Positions 1 through 64,000 of a stretch of DNA of 64,000 nt are shown here, piece after piece. The first letter of the stretch is position 1; every line of letters starts with the position of its first letter. The stretch comes from Granulicella paludicola (GTDB taxonomy: Bacteria; Acidobacteriota; Terriglobia; Terriglobales; Acidobacteriaceae), in NCBI RefSeq assembly GCF_025685545.1, contig NZ_JAGSYC010000024.1, forward strand, positions 186,001 through 250,000, given 5' to 3'. Position numbers and translations under genes: made by a program. A model generated the notes under the pieces. The model made no database searches, was not told where the DNA came from, and saw only the letters and a list, made by a program, of their open reading frames with translations.

Positions 1-496
1 TCTCGCGATTGCGCGTGCGCAGGCTCAGTGCGGCAAAGAACGTGCCGTTCACTACGAGCGACCATGTGCCCAACGGCAGAATCAGCAGGAGCTTCCAGCT
101 ATCGCCCAGCGGGTGCAGGTTGTAAAAGATAATGAACACTGGGGCGAGCACCAGCTCCACCACCATCACTGATAGAAAGTTCGCAATCGCCTTGCCGACG
201 AAAAGTGCCGACGCCGGGGAAGGTGAGAGTCGATGCGCGTCGAGCACATGGTTGTTCAGCTCGCGCGCCCAGCTCTGGTTGAGCGCCGTCATCGAAGCAA
301 ACAGTACGGCCACGCACATCAGACCACCGCTGATCTGCCGGGCAATCGTCGGGAACGACGTTGGGTCGAAGGCCAGCGCGAACACCACCACTACGAGCAG
401 GGAAAAGAACAGCATCCCGTTGATGGAGTCCTTGGTGCGTAACTCCAGCCGCAGATCCTTGCGCAGATGCCCCCACACGATGCTCGCGTAGCTCAT
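1..496 (-). CDS. ccmB: Heme exporter protein B (CcmB), partial at window edge
   Basis: CcmB is the integral-membrane subunit of the CcmABCD transporter that supports cytochrome c maturation at the cytoplasmic membrane. The 165 visible codons begin MSYASIVWGHLRKDLRLELR and continue with LRTKDSINGMLFFSLLVVVV, a typical CcmB amino end followed by hydrophobic segments. SWARELNNHVLDAHRLSPSP is the conserved loop after the second membrane segment. The gene runs off the left edge, so roughly the last quarter is missing. Its ATG overlaps the stop of ybaK by four bases (ATGA), indicating translational coupling. With ccmA two genes upstream, the assignment is firm. Confidence 0.9.
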   Translation of the reverse strand, partial: MSYASIVWGHLRKDLRLELRTKDSINGMLFFSLLVVVVFALAFDPTSFPTIARQISGGLMCVAVLFASMTALNQSWARELNNHVLDAHRLSPSPASALFVGKAIANFLSVMVVELVLAPVFIIFYNLHPLGDSWKLLLILPLGTWSLVVNGTFFAALSLRTRNRE

Positions 497-1002
497 GCGG
501 TCACCGATTTGGTGATGTCTGCGAGTGTCGCTTCGCCCGCAGAAGAGACTGCGCGGAGATAGTCGGCCGGCGACATGAGCAGCTGCAATCCACGTTGTCC
601 TGCTGAGATCGAGATCACATCGAATAGCTCGATCGTCTCGTCCGCGAAAGCAGGGAAGGGCTTTTTTGCAGCGAGCACCGTCACGCCACCGCGAATGTAC
701 CCGGTCAGCGGCTCAACGTCTTTCAGCGATGCCATCTCGACTTTGCGTGCTCCAGCGGCTGCGGCGAGCTTCTTCAGGTCAAGCTCTGCATCGCCCGGCA
801 CCACGCCAAATACATGTTCGTTGTCAGAGGTCTTCGTCAGTAGCGTCTTGAAGACCTGTTCCGATGGCAGTCCAATCTTGCGAGCCACGCTAATAGCCGT
901 CAGATCGTCGGGGTCGACCTCGTACGCTCGCAGTTCGTAGGTGATGCCGAGTCCATCCAGCAGTCGCGCCGCGTTCGTCTTGCTTACCTTCGCGTGGCTC
1001 AT
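493..1002 (-). CDS. ybaK: YbaK/EbsC family Cys-tRNA(Pro) deacylase
   Basis: The 169-residue product is a free-standing YbaK/prolyl-tRNA editing domain of the usual size. This family hydrolyses Cys-tRNA(Pro) made in error by prolyl-tRNA synthetase, in the cytoplasm. Family features visible are the start KTNAARLLDGLGITYELRAY, the core QVFKTLLTKTSDNEHVFGVV followed by PGDAELDLKKLAAAAGARKV, and the loop GYIRGGVTVLAAKKPFP. The gene sits between ccmA and ccmB with four-base ATGA overlaps on both sides, so it is translated with the heme-export genes. Cytochrome maturation has no obvious need for an editing enzyme, so the arrangement may be fortuitous operon building. Confidence 0.9.
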   Translation of the reverse strand: MSHAKVSKTNAARLLDGLGITYELRAYEVDPDDLTAISVARKIGLPSEQVFKTLLTKTSDNEHVFGVVPGDAELDLKKLAAAAGARKVEMASLKDVEPLTGYIRGGVTVLAAKKPFPAFADETIELFDVISISAGQRGLQLLMSPADYLRAVSSAGEATLADITKSVTA

Positions 1003-1748
1003 GCCGTTACCTCTGTGCCCGCAACGACGGCATCGTCGCCTTCGATCAAAGATATCTGCCCACCACTTAACGTCACGGTTGTTTTTGCCAGCGGCCGCGC
1101 CAGTTCGTGCTGGTGCGTCGTCAGCAGCAGCGTCCGAGCCAAGCCGTCTTCTCCCGGCTCTGACAAGTATGCAATCAATCGCTCGACCATCCCGCGCGCC
1201 GAACCGATATCGAGGTTCGAGAACGGCTCGTCCAGCAGCAGCAGTTGGGGCTTCGCCATCAGCACACGAGCGAGTGAGGCGCGCTGCCGCATTCCTTGCG
1301 AAAACTCGCTCACGTGGCGCGTCAGTGCAGGGTCAAGCCCAACCTCGCGCATCGCGCTGGCAGCTATATGCTCAAGTTCGCTGCGGCTCTCGCCCAGGCC
1401 ATTCATCTGCGCGAAGTAGGTAAGGTTCTCCATAGCCGTCAGCTCGTCGTACAGCATCGTTGCATGGCCCATGGTTCCGATGGCGCCACGCTGGCTCTGT
1501 GGCCGTTCTCCAAATACGGTCACCCCACCATAGGTGGGTGATGCCAGCCCGGACACCAGCTTCAGCACCGTCGATTTGCCTGCGCCGTTTTCGCCCAGCA
1601 ACACCACGCTGCTGCCTGCGGGCAAGGTGAGCGAAACATTGCGCAGCGCCACGAAGCTTCCATATAGCTTCGACACACGGTGCAGCCGCACAGCTATCGC
1701 CGCATCGGTACCAGCCACCTCTTCGCGCATCTCAGAAACCGTCATCAT
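999..1748 (-). CDS. ccmA: ABC transporter ATP-binding protein, CcmA-like heme exporter
   Basis: This is an ABC ATPase with Walker A GENGAGKST near residue 45, signature SQGMRQRASLARVLMAKP, Walker B LLLLDEPFSNLD and a switch histidine in TTHQHE. CcmA pairs with CcmB to energise heme handling for cytochrome c assembly. The short single-domain length (249 residues) fits. I placed the start at the ATG at 1748, because GGAAGAG lies about eight bases upstream there. An ATG at 1784 would add 12 residues with AAGG almost touching the start codon. CcmB two genes downstream supports a heme exporter over another ABC importer or exporter. It is probably the first gene of the ccmA-ybaK-ccmB operon, divergent from thrC. 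Confidence 0.85.
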   Translation of the reverse strand: MMTVSEMREEVAGTDAAIAVRLHRVSKLYGSFVALRNVSLTLPAGSSVVLLGENGAGKSTVLKLVSGLASPTYGGVTVFGERPQSQRGAIGTMGHATMLYDELTAMENLTYFAQMNGLGESRSELEHIAASAMREVGLDPALTRHVSEFSQGMRQRASLARVLMAKPQLLLLDEPFSNLDIGSARGMVERLIAYLSEPGEDGLARTLLLTTHQHELARPLAKTTVTLSGGQISLIEGDDAVVAGTEVTA

Positions 1749-1946
1749 TCCAAGGACTCTTCCGCAAGTATAGTTCGCGGCCATCCTTCGCGACCCTTTG
1801 CGTCACCTCTGCGCCCTCCGCGTTCTGCCTCTGTGTGGCGATGTGCCGGAGGAACGAGCGTAGACGCATCTCGATACCGCTCTCTCTTGCACCCCACCAT
1901 CAACGGTGCTAGTGTTAATCCATTCCTCTCGCTTCGGCGGGTCGGA

Positions 1947-2050
1947 TTTCATGCAGAGTGGTTGAGGGACGAGCCCTGTGACGCCACGACAACCGGACAA
2001 AACACAGTACCGGTGTCAACTCTCTCCTGGAAGTCGCAGGGTACATGAGA
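1947..2050 (+). promoter_or_regulatory. SAM-I (S-box) riboswitch aptamer
   Basis: The core has the S-box order: GAGGGAC at 1964-1970, GCCC at 1973-1976, GAC-GCCAC, CAACC at about 1990-1994, then GGTGTCAACTC at about 2012-2022. A seven-base closing stem P1 can form between TTTCATG (1947-1953) and CATGAGA (2044-2050). GTGG/CCAC gives P2, CCGG/CCGG gives P3, and CTGGAAGTCGCAGG resembles P4. SAM-I aptamers normally shut off methionine or sulfur amino-acid genes when SAM is plentiful. No clear U-tract terminator follows. A GAGAG-TGG-CTCTC hairpin at about 2132-2144 lies shortly before the ribosome binding region and could be part of a translational switch. Confidence 0.85.
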
Positions 2051-2179
2051 TTCAGTGGAAGCAGAGCCGTATCTATCCAGGCTAGGCCTCATCCGCGTGA
2101 CTCTCCGTATCCTGAGACCCCCAGACAACTAGAGAGTGGCTCTCACAGAGCAGGACCCCGCAACCATCGGAGTTGATCG

Positions 2180-3481
2180 ATGGCGTCTTCCGTTTCTGAG
2201 AACTTGTCCCAAACCGTGTATGAGCTGCGCTGTAACGAGTGCGGCAAGAGCTTTGGCAACCGCCCCCTTTCGGCGTGCGAGGATTGCCTGGCTCCCCTCG
2301 AAGTCCACTACGACCTCGAGTCCGTCCGTGGCCGCTTTACCCGTGAATCCATCGCCGCAGGCCCGGCAAACATCTGGCGTTACAAGGAACTGCTGCCCAT
2401 TCCGGCCGGCTATCAGCCCGATCTTCCCGTAGGCTTCACGCCGCTCATACGCGCGAAGAACCTCGGCAAGCGCATCGGTGCAAACAATCTCTTCATCAAG
2501 AATGACTCCGTGTGCTTCCCCACGCTTTCCTTCAAGGACCGCGTCGTCTCGGTCGCCCTTGCCAACGCGCAGGCCTTCGGATTTGCGACGGTCGGCTGCT
2601 CCTCGACTGGCAACCTCGCGAACTCAGTTGCCGCGCAGGCCGCTCGCCTCGGCCTCAAGGCCACGATCCTCGTGCCCGCCGATCTTGAAGCCGCGAAGAT
2701 CCTCAACACGCAGGTCTACGGCGCGCGCCTCGTGCGCATCGACGGCAACTACGACCACGTCAACCGCCTTTGCACGCAGATCGCCGATGAGTACAACTGG
2801 GGCTTCGTCAACGTAAACCTCCGCCCCTACTACGCGGAAGGCTCGAAGACCGTGGGCTATGAGATCGCTGAACAGCTTGGCTGGAAGCTCCCCGACAACA
2901 TCGTCTGCCCCATGGCCGGCGGCTCGCTGATTCGCAAGATCCGCAAGGCCTTCAAGGAGCTCATCGCGCTCGGCCTCGTCGAGCCAAAAGAAGTGCGCTT
3001 CTTCGGAGCGCAGGCTACCGGTTGCTCGCCGATCTCGCAGGCTGTAAAAAATGGCTGGGACTACATTGAGCCGCAGAAGCCCAACACCATCGCCCGCTCG
3101 CTCGCTATCGGCAATCCCGCTGATGGCCCGGCTGCAGCCAAGATGATTCAGGAAACAGGCGGCTGGGCTGAGGATGTGTCCGACATCGAAATCGTCTCCG
3201 GCATCCAGGAGCTTGCCGAGACCGAAGGCATCTTCACCGAGACTGCTGGCGGCGTCACCACCTCCGTCACTGCGCGGCTCTACGCACACGGCCGCATCTC
3301 GCCCGATGAGCTCACCGTAACGGTCATCACCGGCAACGGCCTCAAGACCACGGATGCTCTCGAAGGTCGCTTTATCGCTGAGCCAGCCGTGAAGCCCAAG
3401 CTCGCCGCGTTCGACGAATACCTCCGCTCGCTCGACGGCACCCCTGAAATCGCTGCTGAAGAAGAGCTCGCCACGGTTTAG
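2180..3481 (+). CDS. thrC: Threonine synthase-like PLP enzyme with N-terminal zinc ribbon
   Basis: The 433-residue protein has an N-terminal Cys4 ribbon (C18/C21 and C33/C36), then a fold-type II PLP domain. The Schiff-base lysine is K119 in TLSFKDRVV and the phosphate-binding loop is SSTGNLANS at 141-149. A glycine-rich VCPMAGGSLIRK stretch follows. The annotated reaction would be O-phosphohomoserine to threonine in the cytoplasm. The PLP-lysine motif CFPTLSFKDR differs from the NPTGSFKDR commonly seen in threonine synthases. The gene lies under a SAM riboswitch and just before a CysO-like sulfur carrier, so it may instead use a thiocarboxylated carrier to make homocysteine or cysteine. The fold assignment is firm; the substrate is not. 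Confidence 0.8.
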   Translation: MASSVSENLSQTVYELRCNECGKSFGNRPLSACEDCLAPLEVHYDLESVRGRFTRESIAAGPANIWRYKELLPIPAGYQPDLPVGFTPLIRAKNLGKRIGANNLFIKNDSVCFPTLSFKDRVVSVALANAQAFGFATVGCSSTGNLANSVAAQAARLGLKATILVPADLEAAKILNTQVYGARLVRIDGNYDHVNRLCTQIADEYNWGFVNVNLRPYYAEGSKTVGYEIAEQLGWKLPDNIVCPMAGGSLIRKIRKAFKELIALGLVEPKEVRFFGAQATGCSPISQAVKNGWDYIEPQKPNTIARSLAIGNPADGPAAAKMIQETGGWAEDVSDIEIVSGIQELAETEGIFTETAGGVTTSVTARLYAHGRISPDELTVTVITGNGLKTTDALEGRFIAEPAVKPKLAAFDEYLRSLDGTPEIAAEEELATV

Positions 3482-3484
3482 ATA

Positions 3485-3542
3485 GGGCATGGCTTTAGCC
3501 ATACCCTTGGAATCACCTGAAAGACGGAGGGGCTTTAGCCCC
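3485..3542 (+). repeat. Two short palindromic repeats between thrC and cysO-like gene
   Basis: Two perfect or near-perfect palindromes with the same core GGCTTTAGCC occur here: GGGCATGGCTTTAGCCATACCC at 3485-3506 in outline, and GGGGCTTTAGCCCC at 3529-3542. Related palindromes with cores GGCTTCAGCC and GGCTTAAGCC occur at 12072-12125. Neither is followed by a T-run, so they do not look like terminators. They may stabilise or attenuate the thrC-cysO messenger RNA. Confidence 0.7.
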
Positions 3543-3563
3543 GGAACAAGCAGGAGCAAGACC

Positions 3564-3845
3564 TTGAGCGTAAAAGTAGTCATCCCCACCGCACTCGCCC
3601 GCCACACCGACGGACAGAAGACCTTCCACTCCGAAGCAGCCAATCTCACTGCGCTGCTCACGGAGTTCGACGCAAAGTTCCCCGCACTCTCTGAGAACGT
3701 GAAGGATGAGCATGGCAAGTTGCGCAAGTTCATCAACGTCTACGTCAACGATGAAGACATCCGCTTCCTCGGCGGCGACACACACGCCTTTGAAGATGGT
3801 GACGAAGTCATGCTGATCCCCTCTATCGCAGGCGGGTCGCGCTAG
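3564..3845 (+). CDS. CysO-like ubiquitin-fold sulfur carrier (MoaD/ThiS family)
   Basis: The 93-residue product closely follows the Mycobacterium tuberculosis CysO pattern: IPTALARHTDGQK, then NVYVNDEDIRFLGG, DGDEVMLIPSIAGG. Proteins of this family carry sulfide as a C-terminal thiocarboxylate on the last glycine. Here the diglycine (residues 90-91) is followed by Ser-Arg, so two residues must be removed before activation. The start is a TTG with AGGAG ten bases upstream. An ATG at 3489 would add 25 residues translated from the palindromic repeats and is unlikely. It lies 82 bases after thrC and probably shares its riboswitch-controlled transcript. No E1-like activator or JAMM protease is nearby. 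The stop is only two bases from the convergent neighbour. Confidence 0.85.
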   Translation: MSVKVVIPTALARHTDGQKTFHSEAANLTALLTEFDAKFPALSENVKDEHGKLRKFINVYVNDEDIRFLGGDTHAFEDGDEVMLIPSIAGGSR

Positions 3846-3847
3846 AT

Positions 3848-5653
3848 CTAGTGCTGCTGAGGTAGCTGCGCGTGCGCGACCCGCGCAGCTACCTGGGCAG
3901 GATCGAACACAGGCGAGGAACAAGAGGTCGCCGTACACAGAAACATCGCCGCTCGCGGTAGCTGCGGATACTGCACACTCGTCGGCAGCGGATGCGGATC
4001 GCTCGGATCGCGCCACTCGATCACCTCGTGCTGCGTGAATGCTCGCAGCGCAGCTGTATGCAGGCCCATCGCGGCGGCATCGTTCTTCCCGCCGAGAATC
4101 GTGACATGCAGCGGTGCCGTCTGCAGATCGTCGTGCGCCAGCAGCGTACCCGCCGATAGCCACTGCTTCGCCACGCTGGGAGCAGCGAGATAGCGCATCG
4201 CCTCTTCCGCGAGCTTGCGATCCCCATCATTGCCGTTCGCCGCACTCAGCAGAGACGCAAACTGCACCAGCGCCACATTCTCTTCGCGATCGGCGTGGGG
4301 CTTGAACGCCGTATCGGTCGCCGTCGCTGACGTGATGAATCCTGTCCCGGCAGCCAGCGGCTTGAAGTGTCCCGCGATAAAGCTTGCCGCTCCTTGCGCT
4401 CGATCCAGGTCGCGCCGGTCGCCATCGACCAGGTACAGTGTGAGGAACGCCTGCCCCATGGATAGCGTGTCAGCGAGATACGGCCCGGCGGGGTCACGAT
4501 CGTCATGCCGATAGCCTCCGCCCGGAAGGCTGCGATGCATCACGATCCAGTCCGCGGCTCTGCGCGCATCCTTCAACGCAGACGCATCGCCGCTGACTGC
4601 ATACATTTCAGCTAGCGCCTGAATCGTCCACCCGTTCTCGCGTGCATACACGTGCTTGTCTACGCGCGGCACGCCCTGTGCCATGCGGCCAGCATCATTC
4701 AGCGCGAAGTAGGGAGCATTCTCCGTGCCATCGTCATGCAGGTCGGCATCCTGCGATACAAACACCGCGCCTGTCGCCTCATCGGTTAGAAACCTGCGCA
4801 CGTATTTATGTACAGCCTGCGCCGTCGCCAGCAGGGAAGCATCGTGCGTCTGCCCATAGGCCAGCGCATACGCTCGCAGGTAGGAGTCTTGAATAAAGAT
4901 CAGCTTCTCAAAATGAGGCTCATTCCAGACCCCATCGACCGAGTATTGATACGCCCCACCCCATGCAGGATCAATGAGCGCCTGCCCCTGCTTTAGGCTC
5001 AGCGCCATGCGCTGTTTGTACGTCGCATCACCAGCCGCCGCGAACCTCAGCCCCAGCAGGTAGCTATCCACATCGAGGTACTTATGCCCGAAGGCCCACC
5101 CAGCTTCTTGCTTGTCGTACTGCGCTTCGAAGTTCTTCTTCACCACAGCCAGTAGAGCAGGGGAGATCGTAGCATCCGCCGCTGTCTGCAGCCGCGTCTC
5201 TCTCTCGATGCTCGGCCCCGGCGATGGGTCCTTGATGATCGCCCGCAGCATCGAAGCCATCTGCTTCGGCTCAATGTATCCCTGCCGCTTCACAATCTCG
5301 CTGCCATCCGCAGCAAAGACCACCGTTGCTGGCCAGCCGTAGTCCTGGTAGCGATTGGAGATGTCCGGTCGCGCATCCTGATCTACGCGGATCAACAGGT
5401 ACTTGTCATTCAACAGCTTGATTACCGCAGGGTTGCTGTAGGTTTCGGCATCCATCACGTGGCACCAGTGGCACCACACGGCTTCAAGATCGAGTAGCAC
5501 AAACTTGTGCTGCTGCTTTGCCTGCGTAAAGACATCCTGCGACCATGGCTGCCATTTCAACGCCTCGTTCACAGCCGTTTTCTGCGCGAGACACGCAGGG
5601 CCCGCAACCGCCAGCGTTATCCACAACCCGAGTCTCTTGAGGTGTCTCATCAT
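3848..5653 (-). CDS. Exported thioredoxin-fold DUF255 protein (YyaL/SPATA20-like)
   Basis: The 601-residue protein starts with a Sec-type signal (RLGLWITLAVAGPACLAQ). A thioredoxin-like DUF255 domain follows with the CxxC pair C61/C64 in VWCHWCHVMDAETY, and cis-Pro-type GWPATVVFAADG further on. The remainder is an alpha/alpha-barrel like the N-acylglucosamine 2-epimerase/glycosidase fold seen in YyaL proteins. Family members are usually around 680-700 residues and often cytoplasmic; this one is shorter and appears exported, so the CxxC could act in periplasmic disulfide chemistry. Its substrate is unknown. It is convergent with the CysO-like gene and follows the aminotransferase on the same strand with a 32-base gap. 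Confidence 0.8.
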   Translation of the reverse strand: MMRHLKRLGLWITLAVAGPACLAQKTAVNEALKWQPWSQDVFTQAKQQHKFVLLDLEAVWCHWCHVMDAETYSNPAVIKLLNDKYLLIRVDQDARPDISNRYQDYGWPATVVFAADGSEIVKRQGYIEPKQMASMLRAIIKDPSPGPSIERETRLQTAADATISPALLAVVKKNFEAQYDKQEAGWAFGHKYLDVDSYLLGLRFAAAGDATYKQRMALSLKQGQALIDPAWGGAYQYSVDGVWNEPHFEKLIFIQDSYLRAYALAYGQTHDASLLATAQAVHKYVRRFLTDEATGAVFVSQDADLHDDGTENAPYFALNDAGRMAQGVPRVDKHVYARENGWTIQALAEMYAVSGDASALKDARRAADWIVMHRSLPGGGYRHDDRDPAGPYLADTLSMGQAFLTLYLVDGDRRDLDRAQGAASFIAGHFKPLAAGTGFITSATATDTAFKPHADREENVALVQFASLLSAANGNDGDRKLAEEAMRYLAAPSVAKQWLSAGTLLAHDDLQTAPLHVTILGGKNDAAAMGLHTAALRAFTQHEVIEWRDPSDPHPLPTSVQYPQLPRAAMFLCTATSCSSPVFDPAQVAARVAHAQLPQQH

Positions 5654-5685
5654 AAGGAGTACGAGCCCCTGAGCCTCTCTGGATG

Positions 5686-6885
5686 TCAGATACGGAAAGC
5701 CGCAATCCGTTGCGCTGCCTCGGCCAGTTCTGCGTCCTTCTTCGCGAAGCAGAACCGCAGAAGATCTTCGCCCCGATTCACGCCGCTGGCATCACTCCCA
5801 AAGAACGCGGATCCCGCCACGGCAGCTACGCCCGTCTCCTTCAACAAGCGTCTCGCTCGCTCGCGTCCATCCTTACCTGGAATATTCTTCGTATCAGCCA
5901 GCACGTAGTACGCGCCAGTCGGAACCGAGGGCGTCAGCCCAGCCGTCCGCAGGGCCCCGCACAACACGTCACGCTTCTTCTGATGATCCGCCGCCACGCT
6001 CGTATAGAAGTCCCCCGGTAGCGCGAGCAGCCCCGTCGTCACGCCATGCTGCAGCGGAGCGGGCGCACACACGTACACCAGGTCATGGAAGTAGCTGATC
6101 GCTGGCATCCAGCGCTCGCTCGCTGCTAGATACCCGAGCCGCCATCCCGTCACCGAAAACGTCTTCGAAAATCCAGAGATGGTGATCGTCCGTTCCGCCA
6201 TCCCCGGCAGCCGCGCTATGCTGAAATGCTCCACGCCGTCGTAGACGAAGTATTCGTACATCTCGTCGGTAATCACAAACAGATCATGCTCGATCGCAAA
6301 CGCCGCAAGTGCTTCCAGTTCATTCTGCGAGAACACCTTACCCGATGGATTCGACGGTGAGTTCAGAATGATCGCCCGTGTCCGCGGCGTAATCGCAGTT
6401 CGCAGTCTGTCCGCGTCGAAGGCCCACTCCGGCGCCTCCAGCGGCACAATTACCGGCGTAATTCGCATCGACCGCAGCGTGCTCAGGTGATAGCCGTAGA
6501 ACGGCTCGAACACGATGCACTCATCCCCTGCGTTCAGCAGCGCCATGCAGGTCGCCTGCATCGCCCCCGTCGCTCCGCTGGTCACCAGCACCTGTGTATC
6601 GGGATCTACCTCGAGCTGATTAAAGCGCGCAAACTTCTGCGCAATCGCCTCTCGCAGCGATTCAATCCCATCCGCCCGGGTGTAGATGTTGTGCCCCGCA
6701 TGGATCGCCTCAATCGCCGCCTCAACAACTGGATGCGGGGTGTCCGTATCGCAGACTCCCTGCGCAAGGTTGATGCCGTTGACCGCGGCACACGCGACGC
6801 TCATGGCGCGGATTTCCGACTGCACCTGATTGGGCGCAAGGTCACTCACACGAAGATTACTGGCAATAGCTGTCGTCATAGTCAT
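5686..6885 (-). CDS. Class I/II PLP-dependent aminotransferase
   Basis: This is a fold-type I aminotransferase of 399 residues, the normal length. The PLP lysine is K241 in TISGFSKTFSVTGWRLGYLA. Cofactor-contacting residues are visible in NSPSNPSGK (N179), ITDEMYEYF (D207, Y210) and the final GWRLGY. An N-terminal AQGVCDTDTP replaces the more usual gly-rich LGQGEPDF motif. It transfers the amino group between an amino acid and a 2-oxo acid in the cytoplasm; closest by motif are aspartate/methionine/kynurenine-type enzymes, and substrate cannot be told from sequence alone. It is the likely first gene of a two-gene transcript with the DUF255 protein. Confidence 0.85.
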   Translation of the reverse strand: MTMTTAIASNLRVSDLAPNQVQSEIRAMSVACAAVNGINLAQGVCDTDTPHPVVEAAIEAIHAGHNIYTRADGIESLREAIAQKFARFNQLEVDPDTQVLVTSGATGAMQATCMALLNAGDECIVFEPFYGYHLSTLRSMRITPVIVPLEAPEWAFDADRLRTAITPRTRAIILNSPSNPSGKVFSQNELEALAAFAIEHDLFVITDEMYEYFVYDGVEHFSIARLPGMAERTITISGFSKTFSVTGWRLGYLAASERWMPAISYFHDLVYVCAPAPLQHGVTTGLLALPGDFYTSVAADHQKKRDVLCGALRTAGLTPSVPTGAYYVLADTKNIPGKDGRERARRLLKETGVAAVAGSAFFGSDASGVNRGEDLLRFCFAKKDAELAEAAQRIAAFRI

Positions 6886-7070
6886 AAATCAAGGTGCCTA
6901 TAGCAGAAAACGTCTGTCTGCGCTGTGTCCCATAGTGTATGCGAACAGCCTCAACTCTTGATATTCCAACCTGGGCGCGACATATTTTGAGATCCATACA
7001 ACGCAGGCAGCCCCGAAGGTCTCTCATGTGATGGTTTACGTATTTCCAATTTTTCGCACAGGTGATCGTT

Positions 7071-7217
7071 ATGTGGCTTTTGCTCGCGTTGATTCTGCTT
7101 CTCGTTTGGGGCGGTTCTTTCTTTGCCTTTCACGTCACAGGCTTCCTCATTCACATCCTGATCGTCTTCGCGGTGATCTCGCTGATCATGAATTTCGTCA
7201 GCGGCCGCAGAGCTTGA
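7071..7217 (+). CDS. Small lmo0937-type membrane protein
   Basis: A 48-residue reading frame encodes an almost wholly hydrophobic protein that begins MWLLLALILLLVWGGSFFAF and ends NFVSGRRA. This matches the layout of the lmo0937/DUF5670 family: one or two membrane segments joined by a short HVTG(F/L)LIHIL turn. The ATG has AGGTG eight bases upstream. The gene is followed 19 bases later by a terminator shared with lon. Family members are often stress associated, but their role is unknown. Confidence 0.75.
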   Translation: MWLLLALILLLVWGGSFFAFHVTGFLIHILIVFAVISLIMNFVSGRRA

Positions 7218-7236
7218 TCAGGTCCAATCGACAAAA

Positions 7237-7270
7237 GGCCGAGCCATTGCTGGCTCGGCCTCGTCGTTTT
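7237..7270. terminator. Bidirectional rho-independent terminator
   Basis: A nine-base stem GGCCGAGCC/GGCTCGGCC (7237-7245 and 7252-7260) with a six-base loop is followed by TCGTCGTTTT on the plus strand and by TTTTGT on the minus strand. It ends both the small membrane protein gene and lon. Confidence 0.85.
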
Positions 7271-7285
7271 AATACCCATGTGTCC

Positions 7286-9709
7286 TTACTGATGGGCTAC
7301 GTTCGTCGCAGCTGGCTGCGCCACTGGGGGAATCGTCGCGGAAGCTAGAACCTCAGGCGTCTCCTCCGCCAGCTTGGGCAGCTTCCGGACCAGCGCAATC
7401 TCCAGCACCTCATCCATCTGCTCCACCCAGTTCAGCTTCATCTCGTTCTTGATCAGGTCGGGAAGATCGGCAAGATCCTTCTTGTTGTCCGCTGGCAGAA
7501 TCGCCTCGCGGATTCCGGCGCGATGAGCCGCCAGCAGCTTTTCCTTCAAGCCCCCGATCGGTAGCACCTTGCCGCGTAGCGTGATCTCACCCGTCATCGC
7601 GATATCGCGACGAACCTCGATGCGCGTCAAAGCACTCGCCAGCGCCGTCGCCATCGTGATGCCAGCAGAAGGTCCGTCCTTCGGGATCGCTCCCTCCGGC
7701 ACATGGATATGGATGTCGATGTTGCGGTAGAAGTCCTTGGGAAGTCCCAGGTGCTGCGACCGCGAACGAATCCAAGTCAGCGCCGCCTGCGCGCTCTCCT
7801 GCATCACATCACCCAGCTGCCCGGTCGGCGTCATCTTGCCCTTGCCGTCCAGCACCTGCACTTCGGTCTGCAGGATCGATCCGCCCATCTCCGTCCAGGC
7901 CAGCCCGGTGACGAGGCCGATCTCGCTCTTCTCCTGCACCTGGCTGTCGCGATACCGTGCCACACCCAGAAGTCCTTCAAGCGATTCACTGGTGACGGCT
8001 TCAACGTACTTGCCGTCTTTCACCACCTTGCGCGCGATCTTGCGGCAGAGGTTCCCGATCTCGCGCTCGAGGTTACGAACGCCAGCCTCACGCGTGTAGT
8101 AGCGGATCACGTCGCGCAGCGCATCGTCGGTAAAGCTGATCTGCTCGCCGTTCAGGCCTGTGCCTTCCAGCTGCTTCTTCACCAGATACTGCTTCGCTAT
8201 CTCGAGCTTCTCGACTTCGGTATAGCCGGTCAGGCGCAGAATCTCCATGCGGTCCTGCAGGGGGCCGGGGATCGTGTGCAGCACGTTCGCTGTCGCCACA
8301 AACAACACCTGACTCAGGTCGTACTCCACATCGAGATAGTGGTCCTGGAAACTGTTATTTTGCTCCGGGTCCAGCACCTCCAACAGCGCGCTCGCAGGGT
8401 CGCCACGGAAGTCCGAGGCCATCTTGTCGATCTCGTCCAGCATGATCACCGGATTCTTCGTGCCGGCCTTCTTCATGCTTTGGATAATCTGGCCAGGCAG
8501 TGCTCCGATGTATGTACGGCGATGTCCGCGAATCTCAGCCTCGTCACGCACGCCGCCCAGCGACATGCGCACAAACTTGCGGCCCGTCGCCTTCGCGATG
8601 CTCATGCCCAGCGAGGTCTTACCAACGCCCGGAGGTCCGACAAAGCAGAGAATCGAACCCTTGGGATTCTTCACGAGCTGGCGCACCGCGAGAAATTCGA
8701 GGATGCGGTCCTTGATCTTCTCCAGCCCGTAGTGGTCTTCGTTCAACACCGTTTCGGCGTTCTCGATCGAACGAATCTCCTTCGACTTCTTCTTCCACGG
8801 CACGGCCAGCAGCCAGTCGAGGTAGTTGCGGCTCACTGTCGATTCGGCCGACATCGGGGGCATCGCTTCGAGCTTCTTCAGCTCCTGCAAAGCCTTCTCC
8901 TTCACCTCGGCCGTCATCCCGGCCTCTTCAATCTTCTTTTTCAGATCGTCGAACTCGCTGCGCTCACCGCGACCAAGCTCCTTCTGGATCGCCTTGATCT
9001 TCTCGTTGAGGTAGTACTCCTTCTGCGCGCGCTCCATCTGCCGCTTCACGCGGCTCTGGATGCTGCGGTCCATGTTCAGCTTCTCAATGGCAATGTCCAG
9101 CGTGTCCGCAATCCGCGATAGGCGAATCTCGGGATCGAACACTTCGAGTATCTGCTGCTTCTCTTCGATCGACAGTGGCAGGTTGGCGGCGATCACATCG
9201 GCCAGCTTCGCCGGGTCATCCGTACGCAAGGCCGCTGCACTCTCCTGATTCAGGCTCTGCTGAAGCTTGCCGTACTGCTCAAATAACTGGTGCACGCGCG
9301 CGACCAGCTGGTCGGTCTGTGGCGTCGATACGAGCTCCACCTGCGACACCCGCACCGTAGCGACAAAGAAGCCATCGTCGTCGTTAATGTCGGTCGCACT
9401 TGCGCGCTCCACACCTTCCACCAGCACCTTGATGTTGCCGTCGGGCATACGCACAGACTGCACAATGTTGCCGATCACACCGACCGTGTAGATGTCGTCC
9501 CCCGTCGGCTCGTCGACAGACGCATCGTGCTGAGCTGCGAGGAAGATCTTGCGGTCGCCGTTCAGCGCCTCTTCCAGCGCGCGGACGCTCGATTCTCGAC
9601 CCACCACAAACGGGGCCATCATGTGCGGAAAGATCACCATCTCGCGGATGGGCATCATCGGGAGCTTGCGCTGGGCGCCAGTCAGTAGATCGCGTTCGTC
9701 GTTGGTCAT
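7286..9709 (-). CDS. lon: ATP-dependent protease La (Lon)
   Basis: Lon degrades misfolded and some regulatory proteins in the cytoplasm. The 807-residue protein shows the full order: LON substrate-binding N domain ([20 protein letters not shown]), AAA+ module with Walker [10 protein letters not shown] near 358-366 and Walker [10 protein letters not shown], and the C-terminal protease domain with the catalytic dyad S681 in PKDGPSAGI and K724 in [15 protein letters not shown] chose the ATG at 9709 because GGGAGA lies five bases before it; the frame can be extended four codons to a TTG that overlaps this site. The gene follows clpX but a terminator lies between them, so it likely has its own promoter. 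Confidence 0.97.
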
Positions 9710-9830
9710 TATGTCTCCCAAGATTAGACGCGCGTTACAGCTCTACGATGCGCGGTCATGGCTTGAACGAAATTGTACCCGTCGCAGGGCAGGGAAACGC
9801 GCCGCAGACTGCACTGTTTTGCGCGCAACG

Positions 9831-9859
9831 AAAAACGGGTGACCATTTCAGGCCACCCG
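9831..9859 (-). terminator. Terminator downstream of clpX
   Basis: Read on the minus strand, CGGGTGGCC pairs with GGTCACCCG (one mismatch in the middle) and is followed by TTTTTCG. It lies between the clpX stop codon and the lon start, separating the two transcripts. Confidence 0.75.
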
Positions 9860-9892
9860 CTTTACTCTCACTGCTTTGCGCTAACGTTTGTC

Positions 9893-11179
9893 TTAGCCGG
9901 CCTTTTCGAGAACCACCGGAATCGTGATCTCGCGGTTCTTCACCATCTCTTCGGTGATCACCAGTTCCTTCACCTTCTTCGTGTTCCCAGGGATGGTGTA
10001 CATCAAATCCAGCATCAGCTCTTCCAGAATCATGCGCAGGCCGCGAGCGCCAACCTTGCGCAGCAGAGCCTCACGAGCAATCTCACGAGCCGCGTCATCG
10101 GTCCACGTAACCTTAACACCCTCATATTCGAACAGCCGGGCGTACTGCTTCAGCAGCGCATTCTTAGGTCGCGTTAGAATGTCGATCAGCGCAGCCTCAT
10201 CCAGCTCATCGAGGATACCCAGCACCGGAAGACGTCCCACGAACTCCGGGATCAGACCGTACTTCAGCAGGTCCTGAGGTTCAGCCTTGCGCAGCAGTTC
10301 GGTATCGCGCTGGGCACGGATCGGGGTAACGGTCTCGCCCTCCTGCACCTCGCCGATGGCCTTGAAGCCCATCGCCTTCTTGCCGACGCGACGTCCAATT
10401 ACCTTTTCGAGTCCCACAAACGCTCCGCCACAGATGAACAGAATGTTCGTCGTGTCGACGATCGTGAACTCCTGGTGCGGGTGCTTGCGTCCACCCTGCG
10501 GCGGAACATTCGCAATCGTGCCTTCCAGCAGCTTCAGCAGCGCCTGCTGTACGCCTTCACCGCTCACATCGCGGGTAATCGACGGGTTCTCGTCCTTGCG
10601 GCCGATCTTGTCGATCTCGTCGATGTAGATAATTCCCGATTGGGCACGTGTCACGTCGCCATCCGCAGCCTGCAGCAGCTTCAGGATGATGTTTTCCACA
10701 TCTTCGCCTACGTAGCCGGCCTCAGTCAGCGTCGTCGCATCCACAATCGCAAACGGCACATCGAGCATCTTAGCCAGCGTCTGCGCCAACAATGTCTTGC
10801 CCGAACCGGTCGGCCCAACGAGCAGGATGTTCGACTTCGCCATCTCCACGTCGTTACCGCGTGTGCGGTTCATCTGGATCCGCTTGTAGTGGTTGTACAC
10901 CGCCACCGCGAGCTTCTTCTTGGTCTGGTCCTGCCCAATGACGTACTCATCGAGAAACGTCTTTACCTCAGCAGGCTTCGGCAGATGCGCGGGAGCTGCT
11001 CCTGGCTGCGAGTCTCCCTTGTCATCTTCAAGGATCGAATTACAGACGGCAACGCACTCGTCGCAGATATACGCGCGTGGGTAATCTGAGGGTGACGAGA
11101 TCAGCTTCGCGACCGCATCTTGAGACTTGTGGCAGAACGAGCAGCGGAGAGATTCTTCCGGGCCCCTGGAGGTCTTCAT
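9893..11179 (-). CDS. clpX: ATP-dependent Clp protease ATP-binding subunit ClpX
   Basis: ClpX unfolds tagged substrates and feeds them to ClpP. The 428-residue protein has the N-terminal zinc-binding domain (C13/C16 and C39/C42), Walker [14 protein letters not shown], Walker [11 protein letters not shown], sensor-2-type GARGLR, and the IGF-equivalent ClpP loop as [13 protein letters not shown] further on. The start is uncertain by two codons: AAAGGAG is followed by a TTG at 11185 after five bases and by an ATG at 11179 after eleven; I took the ATG. It follows clpP in the same direction but a strong hairpin terminator separates them. Confidence 0.97.
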
Positions 11180-11343
11180 AGACAATTGAACTCCTTTGTG
11201 GCCGCTGCCGCATAAACGGAGTCATACGGCAGAAACAAGACAAGTTTACACCCGCAGTCAACCCTTACGGATGTACGAAAGTAATGCGGCACAGATCAAG
11301 GCAGTACCGTATCGCGGGTGATACCTGGCTCGAAAATGGCAGC

Positions 11344-11385
11344 AAAAAGCCCTGCACCGATCCGCCAGAGCGGTCGATGCAGGGC
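11344..11385 (-). terminator. Terminator downstream of clpP
   Basis: On the minus strand GCCCTGCA (11385-11378) pairs with TGCAGGGC (11356-11349), with an inner CCGCT-CTGG-CGG helix, and is followed by TTTTTGC. It directly follows the clpP stop codon. Confidence 0.85.
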
Positions 11386-11395
11386 CCGTGGGTTA

Positions 11396-11986
11396 CTAAA
11401 CGCGCGGCCGATCGATAATGTCGTCGATAATGCCGTACTCCTTGGCCTGCGGAGCGGTCATGATGAAATCGCGTTCCACATCGCGCTCTATGCGCTCGAG
11501 CGGCTGGCCGGTGCTTTGGCTCATCAACTTGTTGGTCAGCTCACGAATACGCAGAATCTCGCGCGCGTGAATGTCGATGTCCGTCGCCTGTCCGCCAAGG
11601 CCGCCCATCGACGGCTGGTGGATCAGGATGCGCGAGTTCGGCAGCGTGAACCGCTTGCCCTTCTTGCCCGCCATCAGCAGGAACGCGCCCATCGACGCCG
11701 CCTGTCCGATGCAGAACGTCACCACATCGTTCTTGATGTAGTTCATCGTGTCGTAGATCGCAAGTCCGGCGCTGATCGATCCGCCCGGCGAGTTGATGTA
11801 CAGCTGGATGTCCTTCTCTGGGTCTTCGCCAGAGAGAAAGAGCATCTGCGCGATGATCAGGTTCGCGACGTTATCGTCGATCGGCGTTCCCAGGAAGATG
11901 ATGTTGTCGCGCAGCAGACGGCTGTAGATGTCGTACGACCGCTCGCCACGGCTCGTCTGCTCCAGCACCATCGGTATCAGTCCCAT
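11396..11986 (-). CDS. clpP: ATP-dependent Clp protease proteolytic subunit ClpP
   Basis: This is the serine peptidase that forms the ClpXP and ClpCP degradation chamber. The 196-residue form matches normal ClpP length. The catalytic serine is S98 in [11 protein letters not shown] and the histidine H123 in [10 protein letters not shown]; the aspartate lies in ERDVERD (169-173). The frame is open for 40 more codons upstream, but these translate a dispersed repeat (12031-12055) and a palindrome (12072-12091), so the ATG at 11986, followed by [20 protein letters not shown], is the true start. It lies about 200 bases downstream of tig in the same direction and is probably co-transcribed with it. 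Confidence 0.96.
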
Positions 11987-12030
11987 TGGCTCTCTCTTTC
12001 TTGCAACGCTGTTGCCGTTGTCTTTCTTGT

Positions 12031-12125
12031 TGTCATTCCCGCAGGGAATCTGCTTTGCACCTGCTTGAAGGGGCACGGCTTCAGCCGTGCCATATATGCC
12101 TGCCACAAGAATACGGCTTAAGCCG
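12031..12125. repeat. Dispersed repeat plus palindromes upstream of clpP
   Basis: TGTCATTCCCGCAGGGAATC at 12031-12050 is one copy of a repeat found again at 28480, 28561 and, inverted, at 34738. It is followed by the palindrome GGCACGGCTTCAGCCGTGCC (12072-12091) and by CGGCTTAAGCCG (12114-12125), both related to the palindromes at 3485-3542. Confidence 0.75.
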
Positions 12126-12164
12126 CTGAGGGCAATTTCTCCGCGGTGGATAAATTGCCCTCAG
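12126..12164 (-). other. Strong hairpin between tig and clpP
   Basis: Thirteen bases CTGAGGGCAATTT (12126-12138) pair perfectly with AAATTGCCCTCAG (12152-12164) around a 13-base loop. It lacks a T-run on either strand, so it is not a standard terminator. Its place just after the tig stop suggests a processing or stability element on the tig-clpP transcript. Confidence 0.6.
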
Positions 12165-12186
12165 GTCTTCAGTTTTCGTGTCGTAC

Positions 12187-13611
12187 CTAGCCAGCCAGCT
12201 TCTCGTACAGCGCCGCGCCGGTCTTCTCGCGCAGCAGCTGCTCACGAATCCGCGGCAGCGAGCCCTCATCCTTTAGCCGCTTGTACAGCTGCTCCATCGG
12301 CTCGCGGGCCTGCAGCGAAATCATCAGCAGCTCCTGCTCGAACTCCTCGTCCGACAGCTCGATGTTCTCGGCCTTCGCCACCTTGTCCAGAATCATCGAG
12401 ATCTTCACCTCGTTGACGGCCTGATCGCGCTGCGCCTCGCGCAGACGTCCGAAGTCCAACTGACGCATCGCATCCGAGCTCATGCCCTGCTGTGCCAGCG
12501 CACGCAGACCGCGCTCCAGGCGAGCATCCACCTGCTGCTGCACAAACGTCTCGGGAACCGGGAAGCTGTACTTCGCCACCAGCTCGTCGAGCATCTTGTC
12601 GCGGGCCTGCGACTTGATCGCGTCGGCCTTGCGGCTCTGGGCGCGCTCACGCAGCTTCGTTTCGAAGTCGTTCCAGTCGCTGTACGGTCCAAGCTGCTTG
12701 GCAAACTCCTCGTCGCGCTCCGGGAAGCTCTTCGACTTGATCGCCTTCACTGTCACGTCGTAGGCCACGGTCTTGCCAGCCAGGCGGTCATCGCCGAACT
12801 CAGCGGGGTAGGTCGCCTCGAAGCTCAGCTCCTGGCCAACCTTCGCTCCGCGCAGAGCTTCCGTGAACGCCTGCAGCGTGTTCTTGCCGCCGACCTGGAT
12901 CATGACATCCTCGCCGGTGATCTCGTTTTCGGGCTTCGGTGCCTGCTCTTCGCCGACAACCGATGCCAGCTCCTGGAGCTGGCCCTTGAAGCCGATCTCT
13001 GCCCAGTCGCCATCGACCAGCGGGCGGTCCTCTTCTACCGTCTCCACTGTCGCGTGGTGGTCGAGCACATTGTTCAACTCGGCTTCAAAATCCTCATCGG
13101 TCAGCGCGGTATCCGGCTTCTCGACCGAAATTGTGTCATAGCCCGGAACCTCGAACGTTGGCAGCACTTCGAACGTCGCCGTAAACTTCAGTGGCAGACC
13201 CTCTGCCAGTTGCAGCTCGCTCAGCTGGGGCTCGCTCACCGGCTGCACGTTCTGCTCCTGCAGGGCCTTGCGGAACTTCTCGCTCACCAGCGACTCGAGA
13301 ACCTCCTGGCGAAGCTCGCGCGCAAAGCGGCTCTTGATCAACGTCGGGGGAACCTTGCCAGCGCGGAAACCCGGAATGCGGGCCATCTTCGTATAGCGCT
13401 TGGTCACCTGCTGGAAGGCCTTGGCGACCTCTTCCTCGGGAGCCTCGACGCTGATGGTCTTCGTCAGCTCAGGGTTCAGCACTGGTCCATGGTGATGGTG
13501 CTCGTGGTCATGCCCGGCGTGGTCGTGATCGTGACCGGCATGGTCATGGTCCTGCGTGTGCTCGGTCGTCGTTGCCAAAGTCTCTTCGTTAACTGTCTCG
13601 GTGGGGGTCAA
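12187..13611 (-). CDS. tig: Trigger factor with histidine-rich N-terminal extension
   Basis: Trigger factor is the ribosome-bound chaperone that meets nascent chains. The ribosome-binding domain is recognisable from NPELTKTISVEAPEEEVAKA and the signature region MARIPGFRAGKVPPTLI, where IPGFRxGKxP is the ribosome contact. An FKBP-like PPIase middle and a helical C-terminal domain (EQELLMISLQAREPMEQLYK) follow. I chose a TTG start at 13611 with GGAAGG eight bases upstream; the ATG at 13743 would add 44 residues of no known similarity. With this start, residues 18-41 contain 12 histidines alternating with aspartate and glycine, an unusual metal-binding-like leader. Length is 474 residues against roughly 430-450 for the family. 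Confidence 0.94.
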   Translation of the reverse strand: MTPTETVNEETLATTTEHTQDHDHAGHDHDHAGHDHEHHHHGPVLNPELTKTISVEAPEEEVAKAFQQVTKRYTKMARIPGFRAGKVPPTLIKSRFARELRQEVLESLVSEKFRKALQEQNVQPVSEPQLSELQLAEGLPLKFTATFEVLPTFEVPGYDTISVEKPDTALTDEDFEAELNNVLDHHATVETVEEDRPLVDGDWAEIGFKGQLQELASVVGEEQAPKPENEITGEDVMIQVGGKNTLQAFTEALRGAKVGQELSFEATYPAEFGDDRLAGKTVAYDVTVKAIKSKSFPERDEEFAKQLGPYSDWNDFETKLRERAQSRKADAIKSQARDKMLDELVAKYSFPVPETFVQQQVDARLERGLRALAQQGMSSDAMRQLDFGRLREAQRDQAVNEVKISMILDKVAKAENIELSDEEFEQELLMISLQAREPMEQLYKRLKDEGSLPRIREQLLREKTGAALYEKLAG

Positions 13612-13771
13612 TGTGATGCCTTCCAAAGGTCGTGGGCGACTAGGAATTTGCGCCGATCCCTGTCCGCTGAGGCTCTCCTCTTCAGAAGAAGCCAGCCAGG
13701 GTCTGCACTGCGCCAACAATAAGGATACGAGGCCATGAGGCATGGGTCAAACGGAGCCCGATGGTGACTAA

Positions 13772-13848
13772 ATGCAGATTCCTCCGCTTCGCTGCAGAAT
13801 GACAAACTCTAATCTTGTCATTCCGTAGCGAAGCGGAGGAATCTGCAT
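13772..13848. repeat. Inverted pair of dispersed repeats
   Basis: ATGCAGATTCCTCCGCTTCG... (13772-13804) and its reverse complement TGTCATTCCGTAGCG...AATCTGCAT (13816-13848) form a long near-perfect inverted repeat with an 11-base spacer. The unit belongs to the same family as the copies at 28420-28450. It fills the space between the tig start region and the DsrE-like gene stop and could fold as a terminator-like hairpin. Confidence 0.8.
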
Positions 13849-13866
13849 CTTTCGCAGGATGCTTAC

Positions 13867-14301
13867 CTACCGACCACCCTTGATATAAACCCAGCCAGCT
13901 TCCTGCTTCTCCACCACCTCAACGATCCCGGCAGGCACCGGAACCATATCAGGCAGCAGGTCCTTCAACTCCAGCTTGTGAGCCCGCATCGCGTTCTGGC
14001 AGGCCATGAACTTCACGCCCATCTCCTGCAGCTTCTTGATGTCCTCGGCCACGGCGGAATCGCCCTTGATCATGTTGATCCCCGGCCCAAATGCCACGAT
14101 CTCCACCTCGGTCGCGTCCGGCTTCACGCCATTGATCAGGTTGCGCGCGTTCCCCAGCGTCAGGTTCCAGTCAGCCACATCCCCGGAGGTCACGCCAAAC
14201 ACCACCTTGTGCGTCTTGCCGGTGCTCTGTGCCTTCAACGAGGGCACCAGGCCGACCACCAACATCATGCAAACCGCGAGCAGCAAACTCCGTCTCTTCA
14301 T
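13867..14301 (-). CDS. Exported DsrE/DsrF-like protein
   Basis: The 144-residue protein has a Sec signal (KRRSLLLAVCMMLVVGLVPS, cleavage near residue 24) and a DsrE-like domain from HKVVFGVTSGD onward. DsrE/TusD-type proteins carry persulfide sulfur on a cysteine; the single mature-part cysteine is C101 in GVKFMACQNAMRAH, at the usual active position. Being exported, it would act in the periplasm, unlike classical cytoplasmic DsrEFH. It lies 129 bases downstream of the TsdA-like cytochrome on the same strand, so the two may be one sulfur-related unit. Exact function is not known. Confidence 0.8.
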   Translation of the reverse strand: MKRRSLLLAVCMMLVVGLVPSLKAQSTGKTHKVVFGVTSGDVADWNLTLGNARNLINGVKPDATEVEIVAFGPGINMIKGDSAVAEDIKKLQEMGVKFMACQNAMRAHKLELKDLLPDMVPVPAGIVEVVEKQEAGWVYIKGGR

Positions 14302-14430
14302 CGTCGTTCTCCTTGGAAACCTTCGGCTGGAATCCCACTAGCCTACATCACGCGACCACACCGCACTCTGGGTGCCCTATGTCCGGATTCTCGGACGTGG
14401 ATTCGCAGGATGCACCCTCATCCACCGAAC

Positions 14431-15243
14431 CTAGAACTTCGCATACGCCTCATTGAACTTCGGTCGCTGCTGCGCCTTGATAAACGCTGCCACATCCGTA
14501 GCCTCCTGCGCGCTCAGCGTTCCCTTGCGCGTCTCCGGCATATTGGCATGAACAAACGCCGCCAGCTTCGGAACCGTATCCATCCCCGCGCCGTCATTGA
14601 ACGAGTCCGCTCCCCACAGTGGAGGATACGGTCTGCTTGCGCCTTCGCCATTCGCTCCATGGCACCCCGCGCATTGCACGGCATAGATCTCCGCTCCATG
14701 CTCCGGATCGGGCGTCAGCACGGGCAGCAACCACAGTCCGCGTCCCGAAAACTTTGCCTCGTCCACATGCGGTTCGGACAGCCAGCGAATATATGCCAGC
14801 AACCCCTTCATCTCCGCGCTATCAGCCGGCAGCGGCGTCCCATCCTCGCTCCGCGTCATGCACTCTTCTATGCGATCCTGCAGCGTCACCTTCCGCCCGG
14901 CCCGCTTGCTGAACTGCGGATACGCCTGTTCCGATCCCACCACTGGTGCCGCATACGGGGCAGTTCCGCCGCCCAGGTGGCAACTCCCGCAGGCAATCCG
15001 CGACTTCGTGTAGGCCGCGCCGTACACCGGTGTCTCATTGAACAGCCGTCGCCCATACTCAACATCCGCACGCTGCCCGTCGTCGAGATCACCCAGTCTG
15101 CCCATCCGCCACGCTCGCCCCTTCACCGCGTCCGGTCGCGTCCACGGCAGCGTCTGGTTGCGCAACAGCAGCCCGAGCCCGATCGCTCCCATGTAGATCA
15201 GCAGGATCAGCGCAGCAACCGTGATGGGCAAAGCTCGTTTCAT
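14431..15243 (-). CDS. Diheme c-type cytochrome, TsdA (thiosulfate dehydrogenase)-like
   Basis: The 270-residue protein has an N-terminal membrane anchor or signal (residues 5-28) and two heme sites, CGSCH at 85-89 and CAGCH at 191-195. The segment DRIEECMTRSEDGTPLP matches the region in TsdA enzymes that supplies the cysteine ligand of the first heme; C128 lies 39 residues after the first heme histidine, close to the spacing in TsdA. TsdA interconverts thiosulfate and tetrathionate in the periplasm. Alternative calls are SoxX-like or a generic cytochrome of an electron transfer chain. Neighbouring DsrE-like protein supports a sulfur role. Confidence 0.75.
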   Translation of the reverse strand: MKRALPITVAALILLIYMGAIGLGLLLRNQTLPWTRPDAVKGRAWRMGRLGDLDDGQRADVEYGRRLFNETPVYGAAYTKSRIACGSCHLGGGTAPYAAPVVGSEQAYPQFSKRAGRKVTLQDRIEECMTRSEDGTPLPADSAEMKGLLAYIRWLSEPHVDEAKFSGRGLWLLPVLTPDPEHGAEIYAVQCAGCHGANGEGASRPYPPLWGADSFNDGAGMDTVPKLAAFVHANMPETRKGTLSAQEATDVAAFIKAQQRPKFNEAYAKF

Positions 15244-15421
15244 TGTCGAAGCAGGGAAGTCTTACCAATTGTAGCGATCTCCGCCCGGATTCACGCGCAG
15301 ATCCGGTCAGACCGCTCTCAGCACTTGTCATCCATTGCAGCCCGGTGCTATAAGTTGCCGCCAGCAAATTGTTCGAACTTCGAGCAGCCCGATTGCGGCT
15401 ACCTCCCACGGAGACCCCACC

Positions 15422-16786
15422 ATGGCACCCGAACCAACCAATCGTCGCGAGTTCCTGAAGACCTCCACCGCCGCGCTCGCTGCCACCGCCATCTCTGCCA
15501 GCACGCTCTGGACCGCCCGCAGCTACGCCGCCATCCCCGGCGCCAACGATCGCGTCCGCACCGCCGTCGTCGGCTGCGGCGACCGCATGAAGCAGTCCCT
15601 CATTCCCGCCTTCGCCGAGCACGCCAAAGCCCAGAACTTCGAGTTCGTCGCCGTCTGCGACATCTGGAACAAGCGCCGCGAAGAAGGCAAGGACTACATC
15701 AAGAAGGTCGCGGGCTTTGACGTAGAACCTGTCGAAAACACCGACAAGCTCTACGCACGCAAAGACATCGACGCCGTCGTCATTGCTACTGCCGACTTCC
15801 AGCACGCCCGCTGCGGCATCGAAGCCGTCAACGCCGGTCGCGATGCCTACGTTGAAAAGCCGACCGCGCACTTTATGGAAGACGCCCGCAACTTCCGCGC
15901 CGCCGTACACAAGACCGGCAAGATCGTGCAGGTGGGCACCCAGCGCCGCTCCACGCCCAGCTACATGAAGGCAGCCGAGTACATCAAGTCCGGCGCGTTC
16001 GGCGATATCGTCATGGTCGAGATGTGCTGGAACGTCAACCAGCCCGGCCGCTGGCGTCGCCCCGACGTCGTGCCGCTCCTCAAAGAACAGGATACCGACT
16101 GGCACCGTTACTGCATGGGCGTCATCAAGGACAAGTTCGATGCCCGCAAGTACCTAGAGTTCCGCCTCTTCTGGCCCTACTCCTCCGGTATCCCCGACCA
16201 GTGGCTCGTCCACCAGATCGACACCGTCCACTGGTTCACTGGCCTGCCACACCCGCGCTCGGTCGTCGCCAACGGCGGCATCTACCACTGGAAGGACGGA
16301 CGCACCAACTGGGACACGATGACCGCTGTCTTCGACTACGGCCCGCTCGACGATCTCACCAAGGGGTTCCAGGTGCAGTACACCTCGCGCTTCACCAACT
16401 CGGCGAACGGCGTCAAGGAGCTCTACTACTCCAACGGCGGCATGATCGACATGGACAAGCAGACCGTCACTGACACAGGTGGCCTCTCCGCCAAGGAAGC
16501 CGCCGCCATGGGCATGAAGGAGAACAAACTCAAGAGCATGTCGCTCGGCGAAGCTGCTGCCACCTCCAACGATGCCAACACCGGCAAGGACCCGCAGACC
16601 GGCGCCAACATGTTGAACTGGATGGAGTGCGTCCGCAGCCGCAAAACGCCCAACGCCAGCATCGAAGCAGGCTACAGCCACTCCATCGCGCTGTGCATGA
16701 ACGTGGCTGCCATCCAGACTGGCCAGAAGGTCACCTTCGACGATAAAACGCAGCAGGTGATGGTCGGAGGCAAGGTCTATGCCTGA
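15422..16786 (+). CDS. Tat-exported Gfo/Idh/MocA family oxidoreductase
   Basis: A twin-arginine signal TNRREFLKTSTAALAATAIS opens this 454-residue protein. The Rossmann core begins at RVRTAVVGCGDRM and the family hallmark EKPTAHF lies in DAYVEKPTAHFMEDARNFR, where the lysine is catalytic. The C-terminal substrate-binding half contains DTDWHRYC and WLVHQIDTVHWFTGLPHPRS. Such enzymes use NAD(P) to oxidise or rearrange sugars and often act in glycoside breakdown. Start is the ATG at 15422 with GGAG eight bases upstream; the open frame extends further but without features. The stop overlaps the next gene by eight bases, so the two are coupled and probably act on the same carbohydrate. Confidence 0.85.
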   Translation: MAPEPTNRREFLKTSTAALAATAISASTLWTARSYAAIPGANDRVRTAVVGCGDRMKQSLIPAFAEHAKAQNFEFVAVCDIWNKRREEGKDYIKKVAGFDVEPVENTDKLYARKDIDAVVIATADFQHARCGIEAVNAGRDAYVEKPTAHFMEDARNFRAAVHKTGKIVQVGTQRRSTPSYMKAAEYIKSGAFGDIVMVEMCWNVNQPGRWRRPDVVPLLKEQDTDWHRYCMGVIKDKFDARKYLEFRLFWPYSSGIPDQWLVHQIDTVHWFTGLPHPRSVVANGGIYHWKDGRTNWDTMTAVFDYGPLDDLTKGFQVQYTSRFTNSANGVKELYYSNGGMIDMDKQTVTDTGGLSAKEAAAMGMKENKLKSMSLGEAAATSNDANTGKDPQTGANMLNWMECVRSRKTPNASIEAGYSHSIALCMNVAAIQTGQKVTFDDKTQQVMVGGKVYA

Positions 16787-18041
16787 TCTCGCCACGTCCC
16801 TCAGCAGTTGTCATCCTGAGCGCAGCGAAGGACCTGCTTCTGAAACTACCCCGCATTTGTCCTCTCGACCGAACCCCGAGCAAGCGAAGCGCCACGAAGC
16901 GGCAGGGGAGAGACCCCTGTCTTCGCCTGCTCGTACTCTGAACGAAGCTTCCTTCACGCCCAACCCTGAGCGCAGCCGACGCGAACTGGAACGCGCTGCG
17001 CTCTGGCTTTTCGCCGCAGCCACTCTCCTCGTCCTGACTGCGACCATCGCCACAGCTCAGTCCGTCAAGCTCACCGAAGACAAATCTCACCGCCGCGTCG
17101 ACATCACCGTCGATGGCAAACCTTTCACCAGCTACCTCTGGCCCGATCTCTCCGATCCCAAGGCGCTGAAGAAGCCCGTTCTCTACCCGCTTATCGACTC
17201 CGACGGCGTCACCGTCACCCGCGGCTATCCGCTGCAGCCGCGGCCCAACGAGCGCGTCGATCATCCTCACCACGCTGGCCTCTGGTTCAACTACGGCAAC
17301 GCCAACGGCTTCGACTTCTGGAATAACTCCGACGCCATCCCCGCCGCCAACGTAGAGAAGATGGGCACCGTCATCCCTGACGAGATCGTCTCGGCCAAAT
17401 CCGGCAAGAAGGGCGACCTTATCGCCACCTCGCACTGGACGACCGGCAAGGGCACCCGCATCCTCGACGAAACAGCGCACTACGTCTTCTCGGCAAATAA
17501 GGGTGTCCGTACTATCGACCTTCTCATCACGCTGAAGGCGCTTGAAGATGTCACCTTCAACGACGACAAGGAAGGCCTGCTCGGCATGCGCGTCGCTAGC
17601 TGGCTCGAGTCGCCGGAAGAAAAGTCCGGCACCTTCATGGACGCCAACGGCGTTCCCACCAACACCAAGGCCGCCAGCCCCGACGCCACCGGCGTCTACC
17701 TCACCAGCGAAGGCATCGAAGGGCCCAAGGTCTGGGCTACCCGAGGCCGTTGGTGCATCCTCTCCGGCCACAATCCCGCGAACCACACCGACACCATCGC
17801 CGTCATCGACAACCCAAAGAATCCCGGCTACCCCACCTATTGGCACGCCCGTGGCTACGGCCTCTTTGCAGCCAATCCGCTGGGCCGCAGCATCTTCGAC
17901 CCCAAGCAGCAGCCCTTCAAACTCTCGATCGCGAAAGGGAACTCCATCACCTTCCGCTACCGCATTGAGATCTTCGACCACACCGTAGACGCCGCCACCA
18001 TGAACCATGAAGCCGACGCCTTCGCCGCCGAATACAAGTAG
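16779..18041 (+). CDS. PmoA/DUF6807 family exported protein
   Basis: From about residue 97 the protein matches the PmoA-like DUF6807 family: DITVDGKPFTSYLWPD, RPNERVDHPHHAGLWFNYG and DHTVDAATMNHEA. Members occur next to Gfo/Idh/MocA oxidoreductases in sugar-degrading gene sets; their reaction is not known and the methane-oxygenase name is misleading. The only ATG near the upstream gene is at 16779, inside its last codons. The first 80 residues then translate two dispersed repeats (for example SCHPERSEGPAS), and the hydrophobic signal-like ALWLFAAATLLVLTATIATA falls at residues 74-93. The real start may be an unusual codon just before that segment; I could not find a good one. Confidence 0.75.
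   Translation: MPDLATSLSSCHPERSEGPASETTPHLSSRPNPEQAKRHEAAGERPLSSPARTLNEASFTPNPERSRRELERAALWLFAAATLLVLTATIATAQSVKLTEDKSHRRVDITVDGKPFTSYLWPDLSDPKALKKPVLYPLIDSDGVTVTRGYPLQPRPNERVDHPHHAGLWFNYGNANGFDFWNNSDAIPAANVEKMGTVIPDEIVSAKSGKKGDLIATSHWTTGKGTRILDETAHYVFSANKGVRTIDLLITLKALEDVTFNDDKEGLLGMRVASWLESPEEKSGTFMDANGVPTNTKAASPDATGVYLTSEGIEGPKVWATRGRWCILSGHNPANHTDTIAVIDNPKNPGYPTYWHARGYGLFAANPLGRSIFDPKQQPFKLSIAKGNSITFRYRIEIFDHTVDAATMNHEADAFAAEYK
16809..16924 (+). repeat. Dispersed repeats inside the 5' end of the PmoA-like gene
   Basis: TGTCATCCTGAGCGCAGCGA...CCTGC at 16809-16837 is a member of the TCATCCTGAGCG family (others at 19142 and, inverted, 57692). A second element with TGTCCTCTCGACCGAA...GGGGAGAGACCCCTGTC follows to about 16920. 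Both are read in frame if translation starts at 16779. Confidence 0.75.
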
Positions 18042-18230
18042 CGAAATCTTTCCGCTGTGTGCCCCATCTTCGCCGACAGTTTTATCGTCGGTTAAGGTGG
18101 GTATCACGCGTTAAGACGCGCGACCGTTTCAGCCTCTCCGCACCTTTCGGTGGAAATATCTCCTCAATCCCCGCCTCGCTCTGCTACACTCACCATCTTC
18201 CCGGGCCCCTGATCACAGTGCGAGGCCCCT

Positions 18231-19106
18231 ATGTCCATCCCCTACACCCCCACCCGCATCGACCTCATCTATCCCTGCCAGCGCGGCAACTTTTTCCCCC
18301 TCGGCTACCCCGCGACCGAAGCCGCTCTCTGCGCCGAGATGACCCGCCTCGCCTACTGCCACACCCCGCCCGACTACGCCCTGCCGCAAGCCAGCATCAC
18401 TCAGATTCTCACCCGCATCGGCTTCTCTCACGTCAGCTTCTTCGAAACCCAGGGGCTGCCCAACAATCGCGGAACCCACTGCTTCCTCGCCATCAAGGAC
18501 GACCACAGCCTCGCCATCCTGTCCTTCCGTGGCACCGACGCCCTCGACCCCTCCGACATCCTCACCGACATCAAATTCCACCTCACCCCCTGGCCTCGCG
18601 GCGGTCACGTCCACAGCGGCTTTTCAGAGGCCCTCGCCAACGTGCGCCCCGCGATTGACGCAGCCCTCGCCAGCGTCAACTGCCGACTCCTCCTCACCGG
18701 CCACAGCCTCGGAGCAGGCCTCGCCACCCTGCTCGCCAGCGACCTAGCTGTCACCCGCCCCAACACCGAGCTGTACACCTTCGGCTCGCCCCGCTGCGGA
18801 GACGCCGCCTTCGCCGCCACCATCCCCATCGCCCTCAGCCATCGCTATGTCGACTGCTGCGACGTGATCACCCGCATCCCCCTCGGGCTCATGGACTACC
18901 AGCACATCGGCGACCCGCTCTACATCGACCGCCACGGAAGCATCGCACCCAACCCCTCAGCCACCGTCATCGAAGCGGACCGCCTCGCCGCCGTAGCCGA
19001 CTACCTCAAGCGCTACTTTGGCCATCCCGGCACCGTCCCCACCCGCGATCTCGCCGATCACACCTGCCTCAACTACGTCTCCGCCGTCTCCGGTCTCCGC
19101 ACCTGA
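18231..19106 (+). CDS. Class 3 lipase family protein
   Basis: The 291-residue protein is an alpha/beta hydrolase of the lipase_3 type. The nucleophile elbow is TGHSLGAGLA with S159; FRGTDALDPSD before it holds the oxyanion-region FRGT motif, D211 in YVDCCDVITRIP and H277 in LADHTCLNYV complete a plausible triad. FGSPRCGD is another family motif. No signal peptide is visible, so the enzyme is probably cytoplasmic or exported another way. The substrate, an ester lipid, is inferred from family only. It stands alone, with repeat DNA on its downstream side. Confidence 0.85.
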   Translation: MSIPYTPTRIDLIYPCQRGNFFPLGYPATEAALCAEMTRLAYCHTPPDYALPQASITQILTRIGFSHVSFFETQGLPNNRGTHCFLAIKDDHSLAILSFRGTDALDPSDILTDIKFHLTPWPRGGHVHSGFSEALANVRPAIDAALASVNCRLLLTGHSLGAGLATLLASDLAVTRPNTELYTFGSPRCGDAAFAATIPIALSHRYVDCCDVITRIPLGLMDYQHIGDPLYIDRHGSIAPNPSATVIEADRLAAVADYLKRYFGHPGTVPTRDLADHTCLNYVSAVSGLRT

Positions 19107-19141
19107 TATCCAATCTTTGTCTTGTCCTCCTGACTTTGCCT

Positions 19142-19172
19142 TGTCCTCCTGAGCGCAGCGAAGGATCTGCAT
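19142..19172 (+). repeat. Dispersed repeat copy
   Basis: TGTCCTCCTGAGCGCAGCGA...GGATCTGC belongs to the same family as 16809-16837. A truncated second start (TTGTCCTCCTGA) lies 20 bases before it. Confidence 0.7.
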
Positions 19173-19242
19173 CTCGGGGTCAGCACAGTTTCATCCACGG
19201 TCCGCTTCCCATTCTCGCTTCGGCACACTAGGCTGGATCGAC

Positions 19243-19695
19243 ATGAAAAATCTCTTCGACTTAACCCACGTAGAAGAGCTTAAGCCGCGCCTCGACCATC
19301 TGCAGCCCGACATGCCGCGTCTCTGGGGAAAGATGAACGCGGCACAGATGCTCGCCCACTGCGCCGCCAGCATGGAACTCGCGCTCGGCGACCGCAAGCC
19401 GAAGCGTATGGCCATCGGTCGACTCCTCGGCCGGTTCATTAAGTCCAAAGCCTTCTTCGACGAAGTCCCGATGCGCCGCAATTCACCGACGATCCCCGGC
19501 CTCGCCATCGAGGACCCTCGCGACTTCAACGCCGAGCGCGCGCAGCTCCTCCAGCTTATTGACCGCTTCGCCGCAGCCGGCCCTGCTGGCTGCACCGACC
19601 ATCCTCATGCCTTCTTCGGTGCGCTCACCCCCGAAGAGTGGTCAGCATGGATGTACAAACACCTTGACCACCACCTCCGCCAGTTTGGCGTCTAA
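19243..19695 (+). CDS. DUF1569 (DinB-like) protein
   Basis: The 150-residue protein shows the DUF1569 pattern: WGKMNAAQMLAHCAASMELA near residue 30-50 and LTPEEWSAWMYKHLDHHLRQ at the end. These belong to the DinB/YfiT four-helix superfamily, where three histidines bind a metal; H40, H137 and H141 are candidates. Function of the family is unknown, with thiol-dependent detoxification enzymes as distant relatives. The CAP-domain gene starts eight bases after the stop, so they likely share a transcript. Confidence 0.8.
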   Translation: MKNLFDLTHVEELKPRLDHLQPDMPRLWGKMNAAQMLAHCAASMELALGDRKPKRMAIGRLLGRFIKSKAFFDEVPMRRNSPTIPGLAIEDPRDFNAERAQLLQLIDRFAAAGPAGCTDHPHAFFGALTPEEWSAWMYKHLDHHLRQFGV

Positions 19696-19703
19696 TCGAA
19701 GTC

Positions 19704-20222
19704 ATGGGTCCACGTACGTTCTTTGCTCTCGCTATTCTCGCTCTGCCACTCTCCGCGCAGCAGCCCACAATCCCCGCGACCGGTTCGCACGTCAACATCC
19801 AGGACGCGCAACAAGCTCTCGCCTTCCACAACGCCAAGCGCCAAGACGTTGGCGCGCCACCGCTCACCTGGTCCACCGATCTCGCCGCAGTGGCCCAGCG
19901 CTGGGCCGACCACCTCGCCGCTGATCAGGATTGCGACCTCGTCCACACCGTCGGTGGCCACTACGGCGAAAACCTCTTCGGCGGCTCCGGTCGCGCCTTC
20001 ACCGCTGTCGACGCCTCGCAGGACTGGTACAGCGAAATCTCCAAGTTCCACTACGGTCCGCTCGCCGAAAACTCTTGGTACGACGCAGGTCACTACACCC
20101 AGATGGTCTGGCGTAACACCACAAAGATCGGCATGGGCCGAGCCACCTGCCCCAGCGGCCGCGTCGTCATCGTTGCCGAGTACGACCCACCCGGCAACTA
20201 CATGGGCCAGAAGCCCTATTAG
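19704..20222 (+). CDS. Secreted CAP-domain (SCP/PR-1-like) protein
   Basis: A signal peptide (MGPRTFFALAILALPLSAQ) is followed by a complete CAP domain. Hallmarks are ALAFHNAKRQDVGAPPLTW, HTVGGHYGENLFGG, HYTQMVWRNTTKIGMGRATC (the CAP1-type motif) and VVIVAEYDPPGNYMGQKPY (CAP2-type). Histidines and glutamates of the CAP cavity are present. At 172 residues it is a bare single domain. Bacterial members are extracellular and mostly of unknown role; some bind lipids or metals. It is probably co-transcribed with the DUF1569 gene. Confidence 0.88.
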   Translation: MGPRTFFALAILALPLSAQQPTIPATGSHVNIQDAQQALAFHNAKRQDVGAPPLTWSTDLAAVAQRWADHLAADQDCDLVHTVGGHYGENLFGGSGRAFTAVDASQDWYSEISKFHYGPLAENSWYDAGHYTQMVWRNTTKIGMGRATCPSGRVVIVAEYDPPGNYMGQKPY

Positions 20223-20299
20223 TCTCGCTCTACCCTGACCTCCTACCCGTCAAACCTTTTCTTCATCGCATCAATATTCGCGTGAGAAAATAATCTGTT

Positions 20300-22303
20300 A
20301 TGTCCTCCGGCCCTCTCTTCGGTGTGAGCGAAGCCACCCTCTCGCCCGAAAGCGAAGAGCAACGTCTCCGTGCGCTCCACGAATACCAAATCCTCGATAC
20401 GCTCCCTGAGCAGAACTACGACGACATCACTGAGCTTGCCTCGTTTATCTGTGGCACCCCCATGTCTCTCATCGCTCTTGTAGATCGCGATCGGCAGTGG
20501 TTCAAATCTGTACGCGGCCTCGGAGTCAGCGAAACCCCCATCTCGCAGAGCTTCTGCGCCAACACCTTGGTCACAGGGCAGACGCTCGTCGTCGAAGACG
20601 CTACCCAGGACGACCGCTTTCGCGATAATCCGCTCGTCCTCGGCGATCCCAACATCCGCTTCTACGCAGGCGCTCCGATCATCGAGCGGGATGGCCATGT
20701 CCTCGGCACCGTCTGCGTCATCGATACGGAGCCTCGTCATATTTCGGCAGCCCAGGTCTCCGCGCTCGAAGCCCTGGCCCGCCAGGTCCTCATTCTTCTC
20801 GACCAGCGCAAGACCATCTCCCGCCTCGAATCCTCCATCGCGCAGACAGAGACCGCCGATCGGTTGCGTCGCGAAGGCGAACACCTGCTCCAGAGCTTCG
20901 TCGACACGTTTCCAGCCCTTGCCTGGATCGCCAACGCCGACGGTTACATCACCTGGTATAACCGCCGCTGGTATGAGTACACCGGTACCACACACGAAGA
21001 CATGCAGGGCTGGGGCTGGCAGTCCGTCCACGACCCCGCCGTTCTTCCCACTGTCGTCGAGCGCTGGACCTACTCCATCAAGACACACATGCCCTTCGAA
21101 ATGGTCTTTCCTCTTCGCGGCGCGGACGGCATCTTTCGCTCCTTCATGACCCGTGTCGTCCCCATTCGCGACGAAGCTGGCACCGTTCTCCATTGGTCCG
21201 GCACCAACACCGAAATCGACGAACTCGAGCGCACCCGCATCTCCCTGCAGTCGAATGAGGCCATCCTCAATCGCGTACTCACCGCCACCAGCGATGCCGT
21301 CGTCAGCGTCAATCGCGACTGGGTCTTCAGCTATCTCAACCCCGTCGCCGAGCGCCTCTTCGGCTCCTCAAAGGATCTCCTCGGTCGCAATCTGTGGGAG
21401 GCCTTTCCCGATGCCGTCTACGAAGGCTCGCCCTTCGTCGAGTACTATAACCGCGCCATGTATGAAGGCATCTCCGGCGCCTTTGAGGCCGACTACCCGG
21501 ACCCGCTCAACTTCACCATCGGGATCGAGGTATACCCCAGCGCCGACGGCATCGTCACCTTCGCTCGTGATGTCACCAAGCTCAGACACGCCAAGGCTGC
21601 CGTCCTGCAGAATGAAAAGCTTGCCGCTGTCGGTCGCCTCGCCTCCTCCATCGCGCACGAGATAAACAACCCACTCGAAGCCGTCACGAATCTACTTTAC
21701 CTCGCGCGCCATACCTCAGAGCCCAGCTGTCTCGACAGCTATCTGCAGCAGGCCGAACGCGAACTTAGACGTGTCTCCGCCATCACGAATCAGACGCTCC
21801 GCTTCCATCGTCAGACCACGCGACCTTCGCTCGTCACCTGCACGGAGCTCTTCAGCGAAACCCTCATGCTCTATCAGGGCAAGCTCATCAACTCCAACAT
21901 CCAGGTCGAAAAGCGTAAACGTGCCGACCGCCCCACTATCTGTTTCGAAGGCGAAATCCGCCAGGTGCTCAGCAATCTCGTCGCCAATGCCATCGATGCC
22001 ATGCATCCCGACGGTGGTCGCCTCCTCCTGCGCAGCCGCGAGGCCACACGGTGGAAGACCGGCCAGCACGGCCTCCTCCTCACCGTCGCCGATACCGGCT
22101 CCGGCATTTCCCCCCAGGTCCTCAAGCGCCTCTTCGAAGCCTTTTTCAGCACCAAGGGTATCAACGGCACCGGCCTCGGTCTCTGGCTCAGCAAAGAAAT
22201 CATCGACCGCCACAACGGCACCATCCACGTTCGCAGCTCGCAGAACCCGACCGCTCACGGCACCGTCTTCACCCTCTTCCTCCCCTTCGACGCCGCCAGC
22301 TGA
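20300..22303 (+). CDS. Soluble sensor histidine kinase, GAF-PAS-PAS-HisKA-HATPase
   Basis: The 667-residue kinase has an N-terminal GAF domain (about 25-170), a PAS/PAC unit (about 198-305, with WYNRRWYEYTG), a second PAS (about 318-425), an H-box with H453 in SSIAHEINNPLEAV, and a HATPase_c domain with N-box VLSNLVANAIDAM, G1 VADTGSGISP and G2 GTGLGLWLSKEII. No membrane segment is seen, so it senses a cytoplasmic cue. No response regulator lies next to it, making it an orphan. The GAF segment with CGTPMSLIALVDRDRQWFK is of the kind often found in redox or light-responsive kinases, but ligand residues cannot be assigned. Confidence 0.9.
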   Translation: MSSGPLFGVSEATLSPESEEQRLRALHEYQILDTLPEQNYDDITELASFICGTPMSLIALVDRDRQWFKSVRGLGVSETPISQSFCANTLVTGQTLVVEDATQDDRFRDNPLVLGDPNIRFYAGAPIIERDGHVLGTVCVIDTEPRHISAAQVSALEALARQVLILLDQRKTISRLESSIAQTETADRLRREGEHLLQSFVDTFPALAWIANADGYITWYNRRWYEYTGTTHEDMQGWGWQSVHDPAVLPTVVERWTYSIKTHMPFEMVFPLRGADGIFRSFMTRVVPIRDEAGTVLHWSGTNTEIDELERTRISLQSNEAILNRVLTATSDAVVSVNRDWVFSYLNPVAERLFGSSKDLLGRNLWEAFPDAVYEGSPFVEYYNRAMYEGISGAFEADYPDPLNFTIGIEVYPSADGIVTFARDVTKLRHAKAAVLQNEKLAAVGRLASSIAHEINNPLEAVTNLLYLARHTSEPSCLDSYLQQAERELRRVSAITNQTLRFHRQTTRPSLVTCTELFSETLMLYQGKLINSNIQVEKRKRADRPTICFEGEIRQVLSNLVANAIDAMHPDGGRLLLRSREATRWKTGQHGLLLTVADTGSGISPQVLKRLFEAFFSTKGINGTGLGLWLSKEIIDRHNGTIHVRSSQNPTAHGTVFTLFLPFDAAS

Positions 22304-22341
22304 TACGCCGCGATGCGACAATGCTTGCGGAGAAATCTCGC

Positions 22342-23190
22342 ATGAATCGCCGCACCTTCGCGCAGCTCCTCACCGCCGCCGCGCTCGCCCCCACAACCTT
22401 CGCGCAATCACCAAAGCCGCGCTTCTCTGTCATGCTTTGGGCCTTGGCCCGCCAGCTGCCCTTCGATCGCTGCCTTGAGATCGTCTCCCAGGCTGGCTAT
22501 CAGAGCGTCGAACTAGTCGGCGAGTTCCACAAGTGGTCACCCACCGATACGCAACGCTTCAACGCCCGCCTCCAGGAACTCCACCTCACCGTCGACTCCA
22601 TGAGCGGCGTCGACACCGGCTTCGCTCTCCCCGACCAGTCCACTCTCTTTCTGCAGCAGTTCACCGAGCAGCTGCGCTGGGCGCGCGCACTCAATTGCCC
22701 GCAGATCATCCTGCTCTCCGGCAAACTCCTCGATTCGGTATCGCCAGCCGCGCAACGCCAGGCCTCGATCGATAATCTCAAACGAGCCTCCGAGCTCGCC
22801 GCCGAACACAACATCGAGATCGTCATCGAACCCATCGACCGGCTCGAAAACCCCACCATCTACCTCAGCACCGTCGCCGACGCCTTCGATATCGTCCGCT
22901 CTGCCGCCCGCCCCAATCTCAAGGTCCTCTACGACCTATTTCACGAGCAGCGCGATCACGGTAACCTCCTCGAAAAGCTTACGAAGAACATCGACCTCAT
23001 CGGCCTCATCCACATCGCCGACGTCCCCGGCCGCAACGAACCCGGCACCGGCGAGATCAACTTCGCCAACATCTATCGTGAACTCGCCCGCCTCCACTAC
23101 AGCCGCTATCTAGCGATGGAGTTCTACCCCACGCACGATCCCGTCGCCACACTCCGCAATGCTCGCGAAGAGGCTCAGCGCTACCTCTGA
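22342..23190 (+). CDS. Exported TIM-barrel sugar isomerase (hydroxypyruvate isomerase-like)
   Basis: The 282-residue protein starts MNRRTFAQLLTAAALAPTTF, a twin-arginine-like export signal, then an AP-endonuclease family 2 TIM barrel. Metal-site residues are suggested by EIVIEPIDR, LYDLFHEQRDHG, IHIADVPGRNEPGTGEINF and MEFYPTHDP, which follow the hydroxypyruvate isomerase pattern (E, D-H, H, E). The ATG at 22342 has GGAG nine bases upstream; another ATG at 22321 is less well placed. Its stated reaction would be hydroxypyruvate to tartronate semialdehyde, but exported relatives more likely act on sugars. It follows the kinase gene by 38 bases and ends at a strong terminator. Confidence 0.8.
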   Translation: MNRRTFAQLLTAAALAPTTFAQSPKPRFSVMLWALARQLPFDRCLEIVSQAGYQSVELVGEFHKWSPTDTQRFNARLQELHLTVDSMSGVDTGFALPDQSTLFLQQFTEQLRWARALNCPQIILLSGKLLDSVSPAAQRQASIDNLKRASELAAEHNIEIVIEPIDRLENPTIYLSTVADAFDIVRSAARPNLKVLYDLFHEQRDHGNLLEKLTKNIDLIGLIHIADVPGRNEPGTGEINFANIYRELARLHYSRYLAMEFYPTHDPVATLRNAREEAQRYL

Positions 23191-23193
23191 AAC

Positions 23194-23225
23194 AGAAAGC
23201 CCCTCGCGTCCACGAGGGGCTTTCT
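23194..23225. terminator. Bidirectional terminator
   Basis: A perfect 13-base stem AGAAAGCCCCTCG/CGAGGGGCTTTCT with a six-base loop is followed by ATTTTG. It separates the convergent isomerase and radical-SAM genes. Confidence 0.85.
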
Positions 23226-23243
23226 ATTTTGAATGATACGAAC

Positions 23244-24809
23244 TTACCCCGCAGGATTCAGCTGCACCAACACCGGCTGAGCCTTCGCTCGCGGTGTCCA
23301 CTCCGGATACATCAACTCGGGCATCGGCTTTGCCTGGAAGATCCTCCGCGTCTGCTTCGCCAGCCAGCGTGCCGAAACCTTCGCCTTCTTGCGGCGTGCG
23401 CTATCCGTCGAAATGCCTGTGCCTGCATACATCTGCCGGTACAGCTTCGACAGCAGCACAAATGCCAATCGTGCCTTCAACGTCGGCGTACAGGCTGACC
23501 GCTTCCAGATCGCTCCAAACTCATAGAAGCGGTCCCACACAGCCTGCGTGCGACGGCTGATGTCCGCCGCCTCCATCGTCGGGTGCGGCGTAAACATCTT
23601 CGGTCGCACCGCTGTCGGAATGAGCCAGTAGCGCGTCAGTGGCACACCGCCGACACCCTCGATGACTTCCTTCTCTTCCTGCGCCTTCTCCCATCGGCCG
23701 AAGTCCACAGTGCCTGGGAAAGGCGTCATCATCACAAACTGCGCGAACGTGACATCCGCCTTCATCGCCAGCTCCACCGTGGCATCGAAGGTGCTCGGCT
23801 TGTCTGTCGGCAGTCCAAAGATGAATGATCCAAGCACATGCAGCCCGTGTTTGCGGAACATCTGCAACTGCTCGATCAGGCGGTCGCCGGAATAATTGAA
23901 GTCCTTATAAACAGCCTTCAATCCCTCTGGCGTCACGGCCTCCACACCCACCAACGCACCCTTGATGTTAGCGCGGCGCATCGCATCCAGGTACTCGCCA
24001 TCCTCGGCCGACTCCATCGTGATCTGCGTAAAGAACACCATGTCCTTCGGTAGTTTTGCCAGCTCCGCCATCAGGAGAAAGCGCTCGTTGCGCGTAGCCA
24101 TCAGGCTTTCGAGCTTCTCTGCATTGCCTTGCTCCCGCGCCAGCCGCAGGTCCGTCAGCGTCACCGGATAGAAGTTGTCATCCGCCAGTGCGATAAACCG
24201 AAACCCCTTGCGCCGCAGGTCGATGATCTCGTCGATCACCCGCTCAAACGAACGCTGCCTCGGCTTCTGCCCATCCGTTCGCCACACCGAGCAGAACGAA
24301 CAGTGCTTCGGACATCCGCGAATCGTCTGCACGGAAGCCCACATGTACTTGTCCGACTGCATCAGGTCCCAGCGCGCAGAAAGAAACTCATCGCCCTCGA
24401 TCTTGCCGCCCTCATAGATCCGTTCCGCCATGCCGCCCTGCAAGTCGACCAGCAGCCGGCCCCACGCGATATCGCCATCGCCCTTCACCACATGGTCCGC
24501 AAAGCCACGATCGAACGGCTCCTCTGGAAACAACGTCGCATGGATGCCGCCATACGCAACGGTAGCTCCACGTTCATGCGCCAGCCGTCCGACCTCGTAC
24601 CCTCGAAGGGCATTGCCTGTGTGGACACTGATGCCCACCACATCGCCCGGAGCGATCGTCGCAGGATCGAGCGCCTCGATCGATTCATCCACCAGGATCG
24701 GATCGCCAAAGGACGCAGGCGTAGCCGCCGCCAGCACGAAAAGCCACCGCGGCGTAATCACCGCTGTTCCAAAAGAATTATCGCTAGGATTAATGAGATG
24801 TACAGCCAT
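23244..24809 (-). CDS. B12-binding-domain radical SAM protein
   Basis: The N-terminal half is a cobalamin-binding Rossmann-like domain (GDVVGISVHTGNALRGYEVG, VAYGGIHATLFPEEPF), without the classical DxHxxG histidine loop. The radical SAM core carries CPKHCSFCSVW, where the three cysteines bind the 4Fe-4S cluster. The C-terminal third (YRQMYAGTGISTDSARRKKA) is characteristic of a subgroup in acidobacteria. Candidate roles are methylation or carbon-carbon bond formation on lipids, including the membrane-spanning iso-diabolic acid lipids typical of acidobacteria; this is only inference. Start is the ATG at 24809 next to the conserved VHLINPSDNSFG; an ATG at 24848 is possible. Convergent with the isomerase gene. 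Confidence 0.85.
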   Translation of the reverse strand: MAVHLINPSDNSFGTAVITPRWLFVLAAATPASFGDPILVDESIEALDPATIAPGDVVGISVHTGNALRGYEVGRLAHERGATVAYGGIHATLFPEEPFDRGFADHVVKGDGDIAWGRLLVDLQGGMAERIYEGGKIEGDEFLSARWDLMQSDKYMWASVQTIRGCPKHCSFCSVWRTDGQKPRQRSFERVIDEIIDLRRKGFRFIALADDNFYPVTLTDLRLAREQGNAEKLESLMATRNERFLLMAELAKLPKDMVFFTQITMESAEDGEYLDAMRRANIKGALVGVEAVTPEGLKAVYKDFNYSGDRLIEQLQMFRKHGLHVLGSFIFGLPTDKPSTFDATVELAMKADVTFAQFVMMTPFPGTVDFGRWEKAQEEKEVIEGVGGVPLTRYWLIPTAVRPKMFTPHPTMEAADISRRTQAVWDRFYEFGAIWKRSACTPTLKARLAFVLLSKLYRQMYAGTGISTDSARRKKAKVSARWLAKQTRRIFQAKPMPELMYPEWTPRAKAQPVLVQLNPAG

Positions 24810-25015
24810 GGAATGCCCAGGCTCCTTATGCAGGATCACTGGGCCCATTGACGGGCGATCTCCCAGAGGGATGAAAGCTATGTCTGTGCGTATCAGATCT
24901 GAAAACCGCAGACAGCCTGATCATACGCTCGTCCGCTACCGGACAGAGTTACGGATCTCCCTCGTTTCAGCCCATCACCAACGTCGTCACCCGAGCCACT
25001 GCTGCTCGTTCCCGC

Positions 25016-26548
25016 TCAAAACAGCGACGGCCGCGTAGAAACCCCCAGCAGGTTCGGATCAATCCCCACAATCGTGTGATGCCCTTCCTTCCCACCCCAC
25101 GCAAACAGCAGGTTCACCACCGGCAGCCCGCCCGCGTGCAGTGTAATCCCCGCAGAATAACTGTGCCGCAGGTGCGTAAAGCTGATGTCGTTCCGTTGCA
25201 GGCCGACTTTTCCTTCATCCACCGCCAGCAGCACACCCACAGGAACGCGCCCCAAACTATGCTCGAAGGCCCCATGGATCAGCAGCAGATTCGGAGCGCG
25301 AAACCGATAGTCCGGATAGCTCGCAAGCAGCGACTGCCCATTTAAATCCGACCCCCCAATCGTCGGATCGAAGTAGAAGGGAACCACGTGCCCCGCGTTC
25401 GCCACCGAGCCCTCAATCAGCAGCCGCGCTGTAATCGAGCCCGTCACATCCCGCGTCGGCGCAATCGGCGGTATCGTCCGCATCGGCCCCATCCCCGGCA
25501 GCGGCGGCCTCGGCGGTTTGCCGACATCCTTGCTATACAAAGTCAGCCGGTGGTTCAGGTCCGCCGTGTACCGCCGCAACGTATACCGCGAATCCGAAGC
25601 CGCCACGAACTGCTGAAACTTCGTCAGGTAGTCGATCTTGAGCGGAAACGCAGCCGGAAACGGAGGGATCAGATGCATACCCTCCTCGGTCTGCACAAAC
25701 CCATCCGCCGACGCAATCCCCGGTGCGTTGGCCGGGGTATAGAGCGTTTCAATGGACGGACTCGTCTGGCCGTATCCACCGCGTGTCGCCACATAGCGTC
25801 CGTTCACCGCGCCCTGCAGCGTCACGCCACAATCGCCCAGCCATCCCGAAGAGATCGGAATCACTGCATCGATCCCCGTGACATTCTCCGTCAATCCAAA
25901 CACCGTCTGCCCTGCGGGAAGCGTTCCCGGTCCCAGCCCGTAGAAGTACACCCGGTTAAGCGAGTCACCCTCCGAGTACAGCCCGACCGTCGGCGAAGGC
26001 CGCGTAAACAGGCGCGGCACCCCGCAGAGTCCGCGCTGCGGTCCGCCTGCCGTCGCCACCGGCCGATGACTCGAGATACGCGCAGCCGTCACATACCCGC
26101 CTGCCCGCCACGACCCGTTCCCGCTCGCGCTCCCCTGCGCGCTCATATTTAACGACCAATGACACGCGTTGCGCGTACCAGCAGCGGGCGGATCGGTGAA
26201 GTCAAGCAACGACGCGCAATAGGTCGGGTGATACACATCACCAAACGCCAGCCCCGCCGCAATCCCGTTCTGAGGAGCCAGGCTGCCCACAGCAATGTGA
26301 AACGGTGTCCCCGTCAGCAGCGTCTCTCCGCAACCTGAAATCCCCTTCAATCCCTCCTTGCACGCGCCCAGGTTCACGCGCTCCTGCACCCAGTCGCGCT
26401 GGAGGTTATGCCATAAATTGGGATTGCGGTTATCCGCAGCGACCGGCTGCGGCGCGTCGGGCAGCGGGACAGTCTGCGCATACACGCACGGCAGCAAACA
26501 GAGGTATAAGCTCGCGGCAATGCGACGGGCATACGGGAGCATCTTCAT
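25016..26548 (-). CDS. Probable outer-membrane beta-barrel protein
   Basis: The 510-residue product has a signal peptide (ARRIAASLYLCLLPCVYAQT) and then alternating polar/hydrophobic segments rich in aromatic residues and ending in phenylalanine, the usual outer-membrane barrel end. The C-terminal part (GGSDLNGQSLLASYPDYRFR then APNLLLIHGAFEHSLGRVP) resembles the barrel of surface antigen (Omp85/patatin-C) proteins. Three cysteines appear near residues 63-73 and 111-128. I do not recognise a named family. It is followed closely by the 126-residue protein and the phosphoesterase in upstream order, all on the minus strand with short gaps, so it is likely the last gene of that transcript. Confidence 0.6.
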   Translation of the reverse strand: MKMLPYARRIAASLYLCLLPCVYAQTVPLPDAPQPVAADNRNPNLWHNLQRDWVQERVNLGACKEGLKGISGCGETLLTGTPFHIAVGSLAPQNGIAAGLAFGDVYHPTYCASLLDFTDPPAAGTRNACHWSLNMSAQGSASGNGSWRAGGYVTAARISSHRPVATAGGPQRGLCGVPRLFTRPSPTVGLYSEGDSLNRVYFYGLGPGTLPAGQTVFGLTENVTGIDAVIPISSGWLGDCGVTLQGAVNGRYVATRGGYGQTSPSIETLYTPANAPGIASADGFVQTEEGMHLIPPFPAAFPLKIDYLTKFQQFVAASDSRYTLRRYTADLNHRLTLYSKDVGKPPRPPLPGMGPMRTIPPIAPTRDVTGSITARLLIEGSVANAGHVVPFYFDPTIGGSDLNGQSLLASYPDYRFRAPNLLLIHGAFEHSLGRVPVGVLLAVDEGKVGLQRNDISFTHLRHSYSAGITLHAGGLPVVNLLFAWGGKEGHHTIVGIDPNLLGVSTRPSLF

Positions 26549-26561
26549 CGCGTCTGGCTCC

Positions 26562-26942
26562 TTACCTTGACTTGGGCCCCTTCAGCTTCGCGGCAGGCTT
26601 CACAACCTTCTTCGCGGCCTTCTTCGCTTTGCTCTTTGTCCCGGCTGCCGCAAGTGCGAGCCCGGCCGCCGGCTTTGGTTTCTGCTTCTGCTTCTGAAGC
26701 ATCACGATCGGTTTAGCCGGCTTCTTTTGTGCCGCCAGAATCCGCGTCGTGATCTCCGCGATAAACCGGCTCGAAGCCATGCCATCCTCCGGCGAAGGTT
26801 CGACAAGCCCGGCACGCTGGCTCTCCGGCATTCGGCTGAACACATGCACGAAGTGCCTCAACTGGTCGCGCCCCAGATCGTTGAGAGGTCGGTCTGGGTC
26901 GTAAAACTCGGGAGGAACTGGGTGCCGCAGAATTGTCGCCAT
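26562..26942 (-). CDS. Hypothetical protein with Lys/Ala-rich tail
   Basis: The 126-residue product has an acidic/polar first half (PPEFYDPDRPLNDLGRDQLR) and a second half made of lysine, alanine and proline repeats (KSKAKKAAKKVVKPAAKLKG), similar in style to histone-H1-like or nucleic-acid/anion-binding tails. No domain is recognised. It lies 33 bases after the phosphoesterase gene and 13 bases before the barrel-protein gene, so it is probably expressed with both. The basic tail could bind DNA or acidic lipids; there is no direct evidence. Confidence 0.6.
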   Translation of the reverse strand: MATILRHPVPPEFYDPDRPLNDLGRDQLRHFVHVFSRMPESQRAGLVEPSPEDGMASSRFIAEITTRILAAQKKPAKPIVMLQKQKQKPKPAAGLALAAAGTKSKAKKAAKKVVKPAAKLKGPKSR

Positions 26943-26975
26943 CGATATGTGCCTCCTTTTACGTCGCTGCCTTGA

Positions 26976-28199
26976 TCACCCGAAGTCCGGGCAGTCCGTG
27001 CGCATCGTATCCAGCGTCAGGTATTGCAGAAACGTGTTCGCCGTGGCCTCCCGCACGGAACGCTGCGAGTTGTCGAACCCGGGAAGCAATCGCTCCGTCA
27101 GCGTCGCTGGAATCGAAGCATGTTCGAAGATCTCGTTGCAGACCGAACCTGCCTGCACCCACGGGCTTACCAAAATCGCAGGCACCCGCACTCCCAGCCG
27201 ATCGAAGTGGAACGGCTCCGGCGTGCCGGTCGCATCCGGCTGCGCGGTGAACTCTTTATCCACTCGCGAAGGGTCAAGGTTCGGTGGCGGCACATGATCG
27301 TAGATCCCACCATGCTCGTCGTACACCACCAGCAGCGCCGTGTTGGGCCATAGCTTGGGGTTGGAGCGGATGCGGTTATAAACATCAGCGATAAAGCTCT
27401 CGCCTGCACGCACGTCATTGTCAGGATGTTGGTCCGTCGCCAGGATCTGGCCTGTGCCATCAGCTGACGGATGGTCCTTGTAGTTCGGCTCGATGAAGCT
27501 GTAATCCGGCAGCGTGTTCGTGTCGCAGGCGTTGAGAAAATCGTCGAAGGTCCCAAACAGAATCTGCTCATTCTGCAGCAGGTTCACCACCTCCAGCGTG
27601 GAACTGTTCGCGTCGAAATAAAACAGCTTCGAGGTGCGTCCGCCTGCCACCAACCGCTCATAGATGCTCTTGAACTTCGGGTTCACATAGAAGACGTTCA
27701 TCGCCACGTTGTTGAACGACGACCCATAGTGCGCGAACGCCCGATTGCAGAGCGTCGGCCCTGGGATCGATGCGAACCAGCGGTTGAACACCATGAACTC
27801 TCGCGCCAGCGTGTGCAGCACTGGCAGGTTGTTCGCTCCATCCTCACTGAACGTATACACAATCCGGTGCGACGAAGGCACATCCGGCTGCTGCTGCTTC
27901 TGGTAGATCCGTATAAAGCCGTCCATCGTGGGCGTACGATTCGTCCCCCGCACCCCATTGAACAGCTGAGCGTCCACGGAGGCGAAATCATGATGCGGGT
28001 CCGGTAGCAGCTGGCCGCGAAACTCGGCAAGCTCCTGCACCGGGATCATCGCTCCCGTCGAGTCCGGAATGGCTTCGTTCCCGTTCAGACCATCGATGTT
28101 CGGATGCTTCGCCTTCAGGCATCCGAGCATGTGGTCGAAGGAACGGTTCTCGAGCATCAGCACGACGACATGCTTCAAAGCGTCGATTCCAGGGGGCAT
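26976..28199 (-). CDS. Phospholipase C / acid phosphatase family phosphoesterase
   Basis: This is an alkaline-phosphatase-fold phosphoesterase of the PF04185 type, which hydrolyses phosphodiesters such as phosphatidylcholine. Motifs present: HVVVLMLENRSFDHMLG at the N terminus, HDFASVDAQ, WPNTALLVVYDEHGGIYDHV with the metal-binding D-E-H set, and LGVRVPAILVSPWVQAG. The start at 28199 (MPPGIDALKHV) places the ENRSFDH motif near residue 17, leaving no signal peptide; the frame extends to 28262 without adding one. Most relatives are secreted by Tat or Sec, so the absence is notable. Length (407 residues) is below that of three-domain phospholipases C. Confidence 0.85.
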   Translation of the reverse strand: MPPGIDALKHVVVLMLENRSFDHMLGCLKAKHPNIDGLNGNEAIPDSTGAMIPVQELAEFRGQLLPDPHHDFASVDAQLFNGVRGTNRTPTMDGFIRIYQKQQQPDVPSSHRIVYTFSEDGANNLPVLHTLAREFMVFNRWFASIPGPTLCNRAFAHYGSSFNNVAMNVFYVNPKFKSIYERLVAGGRTSKLFYFDANSSTLEVVNLLQNEQILFGTFDDFLNACDTNTLPDYSFIEPNYKDHPSADGTGQILATDQHPDNDVRAGESFIADVYNRIRSNPKLWPNTALLVVYDEHGGIYDHVPPPNLDPSRVDKEFTAQPDATGTPEPFHFDRLGVRVPAILVSPWVQAGSVCNEIFEHASIPATLTERLLPGFDNSQRSVREATANTFLQYLTLDTMRTDCPDFG

Positions 28200-28297
28200 G
28201 GGGACCGCCTTCTCAGAATTGAAAAGTGTCTGAAATTGAAATCTGGCCCGAAGATCGATCACCGGAGCTCACCTCGTTCGGGAGCCTTCTAAGCCAC

Positions 28298-28358
28298 GCC
28301 CGGAGCAAACACACGCTCGAGAGCTTCCTGAAACATGCCCGGAGCAAACACACGTTCG
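28298..28358 (+). repeat. Short direct repeat, 39-base period
   Basis: GCCCGGAGCAAACACACG followed by CTCG (28298-28319) recurs as GCCCGGAGCAAACACACG followed by TTCG (28337-28358). The two 22-base copies differ at one base and are 39 bases apart. They lie between the phosphoesterase start and the dispersed repeats. Confidence 0.75.
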
Positions 28359-28419
28359 GGGCGTCAGCCACGCAGCAAATCGATGCCCGAACTATACCAC
28401 CGCGCTCGCATTTTTTCTT

Positions 28420-28672
28420 TGTCATTCCGTAGCGCAGCGAAGGAATCTGCATTCGCTCTCGCCCTTGCCTCTTTTTCTTTGTCATTCCCGCAGGGAATCT
28501 GCTTCTGTCTTTGTCTTTGTCTTTGTCTTTGCCATTGCTTTTGTCTTTGCCTCTCTTGTTTGTCATTCCCGCAGGGAATCTGCTTCTGTCTTCGCCTTTG
28601 CCTTTGCCTTCTCCTTCGCCTTCGCCTTTCCCCTTGCCTCTTCTATCTATCCTTCCCGCAGGGAACCTGCCC
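28420..28672 (+). repeat. Cluster of dispersed repeats and CTTTGT/CCTTCG microsatellite
   Basis: Four copies of the TGTCATTCC...GAATCTGC family occur in one orientation: 28420-28450, 28480-28510, 28561-28590 and a degenerate one at about 28650-28671. The gaps between them are filled by pyrimidine-only microsatellites built from CTTTGT and CCTTTG/CCTTCG units (about 28511-28556 and 28591-28645). Reading frames exist on both strands but encode only low-complexity peptides, so no gene is called in 28200-28748. Confidence 0.85.
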
Positions 28673-28748
28673 TACCCCCTTCAAATCCCGTCCCCTCCAC
28701 TCCGTCGTGCAGGGACCGCGTTCCCCGTATCATCGTTCTCAGGAACCT

Positions 28749-29495
28749 ATGGCTTCGACCCTCCAGACCAAAAGACCCAGCAAACGCACCGAACCCGCAA
28801 AACTTGCTCTCCCCGTCCTCCAGCAGGTCCACGAGAACATCGTCGCCTGCACCCGCTGCCCGCGTCTCCGCGCCTACGGCGAGAACCTTGGCGTGGTGAA
28901 ACGTGCCTCCTACCGCGATCAGGAGTATTGGTCCAAACCCGTCCCTGGCTTCGGCGACCCCCGCGCTCGTATCCGCATCGTCGGCCTCGCGCCGGGAGCC
29001 CATGGAGCCAACCGAACCGGCCGCCCCTTCACCGGCGATGCCGCTGGCAACTTCATGTACGACGTCCTCCACGAACTGGGCCTCGCCTCCCAACCCAAAG
29101 CCATCAGCCGCGACGACGGCCTCAAGCTGCGCAAAGCCTGGATCGGCTCCGTCGTTCGCTGCGCTCCTCCTGGCGACAAGCCTACCCCCGAGGAGATCCG
29201 CAACTGTGCCTCGCACCTCACGGCTGAGATCGCCGCCATGCCCCACATCCGCGTCATCGTCTGCCTCGGCAAGATCGCCTGGGACGGCTTTCTCGCTCAC
29301 CTGGTCGCCGCTGGAACGATTGAGCGTCGCTCGGCCTACCACTTCACCCACGGCGCGGAATACAGACTCCCCGACGGCACCTTCCTGCTGGGCAGCTATC
29401 ATCCCTCCGCCCGCAACACGAACACCGGGCGGCTGAATCGGCCCATGTTTGCGAAGATCTTCGTCCGCGCTTTGGAACTCGCCGGTCTTGGTTAA
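28749..29495 (+). CDS. Family 5 uracil-DNA glycosylase (UdgB-like)
   Basis: The enzyme removes uracil, and often hypoxanthine, from DNA. The first active-site motif GLAPGAHGANRTGRPFTGD is the family 5 form, which lacks the polar catalytic residue of other uracil glycosylases. The closing motif GSYHPSARNTNTGR supplies the histidine. Four cysteines (ACTRCPR near residue 35, VRCAPP and NCASHL) fit the 4Fe-4S cluster of families 4 and 5. The 248-residue length is normal. I placed the start at the ATG at 28749 with AGGA just upstream; a longer frame would translate only repeat DNA. Confidence 0.9.
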   Translation: MASTLQTKRPSKRTEPAKLALPVLQQVHENIVACTRCPRLRAYGENLGVVKRASYRDQEYWSKPVPGFGDPRARIRIVGLAPGAHGANRTGRPFTGDAAGNFMYDVLHELGLASQPKAISRDDGLKLRKAWIGSVVRCAPPGDKPTPEEIRNCASHLTAEIAAMPHIRVIVCLGKIAWDGFLAHLVAAGTIERRSAYHFTHGAEYRLPDGTFLLGSYHPSARNTNTGRLNRPMFAKIFVRALELAGLG

Positions 29496-29566
29496 CCCCT
29501 CATCTCGCCGACTTGTTTTATCTCAATCAAAGTCGGACGACTCCATCGTGCGATAGCATATTCGGC

Positions 29567-29764
29567 ATGATAAGAGCCTTGAAGGTGGTGTGGGGCGTCC
29601 TTGCCCTGTTGCTATCCCTCTTGATGGTTAGCTGCGCAGCGTACCTCCTGATGATCCGGCATATCAACAAAGAGAAAGGCTGGGAAGGAATTGCTGTTTT
29701 TGGAGTTTGCTCGGTTCTGTGTCTACTTAGTCTCCGGAAGGGGCTGGGTCACAGGAGGCGATAG
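29567..29764 (+). CDS. Small two-helix membrane protein, hypothetical
   Basis: The 65-residue product has two predicted membrane helices, VVWGVLALLLSLLMVSCAAY and IAVFGVCSVLCLLSL, joined by a short charged loop, and a basic end GLGHRRR. No family is recognised. An in-frame ATG lies 18 codons upstream but has no features. It stands between the uracil glycosylase and YtxH genes. Base use is less GC-rich than its neighbours. Confidence 0.5.
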   Translation: MIRALKVVWGVLALLLSLLMVSCAAYLLMIRHINKEKGWEGIAVFGVCSVLCLLSLRKGLGHRRR

Positions 29765-29901
29765 TATCGACTTGTCAATTAATACCGCAGGGCTGACCTA
29801 TGGGTGAATTGGGGAACTCGGTCCGGATTTCTGCGTCCCCTCAGAAAACCTCAACGCTCCCATCTGAGTCCTATGTCATGAAAGCGAAGGAGGAAAGTTC
29901 T

Positions 29902-30207
29902 ATGCGAAGCAAGCACTTTTGGACAGCGTTGGCGATTGGAGCAGCAGCAGGTGGTGCGATCGCGTTGCTTTATGCCCCGCAAACCGGAACCGTAACCCGC
30001 AAGAAGCTCAAGCGCAACTTCGAAGACTTCGGCGATACGCTAGAGGACGCAGCGGAGTATCTCAAGGATCAGGCTGAGCGCCTCGGCAAGGAAGCAGAAC
30101 GCTTTATCGAAGCCAGCAAGGACCAGTTCGACGGCGTCGTCGACGTAGCCAATGGCGTAGTAAAAAGCGCCACCAAGGCAACTCGCCAAGTATCCAAACT
30201 CATCTGA
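29902..30207 (+). CDS. YtxH-domain protein
   Basis: A 101-residue protein with one N-terminal membrane helix (TALAIGAAAGGAIALLYAP) followed by QTGTVTRKKLKRNFEDFGDT, the YtxH signature (LLYAPxxGxxxRxxL), and a long charged amphipathic helix. YtxH proteins are general-stress-linked membrane-anchored proteins of unknown mechanism. The ATG at 29902 has AAGGAGG eight bases upstream, which fixes the start; earlier in-frame ATGs at 29800 and 29878 lack this. A terminator follows 43 bases downstream. Confidence 0.85.
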   Translation: MRSKHFWTALAIGAAAGGAIALLYAPQTGTVTRKKLKRNFEDFGDTLEDAAEYLKDQAERLGKEAERFIEASKDQFDGVVDVANGVVKSATKATRQVSKLI

Positions 30208-30249
30208 CATTCCAGAACCGACAAACAGGTTCATGGAATTTCCAAGAAG

Positions 30250-30278
30250 CCCGCTACGGAAGTAGCGGGTTTATTTTT
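30250..30278. terminator. Terminator after ytxH-like gene
   Basis: CCCGCTAC/GTAGCGGG stem (30250-30257 and 30262-30269) with GGAA loop, followed by TTTATTTTT. The T-run overlaps the stop codon of the convergent cupin gene. Confidence 0.88.
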
Positions 30279-30708
30279 GCTCCGGTGGTCCAACCGTCAC
30301 CACGAAATAGCTGCATTGTGTGTCTCCTGCGTTGCGAATGTAATGCAGATCGCCCGCGCAGCAGATGCCGACATCTCCCGGATGCATCATTCGCGATACG
30401 CCGTTCGTCGTTAGCTCGCAGAGTCCTTCGCGCACCAGCCAGATCTCGTTGTGCAGATGCTTTCCGACCGGCTCATGGACGGCTCCGGGCTCTTGCGTCG
30501 ACTCATGCATCTCCAGCTGAATATTCCCAGCCTTCAACATCCCCGCGAGATAGCGGTGCGAAGTATGTCCGTTCGATCCGCTCTGCTTTCCCGGCGGATA
30601 AACGCCGGAGACGATCTCAGGCAGGCTTGTTTCTTGAGCTGCAGCACCTTCAGGCAAGAGAGCAGCAAACAACGCAGGCAGCAGGACAGAGAACTCACGA
30701 CGATCCAT
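30271..30708 (-). CDS. Exported cupin-domain protein
   Basis: The 145-residue product opens with MDRREFSVLLPALFAALLPE, a Tat-like export signal. The cupin barrel has metal-binding type residues in HEPVGKHLHNEIWLVREG (motif 1) and HPGDVGICCAGDLHYIRN (motif 2). Single-domain cupins of this kind may be dioxygenases, isomerases or small-molecule sensors; the reaction is unknown. The gene is monocistronic, lying between two terminators and downstream of clpC on the same strand. Confidence 0.78.
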   Translation of the reverse strand: MDRREFSVLLPALFAALLPEGAAAQETSLPEIVSGVYPPGKQSGSNGHTSHRYLAGMLKAGNIQLEMHESTQEPGAVHEPVGKHLHNEIWLVREGLCELTTNGVSRMMHPGDVGICCAGDLHYIRNAGDTQCSYFVVTVGPPEQK

Positions 30709-30733
30709 AAGCAGAACAACCTCCGCTCAAAAC

Positions 30734-30766
30734 GATACGCCCCGACGAAGATCATCGGGGCGTATC
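30734..30766 (-). terminator. Terminator downstream of clpC
   Basis: A 12-base stem GATACGCCCCGA/TCGGGGCGTATC (30734-30745 and 30755-30766) is followed on the minus strand by GTTTTGAG, 20 bases after the clpC stop. Confidence 0.8.
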
Positions 30767-30786
30767 TGCTGTGAATCGTTTTCCTG

Positions 30787-33270
30787 CTAGACCGTGGTGA
30801 GCTGGAGACCTGCAAGCTTCTCTTCGCCCTCGGCTGCAACAGGGCGATAGAAGAGCTGGTTGTTATCGAGATAGACCTCAAGGAATGCAGGCCGCTCGGC
30901 GATCTGACCGGCGATCAAAGCCTCTGACAGAGGATCTTCGATAAACCGTTGCAGAGCGCGACGCAGCGGTCGCGCGCCGTAGCTGCGATCGGTGAGCGTC
31001 TTTTCGAGAATCCAGCGCTTGGCATCGTCCTGAACCGAGAGCGTGATGGCCTTGTGTACCAGGTTCGTATTCAGGCCCTGAACGAGCAGTTCGAGGATCT
31101 GCATCAGGTCTGCATCCGACAGCGCCGTGAAGACGATGACCTCGTCGAGACGGTTGAGGAACTCGGGGTTAAAGGTCCGCTTCACCTCGCTCATCACCAT
31201 CTCCTGCATCTTCTCGAGCACAACTTCGTCCTTGCTCGATTGGAAGCCGAGACCTTCGCGCTTCATCAGGTGCTTGGCACCGATGTTCGAGGTCATGATG
31301 ATGATCGTGTTCTTGAAGTCGACCGTGTTGCCGAGACCATCGGTGAGCTGGCCGTCTTCAAAGACCTGCAGCAGCAGGTTGAATACATCGGGATGAGCCT
31401 TTTCAACCTCGTCCAGCAGAACAACCGAGTACGGCGAACGCTTGACGCGCTCGGTGAGCTGGCCGCCCTCCTCATAACCGACATAGCCCGGAGGCGAACC
31501 GATCAGCTTGCTGACGGAGTGCTTCTCCATGAACTCCGACATATCGAAGCGGATCAGTGACTTCTCCGAGCCGAAGAGGAACTGCGCCAAGGTGCGCGCC
31601 ATCTCCGTCTTGCCGACGCCGGTAGGTCCAAGGAACAGGAAGCTGCCGATAGGACGAGCCGGGTTCTTGAGGCCAGCTCGCGAGCGGCGAATCGCACGGG
31701 ACAAAGCAGAGATCGCCTTATCCTGCGAGATGACACGCTTGTGGAGCTCTTCTTCCACGCGCAGTAGCTTTTGCGTCTCTTCTTCCTTGATGGACGTGAT
31801 CGGAACGCCAGTCCAGCGCGAGACGACGTCTTCGATGTCCTCACGAGTGACGATGCCCGAGCTCGACTCGTCGAGGTGGTACTTGTCGCGCAGCACGCGA
31901 AGATTCTCGCGCTCCTTGCGTTCCTCGTCGGAGTAGAAGCGCGCCTTCTCGAACTCGTGGTTCGCGATGGCGTTTTCCATGCGATGCACGATGAACTTGA
32001 TGCGCTTCTGGACCTCGGTCAGTTCCTCGGGCAGAGTCGTCTGCCGCAGCTTCACGCGGGCGCCAGCCTCGTCGATCAGATCAATAGCCTTGTCCGGTAG
32101 GAAGCGGTCCGGAATGTAGCGGTTAGAGTGCGAGACGGAGAAGGTGATCGCGTCGTCGGTGTAGCTGACGGCGTGAAATTTCTCGTACTTCTCGCGGATG
32201 CCCATCATGATCTTGATGGCATCTTCCTCGTTCGGCGGCGGAACCTTCACAGCCTGAAAACGACGCTCGAGCGAACGGTCCTTCTCGATCGACTTGCGGA
32301 ACTCCGCAGGTGTGGTTGCGCCGATGCACTGGATCTCGCCGCGGCTCAGGGCTGGCTTAAGGATGTTCGCAGCATCGAGCGAGCCTTCCGCCGAACCAGC
32401 GCCCACCAGCGTATGCAGCTCGTCGATGAAGACGATGCAGTTCTGGTTCTCCTGCAACTCCTTCATGATGGTCTTCAACCGCTCTTCGAACTGGCCACGG
32501 TACTTGGTGCCAGCGACGATAAGGCTGAGGTCGAGCGAGAGGACGCGCTTATCGGCGAGGAAGCTCGGGACTTCACCGTCGGCGATCTTCTGCGCGAGGC
32601 CTTCAACGATTGCCGTCTTACCAACACCGGGTTCACCGATGAGCACAGGGTTGTTTTTAGTGCGGCGGCAGAGGATCTGGATGACGCGCTCGACCTCGAA
32701 GTCGCGGCCGACGAGCGGATCGAGCTGCTGATCGGTAGCTGCCTGGGTGAGATCGCGGGAAAACTCGGCCAGCATGGACTGCTCCTGCTGGTTGCCGCGC
32801 TGCTTGCCGCCGGTGCTACCGCTCTGCTGGGCAGGCTTTTCCTGCGTGGTGCGCTGCAGCTCCTCGCGGATCGCGGTGAGGCGCAGGCCGCGTTCGGTCA
32901 GGATCTCTGCGGCGAAGCACTTTTCTTCGCGCAGCAGGCCGAGCAGCAGGTGCTCGGTGCCGATGTGCTTGTGCGAGAGCCGCTCGGCTTCTTCGGCCGC
33001 GTAGGCGAGCACACGCTTGCACTCGTTCGAGAGCGGCAGGTCGACGGAGGTCGAGACCTTCTCTCGGACGGTGGTGTGCTGCTCAATCTGTTTGCGGATG
33101 GATTCGACTGAAGCGTGCGAGCGCAGAAAGCGATTGGTGAGTGCTTTATCTTCGCGCAGCAGGCCCAGCAAGAGATGTTCGGTTTCGATGTAGGGCGAGC
33201 CAAACTGACTCGCCTCGTAGCGCGCAAAGAATATGACGCGCCGCGCCTTTTCTGTATAGCGTTCGAACAT
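30787..33270 (-). CDS. clpC: ATP-dependent Clp protease ATP-binding subunit ClpC
   Basis: ClpC is an AAA+ unfoldase that partners ClpP and adaptor proteins. The 827-residue protein has two Clp-N repeats (about 1-145), AAA-1 with Walker A GEPGVGKT at 212-219, a short UVR/M-domain (about 430-460, [15 protein letters not shown]), and AAA-2 with Walker A GPTGVGKT at 548-555. The medium-length middle domain separates it from ClpB, whose coiled coil is longer. GLGF in AAA-2 is the likely ClpP-contact loop. No McsA/McsB/CtsR genes accompany it, so control differs from Bacillus. The start [17 protein letters not shown] is the standard ClpC start. Confidence 0.95.
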
Positions 33271-33527
33271 GCTCCCCCTTCGAACCGTCGCCCGCGCTTT
33301 GGGGTTTGTTACCTGGGAAACGAGGGCGCGGTCTGCGATGACGATTAGTAGCCACCGTCGCGGTCAGTTGCGACGGAGAGGACTGATTGAGATCTTCTTC
33401 AAACCAGTGAGTTGGAGATAGTGTAGTCCGTCTCCTGCCGGTTGCACAGAGGTTCGTGCAGCTCCGGTTCAATCTGATTGGATGAGGCTGTGGGAAATCG
33501 GTCGCAAATGGCGGTTTTACGAACAGG

Positions 33528-34214
33528 TCAGGACGCGGGAACCAAGCGACCCTCGCGGAGGCGGAGCGTGCGATCACATCGTGCGGCGAACTCAAGGTTG
33601 TGCGTGACCATGACGCCGGCGAGCTGATTTTCGCGGTGCAGCGTCTGGAGTAGTTCGAAGACGCGCTCAGCTGTGCCGGTGTCGAGGTCTCCGGTTGGCT
33701 CGTCTGCGAGCAGCAGCTTGGGTTTGGTGATCAAAGCGCGAGCAATAGAAAGCCGCTGCTGCTCGCCGCCGGAGAGTTCGCCCGAGCGGTTTTCGGCGCG
33801 GTCTGCGAGGCCGACGCGCTGGAGCCAAATAGCGGCCTCGGCCAGCGCAGTCGCGTTAGCGACACCGCGGGCGAGCAGGGGCATGGCGACGTTTTCGATG
33901 GCGGTGAATTCGGGCAGCAGGTAGTGGAACTGCCATACATAGCCCATCTCGCGGTTGCGGTAGGCTCCGGCCTGCTGAGGGGTAAGTTTGGTGACGTTGG
34001 TATCACCGCACCAGACCTCGCCCGCAGTGGGGGTGTCGAGCGCGGCAAGCAGGTGGAGCAGGGAGCTCTTGCCGGCGCCGCTATCGCCGACAATGGCGAC
34101 CATTTCGCCAGCTTCGACCTCGAAAGATAGGTTGTGGAAGAGGCGCAGCGATTCGCCTCCGGGCTTGAGAGGCGGGTAAGTCTTGTCGAGAGCGATGGCG
34201 CGGAGGACGGGCAT
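33528..34214 (-). CDS. lolD: Lipoprotein-release ABC transporter ATP-binding protein LolD
   Basis: The 228-residue ATPase has Walker [21 protein letters not shown], signature [15 protein letters not shown], Walker [13 protein letters not shown] and a switch histidine in MVTHNLE. This set with the adjacent LolC/E-type permease fits the LolCDE complex that frees lipoproteins from the inner membrane. The start at 34214 ([16 protein letters not shown]) overlaps the stop of the upstream AhpD-like gene by one base. A related alternative is a MacB/FtsE-type ATPase, but gene context favours Lol. Confidence 0.9.
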
Positions 34215-34690
34215 CAGGCTGTTGTCGCCTTCGTGTCCGCTTGCTTCGTCTTTGGCGGAATCCATTCGGCGGCGAAGGCGATGCCGAGGCGGTTCCAGGC
34301 GTTGATCTGGGCGATGGCGAGGGTCAGGTCGACGAGGTCTTTGCCCTGAAAGAACTCGTCGACAGCGGCGTATTCCGCGTCAGGAGCGTGGCCCTGCTGA
34401 ATGTTGGTGAGGACATCGGCCCAGCGAAGGGCGGCTTTCTCCCGTGGGGTGAAGGCGTCGGAGGTTTCATAGCTGGCGACGGCTTCGAGGCGGGTGTCTG
34501 GTTCGTTGTGCTTTTTCAGATCTGCTTTGTGGAGTCCGATGCAAAAACCGCAGCCGTTGACGATGGAGGCGCGGAGCTTAACCAGTTCGAGAAGAGCGAG
34601 ATCCAGCCCGGTCGTCGTGTTAAGGGCGTGGCCTGCGGCGAGCATCGCCGCGTAGGCCTCAGGAGCGAGTTTTGGGTAGGGCAGACGCAT
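34214..34690 (-). CDS. Carboxymuconolactone decarboxylase/AhpD-like protein
   Basis: The 158-residue all-helical protein carries the AhpD-type motif NGCGFCIGLHKADLKKH with redox cysteines C-x-x-C and a histidine six residues on. Proteins like this reduce peroxides with help of a thiol partner in the cytoplasm. The segment AFTPREKAALRWADVLT is also typical. It lies between the Lol permease and lolD, coupled to lolD by a one-base overlap; a copy of the GATTCCCTGCGGGAATGAC repeat separates it from the permease. The placement within a lipoprotein-export operon is unexpected. Confidence 0.85.
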   Translation of the reverse strand: MRLPYPKLAPEAYAAMLAAGHALNTTTGLDLALLELVKLRASIVNGCGFCIGLHKADLKKHNEPDTRLEAVASYETSDAFTPREKAALRWADVLTNIQQGHAPDAEYAAVDEFFQGKDLVDLTLAIAQINAWNRLGIAFAAEWIPPKTKQADTKATTA

Positions 34691-34737
34691 GATGTCCTCC
34701 AGCTTAAATCAGTGTCGCTTCCTGGCGAAAACAAACG

Positions 34738-34759
34738 CAGATTCCCTGCGGGAATGACG
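34738..34759 (-). repeat. Dispersed repeat copy, inverted
   Basis: GCAGATTCCCTGCGGGAATGAC is the reverse complement of the repeat at 12031 and 28480. It lies between lolC-like and AhpD-like genes and, like the other copies, is a short palindrome in the middle (TTCCCTGCGGGAA). Confidence 0.75.
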
Positions 34760-34771
34760 AAAAATGAGGCG

Positions 34772-36070
34772 TTACTCGTAGCGGAGCGCTTCGGCGGGTA
34801 ACACGCTGGCGGCTGAGCTTGAGGGATACAGCGTAGCGAGCAGTGCCATGCCGAGGGATACTCCTCCGACAATGAGGGCATCCACGATGCGTGGGGCAAA
34901 GGGCAGTGTGTCGATGGAGTAGACGCTCGCGTCGAGGTGGATGAAGTGATAGTGAGAGCCGAGGATGCTGGCGATGTATCCGATAATGAGGCCGAGCGTG
35001 GTGCCGATGGCGGAGATGAGCAAGCCTTGCAGCAGGAAGATGCGGCGAACCTGTTCGGCGGTGACGCCGAAGCTCATCATGACGGCGATGTCGCGGGTTT
35101 TCTCCATCACCATCATGGTGAGCGCGATGAGGATGTTCAGGGCGGCGACGACGACGATGAGCGCGAGCACGATGAAGGTAACGACCTGCTCGAGTTTCAT
35201 AGCGCGAAAGAGCTCGCGGTTCTGCTCCATCCAGTTGGTGGCCTGGAAGCCGGGACCAGCGGCCTGTTCGAGAGCCTTGCCGACCTCCTGTGCTTTGTAG
35301 AGGTCGTCGATGCGGAAGCTCATTACGCTGATGAGGTCGGGTTCGATGAAGAGCTTTTGCGCGTCGCTGAGACGCATGAAGGCGTAGGCGGAGTCGTACT
35401 GGTAGAAGCCGGATTCGAAGATGCCGACGACGCGGAAACGCTGGTACTTGGGCACGAGGCCGAGTGGGGTGAGTTCGCCCTGCGGGCTGGTGACGAGGAT
35501 GGAATCGCCGACCTGTGCGCCTAGCGTTGTGGCGAGGTCGCCGCCGATGACGATGGGTGGGATGCTGCCTTGAACCTCGAATGGTGGTAACGGAGGGTCG
35601 GCGCACTGCCAACTAGCTTGATCGCTTGGTTGTGCGCATGGTGACAATTCTTTGATGGAGCCCTTATGCACGCTCTGGAGGAGGTCGCCGATCTTCAGCT
35701 CGTCGGCTGGAACGATGCCTTTGATGAGTGCGCCGCCGCTGCGTGCTCCGCGCGAGATGAGGACCTGTCCGTAGAGTCCCGGCGAGATGGCCTGCACATG
35801 CGGCACGGTTTGCAGGCGCTGCATCAGGGGACGCCAGTCACGGATGCCGTCACCGGCGACGCGCAGCAACTCTACGTGCGCGGTCGAGCCGACGAGGCGG
35901 TCCTGCAGGTCGCGGCGCATGCCATTGGTGATGGCGAGAGCGACGATCAGGGCAGCGACTCCGGCAGCAACGCCGATGACGGAGATCGCTGTAATCAGCC
36001 CGACGACGGCCTGTCTGCGGCGGGCGCGCAGGTATCTTGCGGCGATGAATAGTTCGAAACGCATCAGCAT
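34772..36070 (-). CDS. Lipoprotein-release ABC transporter permease, LolC/LolE type
   Basis: The 432-residue membrane protein has the N-terminal membrane helix after FIAARYLRARRRQAVVGLIT, a large periplasmic MacB-type domain (about 50-275) and an FtsX domain with three helices (VVTFIVLALIVVVAALNILI onward). LolC/E starts with (F)ELFIAxRYLRxxR, as here. It pairs with LolD and, as in many non-enterobacteria, a single permease would form a homodimer. It is first in a three-gene minus-strand set with the AhpD-like protein and lolD. Substrate lipoproteins are inferred from family only. Confidence 0.9.
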   Translation of the reverse strand: MLMRFELFIAARYLRARRRQAVVGLITAISVIGVAAGVAALIVALAITNGMRRDLQDRLVGSTAHVELLRVAGDGIRDWRPLMQRLQTVPHVQAISPGLYGQVLISRGARSGGALIKGIVPADELKIGDLLQSVHKGSIKELSPCAQPSDQASWQCADPPLPPFEVQGSIPPIVIGGDLATTLGAQVGDSILVTSPQGELTPLGLVPKYQRFRVVGIFESGFYQYDSAYAFMRLSDAQKLFIEPDLISVMSFRIDDLYKAQEVGKALEQAAGPGFQATNWMEQNRELFRAMKLEQVVTFIVLALIVVVAALNILIALTMMVMEKTRDIAVMMSFGVTAEQVRRIFLLQGLLISAIGTTLGLIIGYIASILGSHYHFIHLDASVYSIDTLPFAPRIVDALIVGGVSLGMALLATLYPSSSAASVLPAEALRYE

Positions 36071-36094
36071 CTACCGTACAACACGGCAGCAGAC

Positions 36095-36679
36095 CTATTT
36101 CTCCCGGAGTGGAACGGTGAAGGCGTAGACACGATCAGGGAAAGTTTTGCTGTCTGCTGGCAGCATTAGCAGGCCGTACTCCCCAGCAGTCAGAGGCGAT
36201 TGCGGCGTCACCTTCAGGACATCGTTCCCCGCGTCCGATTTGGCGACGGGCACTTCGTCGATATGGCGTTTTCTGCCTCCTCCGAAGGTGTTCGCAGTGA
36301 AAGTGATAGCGACGCGTGTGTCCTTCGACGGCTTCAGGCGGACGAGCGTGAACATTGCACGCTGATCGCTCGGATCTTCCGGATCAACGTGTACGTAGAA
36401 GGTGGGTGTCGTCGTTTGGAGAATAAGAGATGAGGTGACTCCATCGATTTCGACCGTGTTCTGCTGACCGGAGTACACCAGGCCGCGAGCGAAATTGCTA
36501 CCGGTGTGGGCGTTGGAGCCAACCTTTGTGGCGTGCATGGCAGAAACGATTGGATCGCCGCTCGCGGGGTGTTCAATCACTGTGAGCGCGCTGGTCAGCC
36601 GCAGGCCGGGTTCGACCTGTTGTGGCGCAGCCAGCATCAGCGGAGAGAGAGAAAGTGCAAGAAGAATTCGCGGAAGCAT
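36095..36679 (-). CDS. Exported hypothetical protein
   Basis: The 194-residue product has a Sec signal (MLPRILLALSLSPLMLAAPQ) and a mature part of mostly beta character. EPGLRLTSALTVIEHPASGD opens it and DRVYAFTVPLREK closes it. No known family is evident. FTVPLREK with SPLTAGEYGLLMLPAD resembles the ends of acidobacterial surface proteins that carry a beta-sandwich. It starts 25 bases before the Lol permease stop region on the same strand, so it may be transcribed with the Lol genes. Confidence 0.6.
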   Translation of the reverse strand: MLPRILLALSLSPLMLAAPQQVEPGLRLTSALTVIEHPASGDPIVSAMHATKVGSNAHTGSNFARGLVYSGQQNTVEIDGVTSSLILQTTTPTFYVHVDPEDPSDQRAMFTLVRLKPSKDTRVAITFTANTFGGGRKRHIDEVPVAKSDAGNDVLKVTPQSPLTAGEYGLLMLPADSKTFPDRVYAFTVPLREK

Positions 36680-36763
36680 AAGCGAGATTGTATGAGAGCC
36701 TCGCGCCGAACGTAAGTGAAATTGCGAAGGAGACTGGTCTCAACTTGTTTCAGCGGCAATAAA

Positions 36764-36788
36764 AACTGCCGGAGAATCTCCGGCAGTT
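36764..36788 (-). terminator. Terminator downstream of the alcohol dehydrogenase
   Basis: AACTGCCGGAG (36764-36774) pairs with CTCCGGCAGTT (36778-36788) across a three-base loop; on the minus strand the stem is followed by TTTATTGCC. It lies 22 bases after the dehydrogenase stop. Confidence 0.78.
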
Positions 36789-36809
36789 CATACAGCATGT
36801 GCTGTGCGC

Positions 36810-37817
36810 CTATGCCTTCAGCACAGCGCGGTAACGGACCTGGTTCTTTTTGACCTTCTCGACAGCGAGGTTGCAGTCCTTCATCGCGAAAGATTCCGTG
36901 ATGGCTTTGATGCCATGGCGGGCGGCTACGTCGAGCATCTCGTGCAGATCTGTGGGACTGCCGGTTGGGCTGCCTGCGACAGCTTTTTGACCTGAGAGCA
37001 GGCTGAACGCGGAGATCTGCATCGGCGACGGTGAGGCACCGAGGACGACGAGCGTGCCTTTGGGACGCAGCGCGCCTACGAAGCTCTGGAAGTCCTGATC
37101 CGCCGAGACGGTGGAAAGGATGAGGTCAAAGCTGCCTGCGAGCTTCTTCACAGCGCCGGTGTCGCGGGTGTTGACGAAGTGATGCGCGCCGAGCCCTTTG
37201 GCTTCGTCAGCTTTGTCTGCACTGGTGGAGAAGGCTGTCACTTCGCTGCCGAAGGCACGGGCGAACTGGATGCCCATGTGGCCGAGGCCACCGATGCCCA
37301 CGACGCCCACTCGCGATGAGGGTCGAGCGAGCCAGTTGCGCAGGGGGCTGTAGACGGTGATGCCACCGCAAAGCAGGGGCGCGACGTTCTCGCTGTCGAG
37401 CGACTCGGGTACCGGGATGGCGAAGCGGGAGTTGACACGGATAGCCGCGGCATAGCCTCCGTTTCGACCCACGCAGGTGGGCTGTGCCTTGGGACAGAGT
37501 TGCTCTTCGCCCTTACGGCACCACTCGCAGATGCCGCAGGAGTCAGACTGCCAGCCGATACCGACGCGCTCGCCAACTTTGCGGTCCTTGACGCCTGAGC
37601 CGATAGCGGTCACCTTGCCGACGATCTCGTGACCGGGGATGAAGGGATATTTGCTGATCTGCCAATCGTTATTTATCAGGTGGACGTCGGAGTGGCAGAC
37701 GCCGCAATGCGAGATTTTGACCTCGACCTCGTTGGCGCCGAGCTCATCGACCTTGTATTTGAAGTTAGAAAGCTCTGCTCCGGCCGCGTGCGCGGCCCAA
37801 CCTTGAATCTCAACCAT
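36810..37817 (-). CDS. Zinc-dependent NAD(P) alcohol dehydrogenase (cinnamyl/YahK type)
   Basis: The 335-residue medium-chain dehydrogenase shows catalytic zinc residues in HCGVCHSDVHLINND and GHEIVGKVTAIGSGV, and structural zinc cysteines in CGICEWCRKGEEQLC. The NAD(P) site is VGVVGIGGLGHMGIQFARA. The GIGGLGH form and GWQSDSCGICEWC put it in the YahK/CAD group of broad-range aldehyde reductases, which prefer NADPH. It reduces aldehydes or oxidises primary alcohols in the cytoplasm. The gene is monocistronic with a terminator downstream and an unusual 450-base spacer upstream. Confidence 0.93.
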   Translation of the reverse strand: MVEIQGWAAHAAGAELSNFKYKVDELGANEVEVKISHCGVCHSDVHLINNDWQISKYPFIPGHEIVGKVTAIGSGVKDRKVGERVGIGWQSDSCGICEWCRKGEEQLCPKAQPTCVGRNGGYAAAIRVNSRFAIPVPESLDSENVAPLLCGGITVYSPLRNWLARPSSRVGVVGIGGLGHMGIQFARAFGSEVTAFSTSADKADEAKGLGAHHFVNTRDTGAVKKLAGSFDLILSTVSADQDFQSFVGALRPKGTLVVLGASPSPMQISAFSLLSGQKAVAGSPTGSPTDLHEMLDVAARHGIKAITESFAMKDCNLAVEKVKKNQVRYRAVLKA

Positions 37818-38270
37818 CTGTCGTTCCTCTTATCCTTGAACCCCTGCGTAAGCCCGGCCCCAAAAGTGATACTCGTCAAGCTTACAACAGGGAAAATGCC
37901 GGGCAAGTGGTGACATCAAAAGCGTTTTGGAGCGGGAAATGCGCGGTACATTTCCACGGAATTTTGATGGTCTGATAGCACGATTGTGCGATAATTTGGT
38001 TGCGCCACTGGTCGGGACAACCCCCCACCGGTTGCATCCCTTGATAGGTGGCGCGATTTGAAAGCAAAGGGCTCGCTGGCACCCCCCGGCGGCCCTTTGT
38101 GCTTAAGCCGACAGGCCAAATTCTAGAAGCGCACTTACCTGGGTAAGTTTGGGTGTTGAGCTTTTCTCCTGGATGAAAAGCCGGTGTGGCAAGTGTGAAC
38201 CCTCCCGCGTCATCGCTTCCGTCTATCGTAGTAACGTCACTCTTGCAGGATCTTTGTTGGGGCTCTATCC
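37818..38270. other. Long intergenic region
   Basis: No convincing coding frame occurs in this 453-base spacer between divergently placed genes. Its central part (38002-38099) can fold into a structured RNA listed separately. GATAAT at 37990-37995 just upstream resembles a -10 box, without a well-spaced -35. The last 160 bases presumably hold the promoter of the VWA gene, which I cannot place. Confidence 0.5.
38002..38099 (+). ncRNA. Candidate structured RNA of unknown class
   Basis: A closing helix GCGCCAC/GTGGCGC (38002-38008 and 38048-38054) encloses a hairpin GGGACAACC/GGTTG-CA-TCCC (38014-38022 and 38030-38040). A second hairpin CAAAGGGC-CGCTGG/CCGGCG-GCCCTTTG (38065-38099) follows after ten bases. 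A GATAAT -10-like box ends seven bases before the first helix. I tested it by eye against SAM, TPP, fluoride, ZTP, guanidine and SRP consensus features without a match. It could be a small RNA or a leader element; the strand is inferred from the -10 box. Confidence 0.45.
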
Positions 38271-39386
38271 ATGATGAAGCGCATTTTCCTCACGTTCACG
38301 CTAATGACGTTGTGCGGCAGTTGTCTCTTGGCTCAGGACACGCAGCAAAAGCCTGTACCCGCGACGACCGACGATGCCGGACCGCAGAACAGCAACCAGA
38401 TCGACTTGCCGAAGAAGAAGGAAGAGGCTGCACCACCGCCTGCTCCTTCGGAGGAGAAGGTTGCGAACCCCGGGGCGACGTACTCGCTGCGAGTAGATGT
38501 GCCGATTGTGAACCTTGACGTCAGCGTGGTGCTCGACAAAAACCACCAGTTTGTTCCAGGTTTGAAAGCACCAAACTTCCTGGTGGTGGAGGACGGCAAG
38601 GAGCAGGATGTCACGAGCCTGCGGATGACAAAGACTCCGATTACGGCGGTGATGCTGCTGGAGTTCGCGTCGACCTCGTGGCCGTTCATCCAGGACATGC
38701 GGAACGCTTCGCAGAGCTTTTACAGGACGCTGCAGCCAGAGGATTATGTTGCGGTGGCGACCTATGATATGCGGACGAGCATTCTTTGCGACTTTACGAA
38801 TAACAAGGACGTAATTAGGGAATCACTGGACTCTCTGATGATTCCGGGTTTCAGCGAAACAAACGAGTTCGACGCCTTGTACGAGACGCTGGATCGGCTG
38901 ACGCGCGTGGAGGGCCGGAAGTACATTGTGTTGATTTCGTCAGGCAGGGACACGTTCAGCAAGCTAACGTGGGACCAGATGATGAAGAAGATCGCAGCGA
39001 CGCCCGATGTGACGATCTTTACGATCAGCACCGGTGGGCTTGTCCGAGCCATGTCCTCTGGCAGCGGGCCGCGGCATATGGACTATCTGCAGGCCGACAA
39101 CGAGATGAAGACCATCGCGGCGATGACCGGCGGATTGCATTTTCAGCCGACGTTCCAGGGAGAACTTCCGGATATCTTCGGGCAGATCAACGAGAGCATT
39201 CGCAACCAGTATGTATTGACCTACAAGCCGACGAATACGAAGAACGATGGCAGCTATCGGAAGGTAAAGGTTTATCTCGTAGATAACGAGGGGAAGCCGC
39301 TCCGGATGCAGGACGAGAAGGGCAGGCCTGTGAAGTACTCGGTAATTGCGAAGGATGGATATAAGGCGAAGCTGCCGGTGGAGTGA
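38271..39386 (+). CDS. Secreted VWFA-related acidobacterial-type protein
   Basis: The 371-residue protein has a signal peptide (MMKRIFLTFTLMTLCGSCLL) and a low-complexity proline/lysine linker (KKKEEAAPPPAP). The central domain is the VWFA-related form common in acidobacteria: SLRVDVPIVNLDVSVVLDKN, FLVVEDGKEQDVTSLR and MLLEFASTSW. The usual metal-site DxSxS is degenerate (EFASTS), so metal binding is doubtful. RNQYVLTYKPTNTKNDGSYR is the conserved C-terminal segment. It is secreted; its role is unknown, with adhesion or protein assembly as a guess. Confidence 0.85.
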   Translation: MMKRIFLTFTLMTLCGSCLLAQDTQQKPVPATTDDAGPQNSNQIDLPKKKEEAAPPPAPSEEKVANPGATYSLRVDVPIVNLDVSVVLDKNHQFVPGLKAPNFLVVEDGKEQDVTSLRMTKTPITAVMLLEFASTSWPFIQDMRNASQSFYRTLQPEDYVAVATYDMRTSILCDFTNNKDVIRESLDSLMIPGFSETNEFDALYETLDRLTRVEGRKYIVLISSGRDTFSKLTWDQMMKKIAATPDVTIFTISTGGLVRAMSSGSGPRHMDYLQADNEMKTIAAMTGGLHFQPTFQGELPDIFGQINESIRNQYVLTYKPTNTKNDGSYRKVKVYLVDNEGKPLRMQDEKGRPVKYSVIAKDGYKAKLPVE

Positions 39387-39408
39387 GGAAGGCAGGGAAT
39401 CTAAAGGA

Positions 39409-39444
39409 CAAAGGCCCGCCACTCTATTGAGTGACGGGCCTTTG
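39409..39444. terminator. Bidirectional terminator
   Basis: CAAAGGCCCG/CGGGCCTTTG (39409-39418 and 39435-39444) with an inner CACTC/GAGTG helix separates the convergent VWA and DUF4149-like genes. The A/T ends of the stem give weak T-runs on both strands. Confidence 0.8.
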
Positions 39445-39454
39445 CTTGGAATTC

Positions 39455-39952
39455 CTAGTCTTCCTTGAACGCTGCCATCGCCAGCACGATTAACCCTGCC
39501 AGCAATACCGTTCCTTCTACATGCGTGGATTGACCATGCAGTCGGTCGAATTCGGCGTGAGCTGGGGCGTCCTTGGGCGTTTGATCCACCTCGGCGGCGA
39601 ATTGTTGCTGCAGCGAGGTGCGGTCGCGCTCCATGCGGGGGATGATGCTGAGCTGCGAGTAGCCGGTGAGGGCGAGCATCAGAACGATGAGGGCGATCTC
39701 GGCGCCGTGACGCCAGTGGCGATCTCCGAGAGCCAGCAGCGTGAGTGTCAGCAACAGATAGATGAAGCCTGCATAGGTGCCGAGGGTGTGCAGCGCAAGA
39801 AGGCAGCCGCGAACGACAATGCCTGCCTCGTGCGTCGAAGGCAGGTTCCCGAACGCGACCGCGGCGACGACGACGAAGAAGACCAAGCCGCCGACCCACA
39901 AAGCGATCGCGTAGAGGCGGAGGATCCGGACGGCGGCGAGGATTGTTTTCAT
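39455..39952 (-). CDS. DUF4149-like four-helix membrane protein
   Basis: The 165-residue product has four predicted membrane helices, beginning LRLYAIALWVGGLVFFVVVA and ending TVLLAGLIVLAMAAFKED. The second to third helices hold LLALHTLGTYAGFIYLLLTL. The pattern, including IIPRMERDR between helices 3 and 4, matches DUF4149/TMEM205-like membrane proteins, whose function is unknown. The gene starts four bases after the stop of the preceding gene and ends the three-gene operon that starts at 41584. Confidence 0.8.
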   Translation of the reverse strand: MKTILAAVRILRLYAIALWVGGLVFFVVVAAVAFGNLPSTHEAGIVVRGCLLALHTLGTYAGFIYLLLTLTLLALGDRHWRHGAEIALIVLMLALTGYSQLSIIPRMERDRTSLQQQFAAEVDQTPKDAPAHAEFDRLHGQSTHVEGTVLLAGLIVLAMAAFKED

Positions 39953-39956
39953 GGAA

Positions 39957-41255
39957 TTAGGCGCTCTTCTTTAGCGCGCGACGAAGGATGAGCTCCAGCG
40001 CGGCTTTGGTTTCGGCGTATTCCGCGTCGGAGACCTTGCCTTGAAGCTTGTCGGTTTCGAGGGCGAACATCTCCTCTTTGAGCACCGTCAGGAGCTGCGA
40101 TGCGTGGACCAGCGGGCTGCTTACGAGCACAGGGGAAGCAGGCGTTCCAAGAGCTCCGGCTCCCGTGGTCGCAGCTGGCTTCTTCAGGAGCAAAGCTGCA
40201 GCGACGGCGAGAATAAGCGCGAGCCCGGAGAGAATCCACCATTTGTACTTGCCCCAGGGATCGCGGGAGTTCTCGGGATCGAGAGGATTGTCGAGGCCCT
40301 TGCCGGGAGCGGTGTTATCGGTCGCGGCCTGGCTGCCGCCGGACTGTGCGCCTGCGGCTCCGGCTTGCCCTCCCTGTCCGTTCTGGGCTGGATCCTGAGA
40401 GTCGCGCGGAAGTTCGCCCTTGCCTGTGAGGGTGAAGGCAAGAGGCTGGCCAACGGCGACGCTGCGAGCGACGAATGTCTGAGCGTTCACCTCATCGTTG
40501 ACGGCGCTGAAAGGCGAGCCGGCAGCGGGGGTGAAGGTCATAGACTTCGGCATCATGACTGCAACCGTGTCCGTCATAGCCGTGACGTGCGGATCGAACT
40601 TGAAGGTGCCGGAGTACGGGACGTGGTAGCTGACTTGAAAGCGCGTCTCGCCGGGACGGATGGGGAAAAGGAAGGTGTACTTGCCCTTATCGGCCAGAGG
40701 AACTGGCGCGGCTTGGACGGGCATACCGCCGGGTGCGAGCGCGGCGGAGCCTTCGACGACGGCGCCTTCGGGAAGATAGAAGTCGAAGGGCTCATTGGAG
40801 AACTGCGTCATCGCGGGCTTGGAGTCGTTCTTGACGAAGAAGTTTTCGACGACCTTGAGGGAGTTGCCGGAGGCGTCGGTCTGGAGGCGCATGACAATGG
40901 CCTCGGTCGACACGCCCTTCACGCTCGCCGCGGCGTTGTAAACGTCTAGATCGACGGTGGTTGTGCCGGGCTGCGCGGGCTGGAAGTAGTTCGCCTTATC
41001 GTGGGTGACGCGGACAAGGTGCAGGCCGTCGTCGGGCACGTCGAGGGAGTAGTGACCGCGGGCGTCGGTCTTGGTCTTGGTGGACTCCTGCATACCGGCG
41101 GCGAGACGGATGAGGGTCACGTCGTCGCCGGCGGACGGCTTGCCGGTGGTGCGGTTGGTCACGGTGCCGGTGATGGGCGTCGCAGCGAAGGCGGCAAGCG
41201 GCGACAGGAGCGCGAGGACGACGAACGAGCGGAGAAATTTTACGTTGGCGAGCAC
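39957..41255 (-). CDS. Membrane-anchored carboxypeptidase-regulatory-like protein
   Basis: The 432-residue protein has a signal peptide (SFVVLALLSPLAAFA), a carboxypeptidase-regulatory-like Ig domain (about 25-105, ITGTVTNRTTGKPSAGDDVT), a beta-rich middle, a Gly/Gln/Ser-rich linker (GQGGQAGAAGAQSGGSQ), one membrane helix (WWILSGLALILAVAAALLLK) and a cytoplasmic helical tail. The tail (ALETDKLQGKVSDAEYAETK) has the same spacing as the small CcmI-like protein encoded just upstream, DLNFEFRAGKYPEEDYARQR. This suggests a shared binding partner at the membrane surface. No named family was recognised. It is the middle gene of a three-gene minus-strand operon. Confidence 0.65.
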   Translation of the reverse strand: MLANVKFLRSFVVLALLSPLAAFAATPITGTVTNRTTGKPSAGDDVTLIRLAAGMQESTKTKTDARGHYSLDVPDDGLHLVRVTHDKANYFQPAQPGTTTVDLDVYNAAASVKGVSTEAIVMRLQTDASGNSLKVVENFFVKNDSKPAMTQFSNEPFDFYLPEGAVVEGSAALAPGGMPVQAAPVPLADKGKYTFLFPIRPGETRFQVSYHVPYSGTFKFDPHVTAMTDTVAVMMPKSMTFTPAAGSPFSAVNDEVNAQTFVARSVAVGQPLAFTLTGKGELPRDSQDPAQNGQGGQAGAAGAQSGGSQAATDNTAPGKGLDNPLDPENSRDPWGKYKWWILSGLALILAVAAALLLKKPAATTGAGALGTPASPVLVSSPLVHASQLLTVLKEEMFALETDKLQGKVSDAEYAETKAALELILRRALKKSA

Positions 41256-41311
41256 CCTCTAAGGATACTGCACGACTCGGCGCGTTTATCGACGTGCTTT
41301 TGGAGGGAGAC

Positions 41312-41584
41312 TCAGGCTCCGAGTGCTTCCATCTCGGTGACGACGCGGGTGGCTTCGGCTTCGAGAGACTCGCGCTGACGGGCGTAGTCCTCTTCTGGGT
41401 ATTTGCCAGCGCGGAACTCGAAGTTCAGGTCGCGGAGGTTGTCGTAGATGGAGTCTTTGCGCTCGCGAAGATAGTCGAGGCGGGTCTTCTCGGTCTGGAC
41501 GGCGATCTTCTGTTGCGGCCAGAGGATATAGGCAAAGCAGCCAATCGTCAGTAAAGCAGGGGGCAGAATCGTCTGCAGGTCCAT
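41312..41584 (-). CDS. Small CcmI-like membrane protein
   Basis: The 90-residue product has one N-terminal membrane helix (ILPPALLTIGCFAYILWPQQ) and a coiled-coil-like helix with LRDLNFEFRAGKYPEEDYAR, the pattern found in the N-terminal part of CcmI/CycH cytochrome c maturation proteins (LxxLxxDxxxGKLxxxDY). The TPR part of CcmI is absent, so this is a stand-alone helical module. It is the first gene of the operon with the carboxypeptidase-regulatory-like protein and the DUF4149 protein. CcmA and CcmB are coded at the other end of the window, not adjacent. Confidence 0.7.
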   Translation of the reverse strand: MDLQTILPPALLTIGCFAYILWPQQKIAVQTEKTRLDYLRERKDSIYDNLRDLNFEFRAGKYPEEDYARQRESLEAEATRVVTEMEALGA

Positions 41585-41769
41585 CGATGGTTTCCTTTAA
41601 ACAAAGCAGCCTTCACGCTTGAGCCAACTACCGAATCAGAAAACGAATCGGGGCAGGCTCCGCGTCATCTATGAAAGATTGTATTCGTTAGCGTTGAGTT
41701 TGACACTCCGCTTTAGGGGTAGAGACGGCGTCTAAGATGGATAGATAGCGGGCGGGCTGGAGGTTTAGA

Positions 41770-42978
41770 TTGAGGCAAGTGCTTGTAAAGGCGATGTTTA
41801 TGCTGCTGGTGGCGGCCGGAACGGCCGCAGCTCAGCCGAATCCGCATACGGTGCAATTGAACCTCGATCCCGAGGTGCGGCAGGGGTTCGAGCGCTTTTA
41901 CAGCCTTGATTTTGATGGCGCATACAAGGTGTTTACGCATGTTTCGCAAGAGCACCCCAATGATCCCATGGCCTGGAATTACATCCTATTCACGGTGATC
42001 TTTCGCGAGCTGTATCACCAGGACCTGTTGGACACGACCTACTACGCACGCAACAGCTTCCTGTCGACCAAGCGGAATGTCGAGGTTCCAGCGCCCACGC
42101 GAGAGCAGATCGAAGGGTTGACGAACAAGGTCGTCGGCATGTGCGACGCGGCGATCAAAGCGAACCCGAATGACAAGGATGCCTACTTCGAGCGCGGATA
42201 TGCGAAGGGGATGCATGCGGCGTTCATCGTGCTAGTGGACCATTCGTTCGCGCAGGGAGCGCGGCAGGGGTTAGCTGCGAGGAACGACAGTGAGCAAGTG
42301 CTGAAGCTCGATCCGCAGTATGCAGACGCGGATATGGCGGTTGGGATTCAGCAATTTGCGGTCGCGAGTCTGCCAGGCTGGGTGCGGATGATTGTGGGGA
42401 TCATGGCGGGGGTGGGTGGCAACAAGGAGAAGGGGCTGGCGATGCTGCGGAATGCTGCGGCGCATGGTGTGGTGACAGCGGTGGAGTCGCGAACGGCGTT
42501 GAGTCTGTTTCTGCGGCACGACGGGCGCTATCCAGAGGCGCTGGACGTACAACGCGGGCTGGCTCGTGAGTTTCCTCATGACTATCTGTTCCGGCTCGAG
42601 GTGGCGAACCTCACCAAGGACGAGGGGCATGGGTTGGAGGCGATCGCAGCGTATAAGCAGGTGATCGCGGATGCTCAGAAGCCAGGGTACTTCACGGATG
42701 TGCGCCTGCAGATGGCGTACTTCGGCATGGCCGATACACAACGCGGTTACAACTTCATCAAGGAAGCTGCCGAAGGATACACGCAAGCAGCACAACAGCC
42801 GAACTGCAGCGACTGGTTGAGGAAGAGGGCGTGGCTTTCAGCAGGTGAGATGCAGGACCTGCTGCACAATCGGCAGGCGGCGATTGCGGACTATCAGCAG
42901 GTGCTAAAGCCGGGTGGGGACCAATCGCAGGCTTCGGCGGCGAAGGACCACATGGAGAAGCCGTTCACAGGGAAATAG
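41770..42978 (+). CDS. Exported TPR-type repeat protein
   Basis: The 402-residue product starts at a TTG with GGAGG six bases upstream, giving a signal peptide (VKAMFMLLVAAGTAAAQP). The mature part is all-helical with several TPR-like units, such as FERFYSLDFDGAYKVFTHVS, PNDKDAYFERGYAKGMHAAF and RNDSEQVLKLDPQYADADMA near the middle. TPR proteins mediate protein contacts in the periplasm. No catalytic motif is seen. It is monocistronic between the divergent CcmI-like operon and the beta-galactosidase gene. Confidence 0.75.
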   Translation: MRQVLVKAMFMLLVAAGTAAAQPNPHTVQLNLDPEVRQGFERFYSLDFDGAYKVFTHVSQEHPNDPMAWNYILFTVIFRELYHQDLLDTTYYARNSFLSTKRNVEVPAPTREQIEGLTNKVVGMCDAAIKANPNDKDAYFERGYAKGMHAAFIVLVDHSFAQGARQGLAARNDSEQVLKLDPQYADADMAVGIQQFAVASLPGWVRMIVGIMAGVGGNKEKGLAMLRNAAAHGVVTAVESRTALSLFLRHDGRYPEALDVQRGLAREFPHDYLFRLEVANLTKDEGHGLEAIAAYKQVIADAQKPGYFTDVRLQMAYFGMADTQRGYNFIKEAAEGYTQAAQQPNCSDWLRKRAWLSAGEMQDLLHNRQAAIADYQQVLKPGGDQSQASAAKDHMEKPFTGK

Positions 42979-43062
42979 CTCAGTCGCCAAGCTTGAGGCT
43001 GCCCATATACGATCGTCATCGACGATTGTCCTACCAATTTCTCTGCGCGAAGGATCTTATTT

Positions 43063-44898
43063 ATGCCCTGTTCGAATCTGCGGAAGCCCCTGCTGCTGGC
43101 AGCCTTGTTTGCCTCAACTCTTCCCGCCACGTTGTTAAAGGCACAGACGCCAACGCATACGTTTGCGGTGAGTGGCAATCAGTTCCTGATGGACGGTAAG
43201 CCGTACCAGATCCTCTCTGGCGAGATGCACTATCCGCGCGTGCCACGGGCATACTGGCGGGATCGCTTTCAGAAGGCGCGGGCGATGGGCCTGAATACGA
43301 TTACGGTATATGTCTTCTGGAACGCGCATGAGGCGAAGAAGGGCGTGTACGACTTCAGTGGGCAGAACGATATTGCTGAGTACATACGCGAGGCGCAGCA
43401 GGAGGGTTTGAACGTGATCCTGCGACCGGGCCCGTACATCTGCGGCGAGTGGGAGCTGGGTGGTTATCCGTCGTGGCTGCTGAAGGATCCAAACCTTGTG
43501 CTGCGCTCGGATGATCCGAAGTACACGGCTGAGGTGCACACCTGGCTGATGCGGCTGGGGAAGGAGATCAAGCCGCTGCTGCTGAAGAACGGCGGGCCGA
43601 TCATCGCGGTCCAGCTCGAGAACGAGTATGGCTCGTTTGGCGACGACAAGGCGTATCTCGAAGAGTTGAAGAAGGAGCTGCATGAGAGCGGCATGGGCGA
43701 TTCGCTGATCTATACGGCGGACGGTCCGGAGCAGTTGCCAAAGGGCTCGTTGCCGGAATTGCCGGCGGTGATCAACTTTGGGACGGGTGATGCGGAGAAG
43801 GCTTTTGCGACACTCGCAAAGGAACGCCCGGACGGGCCGAAGATGTCAGGCGAGTACTGGGCAGGATGGTTCGATCACTGGGGTGAGAAGCACCAGGTGA
43901 CGGACGGCAACAAAGAGGCCGCCGAATATCGCTGGATGATTGAACACGGCTACTCGGTGAGCATGTACATGTTCCACGGCGGCACGAGTTTCGGCTGGAT
44001 GAATGGCGCAAACTCCAACGGCAAGAACTATCAGCCCGATACCACCAGCTACGACTACAACGCTCCGCTCGACGAGAAGGGCACGCCGACTGCGAAGTTC
44101 TTCGCGTTCCGTAAAGCTATCTCCGAAGTGACGAAGACAACGCCTCCTCCTCTACCGAAGCCAGTCACCCTTCAGGCGTTTCCGATCGAGCCGAAGATGC
44201 TGTCGGCCTCGCTATGGAAGAACCTGCCTAAGCCGGTGACCTCGAAAAAGCTGCTGACGTTTGAAGACCTCGATCAACCCTATGGTTATGTGCTGTACCG
44301 CACGCAGCTTAGGGCGGGCGACGGCGGAAAGTTGGTGTTGGGCGGCCTGCATGATTACGCGCAGGTTTATGTTGACCAGAAACTTGTAGGCACGGCGGAC
44401 CGCAGACTAGGTACGGATACGGTCGAGCTCCCAGCGGTCGCCCGGGCTGCAACGCTGGATGTTCTGGTGGAGAACTCGGGCCGCGTGAACTATACCAAGG
44501 TGATCCGCACAGAACGCACGGGGCTTACCGGTACAGTAACGCTCGACGGCAAGGAGCCTGTGGGATGGCAGATCTACTCGCTGGCGATGGACCACGTGGC
44601 GTCCCTACCGTTCAACGCTGAGCCTTGCAGCGGCCCGTGCTTCTACCAGGTGCAGATGGATGTGCAGATGCCGGTGGATACCTACCTCAACACGAGCGAG
44701 CTGCACAAAGGCATGGTGTGGCTCGGCGAACGCCCGCTCGGTCGCTTCTGGTCGGTTGGGCCGCAGTATGCCCTGTATACGCCGGGGCCGTGGCTTCATG
44801 CAGGCAAGAATGCGGTTCACTTCTTCGACCTGATGGGCGACTCGACGGATATCCTGACGACCACTGTCGCCCCGATCTTCGACACCCCGAAGAAGTAA
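43063..44898 (+). CDS. Beta-galactosidase, glycoside hydrolase family 35
   Basis: The 611-residue exported enzyme (signal [20 protein letters not shown]) has the GH35 TIM barrel with the start LSGEMHYPRVPRAYWRDRF, the acid/base E188 in VQLENEYGSFG and the nucleophile E264 in MSGEYWAGWFDHWG. Beta-sandwich domains at the C terminus include LGGLHDYAQVYVDQKLVG. It cleaves terminal beta-galactosides, probably from plant polysaccharides, in the periplasm or outside. Length is as expected for the bacterial group. It is not linked to other sugar genes here. Confidence 0.93.
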   Translation: MPCSNLRKPLLLAALFASTLPATLLKAQTPTHTFAVSGNQFLMDGKPYQILSGEMHYPRVPRAYWRDRFQKARAMGLNTITVYVFWNAHEAKKGVYDFSGQNDIAEYIREAQQEGLNVILRPGPYICGEWELGGYPSWLLKDPNLVLRSDDPKYTAEVHTWLMRLGKEIKPLLLKNGGPIIAVQLENEYGSFGDDKAYLEELKKELHESGMGDSLIYTADGPEQLPKGSLPELPAVINFGTGDAEKAFATLAKERPDGPKMSGEYWAGWFDHWGEKHQVTDGNKEAAEYRWMIEHGYSVSMYMFHGGTSFGWMNGANSNGKNYQPDTTSYDYNAPLDEKGTPTAKFFAFRKAISEVTKTTPPPLPKPVTLQAFPIEPKMLSASLWKNLPKPVTSKKLLTFEDLDQPYGYVLYRTQLRAGDGGKLVLGGLHDYAQVYVDQKLVGTADRRLGTDTVELPAVARAATLDVLVENSGRVNYTKVIRTERTGLTGTVTLDGKEPVGWQIYSLAMDHVASLPFNAEPCSGPCFYQVQMDVQMPVDTYLNTSELHKGMVWLGERPLGRFWSVGPQYALYTPGPWLHAGKNAVHFFDLMGDSTDILTTTVAPIFDTPKK

Positions 44899-45037
44899 AG
44901 CGCATCGCGGGAGGTCGCTGCAGAGTTCACGCTTTGGAGAAGATCTGCTGACGTCTTCTACGTCCTTGCTCAGCTCTCTTCTGCGAACGTGCTCCTGTTT
45001 GTGGTTTCTGTTCAGATAGAGGAAGAGGAAACACAGT

Positions 45038-46534
45038 ATGGAAACACAACAGACGACCTTCGACTTCGAAAACACCTATGTAAAGCTACCTGCGCGGTTC
45101 CATGCGCGGGTGAATCCAACGCCGGTGGCGGCGCCGCGGCTGATTAAGGTGAATGAAGAGCTGGCGCGGTTTCTGGGGCTCGATCCCGCAGCGCTGTCGA
45201 CTGAAGAGGGTGTGCAGGTCCTTGCGGGCAATCGTATAGCGGCAGGCTCGGAACCGTTGGCGCTTGCATATGCAGGGCATCAGTTCGGGCACTTCGTGCC
45301 GCAGCTTGGAGATGGTCGAGCGAACCTGCTTGGAGAGCTGCGTGGCGAAGACGGGCACCTTTATGACGTGCAGCTGAAGGGTTCCGGACCAACGCCGTTT
45401 TCGCGCCGAGGCGACGGACGCGCCGCGCTGGGACCGGTGCTGCGTGAGTACATCCTGAGCGAAGCGATGCACGCTCTGGGTGTACCGACAACACGCGCGC
45501 TGGCAGCTGTTGAGACTGGCGAACGCGTGGTGAGAGAGCGTTACTTGCCAGGTGGCGTGTTTACGCGCGTTGCAGCGAGCCATCTGCGCGTGGGCACGTT
45601 TCAGTATTTCGCTGCGCTGGAGGACAAGGAAGGTTTGCGGACGCTCGCGAATTACGCGATCGCCCAGCACTATCCTGAGGTCGCGAAAGAGGCAAAGCCC
45701 TACCGCGCGCTTCTGGACGGTGTGATTGGACGGCAGGCACGGCTGATTGCGCAGTGGATGTCGCTTGGGTTTATCCACGGCGTGATGAACACGGATAATA
45801 GTTCGATCTCGGGCGAGACGATCGACTATGGGCCATGCGCCTTCATGGAGGCCTTTGATCCCAACCAGGTCTTTAGTTCGATCGACGCGCGGGGACGCTA
45901 CGCCTACAACAATCAGCCCCACGCGGCGCACTGGAACCTGACGCGGCTGGCGGAGGCGCTGCTACCGCTGCTGACAGAAGAAGAGGGCAGCGAAGAGGCG
46001 GGTGTCCTTGCAGCTCAGGAAGCACTGGCTGTCTTTGCCACGGAGTTCGAAGCGGCGAGAGATGCCGGGCTGCAGAGTAAGCTCGGTTTGTTTACGGAGC
46101 AGGAAGGGGATGCTGCTCTAGCGCAGGACCTACTGGACCGCATGGCTGCGAACAATGCGGACTTCACGCTGACCTTCCGGCGGCTTTGCGAGGCGGCGGC
46201 TTCACCTGCGGGTGACAGCGAGGTACGCTTGCTGTTCGCCGATCCCGCGAGCTTCGATGTGTGGGCGTCTGCGTGGCATAAGCGGCTGGATAGGGAGAGC
46301 GGCTCTGCGGCAGAACGGGCGGCAGCGATGCGTCGGGTGAATCCGATATTCATTCCGCGCAATCATCTGGTGGAGGCGGTGATTCAGGCGGCGATGGAGC
46401 GACAGGATTTTCGGCCGTTCGAGGAGCTGCTGGATGCGACGTCTCGACCGTATGAGGACCGGCCGGAACTGGTGCGATTTACTGTTCCGGCGCGGCCGGA
46501 GGAGCAAGTGCAGCAGACTTTCTGTGGGACGTAA
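45038..46534 (+). CDS. selO: Protein adenylyltransferase SelO
   Basis: SelO is a pseudokinase-fold enzyme that transfers AMP to serine, threonine or tyrosine of target proteins. The 498-residue product contains [40 protein letters not shown] and [20 protein letters not shown], the three best-known family motifs including the ATP-binding lysine and metal-binding asparagine/aspartate. The C-terminal selenocysteine-type motif found in eukaryotes is replaced; the protein ends VQQTFCGT with a cysteine three from the end, near the family's disulfide-forming position. Regulation of redox-related metabolism is known in Escherichia coli. Confidence 0.93.
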
Positions 46535-46649
46535 TCCACCGAAGCCGCTCCGGGATGCAAAAGGTGGAGCTGGCCGAAGAATCACGGAACTACTGCGAAA
46601 ACGCTGCGTATTACTAAGTGCGCAACGATGTTGCTAAGGAGGTTTCGAT

Positions 46650-46997
46650 ATGATTTGCACAAATTGCAGTAGCGAAGTTCAGGTAGGTTCTCGTTTTTGC
46701 AGCGCCTGTGGAATACGGATTGCGCCTGCCTATGTTCCCGTAGAAAATGCAGCAGCCCGCGAAGGGCTTTATCGCGCTCGTGAAGGTCGTGTGATCGCCG
46801 GTGTGTGCGCCGGGTTCGCTCGTCGCTATGGTTGGGATGTGACGATTGTTCGCCTGCTTGTAGTGCTGACCGTACTGGCTGGCTGCGGAATGCCGTTCCT
46901 GCTTTATTTCGCGGCCTGGATCGTGATGCCGAAGGAGCCGCTTGCCTTCGCGATTCCGACTCCAGTGATTCCAGAGCCAGTTCAGCCGCAGGTCTAA
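46650..46997 (+). CDS. Zinc-ribbon plus PspC-domain membrane protein
   Basis: A 115-residue protein with an N-terminal zinc ribbon, CTNCSSEVQVGSRFCSACG, and a PspC domain from YRAREGRVIAGVCAGFARRY to the helix LLVVLTVLAGCGMPFLLYFA. PspC domains occur in envelope stress-response membrane proteins. The ribosome binding site AAGGAGG eight bases upstream of the ATG is near-perfect. No phage-shock partners (PspA/PspB) lie nearby. Function is inferred only from domains. Confidence 0.85.
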   Translation: MICTNCSSEVQVGSRFCSACGIRIAPAYVPVENAAAREGLYRAREGRVIAGVCAGFARRYGWDVTIVRLLVVLTVLAGCGMPFLLYFAAWIVMPKEPLAFAIPTPVIPEPVQPQV

Positions 46998-47031
46998 TCG
47001 GCTAAAGCAAAGGGCGCGGTACGATGAAGAG

Positions 47032-48315
47032 GTGAGTACGACTTCATCGCCGCGCCCCTTCGTTTATGTTCAGGACCGTCTTGCCGTATCCGGTGTAGAC
47101 CTTACAGCCCTCGCTGCCGAGTACGGCACGCCGCTTTATGTGTACTCGGCTGACGCGATTCGCGAGCGCGCCCAGATGCTGCAGCAGGCGTTCGCTGCCG
47201 CTGCACCCGCGCTTTCTACGACCCTCTGCTACGCGGTGAAGGCCAACTCGTCGCTGGCGATCTTGAAGCTGCTTGCAGGAATGGGATGCGGCTTCGACAT
47301 CGTCTCTGGCGGTGAACTGGAGCGCGTTCGCCGTGCTGCTCCCAAGGCGCTCGGACGCGTGGTTTTTTCCGGCGTGGGTAAGCAGGCGTGGGAGATGGAC
47401 GCAGCGCTCGAAGCAGGCATACTGCTATTCAACGTGGAGAGCGAGGCCGAGCTCGAACTGTTGAGCGCGCGCGCGGTGGCGTTGCAGAAGACTGCGCGCA
47501 TTGCGCTGCGTGTGAATCCAGATGTCTTTGCAGAGACGCATCCGTATATCTCGACAGGGCTCAGCGCGCACAAGTTCGGTATCGCGATTGCGCGGGCGCG
47601 TGAGGTGTACAAGCATGCGGCGTCATTGCCCGGGCTTAGCCCTGAAGGCGTCAGCGTTCATATAGGCTCGCAGATTCGAGCTGTCGAGCCGTTCGGGCAG
47701 GCGTTACAGCGGGTGCGGGCACTGGTCGAGGAGCTGCGCTCGGATGGCATCGATATTCAGCACGTGGACGCGGGTGGTGGCTTTGGCATTGAGTATGGCA
47801 ATGGGGATTTTGACCCTGCCGCGAGCGTCGCCAGCTATGCAGCTGAATTGAGTCGCGTGATGCAGGGACTGGATGCAACGTTACTGTTGGAGCCAGGACG
47901 GTTCCTTGTGGCGCAGGCAGGCGCGCTGATTACAAATGTGCTTTACACGAAGCAGAACGGCGACAAGCACTTTGTCATCACGGATGCGGCTATGAATGAT
48001 CTGATTCGTCCCGCGCTATACCAGGCCCATCACGAGATCTGGCCTGTGCAGAAGTCGGAACGGGCACAGCAGACATCCGATATCGTGGGTCCGGTCTGCG
48101 AGTCCGGTGACTTTTTTGCACGGGATCGAGAGACTACAGAGCTGCGTTCCGGCGATCTGGTTGCGCTGCTGGATGCAGGTGCCTATGGAATGAGTCTGGC
48201 TTCGCACTACAACACTCGAGTTCATCCCGCAGAGGTACTGGTCGAGAACAGCTCCGCACGGCTGATTCGCCGTCGCGAAACGCTGGATGAGCTCATGGCG
48301 GCGGAGATCGTCTGA
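47032..48315 (+). CDS. lysA: Diaminopimelate decarboxylase
   Basis: LysA makes L-lysine from meso-diaminopimelate, the last step of the pathway. The 427-residue fold-type III PLP enzyme has the PLP lysine K70 in [12 protein letters not shown], and active-site segments [54 protein letters not shown], and the acid motif [15 protein letters not shown], whose cysteine and glutamate contact substrate from the dimer partner. The start is a GTG at 47032. The gene lies 34 bases after the PspC protein gene and 127 bases before yebC. Confidence 0.95.
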
Positions 48316-48442
48316 CTCCAATCACAGCGGGCTACGTGCTACACTTCTGAGCGACGAGGGTGTGCGAGAGGCCATGATTTCAGGCCATTTCCGCCCTCCA
48401 GAACCACCGATCCACGACTCCAAAGCAGCAGAGGTTCCACCC

Positions 48443-49183
48443 ATGTCCGGCCATTCAAAATGGGCAACAATCAAGCATAAGAAGGGCGCCCTCGACGCCA
48501 AGCGCGGCAAGATCTTCACCCGCCTCATCAAGGAAATCACCATCGCAGCCAAGGGCGGCGGTGGCGACCCGGACGGTAACCCTCGCCTGCGTGGAGCGAT
48601 TGCAGCGGCGAAGGCGGAGAACATGCCCGCCGACAACATCAAGCGCGCCATCCAGAAGGGAACCGGCGAGCTCGAAGGAGCTAGCTACGAGGAGTTGACC
48701 TATGAGGGTTATGGTCCTGGTGGCGTTGCGATCATCGTCGACGTTTTGACGGATAACAAGAACCGCGCAGCAAGCGAGATTCGTCACGCGTTCTCGAAGC
48801 AGGGCGGCAATCTTGGTGCTCCTGGATCCGTGGCTCACATGTTCTCGAAGAAGGGCCTGATTGTTGTCGAGAAAGATGCGGCCAGCGAAGACAAGCTGAC
48901 GGAGATCGTTCTCGATGCGGGTGCGGAGGATCTGAGCGATGAAGGCGAAGTTTGGGAGATTATCACCGCCCCTGCTGACTTCAACGCCGTACTCGATGCC
49001 GTGAAGGCGGCGAAGATCGATACTGTGCAGGCTGAAGTAACGATGCTTGCTTCGACCTACACGAAGCTTGAGGGCGCACAGGCAGCTCAGATGTCGCGCC
49101 TGCTGGAAGCGATCGACGATCTCGACGATACACAGAACGTGTACTCGAACTTCGAAATGGACGAAGAGTCCGTACCGGCCTAG
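48443..49183 (+). CDS. YebC/PmpR family protein (translation or transcription regulator)
   Basis: The 246-residue protein has the YebC start [20 protein letters not shown] and motif [20 protein letters not shown]. Family members bind DNA or, as TACO1/YebC, aid translation of polyproline stretches. The start at 48443 is fixed by this motif; the open frame upstream to 48287 has no similarity. The product ends [17 protein letters not shown], the usual YebC ending. A strong terminator follows 35 bases downstream. Confidence 0.92.
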
Positions 49184-49217
49184 AGAAAAATCAGTAGCTA
49201 GAAGAGTGTAGTGCGAA

Positions 49218-49244
49218 GAAAGCCGCCACTCGATGGCGGCTTTC
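49218..49244 (+). terminator. Terminator downstream of yebC
   Basis: GAAAGCCGCCA/TGGCGGCTTTC (49218-49228 and 49234-49244) with a five-base loop, followed by GATTGT. The following T-run is weak, but the stem is perfect. Confidence 0.7.
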
Positions 49245-49264
49245 GATTGTGAGGAGAAGAGTTG

Positions 49265-49990
49265 ATGAAGCGTTCCGTCTGGTTGGGTCTTTGTGCTTCG
49301 GCGTTGCTTGCTTGCGGTGTTGTCAACGCGCAGGATGTTCATGAGTCGCCGGTGGCAAAGGTCGCGAACTCCACTCCGTGGGAGTACGGCGTACTGGCAC
49401 AGGGCGGCGTTGGCCTTGAAGAGCGCACGGACTACTCGTTCTTCCTCGCGGGTGCCCATCTGGGCAAGGTCATCACGCCGGAGTTGGGTACGGGGCTGTT
49501 CAAAGGCAACTTCGAGTACTCGGTTGAGGTGTTTCCGATCTGGCAGTCGTACACGCCGAAGTTTCAGCGTCTGAACTGCCCGACGGGTGCTACGCTGGCC
49601 AGCCAGTGCTATGGCCCGACCACCAGTGGTGGCACGTATCGTGGCGTCAGCATTACGCCGATTCAGCTGCGCTGGAACCTCACGCACGGTCGCAAATTCA
49701 TGCCGTGGGCGCAGGCTGCAGGTGGAATGGTGTACACGACCCGCAAGTATCCTGGCGTTGGCAACCTCAATGTCGCCGACCCGACACAGACGGGTCCAGC
49801 GGCCGACACAAGTGTGTGGAACTTTACCCCGCAGGGCGGAATTGGTGCACACTACTTTGTGAAGCCGCAGCGCTCGGTGGATATGAGCGTGAACGCGGTG
49901 CATATTTCAAGCTCGAGCCTCGGCGATAAGAACCCTGGTGTTAATGTGAGTCTGCAAGTATCAGTAGGCTACACGTGGTGGAAGAAGTAG
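49265..49990 (+). CDS. PagL-like lipid A deacylase / acyloxyacyl hydrolase family barrel
   Basis: The 241-residue protein has a signal peptide (KRSVWLGLCASALLACGVVN) and an outer-membrane barrel-like mature part. The C-terminal segment NAVHISSSSLGDKNPGVN carries the H-x-S pair (H213, S215) of PagL, which removes a 3-O-linked acyl chain from lipid A. The glutamate expected about 14 residues after the histidine is asparagine here (N227), so activity is uncertain. The ATG at 49265 has GAGGAG eight bases upstream. Two cysteines (C105, C115) could form a disulfide. An unrelated barrel of similar size is the alternative. Confidence 0.65.
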   Translation: MKRSVWLGLCASALLACGVVNAQDVHESPVAKVANSTPWEYGVLAQGGVGLEERTDYSFFLAGAHLGKVITPELGTGLFKGNFEYSVEVFPIWQSYTPKFQRLNCPTGATLASQCYGPTTSGGTYRGVSITPIQLRWNLTHGRKFMPWAQAAGGMVYTTRKYPGVGNLNVADPTQTGPAADTSVWNFTPQGGIGAHYFVKPQRSVDMSVNAVHISSSSLGDKNPGVNVSLQVSVGYTWWKK

Positions 49991-50046
49991 GGCCTGGAAC
50001 GGAATTCAGAGATTCGGAATAAATAGTTGGAAGCAGCCTTGGTGCA

Positions 50047-51042
50047 ATGAGCGAGAACGGGATCAGTGAGCAGATTGTAGAGTGTGTTCCGAACTTCTCA
50101 GAGGGCAGAGACCTTGAGAAGGTGCACGCAATTGTTGGCGCGATGCGCGTCGACGGCGTGCACCTGCTCGATTACTCGCTTGACCCTGATCACAATCGGT
50201 CCGTGGTGACGATTGCTGGGGCTCCTGATGCAGTGCTGGAGTCGGCTGTCCGCGGTGTGGGCATGGCGGCCAAGTTGATCGACCTCACACAGCAGAAAGG
50301 CGAGCATCCACGCGTCGGTGCGGCGGATGTTGTACCGTTCGTGCCGGTGAGTGGTATCTCCCTGATGCAATGTGCTTTGCTTGCGCGGCAGGCGGGGAAG
50401 GAGATCTGGAACCGCTACGGCGTGCCGGTGTACTTCTATGCCGGGGCGGCGACTCGTCCGGACCGCGTACTGCTGGAAGACGTTCGCCGAGGCCAGTTCG
50501 AAGGCCTAATGAAGGACACGATGCGCGATTCGGCGCGGCGTCCTGATATCGGAGGACCGGAGCTGCACCCGACGGCTGGGGCCTCGATTGTCGGAGCTCG
50601 TACCTTTCTGATTGCGTACAACATCTATCTGGCGGGCAGCGGCGTATCCAATGCAGACATTGAGGCGGCGGGCATGGACTCGGCGCTCATCTCGTCTTCC
50701 GGTGCTGCCGATGTAGGTCTTGCGCGGACCATCGCGAAGGAAGTGCGCGCTTCCAGCGGAGGCATGCTGGGCGTGAAGGCGATGGGCGTGCTTGTAAACG
50801 GTCGACCGCAGGTGAGTATGAACGTCACGGACTTCCATAAAACCCCTGTTGCCCGCATTCATGCGGCGGTTGCGCAGATCGCAGCTCGTCATGGAGCCCA
50901 AATTGGGGATGGAGAGCTGATTGGGCTGATTCCTGAGGCGGCGTATGAGCCAAACGCCGATTGGATTCGTCAAATACCCCAGTTCGACCCTGAAGAGAAG
51001 GTCCTTGAGCGCAGGCTTAGCCATCCGTTGGACTGGCCGTAG
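50047..51042 (+). CDS. ftcD: Glutamate formimidoyltransferase
   Basis: The enzyme moves the formimino group from N-formimino-L-glutamate to tetrahydrofolate at the end of histidine breakdown. The 331-residue protein carries both transferase subdomains: VECVPNFSEGRDLEKVHAI, HPRVGAADVVPFVPVSGISL and the ending NADWIRQIPQF. About 20 residues (GSGVSNADIEAAGMDSALIS) are inserted after FLIAYNIYLA, ahead of the conserved ARTIAKEVRASSGGM, compared with the usual form. The cyclodeaminase domain of animal bifunctional enzymes is absent. No other hut genes are adjacent. Confidence 0.92.
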   Translation: MSENGISEQIVECVPNFSEGRDLEKVHAIVGAMRVDGVHLLDYSLDPDHNRSVVTIAGAPDAVLESAVRGVGMAAKLIDLTQQKGEHPRVGAADVVPFVPVSGISLMQCALLARQAGKEIWNRYGVPVYFYAGAATRPDRVLLEDVRRGQFEGLMKDTMRDSARRPDIGGPELHPTAGASIVGARTFLIAYNIYLAGSGVSNADIEAAGMDSALISSSGAADVGLARTIAKEVRASSGGMLGVKAMGVLVNGRPQVSMNVTDFHKTPVARIHAAVAQIAARHGAQIGDGELIGLIPEAAYEPNADWIRQIPQFDPEEKVLERRLSHPLDWP

Positions 51043-51170
51043 GTATGTGACACCGCCGTAAAACCTCGCGATGGGAGCTTTTTAGGCTTGCTCAGGAGGG
51101 TCGATTCGGAAACAATCATAAGATGTTGCCCTGAAGAGGTTTCGGGCGCGTACAGCAGGAGTAAAAGGTG

Positions 51171-52145
51171 ATGACATTGAAGAGCTTGCAGCAACGGGTA
51201 ACTCTAGGCGTGACTTCGGCGCTGGTAATGGCGATGATTTCGGCAACCGCACAGGCGGCACAGCTTAGCGGCGATGCGCGCAGCTCCATCCCGAAGGATG
51301 TGCAGCAGATCATTGTGGTGGACTACAAAGTGATGCAGAGCTCGCCCGCAGCCATGCAGTTGAAAGACCGCGTTCTTCCGCCGGAGCTCAAGCGCCTGGA
51401 GACGGCCTTGAAGACCTCTGGTCTGAAGGTCGATCGCGACGCCGACACGCTGGCGTTTGCTGCCTTCCGCGCCTCAGGAGGGGGAACCGGGACGAGGGTT
51501 CTGGGCGTGGCTCAGGGACAGTTCGATACGGCGGGCATCATGGCAAACTTCGCCAAGTCGAAGACTAAAGCGACTCCCTACCGACAGAACTCGATCTGGC
51601 CCATGGGCAACGCCGGCATGAGCGTGGCGTTCCTGAACCAGACGACCATGATCTTCGGCGACCGCGATGCCGTGAAGGCTGCCCTCGATGCACGCGATGG
51701 TCTGCAGCCGAACTTCCTGCAGAACAGCGACATGATGAATGAGATGGCGATCGTGGACGCGCGTCCGGTCTGGAGCATTCTGGATTCGAAGGGTACGCAG
51801 ACCATGATGAAGGGTGTGCTCGGCGACGCTTCGGCGTTGGCCGATTACGACACCGTCAAGAACCGCTTCCGCAATGCACGTTACACCATGGACTTCTCGA
51901 ATGGCGTGAAGTTTGATATGGCGGTGACGACCTCCGACACGATCACGGCGGCGACCGCAGCGACCCTGATGAAGGGTGTTGCGTTGATGAAGAAGACTGG
52001 CGGATCGCCGCTCGAGAAGTCGGCTGTGGATGACACGACGATCGACTCGAACTCGGGCACGCTGATGGTGACTTACTCGTCTTCGGATTCGGAGTTCGCA
52101 GGTCTCTTGACCTCGCCGCTGTTCCAGCAGGTTGTGGTCAAGTAA
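51171..52145 (+). CDS. Exported hypothetical protein
   Basis: The 324-residue product has a signal peptide ending near AQAAQLSGDAR. The mature protein is alpha/beta in pattern, with IPKDVQQIIVVDYKVMQSSP, VLGVAQGQFDTAGIMANF and TTMIFGDRDAVKAALDARDG; the end EFAGLLTSPLFQQVVVK is hydrophobic. I do not recognise a family. The layout (repeated QGQFD and DRDAVKAALD blocks) resembles acidobacterial and planctomycete proteins that measure or buffer envelope stress, but this is only a resemblance. AGGAG precedes the start, and GTG at 51168 is an alternative. A strong terminator follows the stop. Confidence 0.6.
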   Translation: MTLKSLQQRVTLGVTSALVMAMISATAQAAQLSGDARSSIPKDVQQIIVVDYKVMQSSPAAMQLKDRVLPPELKRLETALKTSGLKVDRDADTLAFAAFRASGGGTGTRVLGVAQGQFDTAGIMANFAKSKTKATPYRQNSIWPMGNAGMSVAFLNQTTMIFGDRDAVKAALDARDGLQPNFLQNSDMMNEMAIVDARPVWSILDSKGTQTMMKGVLGDASALADYDTVKNRFRNARYTMDFSNGVKFDMAVTTSDTITAATAATLMKGVALMKKTGGSPLEKSAVDDTTIDSNSGTLMVTYSSSDSEFAGLLTSPLFQQVVVK

Positions 52146-52170
52146 TCGTTCCTTTTAGACAGAAAGCGGA

Positions 52171-52200
52171 AGAGGCGACCCTCGGGGTCGCCTCTTTTGT
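52171..52200 (+). terminator. Rho-independent terminator
   Basis: AGAGGCGACC/GGTCGCCTCT (52171-52180 and 52186-52195) followed by TTTGTTTG ends the gene at 51171-52145. Confidence 0.88.
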
Positions 52201-52250
52201 TTGAAATCGGGGTGATTCTGTAGACTCACAAGCTCAGAGTCCGATGACAT

Positions 52251-52538
52251 CTACGAGTGTTTCGCGACGGGCTCAGAGGCTCTCTTTTCTACGTCTGGAT
52301 ACTTACCGACTGTTTTACATCGATCCATCACCGCTGCACGAAGGCGGTTGGCGAGTTCGTCCGGGAACTCGTAGGTCTGGGCGCCCCGATAGACATCGAT
52401 GGTCTTGCGAGTCGTGTCTACGACCACTTCGCAGTGGTGGCAGGTTCCGAGGTGTTCTTTTACCTCGACCAGAAGGGTAGGGTCGATCTGCCCATCAAAG
52501 TAGTCGGTTAGTTTGGCCAGAAAATCGGTGCAGTTCAC
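52251..52538 (-). CDS. Zinc-binding anti-sigma factor
   Basis: The 95-residue protein has the zinc-associated anti-sigma motif H29-x3-C33-x2-C36 in EHLGTCHHCEVVVD, with an additional N-terminal cysteine (C3). It would hold the ECF sigma factor coded just upstream inactive until a signal is received. No membrane segment is seen, so the sensor is cytoplasmic and may respond through its zinc-bound cysteines to oxidants. Its ATG overlaps the sigma-factor stop by four bases (ATGA), which fixes 1:1 coupling. Confidence 0.85.
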   Translation of the reverse strand: MNCTDFLAKLTDYFDGQIDPTLLVEVKEHLGTCHHCEVVVDTTRKTIDVYRGAQTYEFPDELANRLRAAVMDRCKTVGKYPDVEKRASEPVAKHS

Positions 52539-53260
52539 TTAGTTGCCTCTTTGCTTTGCCGAAAGTACCGGCTGAGACGTTCGCGTAATTGTAAACGCGC
52601 GCGCAACAACCTCGACTTGACTGCCGGTACGCTCAGCCCGAGGGCTTCGGCCGTCTCTTCCGTCGACAAGTTTTCGATGTCCCGGAGTGTGAAAACGGTT
52701 CGAAAACCTGGGGGAAGACCCGCAATTGTCTTACGAAGAATCTCCGCAAGCTCCGATTGTGAGTAATTCTGCTCCGGATTGGGTCGCCATTCGGCGAAAT
52801 CGCGGGGGATGGAGCCTTCATCCGTCTCCACATCCTGGTCCATGGACACCGTTTTAGAGGTTTTGCGCTTGCGCAGGCGCATCAGGCTTTCGTTCACGGC
52901 GATGCGGACAAGCCAGGTAGAGAACTTGGAGTTGCCCTGAAACTGCTCCAGCTTCTGGAACGCTTTGAAGAAGACGTCCTGGGTGATGTCCTCAGCGTCC
53001 TCGCGGTTCTGCGTGATGTGCTGGGCAGTGCGGAAGATCTGGCGCTCATACTGGCGTACGAGAACCTCGAAGGCGGCGGTATCGCCGGCTTTGGCGCGCT
53101 CGACAAGAGCGATGTCCGGGTGGATCTCGATCGGTGCGGCGTCTTCGGCGGCAACATCTGCGGGAAGAACGCTGGCGAGCACTTCGGGCGGAATCGCCTG
53201 GGTTGGATCGAAGGGGTCTTGAGCCTCGGTTTGGGCGACAGTTGCTTGCGTTGCGGCCAT
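52535..53260 (-). CDS. ECF-family sigma-70 factor
   Basis: The 241-residue protein has an N-terminal extension of about 55 residues rich in Ala/Pro/Gln, then region 2 (LVRQYERQIFRTAQHITQNR and QDVFFKAFQKLEQFQG) and region 4 (LPPGFRTVFTLRDIENLSTE and AVKSRLLRARLQLRERL). It directs RNA polymerase to stress promoters and is controlled by the downstream anti-sigma factor. RpoE/SigW-type group membership is likely by motif. The pair is transcribed away from the lytic transglycosylase gene. Confidence 0.93.
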   Translation of the reverse strand: MAATQATVAQTEAQDPFDPTQAIPPEVLASVLPADVAAEDAAPIEIHPDIALVERAKAGDTAAFEVLVRQYERQIFRTAQHITQNREDAEDITQDVFFKAFQKLEQFQGNSKFSTWLVRIAVNESLMRLRKRKTSKTVSMDQDVETDEGSIPRDFAEWRPNPEQNYSQSELAEILRKTIAGLPPGFRTVFTLRDIENLSTEETAEALGLSVPAVKSRLLRARLQLRERLSRYFRQSKEATK

Positions 53261-53433
53261 AGTTAAGCTCCCTGACTAGTGTACTTGAGCCGTCGGGCGG
53301 AAACCATTGCTAAGAGGCGGGATTTGCGAGTGTCCTGACGGAATCGGGCAGTAACCTCCGGTGGTTCCCTGCTGTAGGACAGCGACTGAAACGGGGGCAT
53401 CCAACGTTAGTCTCAAGAAGGAATGAGGTTGGG

Positions 53434-55755
53434 ATGAGTCCAGTAGCAAGAAGGTGGCAGCGGATCGCGGCGATCGTATGCGCGGCGTCCGTGTTTATGG
53501 CAGCGGGTCAGAGTTCCAAGAAGCACAAGCCTGCGACGGCGCATGCCAAGAGTTCGAGCAGCAAAAGCGCACACAAGAGTTCGGGGAAGAGCTCGCGCGT
53601 GGTCGCGAAGGGTGGCAAGGCTAAGGGCAGACGCGTGGAGGAGCCTACGGTTTCGGCTGAAAGCGTTCGGCTGAACCACGCGTTTTCGGCTTCGGCGCAG
53701 CTGCGACCGATGGCGCAACAGTTGGTGACCTCGCGCAGCGCAGCGGCGTATGCGGGCGTTGCATCGTATGCGGCGTCTCATCCTGGCGATGGATCGGCTG
53801 CGGCCAACCTGGCGCTCGGACATGCCTATCTCCTGGACAAGCGATACAGCGACGCGCAGATGACGTTCCGGCGCGCGGCTGAGGGCGACTCGCCGCTGGC
53901 GGATTATGCAGACTACCTCGGCGCGCAGGCTGCGGTTCAGGGCAATAACGCTTCGCAGGCGATTACGCTGCTCACAGGCTTTGCAGAGAAGCATCCGGGA
54001 AGCTTGTTCGTGGATCAGGCGCCGGTGCTGCTGTCGAGTGCGTATCTGGCGCAGGGCGATCCGACGAGTGCGCTGAAGGCACTTCAGCCACTTGCCGATG
54101 CGAGCACGTCGAGCCATGTGGACTATCGCATGGCGCTGGCGAAGGCGTATCAGGCCTCGGGGAATGTGGATAAGGCGTCGTCGTTGTACCGCGGCTTGTA
54201 TCTCGGCAATCCGCTGGCGCCTGAGGCTGCGCTTGCCAAGGCGCAGCTCGTGGCGATGAATGTTCCGCTGACGCCGGGCGAGAAGAAGCAGCACGCGGAT
54301 TCGTTGTTCAACGCGAAGCAGTATGTTGAAGCAGCGGGAGAGTATCGCGCGCTGCAGAAGGATGAAAACGGCTTGAGTCAGGCGGATCGCGATGCGTTGG
54401 AGATTTACATTGCGGTGTGCGATCTGAGGCTGAAGAAGCTGGGTAGCGGAGAAGTGAACAGTCTTCCGCAGACGGGTGACGATACGGCTGCGCTGAAGCT
54501 GTACATGCGGGCGGAGCTGGCTCGCAGTGCGGGCCGCAACGACGAGCAGGACGCGATTGTGCAGCAGCTGATGACTAGCTATCCGCAGAGCCGATGGCTG
54601 GAGGAGGCGTTGTACTCGGGCGGCAATATGTACCTGCTGAAGCATGACAGCGAGCGGGCGATTGCTGACTACACGGCGCTGTGCGAGCGGTTTCCGCGCA
54701 GTACGTATGCGCCGAACTCGCACTGGCACGCGACGTGGCTGAACTATCGTCTCCGGCGTTATCCAGAGGCTGCGAAGCTGATGGATGAGCAGATCGTGAA
54801 CTATCCGGGAGGACAGGAGATTCCCGGAGCGCTGTACTGGCGCGGACGTCTGTACGAGGACATCGAGCAGAATCTGCCGCAGGCGCTGAACTACTACAAA
54901 GCGCTGAGCAATGCGTATCCGAACAGTTATTACGCGATTCTTGGTCGTGGCCGCATCGCGGTGATCGGCACACGCGAAGCGGTTGCGCCTGCGCCCGCGC
55001 TGGCTTCGGTGCGAGCGATCGACGATCCGCATTTGACCGATGTACTTCCTGAGAACGATCCGCATCTGATCAAGGCGCGGTTGCTGGCGAACGCTGCGCT
55101 GAACGAGTACATTCGGCCCGAGATTCAGCTGAGCGAAACGTCGCGCAGCTGGGGCGTTCTGGCCGAAGCTGAAATCTACCAGAGCTTCGGTGAAGATACA
55201 CGCGCGCTACAAGCGATGAAGCGAGCCAAGCTGCCGTTCTTCTCGCTGCCAGTGCAGGAAGTTCCGATGGCTTACTGGCAGCTGGTGTTTCCGCGTCCTT
55301 TTTGGAGCCAGTTGAAGTCGAATGCTGAGTTGAACGGACTTGATCCGTATCTTGTAGCGGCGCTAATTCGGCAGGAGTCTGAGTTCAATCCCGGCGCTGT
55401 GAGTCGCGCGAATGCCTATGGATTGATGCAGCTGTTGCCTTCGACAGGGAAGATGCTGGCGAAGCGGGGCGGAGACAGACACTTTACGACGAGCGAACTG
55501 TTGGATCCGACGACGAACCTGCGGCTCGGAACGGTTGATTTGAAAAACTCGATCAATAAGTACAGCGGTCAAGTCGAGTATGCGCTGGCGGCTTATAACG
55601 CTGGCGATACGCCGATTCGCAACTGGATTGCGCTCAACAACTACAAGGATGTTCCTGAGTGGGTCGAGTCGATTCCTTATACCGAGACACGTGAATATGT
55701 GCAGGGAATTATGAGGAATCGGGAGATGTATCGGGCGATTTATGCGGGACGGTAG
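53434..55755 (+). CDS. Soluble lytic murein transglycosylase (Slt70-like) with long TPR-type N domain
   Basis: This exported enzyme cleaves peptidoglycan to anhydromuropeptides. The signal peptide (IAAIVCAASVFMAAGQ) is followed by a Ser/Lys-rich linker and a large helical superstructure, about residues 70-600, with TPR-like units. The SLT domain has the catalytic glutamate near residue 648 in AALIRQESEFNPGAVSRANA, then YGLMQLLPSTGKM and YALAAYNAG. Length (773) is above Slt70's about 640 because the N-terminal part is longer. The start ATG at 53434 has AGGAATGAGG upstream. It lies head-to-head with the ECF sigma gene. Confidence 0.92.
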   Translation: MSPVARRWQRIAAIVCAASVFMAAGQSSKKHKPATAHAKSSSSKSAHKSSGKSSRVVAKGGKAKGRRVEEPTVSAESVRLNHAFSASAQLRPMAQQLVTSRSAAAYAGVASYAASHPGDGSAAANLALGHAYLLDKRYSDAQMTFRRAAEGDSPLADYADYLGAQAAVQGNNASQAITLLTGFAEKHPGSLFVDQAPVLLSSAYLAQGDPTSALKALQPLADASTSSHVDYRMALAKAYQASGNVDKASSLYRGLYLGNPLAPEAALAKAQLVAMNVPLTPGEKKQHADSLFNAKQYVEAAGEYRALQKDENGLSQADRDALEIYIAVCDLRLKKLGSGEVNSLPQTGDDTAALKLYMRAELARSAGRNDEQDAIVQQLMTSYPQSRWLEEALYSGGNMYLLKHDSERAIADYTALCERFPRSTYAPNSHWHATWLNYRLRRYPEAAKLMDEQIVNYPGGQEIPGALYWRGRLYEDIEQNLPQALNYYKALSNAYPNSYYAILGRGRIAVIGTREAVAPAPALASVRAIDDPHLTDVLPENDPHLIKARLLANAALNEYIRPEIQLSETSRSWGVLAEAEIYQSFGEDTRALQAMKRAKLPFFSLPVQEVPMAYWQLVFPRPFWSQLKSNAELNGLDPYLVAALIRQESEFNPGAVSRANAYGLMQLLPSTGKMLAKRGGDRHFTTSELLDPTTNLRLGTVDLKNSINKYSGQVEYALAAYNAGDTPIRNWIALNNYKDVPEWVESIPYTETREYVQGIMRNREMYRAIYAGR

Positions 55756-55875
55756 GTACCCCCTCCCCCCATACTTTCGATCTAAAGTATGGGGAAAGCG
55801 AGACTAAGGGCTGGACTTAAGTTGTTCGGAAAGCAAGGATGCCTTCCGCATCAGAATGGAGTTCAACACTTCCAG

Positions 55876-55912
55876 ACGCCCGGTTCCAGTTTTCTGGAGT
55901 CGGGCGTTCTCT
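55876..55912 (+). terminator. Terminator-like hairpin
   Basis: ACGCCCG/CGGGCGT (55876-55882 and 55901-55907) with an inner CCAG/CTGG helix, followed by TCTCTTGT. It lies 120 bases after the lytic transglycosylase gene. Confidence 0.6.
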
Positions 55913-55973
55913 TGTCCGCTATTGGCCGACAATCGCTTTCAGCGCGTGATAGCTTTTGCCTAACTAGACAAGC

Positions 55974-56231
55974 ATGATCAAAATGGATGAACTTGACGAC
56001 CGCACACAAGCTCTGCTGAGCGTGAATGCTACCCTCGAGGCCCTCGGTGCTATTGGAAAACACATCTCTCCTGAGATGTCGGAAACTGTGGCGCTCTACT
56101 TCCAGACCGTTAACGATGCTGTGCGTCTTAGTGGCGTAAAGTGCGCAGAAGCGATTGAAGCCGCAACGCTCAAACCGGAGTTGGTCGCCAAAGTGCTTGT
56201 CACCCTTCCAGTGCCTGTGGTTCAAATTTAG
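55974..56231 (+). CDS. Hypothetical small helical protein
   Basis: The 85-residue product (DELDDRTQALLSVNATLEAL) is predicted helical and soluble, with no membrane segment, cysteine pair or recognisable domain. The single cysteine is in VKCAEAIEAAT. No strong ribosome binding site was seen. It stands alone between the lytic transglycosylase and the permease operon. AT content rises after its stop (56232-56340), with nothing recognised there. Confidence 0.5.
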   Translation: MIKMDELDDRTQALLSVNATLEALGAIGKHISPEMSETVALYFQTVNDAVRLSGVKCAEAIEAATLKPELVAKVLVTLPVPVVQI

Positions 56232-56378
56232 TGAGAACCATGTTTGCAGAGCGCCTATCAGCTACTTTCTTGCTTCTACTTCTATTTTATCAAGCGGCAT
56301 AGGGTAAACATGCAAGTTTTATCCTATTTAGAATCATAGGTTTGAGCGGGTTCGGGGCTTGACAGCTCAAGCGCCGAA

Positions 56379-57635
56379 TTACTCGTGCCGGAGGGCTACG
56401 ACGGCGTCCATGCGGGAGGCACGCCAGGCGGGCAGGAAGCCTGAGACGATGCCGACCAGAGCGAGGATGATGAAGGACGTCAGCATGATGGTGCCGGAGG
56501 CGCGGAGGATGATGTCGCCTTCGTGGTTTGCCGTTTTGTACATCGCGGAGTAGAGCGGCATGGGTGGGATGAGGTAGGCGGCGACGAAGGCGACAGCCAT
56601 GCCGATAACGCCGGCGATGAAGGTGAGGACGAGGCTTTCGAGCAGAAAGTGCGCCAGGATGTCGCGGCGGCGGGCTCCGAGGGCTTTCATGAGACCGATC
56701 TCGCGGGTACGCTCTGTGACGGAGACGAGCATGATGTTCATAACGCCGACGCCACCGACGGCGAGGGTCATGGCTCCGATGATGCCGAGCAGGACCTGTA
56801 AAGCGATGGAGAACTGGACCATGCTCTTGCCGTCTTCGATGGTATCCCAGGCTCCGATGGCTTTGTCGTCGCGGGGGTCAAAGTTGTGGCGCTGGGCGAG
56901 GACGGTGCGGACAGCCTGGATGGCCTGCAGGTGCATGGCAGGAGTAGAGGGCTGGAAGACGATCGAGTCGGGGTCGCGCTGCTGGCGCAGGGTGCGCATG
57001 GTGTCAAAGGGGACGAAGATATTTTCGTTGTCGGGGCCGTTGTTGCTGGAGTCCTGAATCTTATTGCGAAGGACGCCGATGACGGTGAAGGGCTGGCCTT
57101 CGATCTGGACGATTTCGCCGACGGGCGGATAGCCGTTGAAGAGCTTGGTGGCGGCGTGGGGGCCGAAGATGACGACCTGGCGATGCTCGGCGAAGTCGGC
57201 AGGTTCGAAGTAGCGACCGTCCTCGACGTCGAGCCTTCTCATGCGAGCGTAGGGAAGGTCGATGGCCTTGCTCTGGATGTTGACGGACTTGGGTCCGTAC
57301 TTGACGCTGAAGCCGTCGTCGGTTTCACGGGAGACGGCGGAGAGAAAGGGGAGTGCGTCGCGGACGGCTTCCATGTCGCCATCGCGGAGTTTGACCTTTT
57401 GGCCAGAGCGCTCGCCGCCGGCCTGCATGGAGGTCTGGCCACCCCAGATCATGATGACGTTGTTACCGATGCCCATGAAGCCCTGCATGACGGCGTCGCC
57501 GACACCTTTGCCGTAGCTGAGCAGAAGGACGACGGTGACGAGCCCCCAGACGATGCCGAGCATGGTGAGGCCGGACCGCACGCGGTTGCGGTTGAGGGAC
57601 TGCAGGGACTCGAGGAGGATTTCGCGAAGGTTCAT
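56379..57635 (-). CDS. MacB-like ABC transporter permease
   Basis: The 418-residue membrane protein has an N-terminal membrane helix in RSGLTMLGIVWGLVTVVLLL, a MacB periplasmic core domain (about 50-270) and three C-terminal FtsX helices ending in WRASRMDAVVALRHE. The start at 57635 (MNLREILLESLQSL) excludes an upstream stretch that translates the dispersed repeat at 57692-57728. With the neighbouring permease (57748-59028) it forms a two-permease unit; no ATPase or MacA membrane-fusion gene is adjacent, so partners must be encoded elsewhere. The likely role is export or mechanotransmission rather than import. Confidence 0.88.
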   Translation of the reverse strand: MNLREILLESLQSLNRNRVRSGLTMLGIVWGLVTVVLLLSYGKGVGDAVMQGFMGIGNNVIMIWGGQTSMQAGGERSGQKVKLRDGDMEAVRDALPFLSAVSRETDDGFSVKYGPKSVNIQSKAIDLPYARMRRLDVEDGRYFEPADFAEHRQVVIFGPHAATKLFNGYPPVGEIVQIEGQPFTVIGVLRNKIQDSSNNGPDNENIFVPFDTMRTLRQQRDPDSIVFQPSTPAMHLQAIQAVRTVLAQRHNFDPRDDKAIGAWDTIEDGKSMVQFSIALQVLLGIIGAMTLAVGGVGVMNIMLVSVTERTREIGLMKALGARRRDILAHFLLESLVLTFIAGVIGMAVAFVAAYLIPPMPLYSAMYKTANHEGDIILRASGTIMLTSFIILALVGIVSGFLPAWRASRMDAVVALRHE

Positions 57636-57691
57636 AGGAGTGGGTGGTGGTTGAAAAGGTTCCGGCTCTTGTGGCTGTAAAAACTTCTTCG

Positions 57692-57728
57692 GGGTCCTTC
57701 GACTTCGCTGCGCTTCGCTCAGGATGAC
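57692..57728 (-). repeat. Dispersed repeat copy, inverted
   Basis: The reverse complement reads TCATCCTGAGCGAAGCGCAG...CGAAGGACC, the same family as 16809 and 19142. It lies between the two permease genes. Confidence 0.7.
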
Positions 57729-57747
57729 CATGTCTGGGGTAGGTTCA

Positions 57748-59028
57748 TTAGTCGGTTCGGAGGCACTCGATGGGGGTCATGTTGGCGGCTCTTAGGGCTG
57801 GGTAGGTTCCGGCTGAGACGGTGATGAGGCCGAGGGTGATAAGGGAGGCGATGATGGCGATCGGTGAGATGACGGGGTGGGGCATCACGTCGGGGAGAGG
57901 AATGAGTTTGAGGAGAAGGCAGATGCCGACGCCGCAGACGAGGCCGGAGGCTCCGCTGACGAGGGTGATGATGGCAGACTCGGCGAGAAACTGGCGGCGG
58001 ATGTCGCGGGCGGTAGCGCCGAGGGCTTTGCGGACGCCGATCTCGCGGGTGCGTTCGGTGACGGCGACGAGCATGATGTTCATGACGCCGATGCCGCCGA
58101 GGAGCAAGGTAAGAAGAGCGACGGCGGCGAAGAAGATGGTCATCGCGCGGAAGATGTTGTCGGTGAACTGCGCGCCTTCAAGGGTGTCCCAGACCCAGAG
58201 GGCGTCGAGGTCCTGCGGGTCGAAGTGATGGCGGTCGGCGAGGACCTGGCGGACCTGACGAAGGGCGGCGACGTGCTTTTCGGGGCTGACGGGCATGACG
58301 ACGATATTGTTGACGGTGCCGCGGGTGTCGGAGACGGTGCCAAGGAGTTTGTCGGCGGTGCCGAAGCTGGGAGGGAAGTCGCGTTCCATGGAGGAGAAGG
58401 GGACGAAGAGCTGGGAGTTGTCGGGGCCGGAGCCGTAGCTGCCATTCTGCTGCTTTTTGCCCATGACGCCGATGACGGTGTAGGGGTAGCCTTCGATCAT
58501 GAGGGGCTGGCCGATGGCGGTTTTGCCGGGGAAGAGCTGTCGGTTGGAGTCGTAACCGAGGAGGACGACGCGGGCGGCGGTGGCTTCGTCTTCGTCGGTC
58601 ATGAGGCGGCCCTGCTCGACCTTGAGGGAACGGAAATTTTGATACTGCGGCCAGACGCCGCGGACGGCGCGGCTGGCGGCGTTGAAGGGGCTGACCTCGG
58701 AGACGGTGCGGCGCAGTTCGGGTGAGACGGTTTTGACGAGCGGGGCGAGTTGCTGGATGGCGATGGCGTCGCCGAGAGTAAGGTGTATGTCGCGACCGGA
58801 GGCGTACCCGCCGGAGGGCATGGCGGATTTGCCGCCAAAGCAGATGGCGATGTCTGTGCCGATGGACTTGAGGCGCTGGTGCTGGTCGATGCCGAAGCCA
58901 ATGCCGAGGCCGACGAGGAGGATGACGGAGGTGATGCCCCAGAGAATGCCGAACATAGTGAGGAAGCTGCGGAGTTTTGAGTCCCAGAGGGCAGCGAGGG
59001 TTTGGCGAAAGATCTCGAGAAGGGGCAT
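57748..59028 (-). CDS. MacB-like ABC transporter permease
   Basis: The 426-residue protein has the same layout as its downstream neighbour: MPLLEIFRQTLAALWDSKLR, a first membrane helix in LTMFGILWGITSVILLVGLG, a MacB core domain (GTDIAICFGGKSAMPSGGYA), and FtsX helices near VMNIMLVAVTERTREIGVRK. VTERTREIGVRKALGA is the coupling-helix motif that contacts the ATPase. It ends ALRAANMTPIECLRTD. The two permeases are related but clearly diverged, so they may form a heterodimer. The start at 59028 avoids a 36-residue extension with no similarity. Confidence 0.88.
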   Translation of the reverse strand: MPLLEIFRQTLAALWDSKLRSFLTMFGILWGITSVILLVGLGIGFGIDQHQRLKSIGTDIAICFGGKSAMPSGGYASGRDIHLTLGDAIAIQQLAPLVKTVSPELRRTVSEVSPFNAASRAVRGVWPQYQNFRSLKVEQGRLMTDEDEATAARVVLLGYDSNRQLFPGKTAIGQPLMIEGYPYTVIGVMGKKQQNGSYGSGPDNSQLFVPFSSMERDFPPSFGTADKLLGTVSDTRGTVNNIVVMPVSPEKHVAALRQVRQVLADRHHFDPQDLDALWVWDTLEGAQFTDNIFRAMTIFFAAVALLTLLLGGIGVMNIMLVAVTERTREIGVRKALGATARDIRRQFLAESAIITLVSGASGLVCGVGICLLLKLIPLPDVMPHPVISPIAIIASLITLGLITVSAGTYPALRAANMTPIECLRTD

Positions 59029-59180
59029 TGTGGATTCCGGCTGGCTTTTGTGAAGTGGCGAAAGGTGGCGAGATCTGGTTACAGCAATCGATACGCGCGG
59101 AGGCGGTCCGCGGTTCCCGGGGGAGAGGACTTTCAAGAGGCTGGCGCGATAGGATGAGGGTGCGGTTGTCCTGCAATCGC

Positions 59181-59269
59181 GCCCGGATGGTGAAATCGGC
59201 AGACACAGCGGACTTAAAATCCGCAGACCGGAAACGGTCGTGGGGGTTCAAGTCCCCCTCCGGGCACCA
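59181..59269 (+). tRNA. tRNA-Leu (UAA)
   Basis: The acceptor stem GCCCGGA (59181-59187) pairs with TCCGGGC (59259-59265), followed by A and an encoded CCA. The anticodon stem GCGGA/TCCGC encloses loop CTTAAAA with anticodon TAA at 59215-59217. A long variable arm (GACCGGAAACGGTC) and the T-loop GTTCAAGTC confirm a class II tRNA, as expected for leucine. It lies 150 bases upstream of a minus-strand permease gene and on the opposite strand. Confidence 0.97.
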
Positions 59270-59664
59270 TGCTTAGACTGAGTAGCTGATTGGGTGGAAG
59301 TGCCTGTTCCTTTGCCCGATCGCCCGATTGGAGTCATACGAAGCAGGCGCTGCTGTGCCGCTTCTGAAGCCGTCGAACCCTTGGAAAACAATTTTATGTA
59401 AAGCGAAGACTCCAAAGGCCTGAATTGGGGTTTGAAGGACTTTCTGCGTCGTGTCGCTCGATAGAAAACGGAGTGGCGCGCCTTGGAGTTCTGTCTGCGT
59501 ATACGTCATAGGGCAATGAATGTCGCGTAAATATCAATTGACTTTGGCGACAATAAGAAATACAACTTCACATGCATTCTTAAATACAGAAACTCATCGA
59601 AAAACTGGGGTGAAAGCTCCATTTTTGACCTCGATGATTCATTCGACGCCTGGAGGGTAGGTTT
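59270..59664. other. Intergenic region upstream of the TonB receptor gene
   Basis: No convincing gene is seen in 395 bases. A 78-codon minus-strand frame (59273-59509) has no ribosome binding site, no recognised domain and atypical composition. A promoter-like sequence occurs at 59538-59566. No integrase or repeat flanks the tRNA. Confidence 0.5.
59538..59566 (+). promoter_or_regulatory. Candidate sigma-70 promoter of the TonB receptor gene
   Basis: TTGACT (59538-59543) is followed after exactly 17 bases by TACAAC (59561-59566). The -35 box matches five of six and the -10 box four of six consensus positions. It would give a leader of about 90 bases before the ATG at 59665. Confidence 0.5.
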
Positions 59665-62600
59665 ATGCGGCACTTGGGTTATGACTTGAGATCGATGGTC
59701 TCTCGGCGCTTTCGTAGCGCGGGCACTCTGTTTCTGCTTTGTTGTGCGCTCGTTGCGCTGACTACGGTCGGCCGGGCGCAGGACCTCTCCACGGGCTCGC
59801 TGAATGTCACGGTCGTAGATGAGCAGGGCGCGCTGGTTCCGGGAGCGAGCCTGGTGCTGAAGGATCTGGGAACGAACGACATTCATAAGGCGACGACGCG
59901 GTCGACCGGGGTTTCGGTGATTCCATTTCTGAATCCGGCGGTCTACAGCCTGAGCGTGACGAAGGCTGGCTTCAGCTCGAGTGAGTATGAGAAGGTCACG
60001 ATCACGACGAATCAGGTGACGAACATCACGGCGAAGCTGAAGGTGGGTGGATCGAACGAGACGGTGACGGTGAGCAGCGATACAAACGCTCTGCTGAATA
60101 CGACGCAGAATACGCTCTCGACCTCGATTGACCTGAAGCAGGTGGAAGACCTGCCGACCGCGGCCCGCGATGTGTTTTCGTTGGCGTTTCTGGTGCCGGG
60201 TGCGGTGGACGATAACTTCAACAACCTGCCGGGCGGCGCCGTGAATACGAGTACGAACGGGTTCTCGACGATTACGAACCGCAACAAGAGCGGCGGCTTC
60301 GATACGAATGGACCGGCGACGACGCAGCGGCTGGAGACGACGCAGGAGATGACGGTGGAGACCGATCAGCTCGATGCCTCCAAGGGCGGTACTGCGACGA
60401 TGGACATTGGGTTCCTGACAAAGCGTGGAACGAACCAGTTTCATGGGCAGCTGTTCGAGGACTATCGCAGCGAGTCGATGAACGCGAATGGCTGGCTTTC
60501 GAATAACTCTTTGTTGCCTCGGCAGCTGCTGATCATCAATGATTTCGGAGGCAACGTTGGTGGGCCGATCATCAAGGACAAGCTGTTTTTCTTTGTGAGC
60601 CTGGGCAATTATCGGCAGCCGTCGCAGAACCTGGTGCAGACGGAGATACCGACGGCATCGGTGCTTGCGGGAAACTACACGTACATCAACGCGACGACGA
60701 ATCTGGTAGAGACGAAAAACCTGTTGCAGGCAGCGGGAGCGGCGGGGTGCTCGGCGTGCCAGAGCACGGTGAATGCGGTGATTGCGAAGGACCTGGCGAA
60801 TATCGTTTCGGCGGAGTCGCAGGGGGGAGCGACGATCAGCTCTCTGGATTTGAACCACAACCTGCTGAACTTTACGAACAAGGCTTCGACGATCGAACGC
60901 TTTCCGACGCTGCGCATGGACTACAACCTGACGCAGCGGTTTCGCCTGACGGGATCGGTGAATGAGTCGAACTATTACTACAATCACACGGGTGCCGCGC
61001 CGTATCCGGGGCCGCTGTTTGCGAACCAGGCGACGAGCACGAAGTATCGCAACTACCAGGTGGTGGCGGGCTTCGACTGGACGGTGAAGTCGAACCTCGT
61101 GAATGCGTTTCGCGTGGGGTATCTGTATTCGGGAGCGGTGTTCGATTCGCAGGGGCAGCAATCGCCGGATGCGAACATGCTGGAGCAGGGAGATCTCGCG
61201 TTCGGGTTTGGCCTGAACAGCGGCATCAATTACTTCACATCGCTCAAGGGTGGATTCCTGTATCCGGTGACGAGCATCAAGGACGATATGACCTGGACGC
61301 ACGGTCGGCATAACATCACGTTCGGCGGTTCGGCGGCTACGGAGATCGATCACTACTATAACGGCGAGTTCGTGCCGTATGTGGGCGTGAGCGCTCTGCA
61401 GGAGGGCGATCCGGCGCAGGCTCCGATCGACGCGGCGGTGGCCGATGGTCCGACGAACGCTACCAGCGACGCGGAGGGGCTATATTCGACGCTTGCAGGC
61501 CATTTGAACTACTACAGCCTGGGCGAGTTTGTGAACATCCACACGAAGCAGTATCAGCAGAACATCTCGTTCAACCTGCATGAGAAGCTGACGCAGGCGG
61601 CGGCGTTCTTCCAGGATTCGTGGCGCGCGACGCCGACGTTCACGCTGAACTATGGTCTGCGCTGGGACTTTACGGGGGCGTCAAAGGATGAGACGGGCTT
61701 CTATACGAACCCGGACATCGCGAATCTCTGGGGGCCTTCTGGAGTGGGCAACATCTTCAAGCCGGGCACACTGACAGGGATTCAGAATCCGGTGGAGGGA
61801 CCGCGTTCGGAGAGCTATGCGCCGACGTATGTTCATCCGGAGCCGACGGTTGGTTTTGCGTGGAATCCTGTGGAAGCGAAAGACTCTGTGCTGGGCCGTT
61901 TGATGGGAGACCGCAAGACGGTCGTCCGGGGCAGCTTCACCCTCAAGAACTACACCGAAGGGGCACAGAACTTCTGGAGCATCGGGTCGAACAGCGGAGC
62001 AAACTTCAACACCTATTACTATGCCGATCCGGTGACGCCGACACCGAATGTGACGCCGCCGGCCGGGTTCTATAACGCAGGTTCGGTCGTGCTGGGTGGA
62101 CCTCTACCGGCGCTGACGTCGACCTCGCCATCGCCGTTCCAGTCGGTGATTCCGTACTCGTTTGCGACGTTCAGCGGCACATCGTATGCGACGTTCAATC
62201 CGCACATCAAGCAGCCCTATGTGGAGTCGTGGACGCTGGGTATACAGCGTCAGTTGACGCAGAGCAGTGTGCTCGAGCTGCGGTATGTGGGCAATGTAGC
62301 GAAGGACCAGTGGCTGCTGAAGAACTATAACGAGGTGAACATCTTCGAGAATGGTTTCCTCGCGGAGTTCAAGAATGCGCAGCTGAACTATGCGGCTTCG
62401 GGTGGAACGACCTTCCAGGGCGCGGCACCGACACCGATTTTGAATACCGCGTTTGCCTCTTCCGGGCTGGCGGCAAACTTCACGAACGGCAGCTTCCTGA
62501 ACATGGTGAAGACGGGGCAGGCGGGAGCACTGGCGACGCAGCTGGCGGGCAATCCAACGTATCTCTGCTCGCTGGTAGGGCAGACGTTCAGCCCCTGTGC

Positions 62601-63525
62601 GGCGGGCGGGTATGCGGGCAATGGTACGTACCCGATCAACTTCTTCCAGGAGAATCCGTATGCTGCCGGTGCCGGGAACTCCGAGCTAACCAACGCAGGG
62701 TTCTCGAACTACAACGCGCTGCAAGTGGAGTTCCGGCAGAACAACGTCCACGGGATGCAGTTTGACGCGAACTACACGCTCTCGAAGTCGCTAGGCACGA
62801 GCGTGCAGGGAAGCACGGCTCCGGGCTATTACGGTGGCCGGTCGAACAGCGCGCCGGGGTTCTATACGCTGCGCAATCAGGGATTGAACTACTTCCCAAG
62901 TGCGTTCGATGTGCGGAACGTCTTCCATGCCAGCGGAACGTATGACTTTCCGTTTGGGAAGAACAAGGCGTTCCTGAACAAGAACTATATCGAGAACGCC
63001 ATCGTTGGCGGATGGACGATCGGAGCGATTGTGCTTTGGCAGAGCGGCGAGCCGCACCTCTTCTCGGGCGGCACGCAGACTTTCAATGGAAATGACTCGG
63101 GCATTACGCTTGTCGGCGTAACGGCGGCGCAGCTGCAGAAGCAGATTCATCCGCGGTTCCTGCCCGGCAAGCCGTATGTGAGCCTGTTCGATCCGAAGTA
63201 CATCAACCAGGCGAACGGCCAGGCAAACTCGGCGTATATTCAGCCTGCATCGACGCCGGGCCAGTTCGGCCAGCTGTTGTGGCTGCATGATCCGAAGTTC
63301 TTCAACACGGACTTGTCGCTGACGAAGCTGGTGCCGATTCGCGGATCCATCAACTTGAAGGTGCAGGGAGTCTTTCTGAATGCTTTCAACCATACGCAGT
63401 GGACGGGTATGGATACGGGCGTACAGGATTCGACGTTTGGTTCGACGTCCTCCACCTATAACCCTTCCAATGGAGTGAACGGAGGAGCTCGTCAGATCGA
63501 GCTTCGCGCGAACCTGCAGTTCTGA
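59665..63525 (+). CDS. TonB-dependent receptor with carboxypeptidase-regulatory-like domain (Oar-like)
   Basis: This very large (1286 residues) outer-membrane receptor has a signal peptide (LFLLCCALVALTTVGRAQ), a carboxypeptidase-regulatory-like domain (about 40-135, GSLNVTVVDEQGALVPGASL), a plug (about 140-260) and a barrel of many strands that ends ELRANLQF with a terminal phenylalanine. NGFSTITNRNKSGGFDTNG and QLFEDYRSESMNANGWLSNN are typical of the acidobacterial group. Such receptors bring large or scarce substrates across the outer membrane with energy from TonB. The ATG has GGAGGGTAGG 10-15 bases upstream. Substrate is unknown; no sugar-specific neighbours. Confidence 0.93.
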   Translation: MRHLGYDLRSMVSRRFRSAGTLFLLCCALVALTTVGRAQDLSTGSLNVTVVDEQGALVPGASLVLKDLGTNDIHKATTRSTGVSVIPFLNPAVYSLSVTKAGFSSSEYEKVTITTNQVTNITAKLKVGGSNETVTVSSDTNALLNTTQNTLSTSIDLKQVEDLPTAARDVFSLAFLVPGAVDDNFNNLPGGAVNTSTNGFSTITNRNKSGGFDTNGPATTQRLETTQEMTVETDQLDASKGGTATMDIGFLTKRGTNQFHGQLFEDYRSESMNANGWLSNNSLLPRQLLIINDFGGNVGGPIIKDKLFFFVSLGNYRQPSQNLVQTEIPTASVLAGNYTYINATTNLVETKNLLQAAGAAGCSACQSTVNAVIAKDLANIVSAESQGGATISSLDLNHNLLNFTNKASTIERFPTLRMDYNLTQRFRLTGSVNESNYYYNHTGAAPYPGPLFANQATSTKYRNYQVVAGFDWTVKSNLVNAFRVGYLYSGAVFDSQGQQSPDANMLEQGDLAFGFGLNSGINYFTSLKGGFLYPVTSIKDDMTWTHGRHNITFGGSAATEIDHYYNGEFVPYVGVSALQEGDPAQAPIDAAVADGPTNATSDAEGLYSTLAGHLNYYSLGEFVNIHTKQYQQNISFNLHEKLTQAAAFFQDSWRATPTFTLNYGLRWDFTGASKDETGFYTNPDIANLWGPSGVGNIFKPGTLTGIQNPVEGPRSESYAPTYVHPEPTVGFAWNPVEAKDSVLGRLMGDRKTVVRGSFTLKNYTEGAQNFWSIGSNSGANFNTYYYADPVTPTPNVTPPAGFYNAGSVVLGGPLPALTSTSPSPFQSVIPYSFATFSGTSYATFNPHIKQPYVESWTLGIQRQLTQSSVLELRYVGNVAKDQWLLKNYNEVNIFENGFLAEFKNAQLNYAASGGTTFQGAAPTPILNTAFASSGLAANFTNGSFLNMVKTGQAGALATQLAGNPTYLCSLVGQTFSPCAAGGYAGNGTYPINFFQENPYAAGAGNSELTNAGFSNYNALQVEFRQNNVHGMQFDANYTLSKSLGTSVQGSTAPGYYGGRSNSAPGFYTLRNQGLNYFPSAFDVRNVFHASGTYDFPFGKNKAFLNKNYIENAIVGGWTIGAIVLWQSGEPHLFSGGTQTFNGNDSGITLVGVTAAQLQKQIHPRFLPGKPYVSLFDPKYINQANGQANSAYIQPASTPGQFGQLLWLHDPKFFNTDLSLTKLVPIRGSINLKVQGVFLNAFNHTQWTGMDTGVQDSTFGSTSSTYNPSNGVNGGARQIELRANLQF

Positions 63526-63654
63526 TGTCGCAATGGGTTGGAATTGCCGGGTCGCTTGCAAATGCAGGCGGCCCGGGCAGTTTGAGAGTCAATGGCATAT
63601 GCTGGCAAGCGCAGGTGTTATTTTGGCAACGTAATTCGACGAACATAAACTCTT

Positions 63655-63676
63655 TTGTATCCAAAATGGTCTACAA
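63655..63676. promoter_or_regulatory. Candidate GntR-family operator
   Basis: TTGTA (63655-63659) and TACAA (63672-63676) form an inverted repeat with 12 bases between. This TTGTA-N12-TACAA layout is close to the ATTGTAGACAAT-type sites bound by FCD-class GntR repressors. It sits eight bases before the ATG of the proline-racemase family gene, where a bound repressor would block transcription or initiation. Confidence 0.5.
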
Positions 63677-63684
63677 TTATCGAT

Positions 63685-64000
63685 ATGGTTTCGGCTGAGA
63701 GAAGCAAACAAGTTCAGGTGCTGGACTCACACACCGAGGGCGAGCCTACGCGCGTTGTTGTCGAGGGTGGGCCTGACCTTGGCCAAGGCACGTTGGCGGA
63801 GCGGTTGCAGGTGTTTCGTGATCGCTATGACGGCTTTCGTTCCGGGGTGACCTGCGAACCTCGTGGGTCGGAGGTTGTGGTCGGAGCTCTGCTTTGCGAA
63901 CCGAGCAATCCTGAATGCGCTGCGGGTGTCATCTTCTTCAACGATGTGGGCTATCTGGGGATGTGCGGTCACGGCACGATTGGGCTTGTGCGGTCGCTGG
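63685..64000 (+). CDS. Proline racemase family protein (4-hydroxyproline epimerase-like), partial
   Basis: The first 105 codons of a proline racemase/hydroxyproline 2-epimerase family gene are visible before the window ends. The first catalytic cysteine is C94 in [31 protein letters not shown] and [17 protein letters not shown] are typical. In hydroxyproline catabolism these enzymes convert trans-4-hydroxy-L-proline to the cis-D form in the cytoplasm. Distinguishing proline racemase, hydroxyproline epimerase and dehydratase forms needs the second catalytic residue, which is outside the window. A GntR-type palindrome upstream fits a catabolic role. Confidence 0.9.

Follow-up and report, generated by a model that had tools for sequence, protein, structure and literature searches.

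We report that a gene pair of the acidobacterium Granulicella paludicola very probably represents an acidobacterial metM accompanied by a metO-like sulfur carrier gene. The pair lies in a window of 64,000 nucleotides, the whole stretch of DNA that was analysed (contig NZ_JAGSYC010000024.1, positions 186,001 to 250,000). Judged from its sequence, the operon would convert O-phosphohomoserine to homocysteine with carrier-fed sulfur under the control of a SAM-I riboswitch. The MetM type of mechanism is well supported and of an already known kind, published for Streptomyces in 2024. For an acidobacterium without detectable MetX, MetA and MetY it suggests a source of homocysteine. The evidence comprises direct observations of the parts and their conservation, of the presence or absence of pathway genes and of the placement of the riboswitch. 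The operon consists of the following features (window coordinates):

1946..2051, + strand, SAM-I (S box) riboswitch aptamer (RF00162 full length, 69.5 bits)
2015..2023, + strand, part of the aptamer with complementarity to the ribosome-binding region (9 pairs with 2169-2177, G-T allowed)
2169..2177, + strand, presumed Shine-Dalgarno region GGAGTTGAT ahead of ATG 2180 (from sequence and complementarity with 2015-2023)
2180..3481, + strand, MetM-like PLP enzyme resembling threonine synthase, predicted to act as a homocysteine synthase on O-phosphohomoserine (ORF, PF00291/TIGR00260, tree, family-specific motifs)
3482..3563, + strand, intergenic spacer with the short palindrome GGGGCTTTAGCCCC at 3529-3542 (from sequence)
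3564..3845, + strand, MetO-like sulfur carrier of the ThiS/MoaD family (PF02597, CysO structure match, TTG start, C-terminus ...SIAGG-SR)

The SAM-I aptamer noticed in a preliminary description of this DNA is borne out by the match to RF00162 at 1946-2051 (gathering cut-off 44.4 bits, E 3.7e-14). A genome-wide search returned it as the sole SAM-I match of the genome, placed before the MetM-like gene. This arrangement recurs among relatives: of the 26 SAM-I matches obtained across 60 family genomes, 24 stand immediately before a MetM-like gene, as do all 17 SAM-I sites among 80 loci that span several phyla. The complementarity between aptamer and Shine-Dalgarno region could reflect translational control. 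A scan of 22 leaders for terminator-type hairpins found a U-tract hairpin 3' of the aptamer in 7 (the longest in L042 and L043), as in classical off switches; the window leader showed none.

The enzyme ORF encodes 433 amino acids, matches PF00291 with 232.8 bits and scores 281.6 bits against the NCBIfam thrC model TIGR00260 (cut-off 167.1); its close relatives carry the name threonine synthase in the sequence sources. The preliminary description had called it a PLP enzyme with a zinc ribbon and an atypical PLP-lysine motif, and the sequence agrees with both traits. Of 15 homologues, 90% or more retain the putative zinc-ribbon cysteines C18, C21, C33 and C36, with C33 invariant, and the PLP-lysine motif reads PTLSFKDRVV, compared with PTGSFKDRGM or nearly so in canonical ThrC and PTGSFKDAGM in the genome's own canonical copy. 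In place of the canonical motifs PTGSFKDxG and NSxNPxRxxGQK the window enzyme has PTLSFKDRV and NVNLRPYYAEGSK; besides the PLP-lysine motif, that of another active-site loop is also unlike canonical ThrC. Identity to the two canonical ThrC copies compared is 30 and 34%. In a phylogenetic tree that covers relatives from Nonomuraea and Microcystis (S. albulus MetM being known by description only), one branch, with support 99/92 and recovered in all 200 bootstrap trees, separates 29 MetM-like rows from 4 canonical ThrC; support is 84/87 for the branch holding exactly the 29 MetM-like rows. The window enzyme and canonical ThrC share the fold type II PLP family and the predicted substrate, but they differ in tree position, motifs, carrier partner and SAM control.

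For the carrier we assign the TTG at 3564 as start, since homologues aligned by tblastn have M, V or L as first residue at this position; the ORF list begins instead at an in-frame ATG upstream, at 3489. The earlier claim that the carrier is nearly superimposable on CysO agrees with the match to M. tuberculosis CysO (3dwg, E 1.2e-21 over 91 residues) but not with the C-terminus, since CysO ends in GG and the window carrier continues from SIAGG with SR. From the gene order in Nonomuraea and Microcystis we took a carrier beside the enzyme gene as the mark of MetM-MetO. The window has such a ThiS/MoaD-type carrier with C-terminal Gly-Gly (PF02597), and a carrier is found at most 0.6 kb downstream of the MetM-like gene at 74 of the 80 loci, which span several phyla. 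With SAM-I present at 19 of 29 other loci of the phylum, riboswitch, enzyme and carrier co-occur beyond chance, an association the preliminary description had proposed to look for. In genomes whose carriers are tailed after GG, a JAMM peptidase match was obtained in 15 of 15.

A counterpart has been described in Streptomyces albulus, where MetM converts O-phosphohomoserine to homocysteine (Hasebe, Adachi, Maruyama, Hamano 2024, Appl Environ Microbiol 90:e01247-24, as reported in PMC12172450). The earlier statement that no described system pairs a threonine synthase homologue with such a carrier therefore fails. PMC12172450 also places a SAM riboswitch upstream of S. albulus metM, names a metO gene and gives its Microcystis counterpart as an annotated sulfur carrier. 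The ThrC-like enzyme, the upstream SAM riboswitch and, judged by its Microcystis counterpart, the carrier-type gene are common to S. albulus and the window; differences are the phylum and the GG-SR end of the window carrier, the comparison resting for S. albulus on the published description. No Streptomyces entry was among the 120 listed of 8000 matches in a protein search from the Nonomuraea enzyme, and a search of the plasmid collection for a Streptomyces MetM had Nonomuraea as sole match. In this actinomycete SAM-I precedes the enzyme gene (54% identity) and the carrier gene follows, as in the window. According to PMC12172450, ThrC of Microcystis aeruginosa, encoded beside a metO-like sulfur carrier gene, is 51.6% identical to MetM, forms threonine from O-phosphohomoserine in vitro and also deaminates threonine, and its authors doubt that it fully acts as MetM in the cell. 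Unlike the window (RF00162 match) and S. albulus, it has no SAM riboswitch there. The Microcystis novacekii homologue (L115) shows 56% identity, has an adjacent carrier and belongs to the same tree group as the window enzyme. In the open-licence literature, PMC12172450 was the only paper found on O-phospho-L-homoserine, MetM and Streptomyces; nothing was found there on enzyme activity of the MetM kind in an acidobacterium, on SAM riboswitches of Acidobacteria in connection with threonine synthase, or on SAM riboswitches in connection with cysteine desulfurase and sulfur carrier. Operons of MoaD, E1, JAB and cysteine synthase genes have been described by Iyer et al. 2006 (PMC1779556), in whose main text the term threonine synthase is absent.

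Concerning methionine genes, the genome of G. paludicola gave no MetX-like match (TIGR01392, E<=1e-40), no MetA match (PF04204, E<=1e-10) and no MetY match (TIGR01326, E<=1e-140), yet it has a cystathionine-type gene pair; the control Synechococcus elongatus gave MetA and MetY matches. E<=1e-40 was used for MetX because the curated cut-off of TIGR01392 (500 bits) is not passed by a match of any genome, controls included, and the weakest MetX-like matches (E above ~1e-60) may be other alpha/beta hydrolases. A MetX/MetY-type route under its own SAM riboswitch combined with this gene as sole thrC had been named beforehand as a finding that would speak against the homocysteine reading; neither half of it was observed, another canonical thrC being present, and the outcome favours that reading.

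Among 217 genomes of the phylum, related genomes included and the counts thus non-independent, MetX or MetA occurs in 4 of 49 enzyme-positive and in 70 of 168 enzyme-negative genomes (Fisher p 5e-6), and MetY in all 4 of the former. Within the 22 family genomes of this sample, MetX and MetY were found in none of 17 with the enzyme and in 4 of 5 without it. Absence by itself says little, since neither MetX nor MetA occurs in 98 of the 168 enzyme-negative genomes; one genome (G210) has neither the MetM-like enzyme nor MetX, MetA or MetY. Across several phyla, where MetX alone was searched, 9 of 50 MetM-positive genomes gave a MetX-like match, 2 of them weak or partial. JAMM matches are present in 43 of 49 enzyme-positive and 57 of 168 enzyme-negative genomes, and in all 22 sampled family genomes, the enzyme-negative ones included. 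The neighbours in relatives, identified by family search, comprise ThrB, TIGR02535 'proposed homoserine kinase', canonical ThrC, ThiF, JAMM and ATP sulfurylase; aspartokinase and Asd were named by eye.

That the window gene encodes a second threonine synthase, or a threonine synthase/deaminase like its Microcystis relative, with the carrier a mere bystander, appears highly unlikely. This would agree with the TIGR00260 equivalog score, with the names of close relatives and with the in vitro activities of the Microcystis enzyme (PMC12172450). However, the genome has a canonical thrC (C26:97981-99093) 1.7 kb from thrB (C26:100841-101641), so that threonine can be made without the window gene, and relatives L122, L123 and L102 have a canonical ThrC near the MetM-like gene, which is thus not just the local threonine synthase. 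The deviating PLP-lysine and loop motifs and the carrier kept next to the enzyme gene across phyla argue against it as well, and SAM-I control together with the exclusion of MetX/MetY fits methionine, not threonine. Mycobacterium has the CysM-CysO-Mec system, in which the carrier CysO goes with the enzyme CysM, and production of cysteine from O-phosphoserine by the window pair in the same manner we regard as extremely improbable. The CysO-like carrier and a cysteine-synthase-like gene (named by eye) near 9 of 110 loci are in line with it, and the genome resembles the Mycobacterium system also in having JAMM and E1-rhodanese genes; against it stand a carrier neighbour that is ThrC-like and not CysM-like, the ThrB, aspartokinase and Asd neighbours in relatives, and the poor fit of SAM-I control with cysteine. 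Moreover, one region of C8 holds a separate set of CysM-like, JAMM, second CysO-like carrier and MoeB/MoeZ-type E1-rhodanese genes. Its CysM-like protein (L004) matches PF00291 as a full-length piece, and cysM is the best NCBIfam match of the piece without the last 56 residues (295 bits, cut-off 394.2). Because this region exists, O-phosphoserine and cysteine, one of two options in the preliminary description, are disfavoured, whereas genome content, gene neighbourhoods and the published MetM work support its other option, O-phosphohomoserine and homocysteine.

A further alternative, compatible with a MetM function of the operon, makes the operon auxiliary to a plant-like transsulfuration by an O-phosphohomoserine-using cystathionine gamma-synthase and a beta-lyase as main homocysteine route; we consider this unlikely. 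Two adjacent Cys/Met-metabolism PLP enzyme genes (C19:255968-258261), resembling cystathionine gamma-lyase/synthase and beta-lyase, could give homocysteine from O-phosphohomoserine and cysteine, and for the second, plant cystathionine beta-lyase is a close match (1ibj, E 4.9e-120; TIGR01329, 467.3 bits, cut-off 487.5). The nearest PDB entry of the first, however, is a cystathionine gamma-lyase, which fits the reverse direction; the sole SAM-I of the genome lies at the MetM-like gene, and none of the sampled family genomes with the MetM-like enzyme has MetX/MetY.

For the MetM-like operon of G. paludicola we infer the substrate and product, a thiocarboxylate as sulfur donor, the trimming of the carrier tail and the direction in which the switch acts as follows. 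Homoserine dehydrogenase and ThrB would supply O-phosphohomoserine to the ThrC-like enzyme, which would form a PLP-bound intermediate of the same kind as threonine synthase and add sulfur, not water, to yield homocysteine. A JAMM peptidase would trim the SR tail and expose Gly-Gly, which a MoeB/MoeZ-type E1-rhodanese encoded elsewhere in the genome would turn into the thiocarboxylate, so that the neighbouring carrier could deliver sulfur to the enzyme; the riboswitch would couple expression to the SAM level. In the HcyS/HcyD/HcyF-MetY system of Wolinella, a thiocarboxylated carrier serves homocysteine formation and a JAMM protein removes its tail; there the acceptor is MetY, of which no match (TIGR01326, E<=1e-140) was found in the genome of the window.

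The operon suggests that a widespread group named threonine synthase, which passes the NCBI thrC equivalog cut-off, probably consists of homocysteine synthases in several phyla, and it offers a clear way to test what the cyanobacterial enzyme does, which is disputed. The odds are about even that Acidobacteriaceae synthesise the homocysteine carrier as an inactive precursor whose Gly-Gly is followed by a variable tail, and that a single JAMM peptidase and a single MoeB/MoeZ-type E1 activate it and serve a second, cysteine-dedicated carrier as well, i.e. a ubiquitin-like processing hub common to methionine and cysteine synthesis, with a NIL-domain protein as a further partner in other lineages. 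JAMM trimming and the NIL partner are testable extensions of the MetM route. Novel aspects are possibly the GG-tailed carriers in JAMM-positive genomes and a single carrier-NIL fusion in which the NIL domain follows directly behind Gly-Gly.

The SAM-I aptamer, ThrC-like enzyme and CysO-like sulfur carrier of the preliminary description were all found where it had placed them in the window:

1946-2051, + strand: SAM-I aptamer, 69.5 bits
2180-3481, + strand: ThrC-like (MetM-like) ORF, from the ORF and family profile matches
3564-3845, + strand: CysO-like carrier with TTG start, from profile, structure match and homologue alignment

This riboswitch-enzyme-carrier arrangement is real. The pairing of a threonine synthase homologue with such a carrier had been thought undescribed; according to excerpts of PMC12172450, which credit Hasebe et al. 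with MetM of Streptomyces albulus, an enzyme that turns O-phosphohomoserine into homocysteine and whose gene has a SAM riboswitch upstream, this kind of system is already published. The window operon belongs to the known MetM kind, and the predicted mechanism, homocysteine formation from O-phosphohomoserine by the MetM-like enzyme with its carrier, is likely. Our analysis adds an acidobacterial member, the exclusion of MetX/MetY and the near-exclusive SAM-I placement in the family Acidobacteriaceae, the separateness from a CysM/CysO-like set encoded elsewhere in the genome, and observations on carrier tails, JAMM and NIL domains. The order of the window recurs in Nonomuraea (L131), where SAM-I (5816-5957) is followed by the enzyme (6001-7191) and the carrier (7231-7503). 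Among named proteins, one from Granulicella sp. 5B5 matches the window enzyme best (93% identity over 95%), which marks the genome as that of a Granulicella-like acidobacterium. The metM-metO spacer contains a palindrome, GGGGCTTTAGCCCC (3529-3542), the sole such site in the window at up to two mismatches. A convergent ORF (3848-5653, - strand) with a thioredoxin-like start, judged by eye, adjoins the operon, and a tRNA match lies at 59181-59266.

The window protein shares 55% identity with its Nonomuraea and 56% with its Microcystis novacekii counterpart, and 30 and 34% with two canonical ThrC. Each of the five MetM-like rows compared departs from canonical ThrC both in the PLP-lysine motif and in the loop ~NSxNPxRxxGQK, which binds the substrate phosphate. 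In the tree, 29 MetM-like rows are split from four canonical ThrC by one branch (99/92; 100% of 200 bootstrap trees), and the branch holding exactly these 29 has support 84/87; the L006, IlvA and CysM-like rows from the window's own genome form long branches of unsure placement. The excerpts of PMC12172450 favour threonine synthase/deaminase activity for Microcystis ThrC, and this speaks against all cyanobacterial relatives acting as MetM. The same excerpts give the sulfur-carrier-annotated gene beside Microcystis thrC as 47% alike to S. albulus metO.

The genome carrying the window (4.96 Mb, 26 contigs) encodes seven PLP enzymes in a PF00291 search and four carriers in a PF02597 search, namely the window's, a CysO-like one and, by eye, a ThiS-like one and a MoaD-MoaE-like fusion. 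The related genes are:

C26:97981-99093: canonical thrC (L005), by NCBIfam
L006: further ThrC-like protein of PRK08197 type, by NCBIfam
L004: CysM-like protein, NCBIfam score under cut-off, scanned piece slightly short of full length
C8:52172-52501: JAMM gene adjoining the CysM-like gene, sole JAMM match in the genome
C8:47526-47789: second CysO-like carrier, ending GG-SAFCCPCCCL, in the same region
C8, same region: MoeB/MoeZ-type E1 with rhodanese domain
Elsewhere in the list of PLP enzymes, named by eye: IlvA, a serine/threonine dehydratase-like protein and TrpB

By eye, a TonB-receptor-like ORF separates the JAMM gene from the CysO-like one, and a homoserine-dehydrogenase-like ORF is located within the same C8 stretch. 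Concerning the genes whose presence the preliminary description had left to be checked, another thrC does exist, near thrB (C26:100841-101641), and a CysM-like gene is present, while metY gave no match. Neither MetX-like proteins, MetA nor MetY were detected in this genome at the thresholds used (TIGR01392 E<=1e-40, PF04204 E<=1e-10, TIGR01326 E<=1e-140). At C19:255968-258261, a pair of neighbouring Cys/Met PLP genes shows resemblance to cystathionine gamma-lyase/synthase and beta-lyase. The genome has one SAM-I match.

Homocysteine synthesis and homoserine kinases are mentioned as open gaps in excerpts of Price et al. 2018 (PMC5764234) and GapMind (PMC7311316). The MetM-like subfamily, defined by at least 47% identity over nearly full length plus fragmentary members in G112 and G215, occurs in 49 of 217 genomes of the Acidobacteriota; the next among the matches listed reach at most 38%. 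MetX or MetA was found in 4/49 enzyme-positive versus 70/168 enzyme-negative genomes (Fisher p 5e-6) and MetY in 4/49 versus 55/168 (p 4e-4), kinship being ignored in both comparisons. MetX and MetA are also absent from 98 of the 168 enzyme-negative genomes. Among 22 sampled genomes of the family, none of the 17 with the enzyme has MetX or MetY; four of the five without it have both, and the fifth, the near-complete G210, matched neither the MetM-like subfamily nor MetX, MetA or MetY. Across several phyla, a search confined to MetX gave a MetX-like match in 9/50 MetM-positive genomes, two of these matches being weak or partial. The control, Synechococcus elongatus, matched MetA and MetY.

SAM-I was found in 25 of 60 family genomes (26 matches; 23 genomes above gathering score), and 24 of the 26 matches lie directly 5' of a MetM-like gene (the window's own and L132-L154). 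The two exceptions are a match under threshold at a contig end (L155) and one directly 5' of a NifS/IscS-like cysteine desulfurase (L156:1501-2891, G315:C36), which might supply the carrier with sulfur; G315 has a further SAM-I 5' of its MetM-like gene (L145). Co-occurrence of the three elements in acidobacteria, proposed as a check, was borne out in part of the phylum loci, with SAM-I in 19 of 29 other loci (15/15 of L018-L032, 4/14 of L033-L046) and the carrier in 24 of 30, the window's included (no HMM match in L031 and L042-L046). A search model derived from 22 SAM-I sequences, including that of L083, revealed 17 sites in 80 genome_contigs loci, all just 5' of the MetM-like gene and none in loci titled cyanobacterial; upstream sequence is short in some of the 80. 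Seven of 22 leaders (L019, L021, L029, L031, L032, L042 and L043, longest in the last two) carry a U-tract hairpin after the aptamer and before the start codon, as does L083 by eye; a search of the window leader found none. There, positions 2015-2023 are complementary to 2169-2177 in the Shine-Dalgarno region and could pair. Of 14 leaders examined, L020, L022 and L024 offer a comparable pairing, and L023 has one at a greater distance from the start.

The 80 genome_contigs loci are the best 80 of at least 585 confirmed relatives, with titles naming Acidobacteria, Cyanobacteria, Nitrospinota, Nitrospirota, Omnitrophota, Neomarinimicrobiota and others. The carrier HMM matches 76 (not L078, L092, L104 and L121), 74 of them no more than 0.6 kb downstream and on the same strand; in L062 and L124 the carrier is farther away. 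ORFs within 6 kb were clustered for 110 loci, each cluster being named by eye from one member; neighbours include ThiF-like (at least 15), cysteine-synthase-like (at least 9), aspartokinase (at least 8) and Asd (at least 7) genes, lower bounds because many loci are incomplete. With unscanned genes named by eye, the MetM-like gene of L112 is followed by carrier, ThiF-like, ThrB, aspartokinase-like and Asd-like genes, and L122, L123 and L102 have canonical ThrC, phosphoglycerate-mutase-like and aspartokinase-like genes downstream. In L122 (166-6029, Nitrospirota) the run reads MetM-like, carrier, NIL-domain protein, canonical ThrC, the phosphoglycerate-mutase-like gene, which scores as TIGR02535 'proposed homoserine kinase', and aspartokinase-like (by eye). 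L042 has ThiF 5' and ATP sulfurylase 3' of the MetM-like gene. L083 combines SAM-I, the MetM-like gene, JAMM, ThiF and, by eye, two cysteine-synthase-like genes; at 9257-9769 a NIL domain is fused in frame to the carrier, behind Gly-Gly. Excerpts of Price et al. 2018 (PMC5764234) link NIL/ferredoxin proteins with homocysteine synthesis in Desulfovibrio.

Fifteen of the 24 carrier-bearing phylum loci have residues beyond Gly-Gly, all 15 genomes having a JAMM match; in the other nine the carrier stops exactly at Gly-Gly and five genomes have one, a contrast weak as an independent test because the four JAMM-less genomes share one family. JAMM occurs in 43/49 enzyme-positive versus 57/168 enzyme-negative phylum genomes (p 1e-11, kinship ignored), and in all 22 sampled family genomes, enzyme-negative ones too. 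Cys-rich C-terminal tails beyond Gly-Gly were observed in L185 (1497-1787), L030 and L049; that of the CysO-like carrier on C8 reads SAFCCPCCCL.
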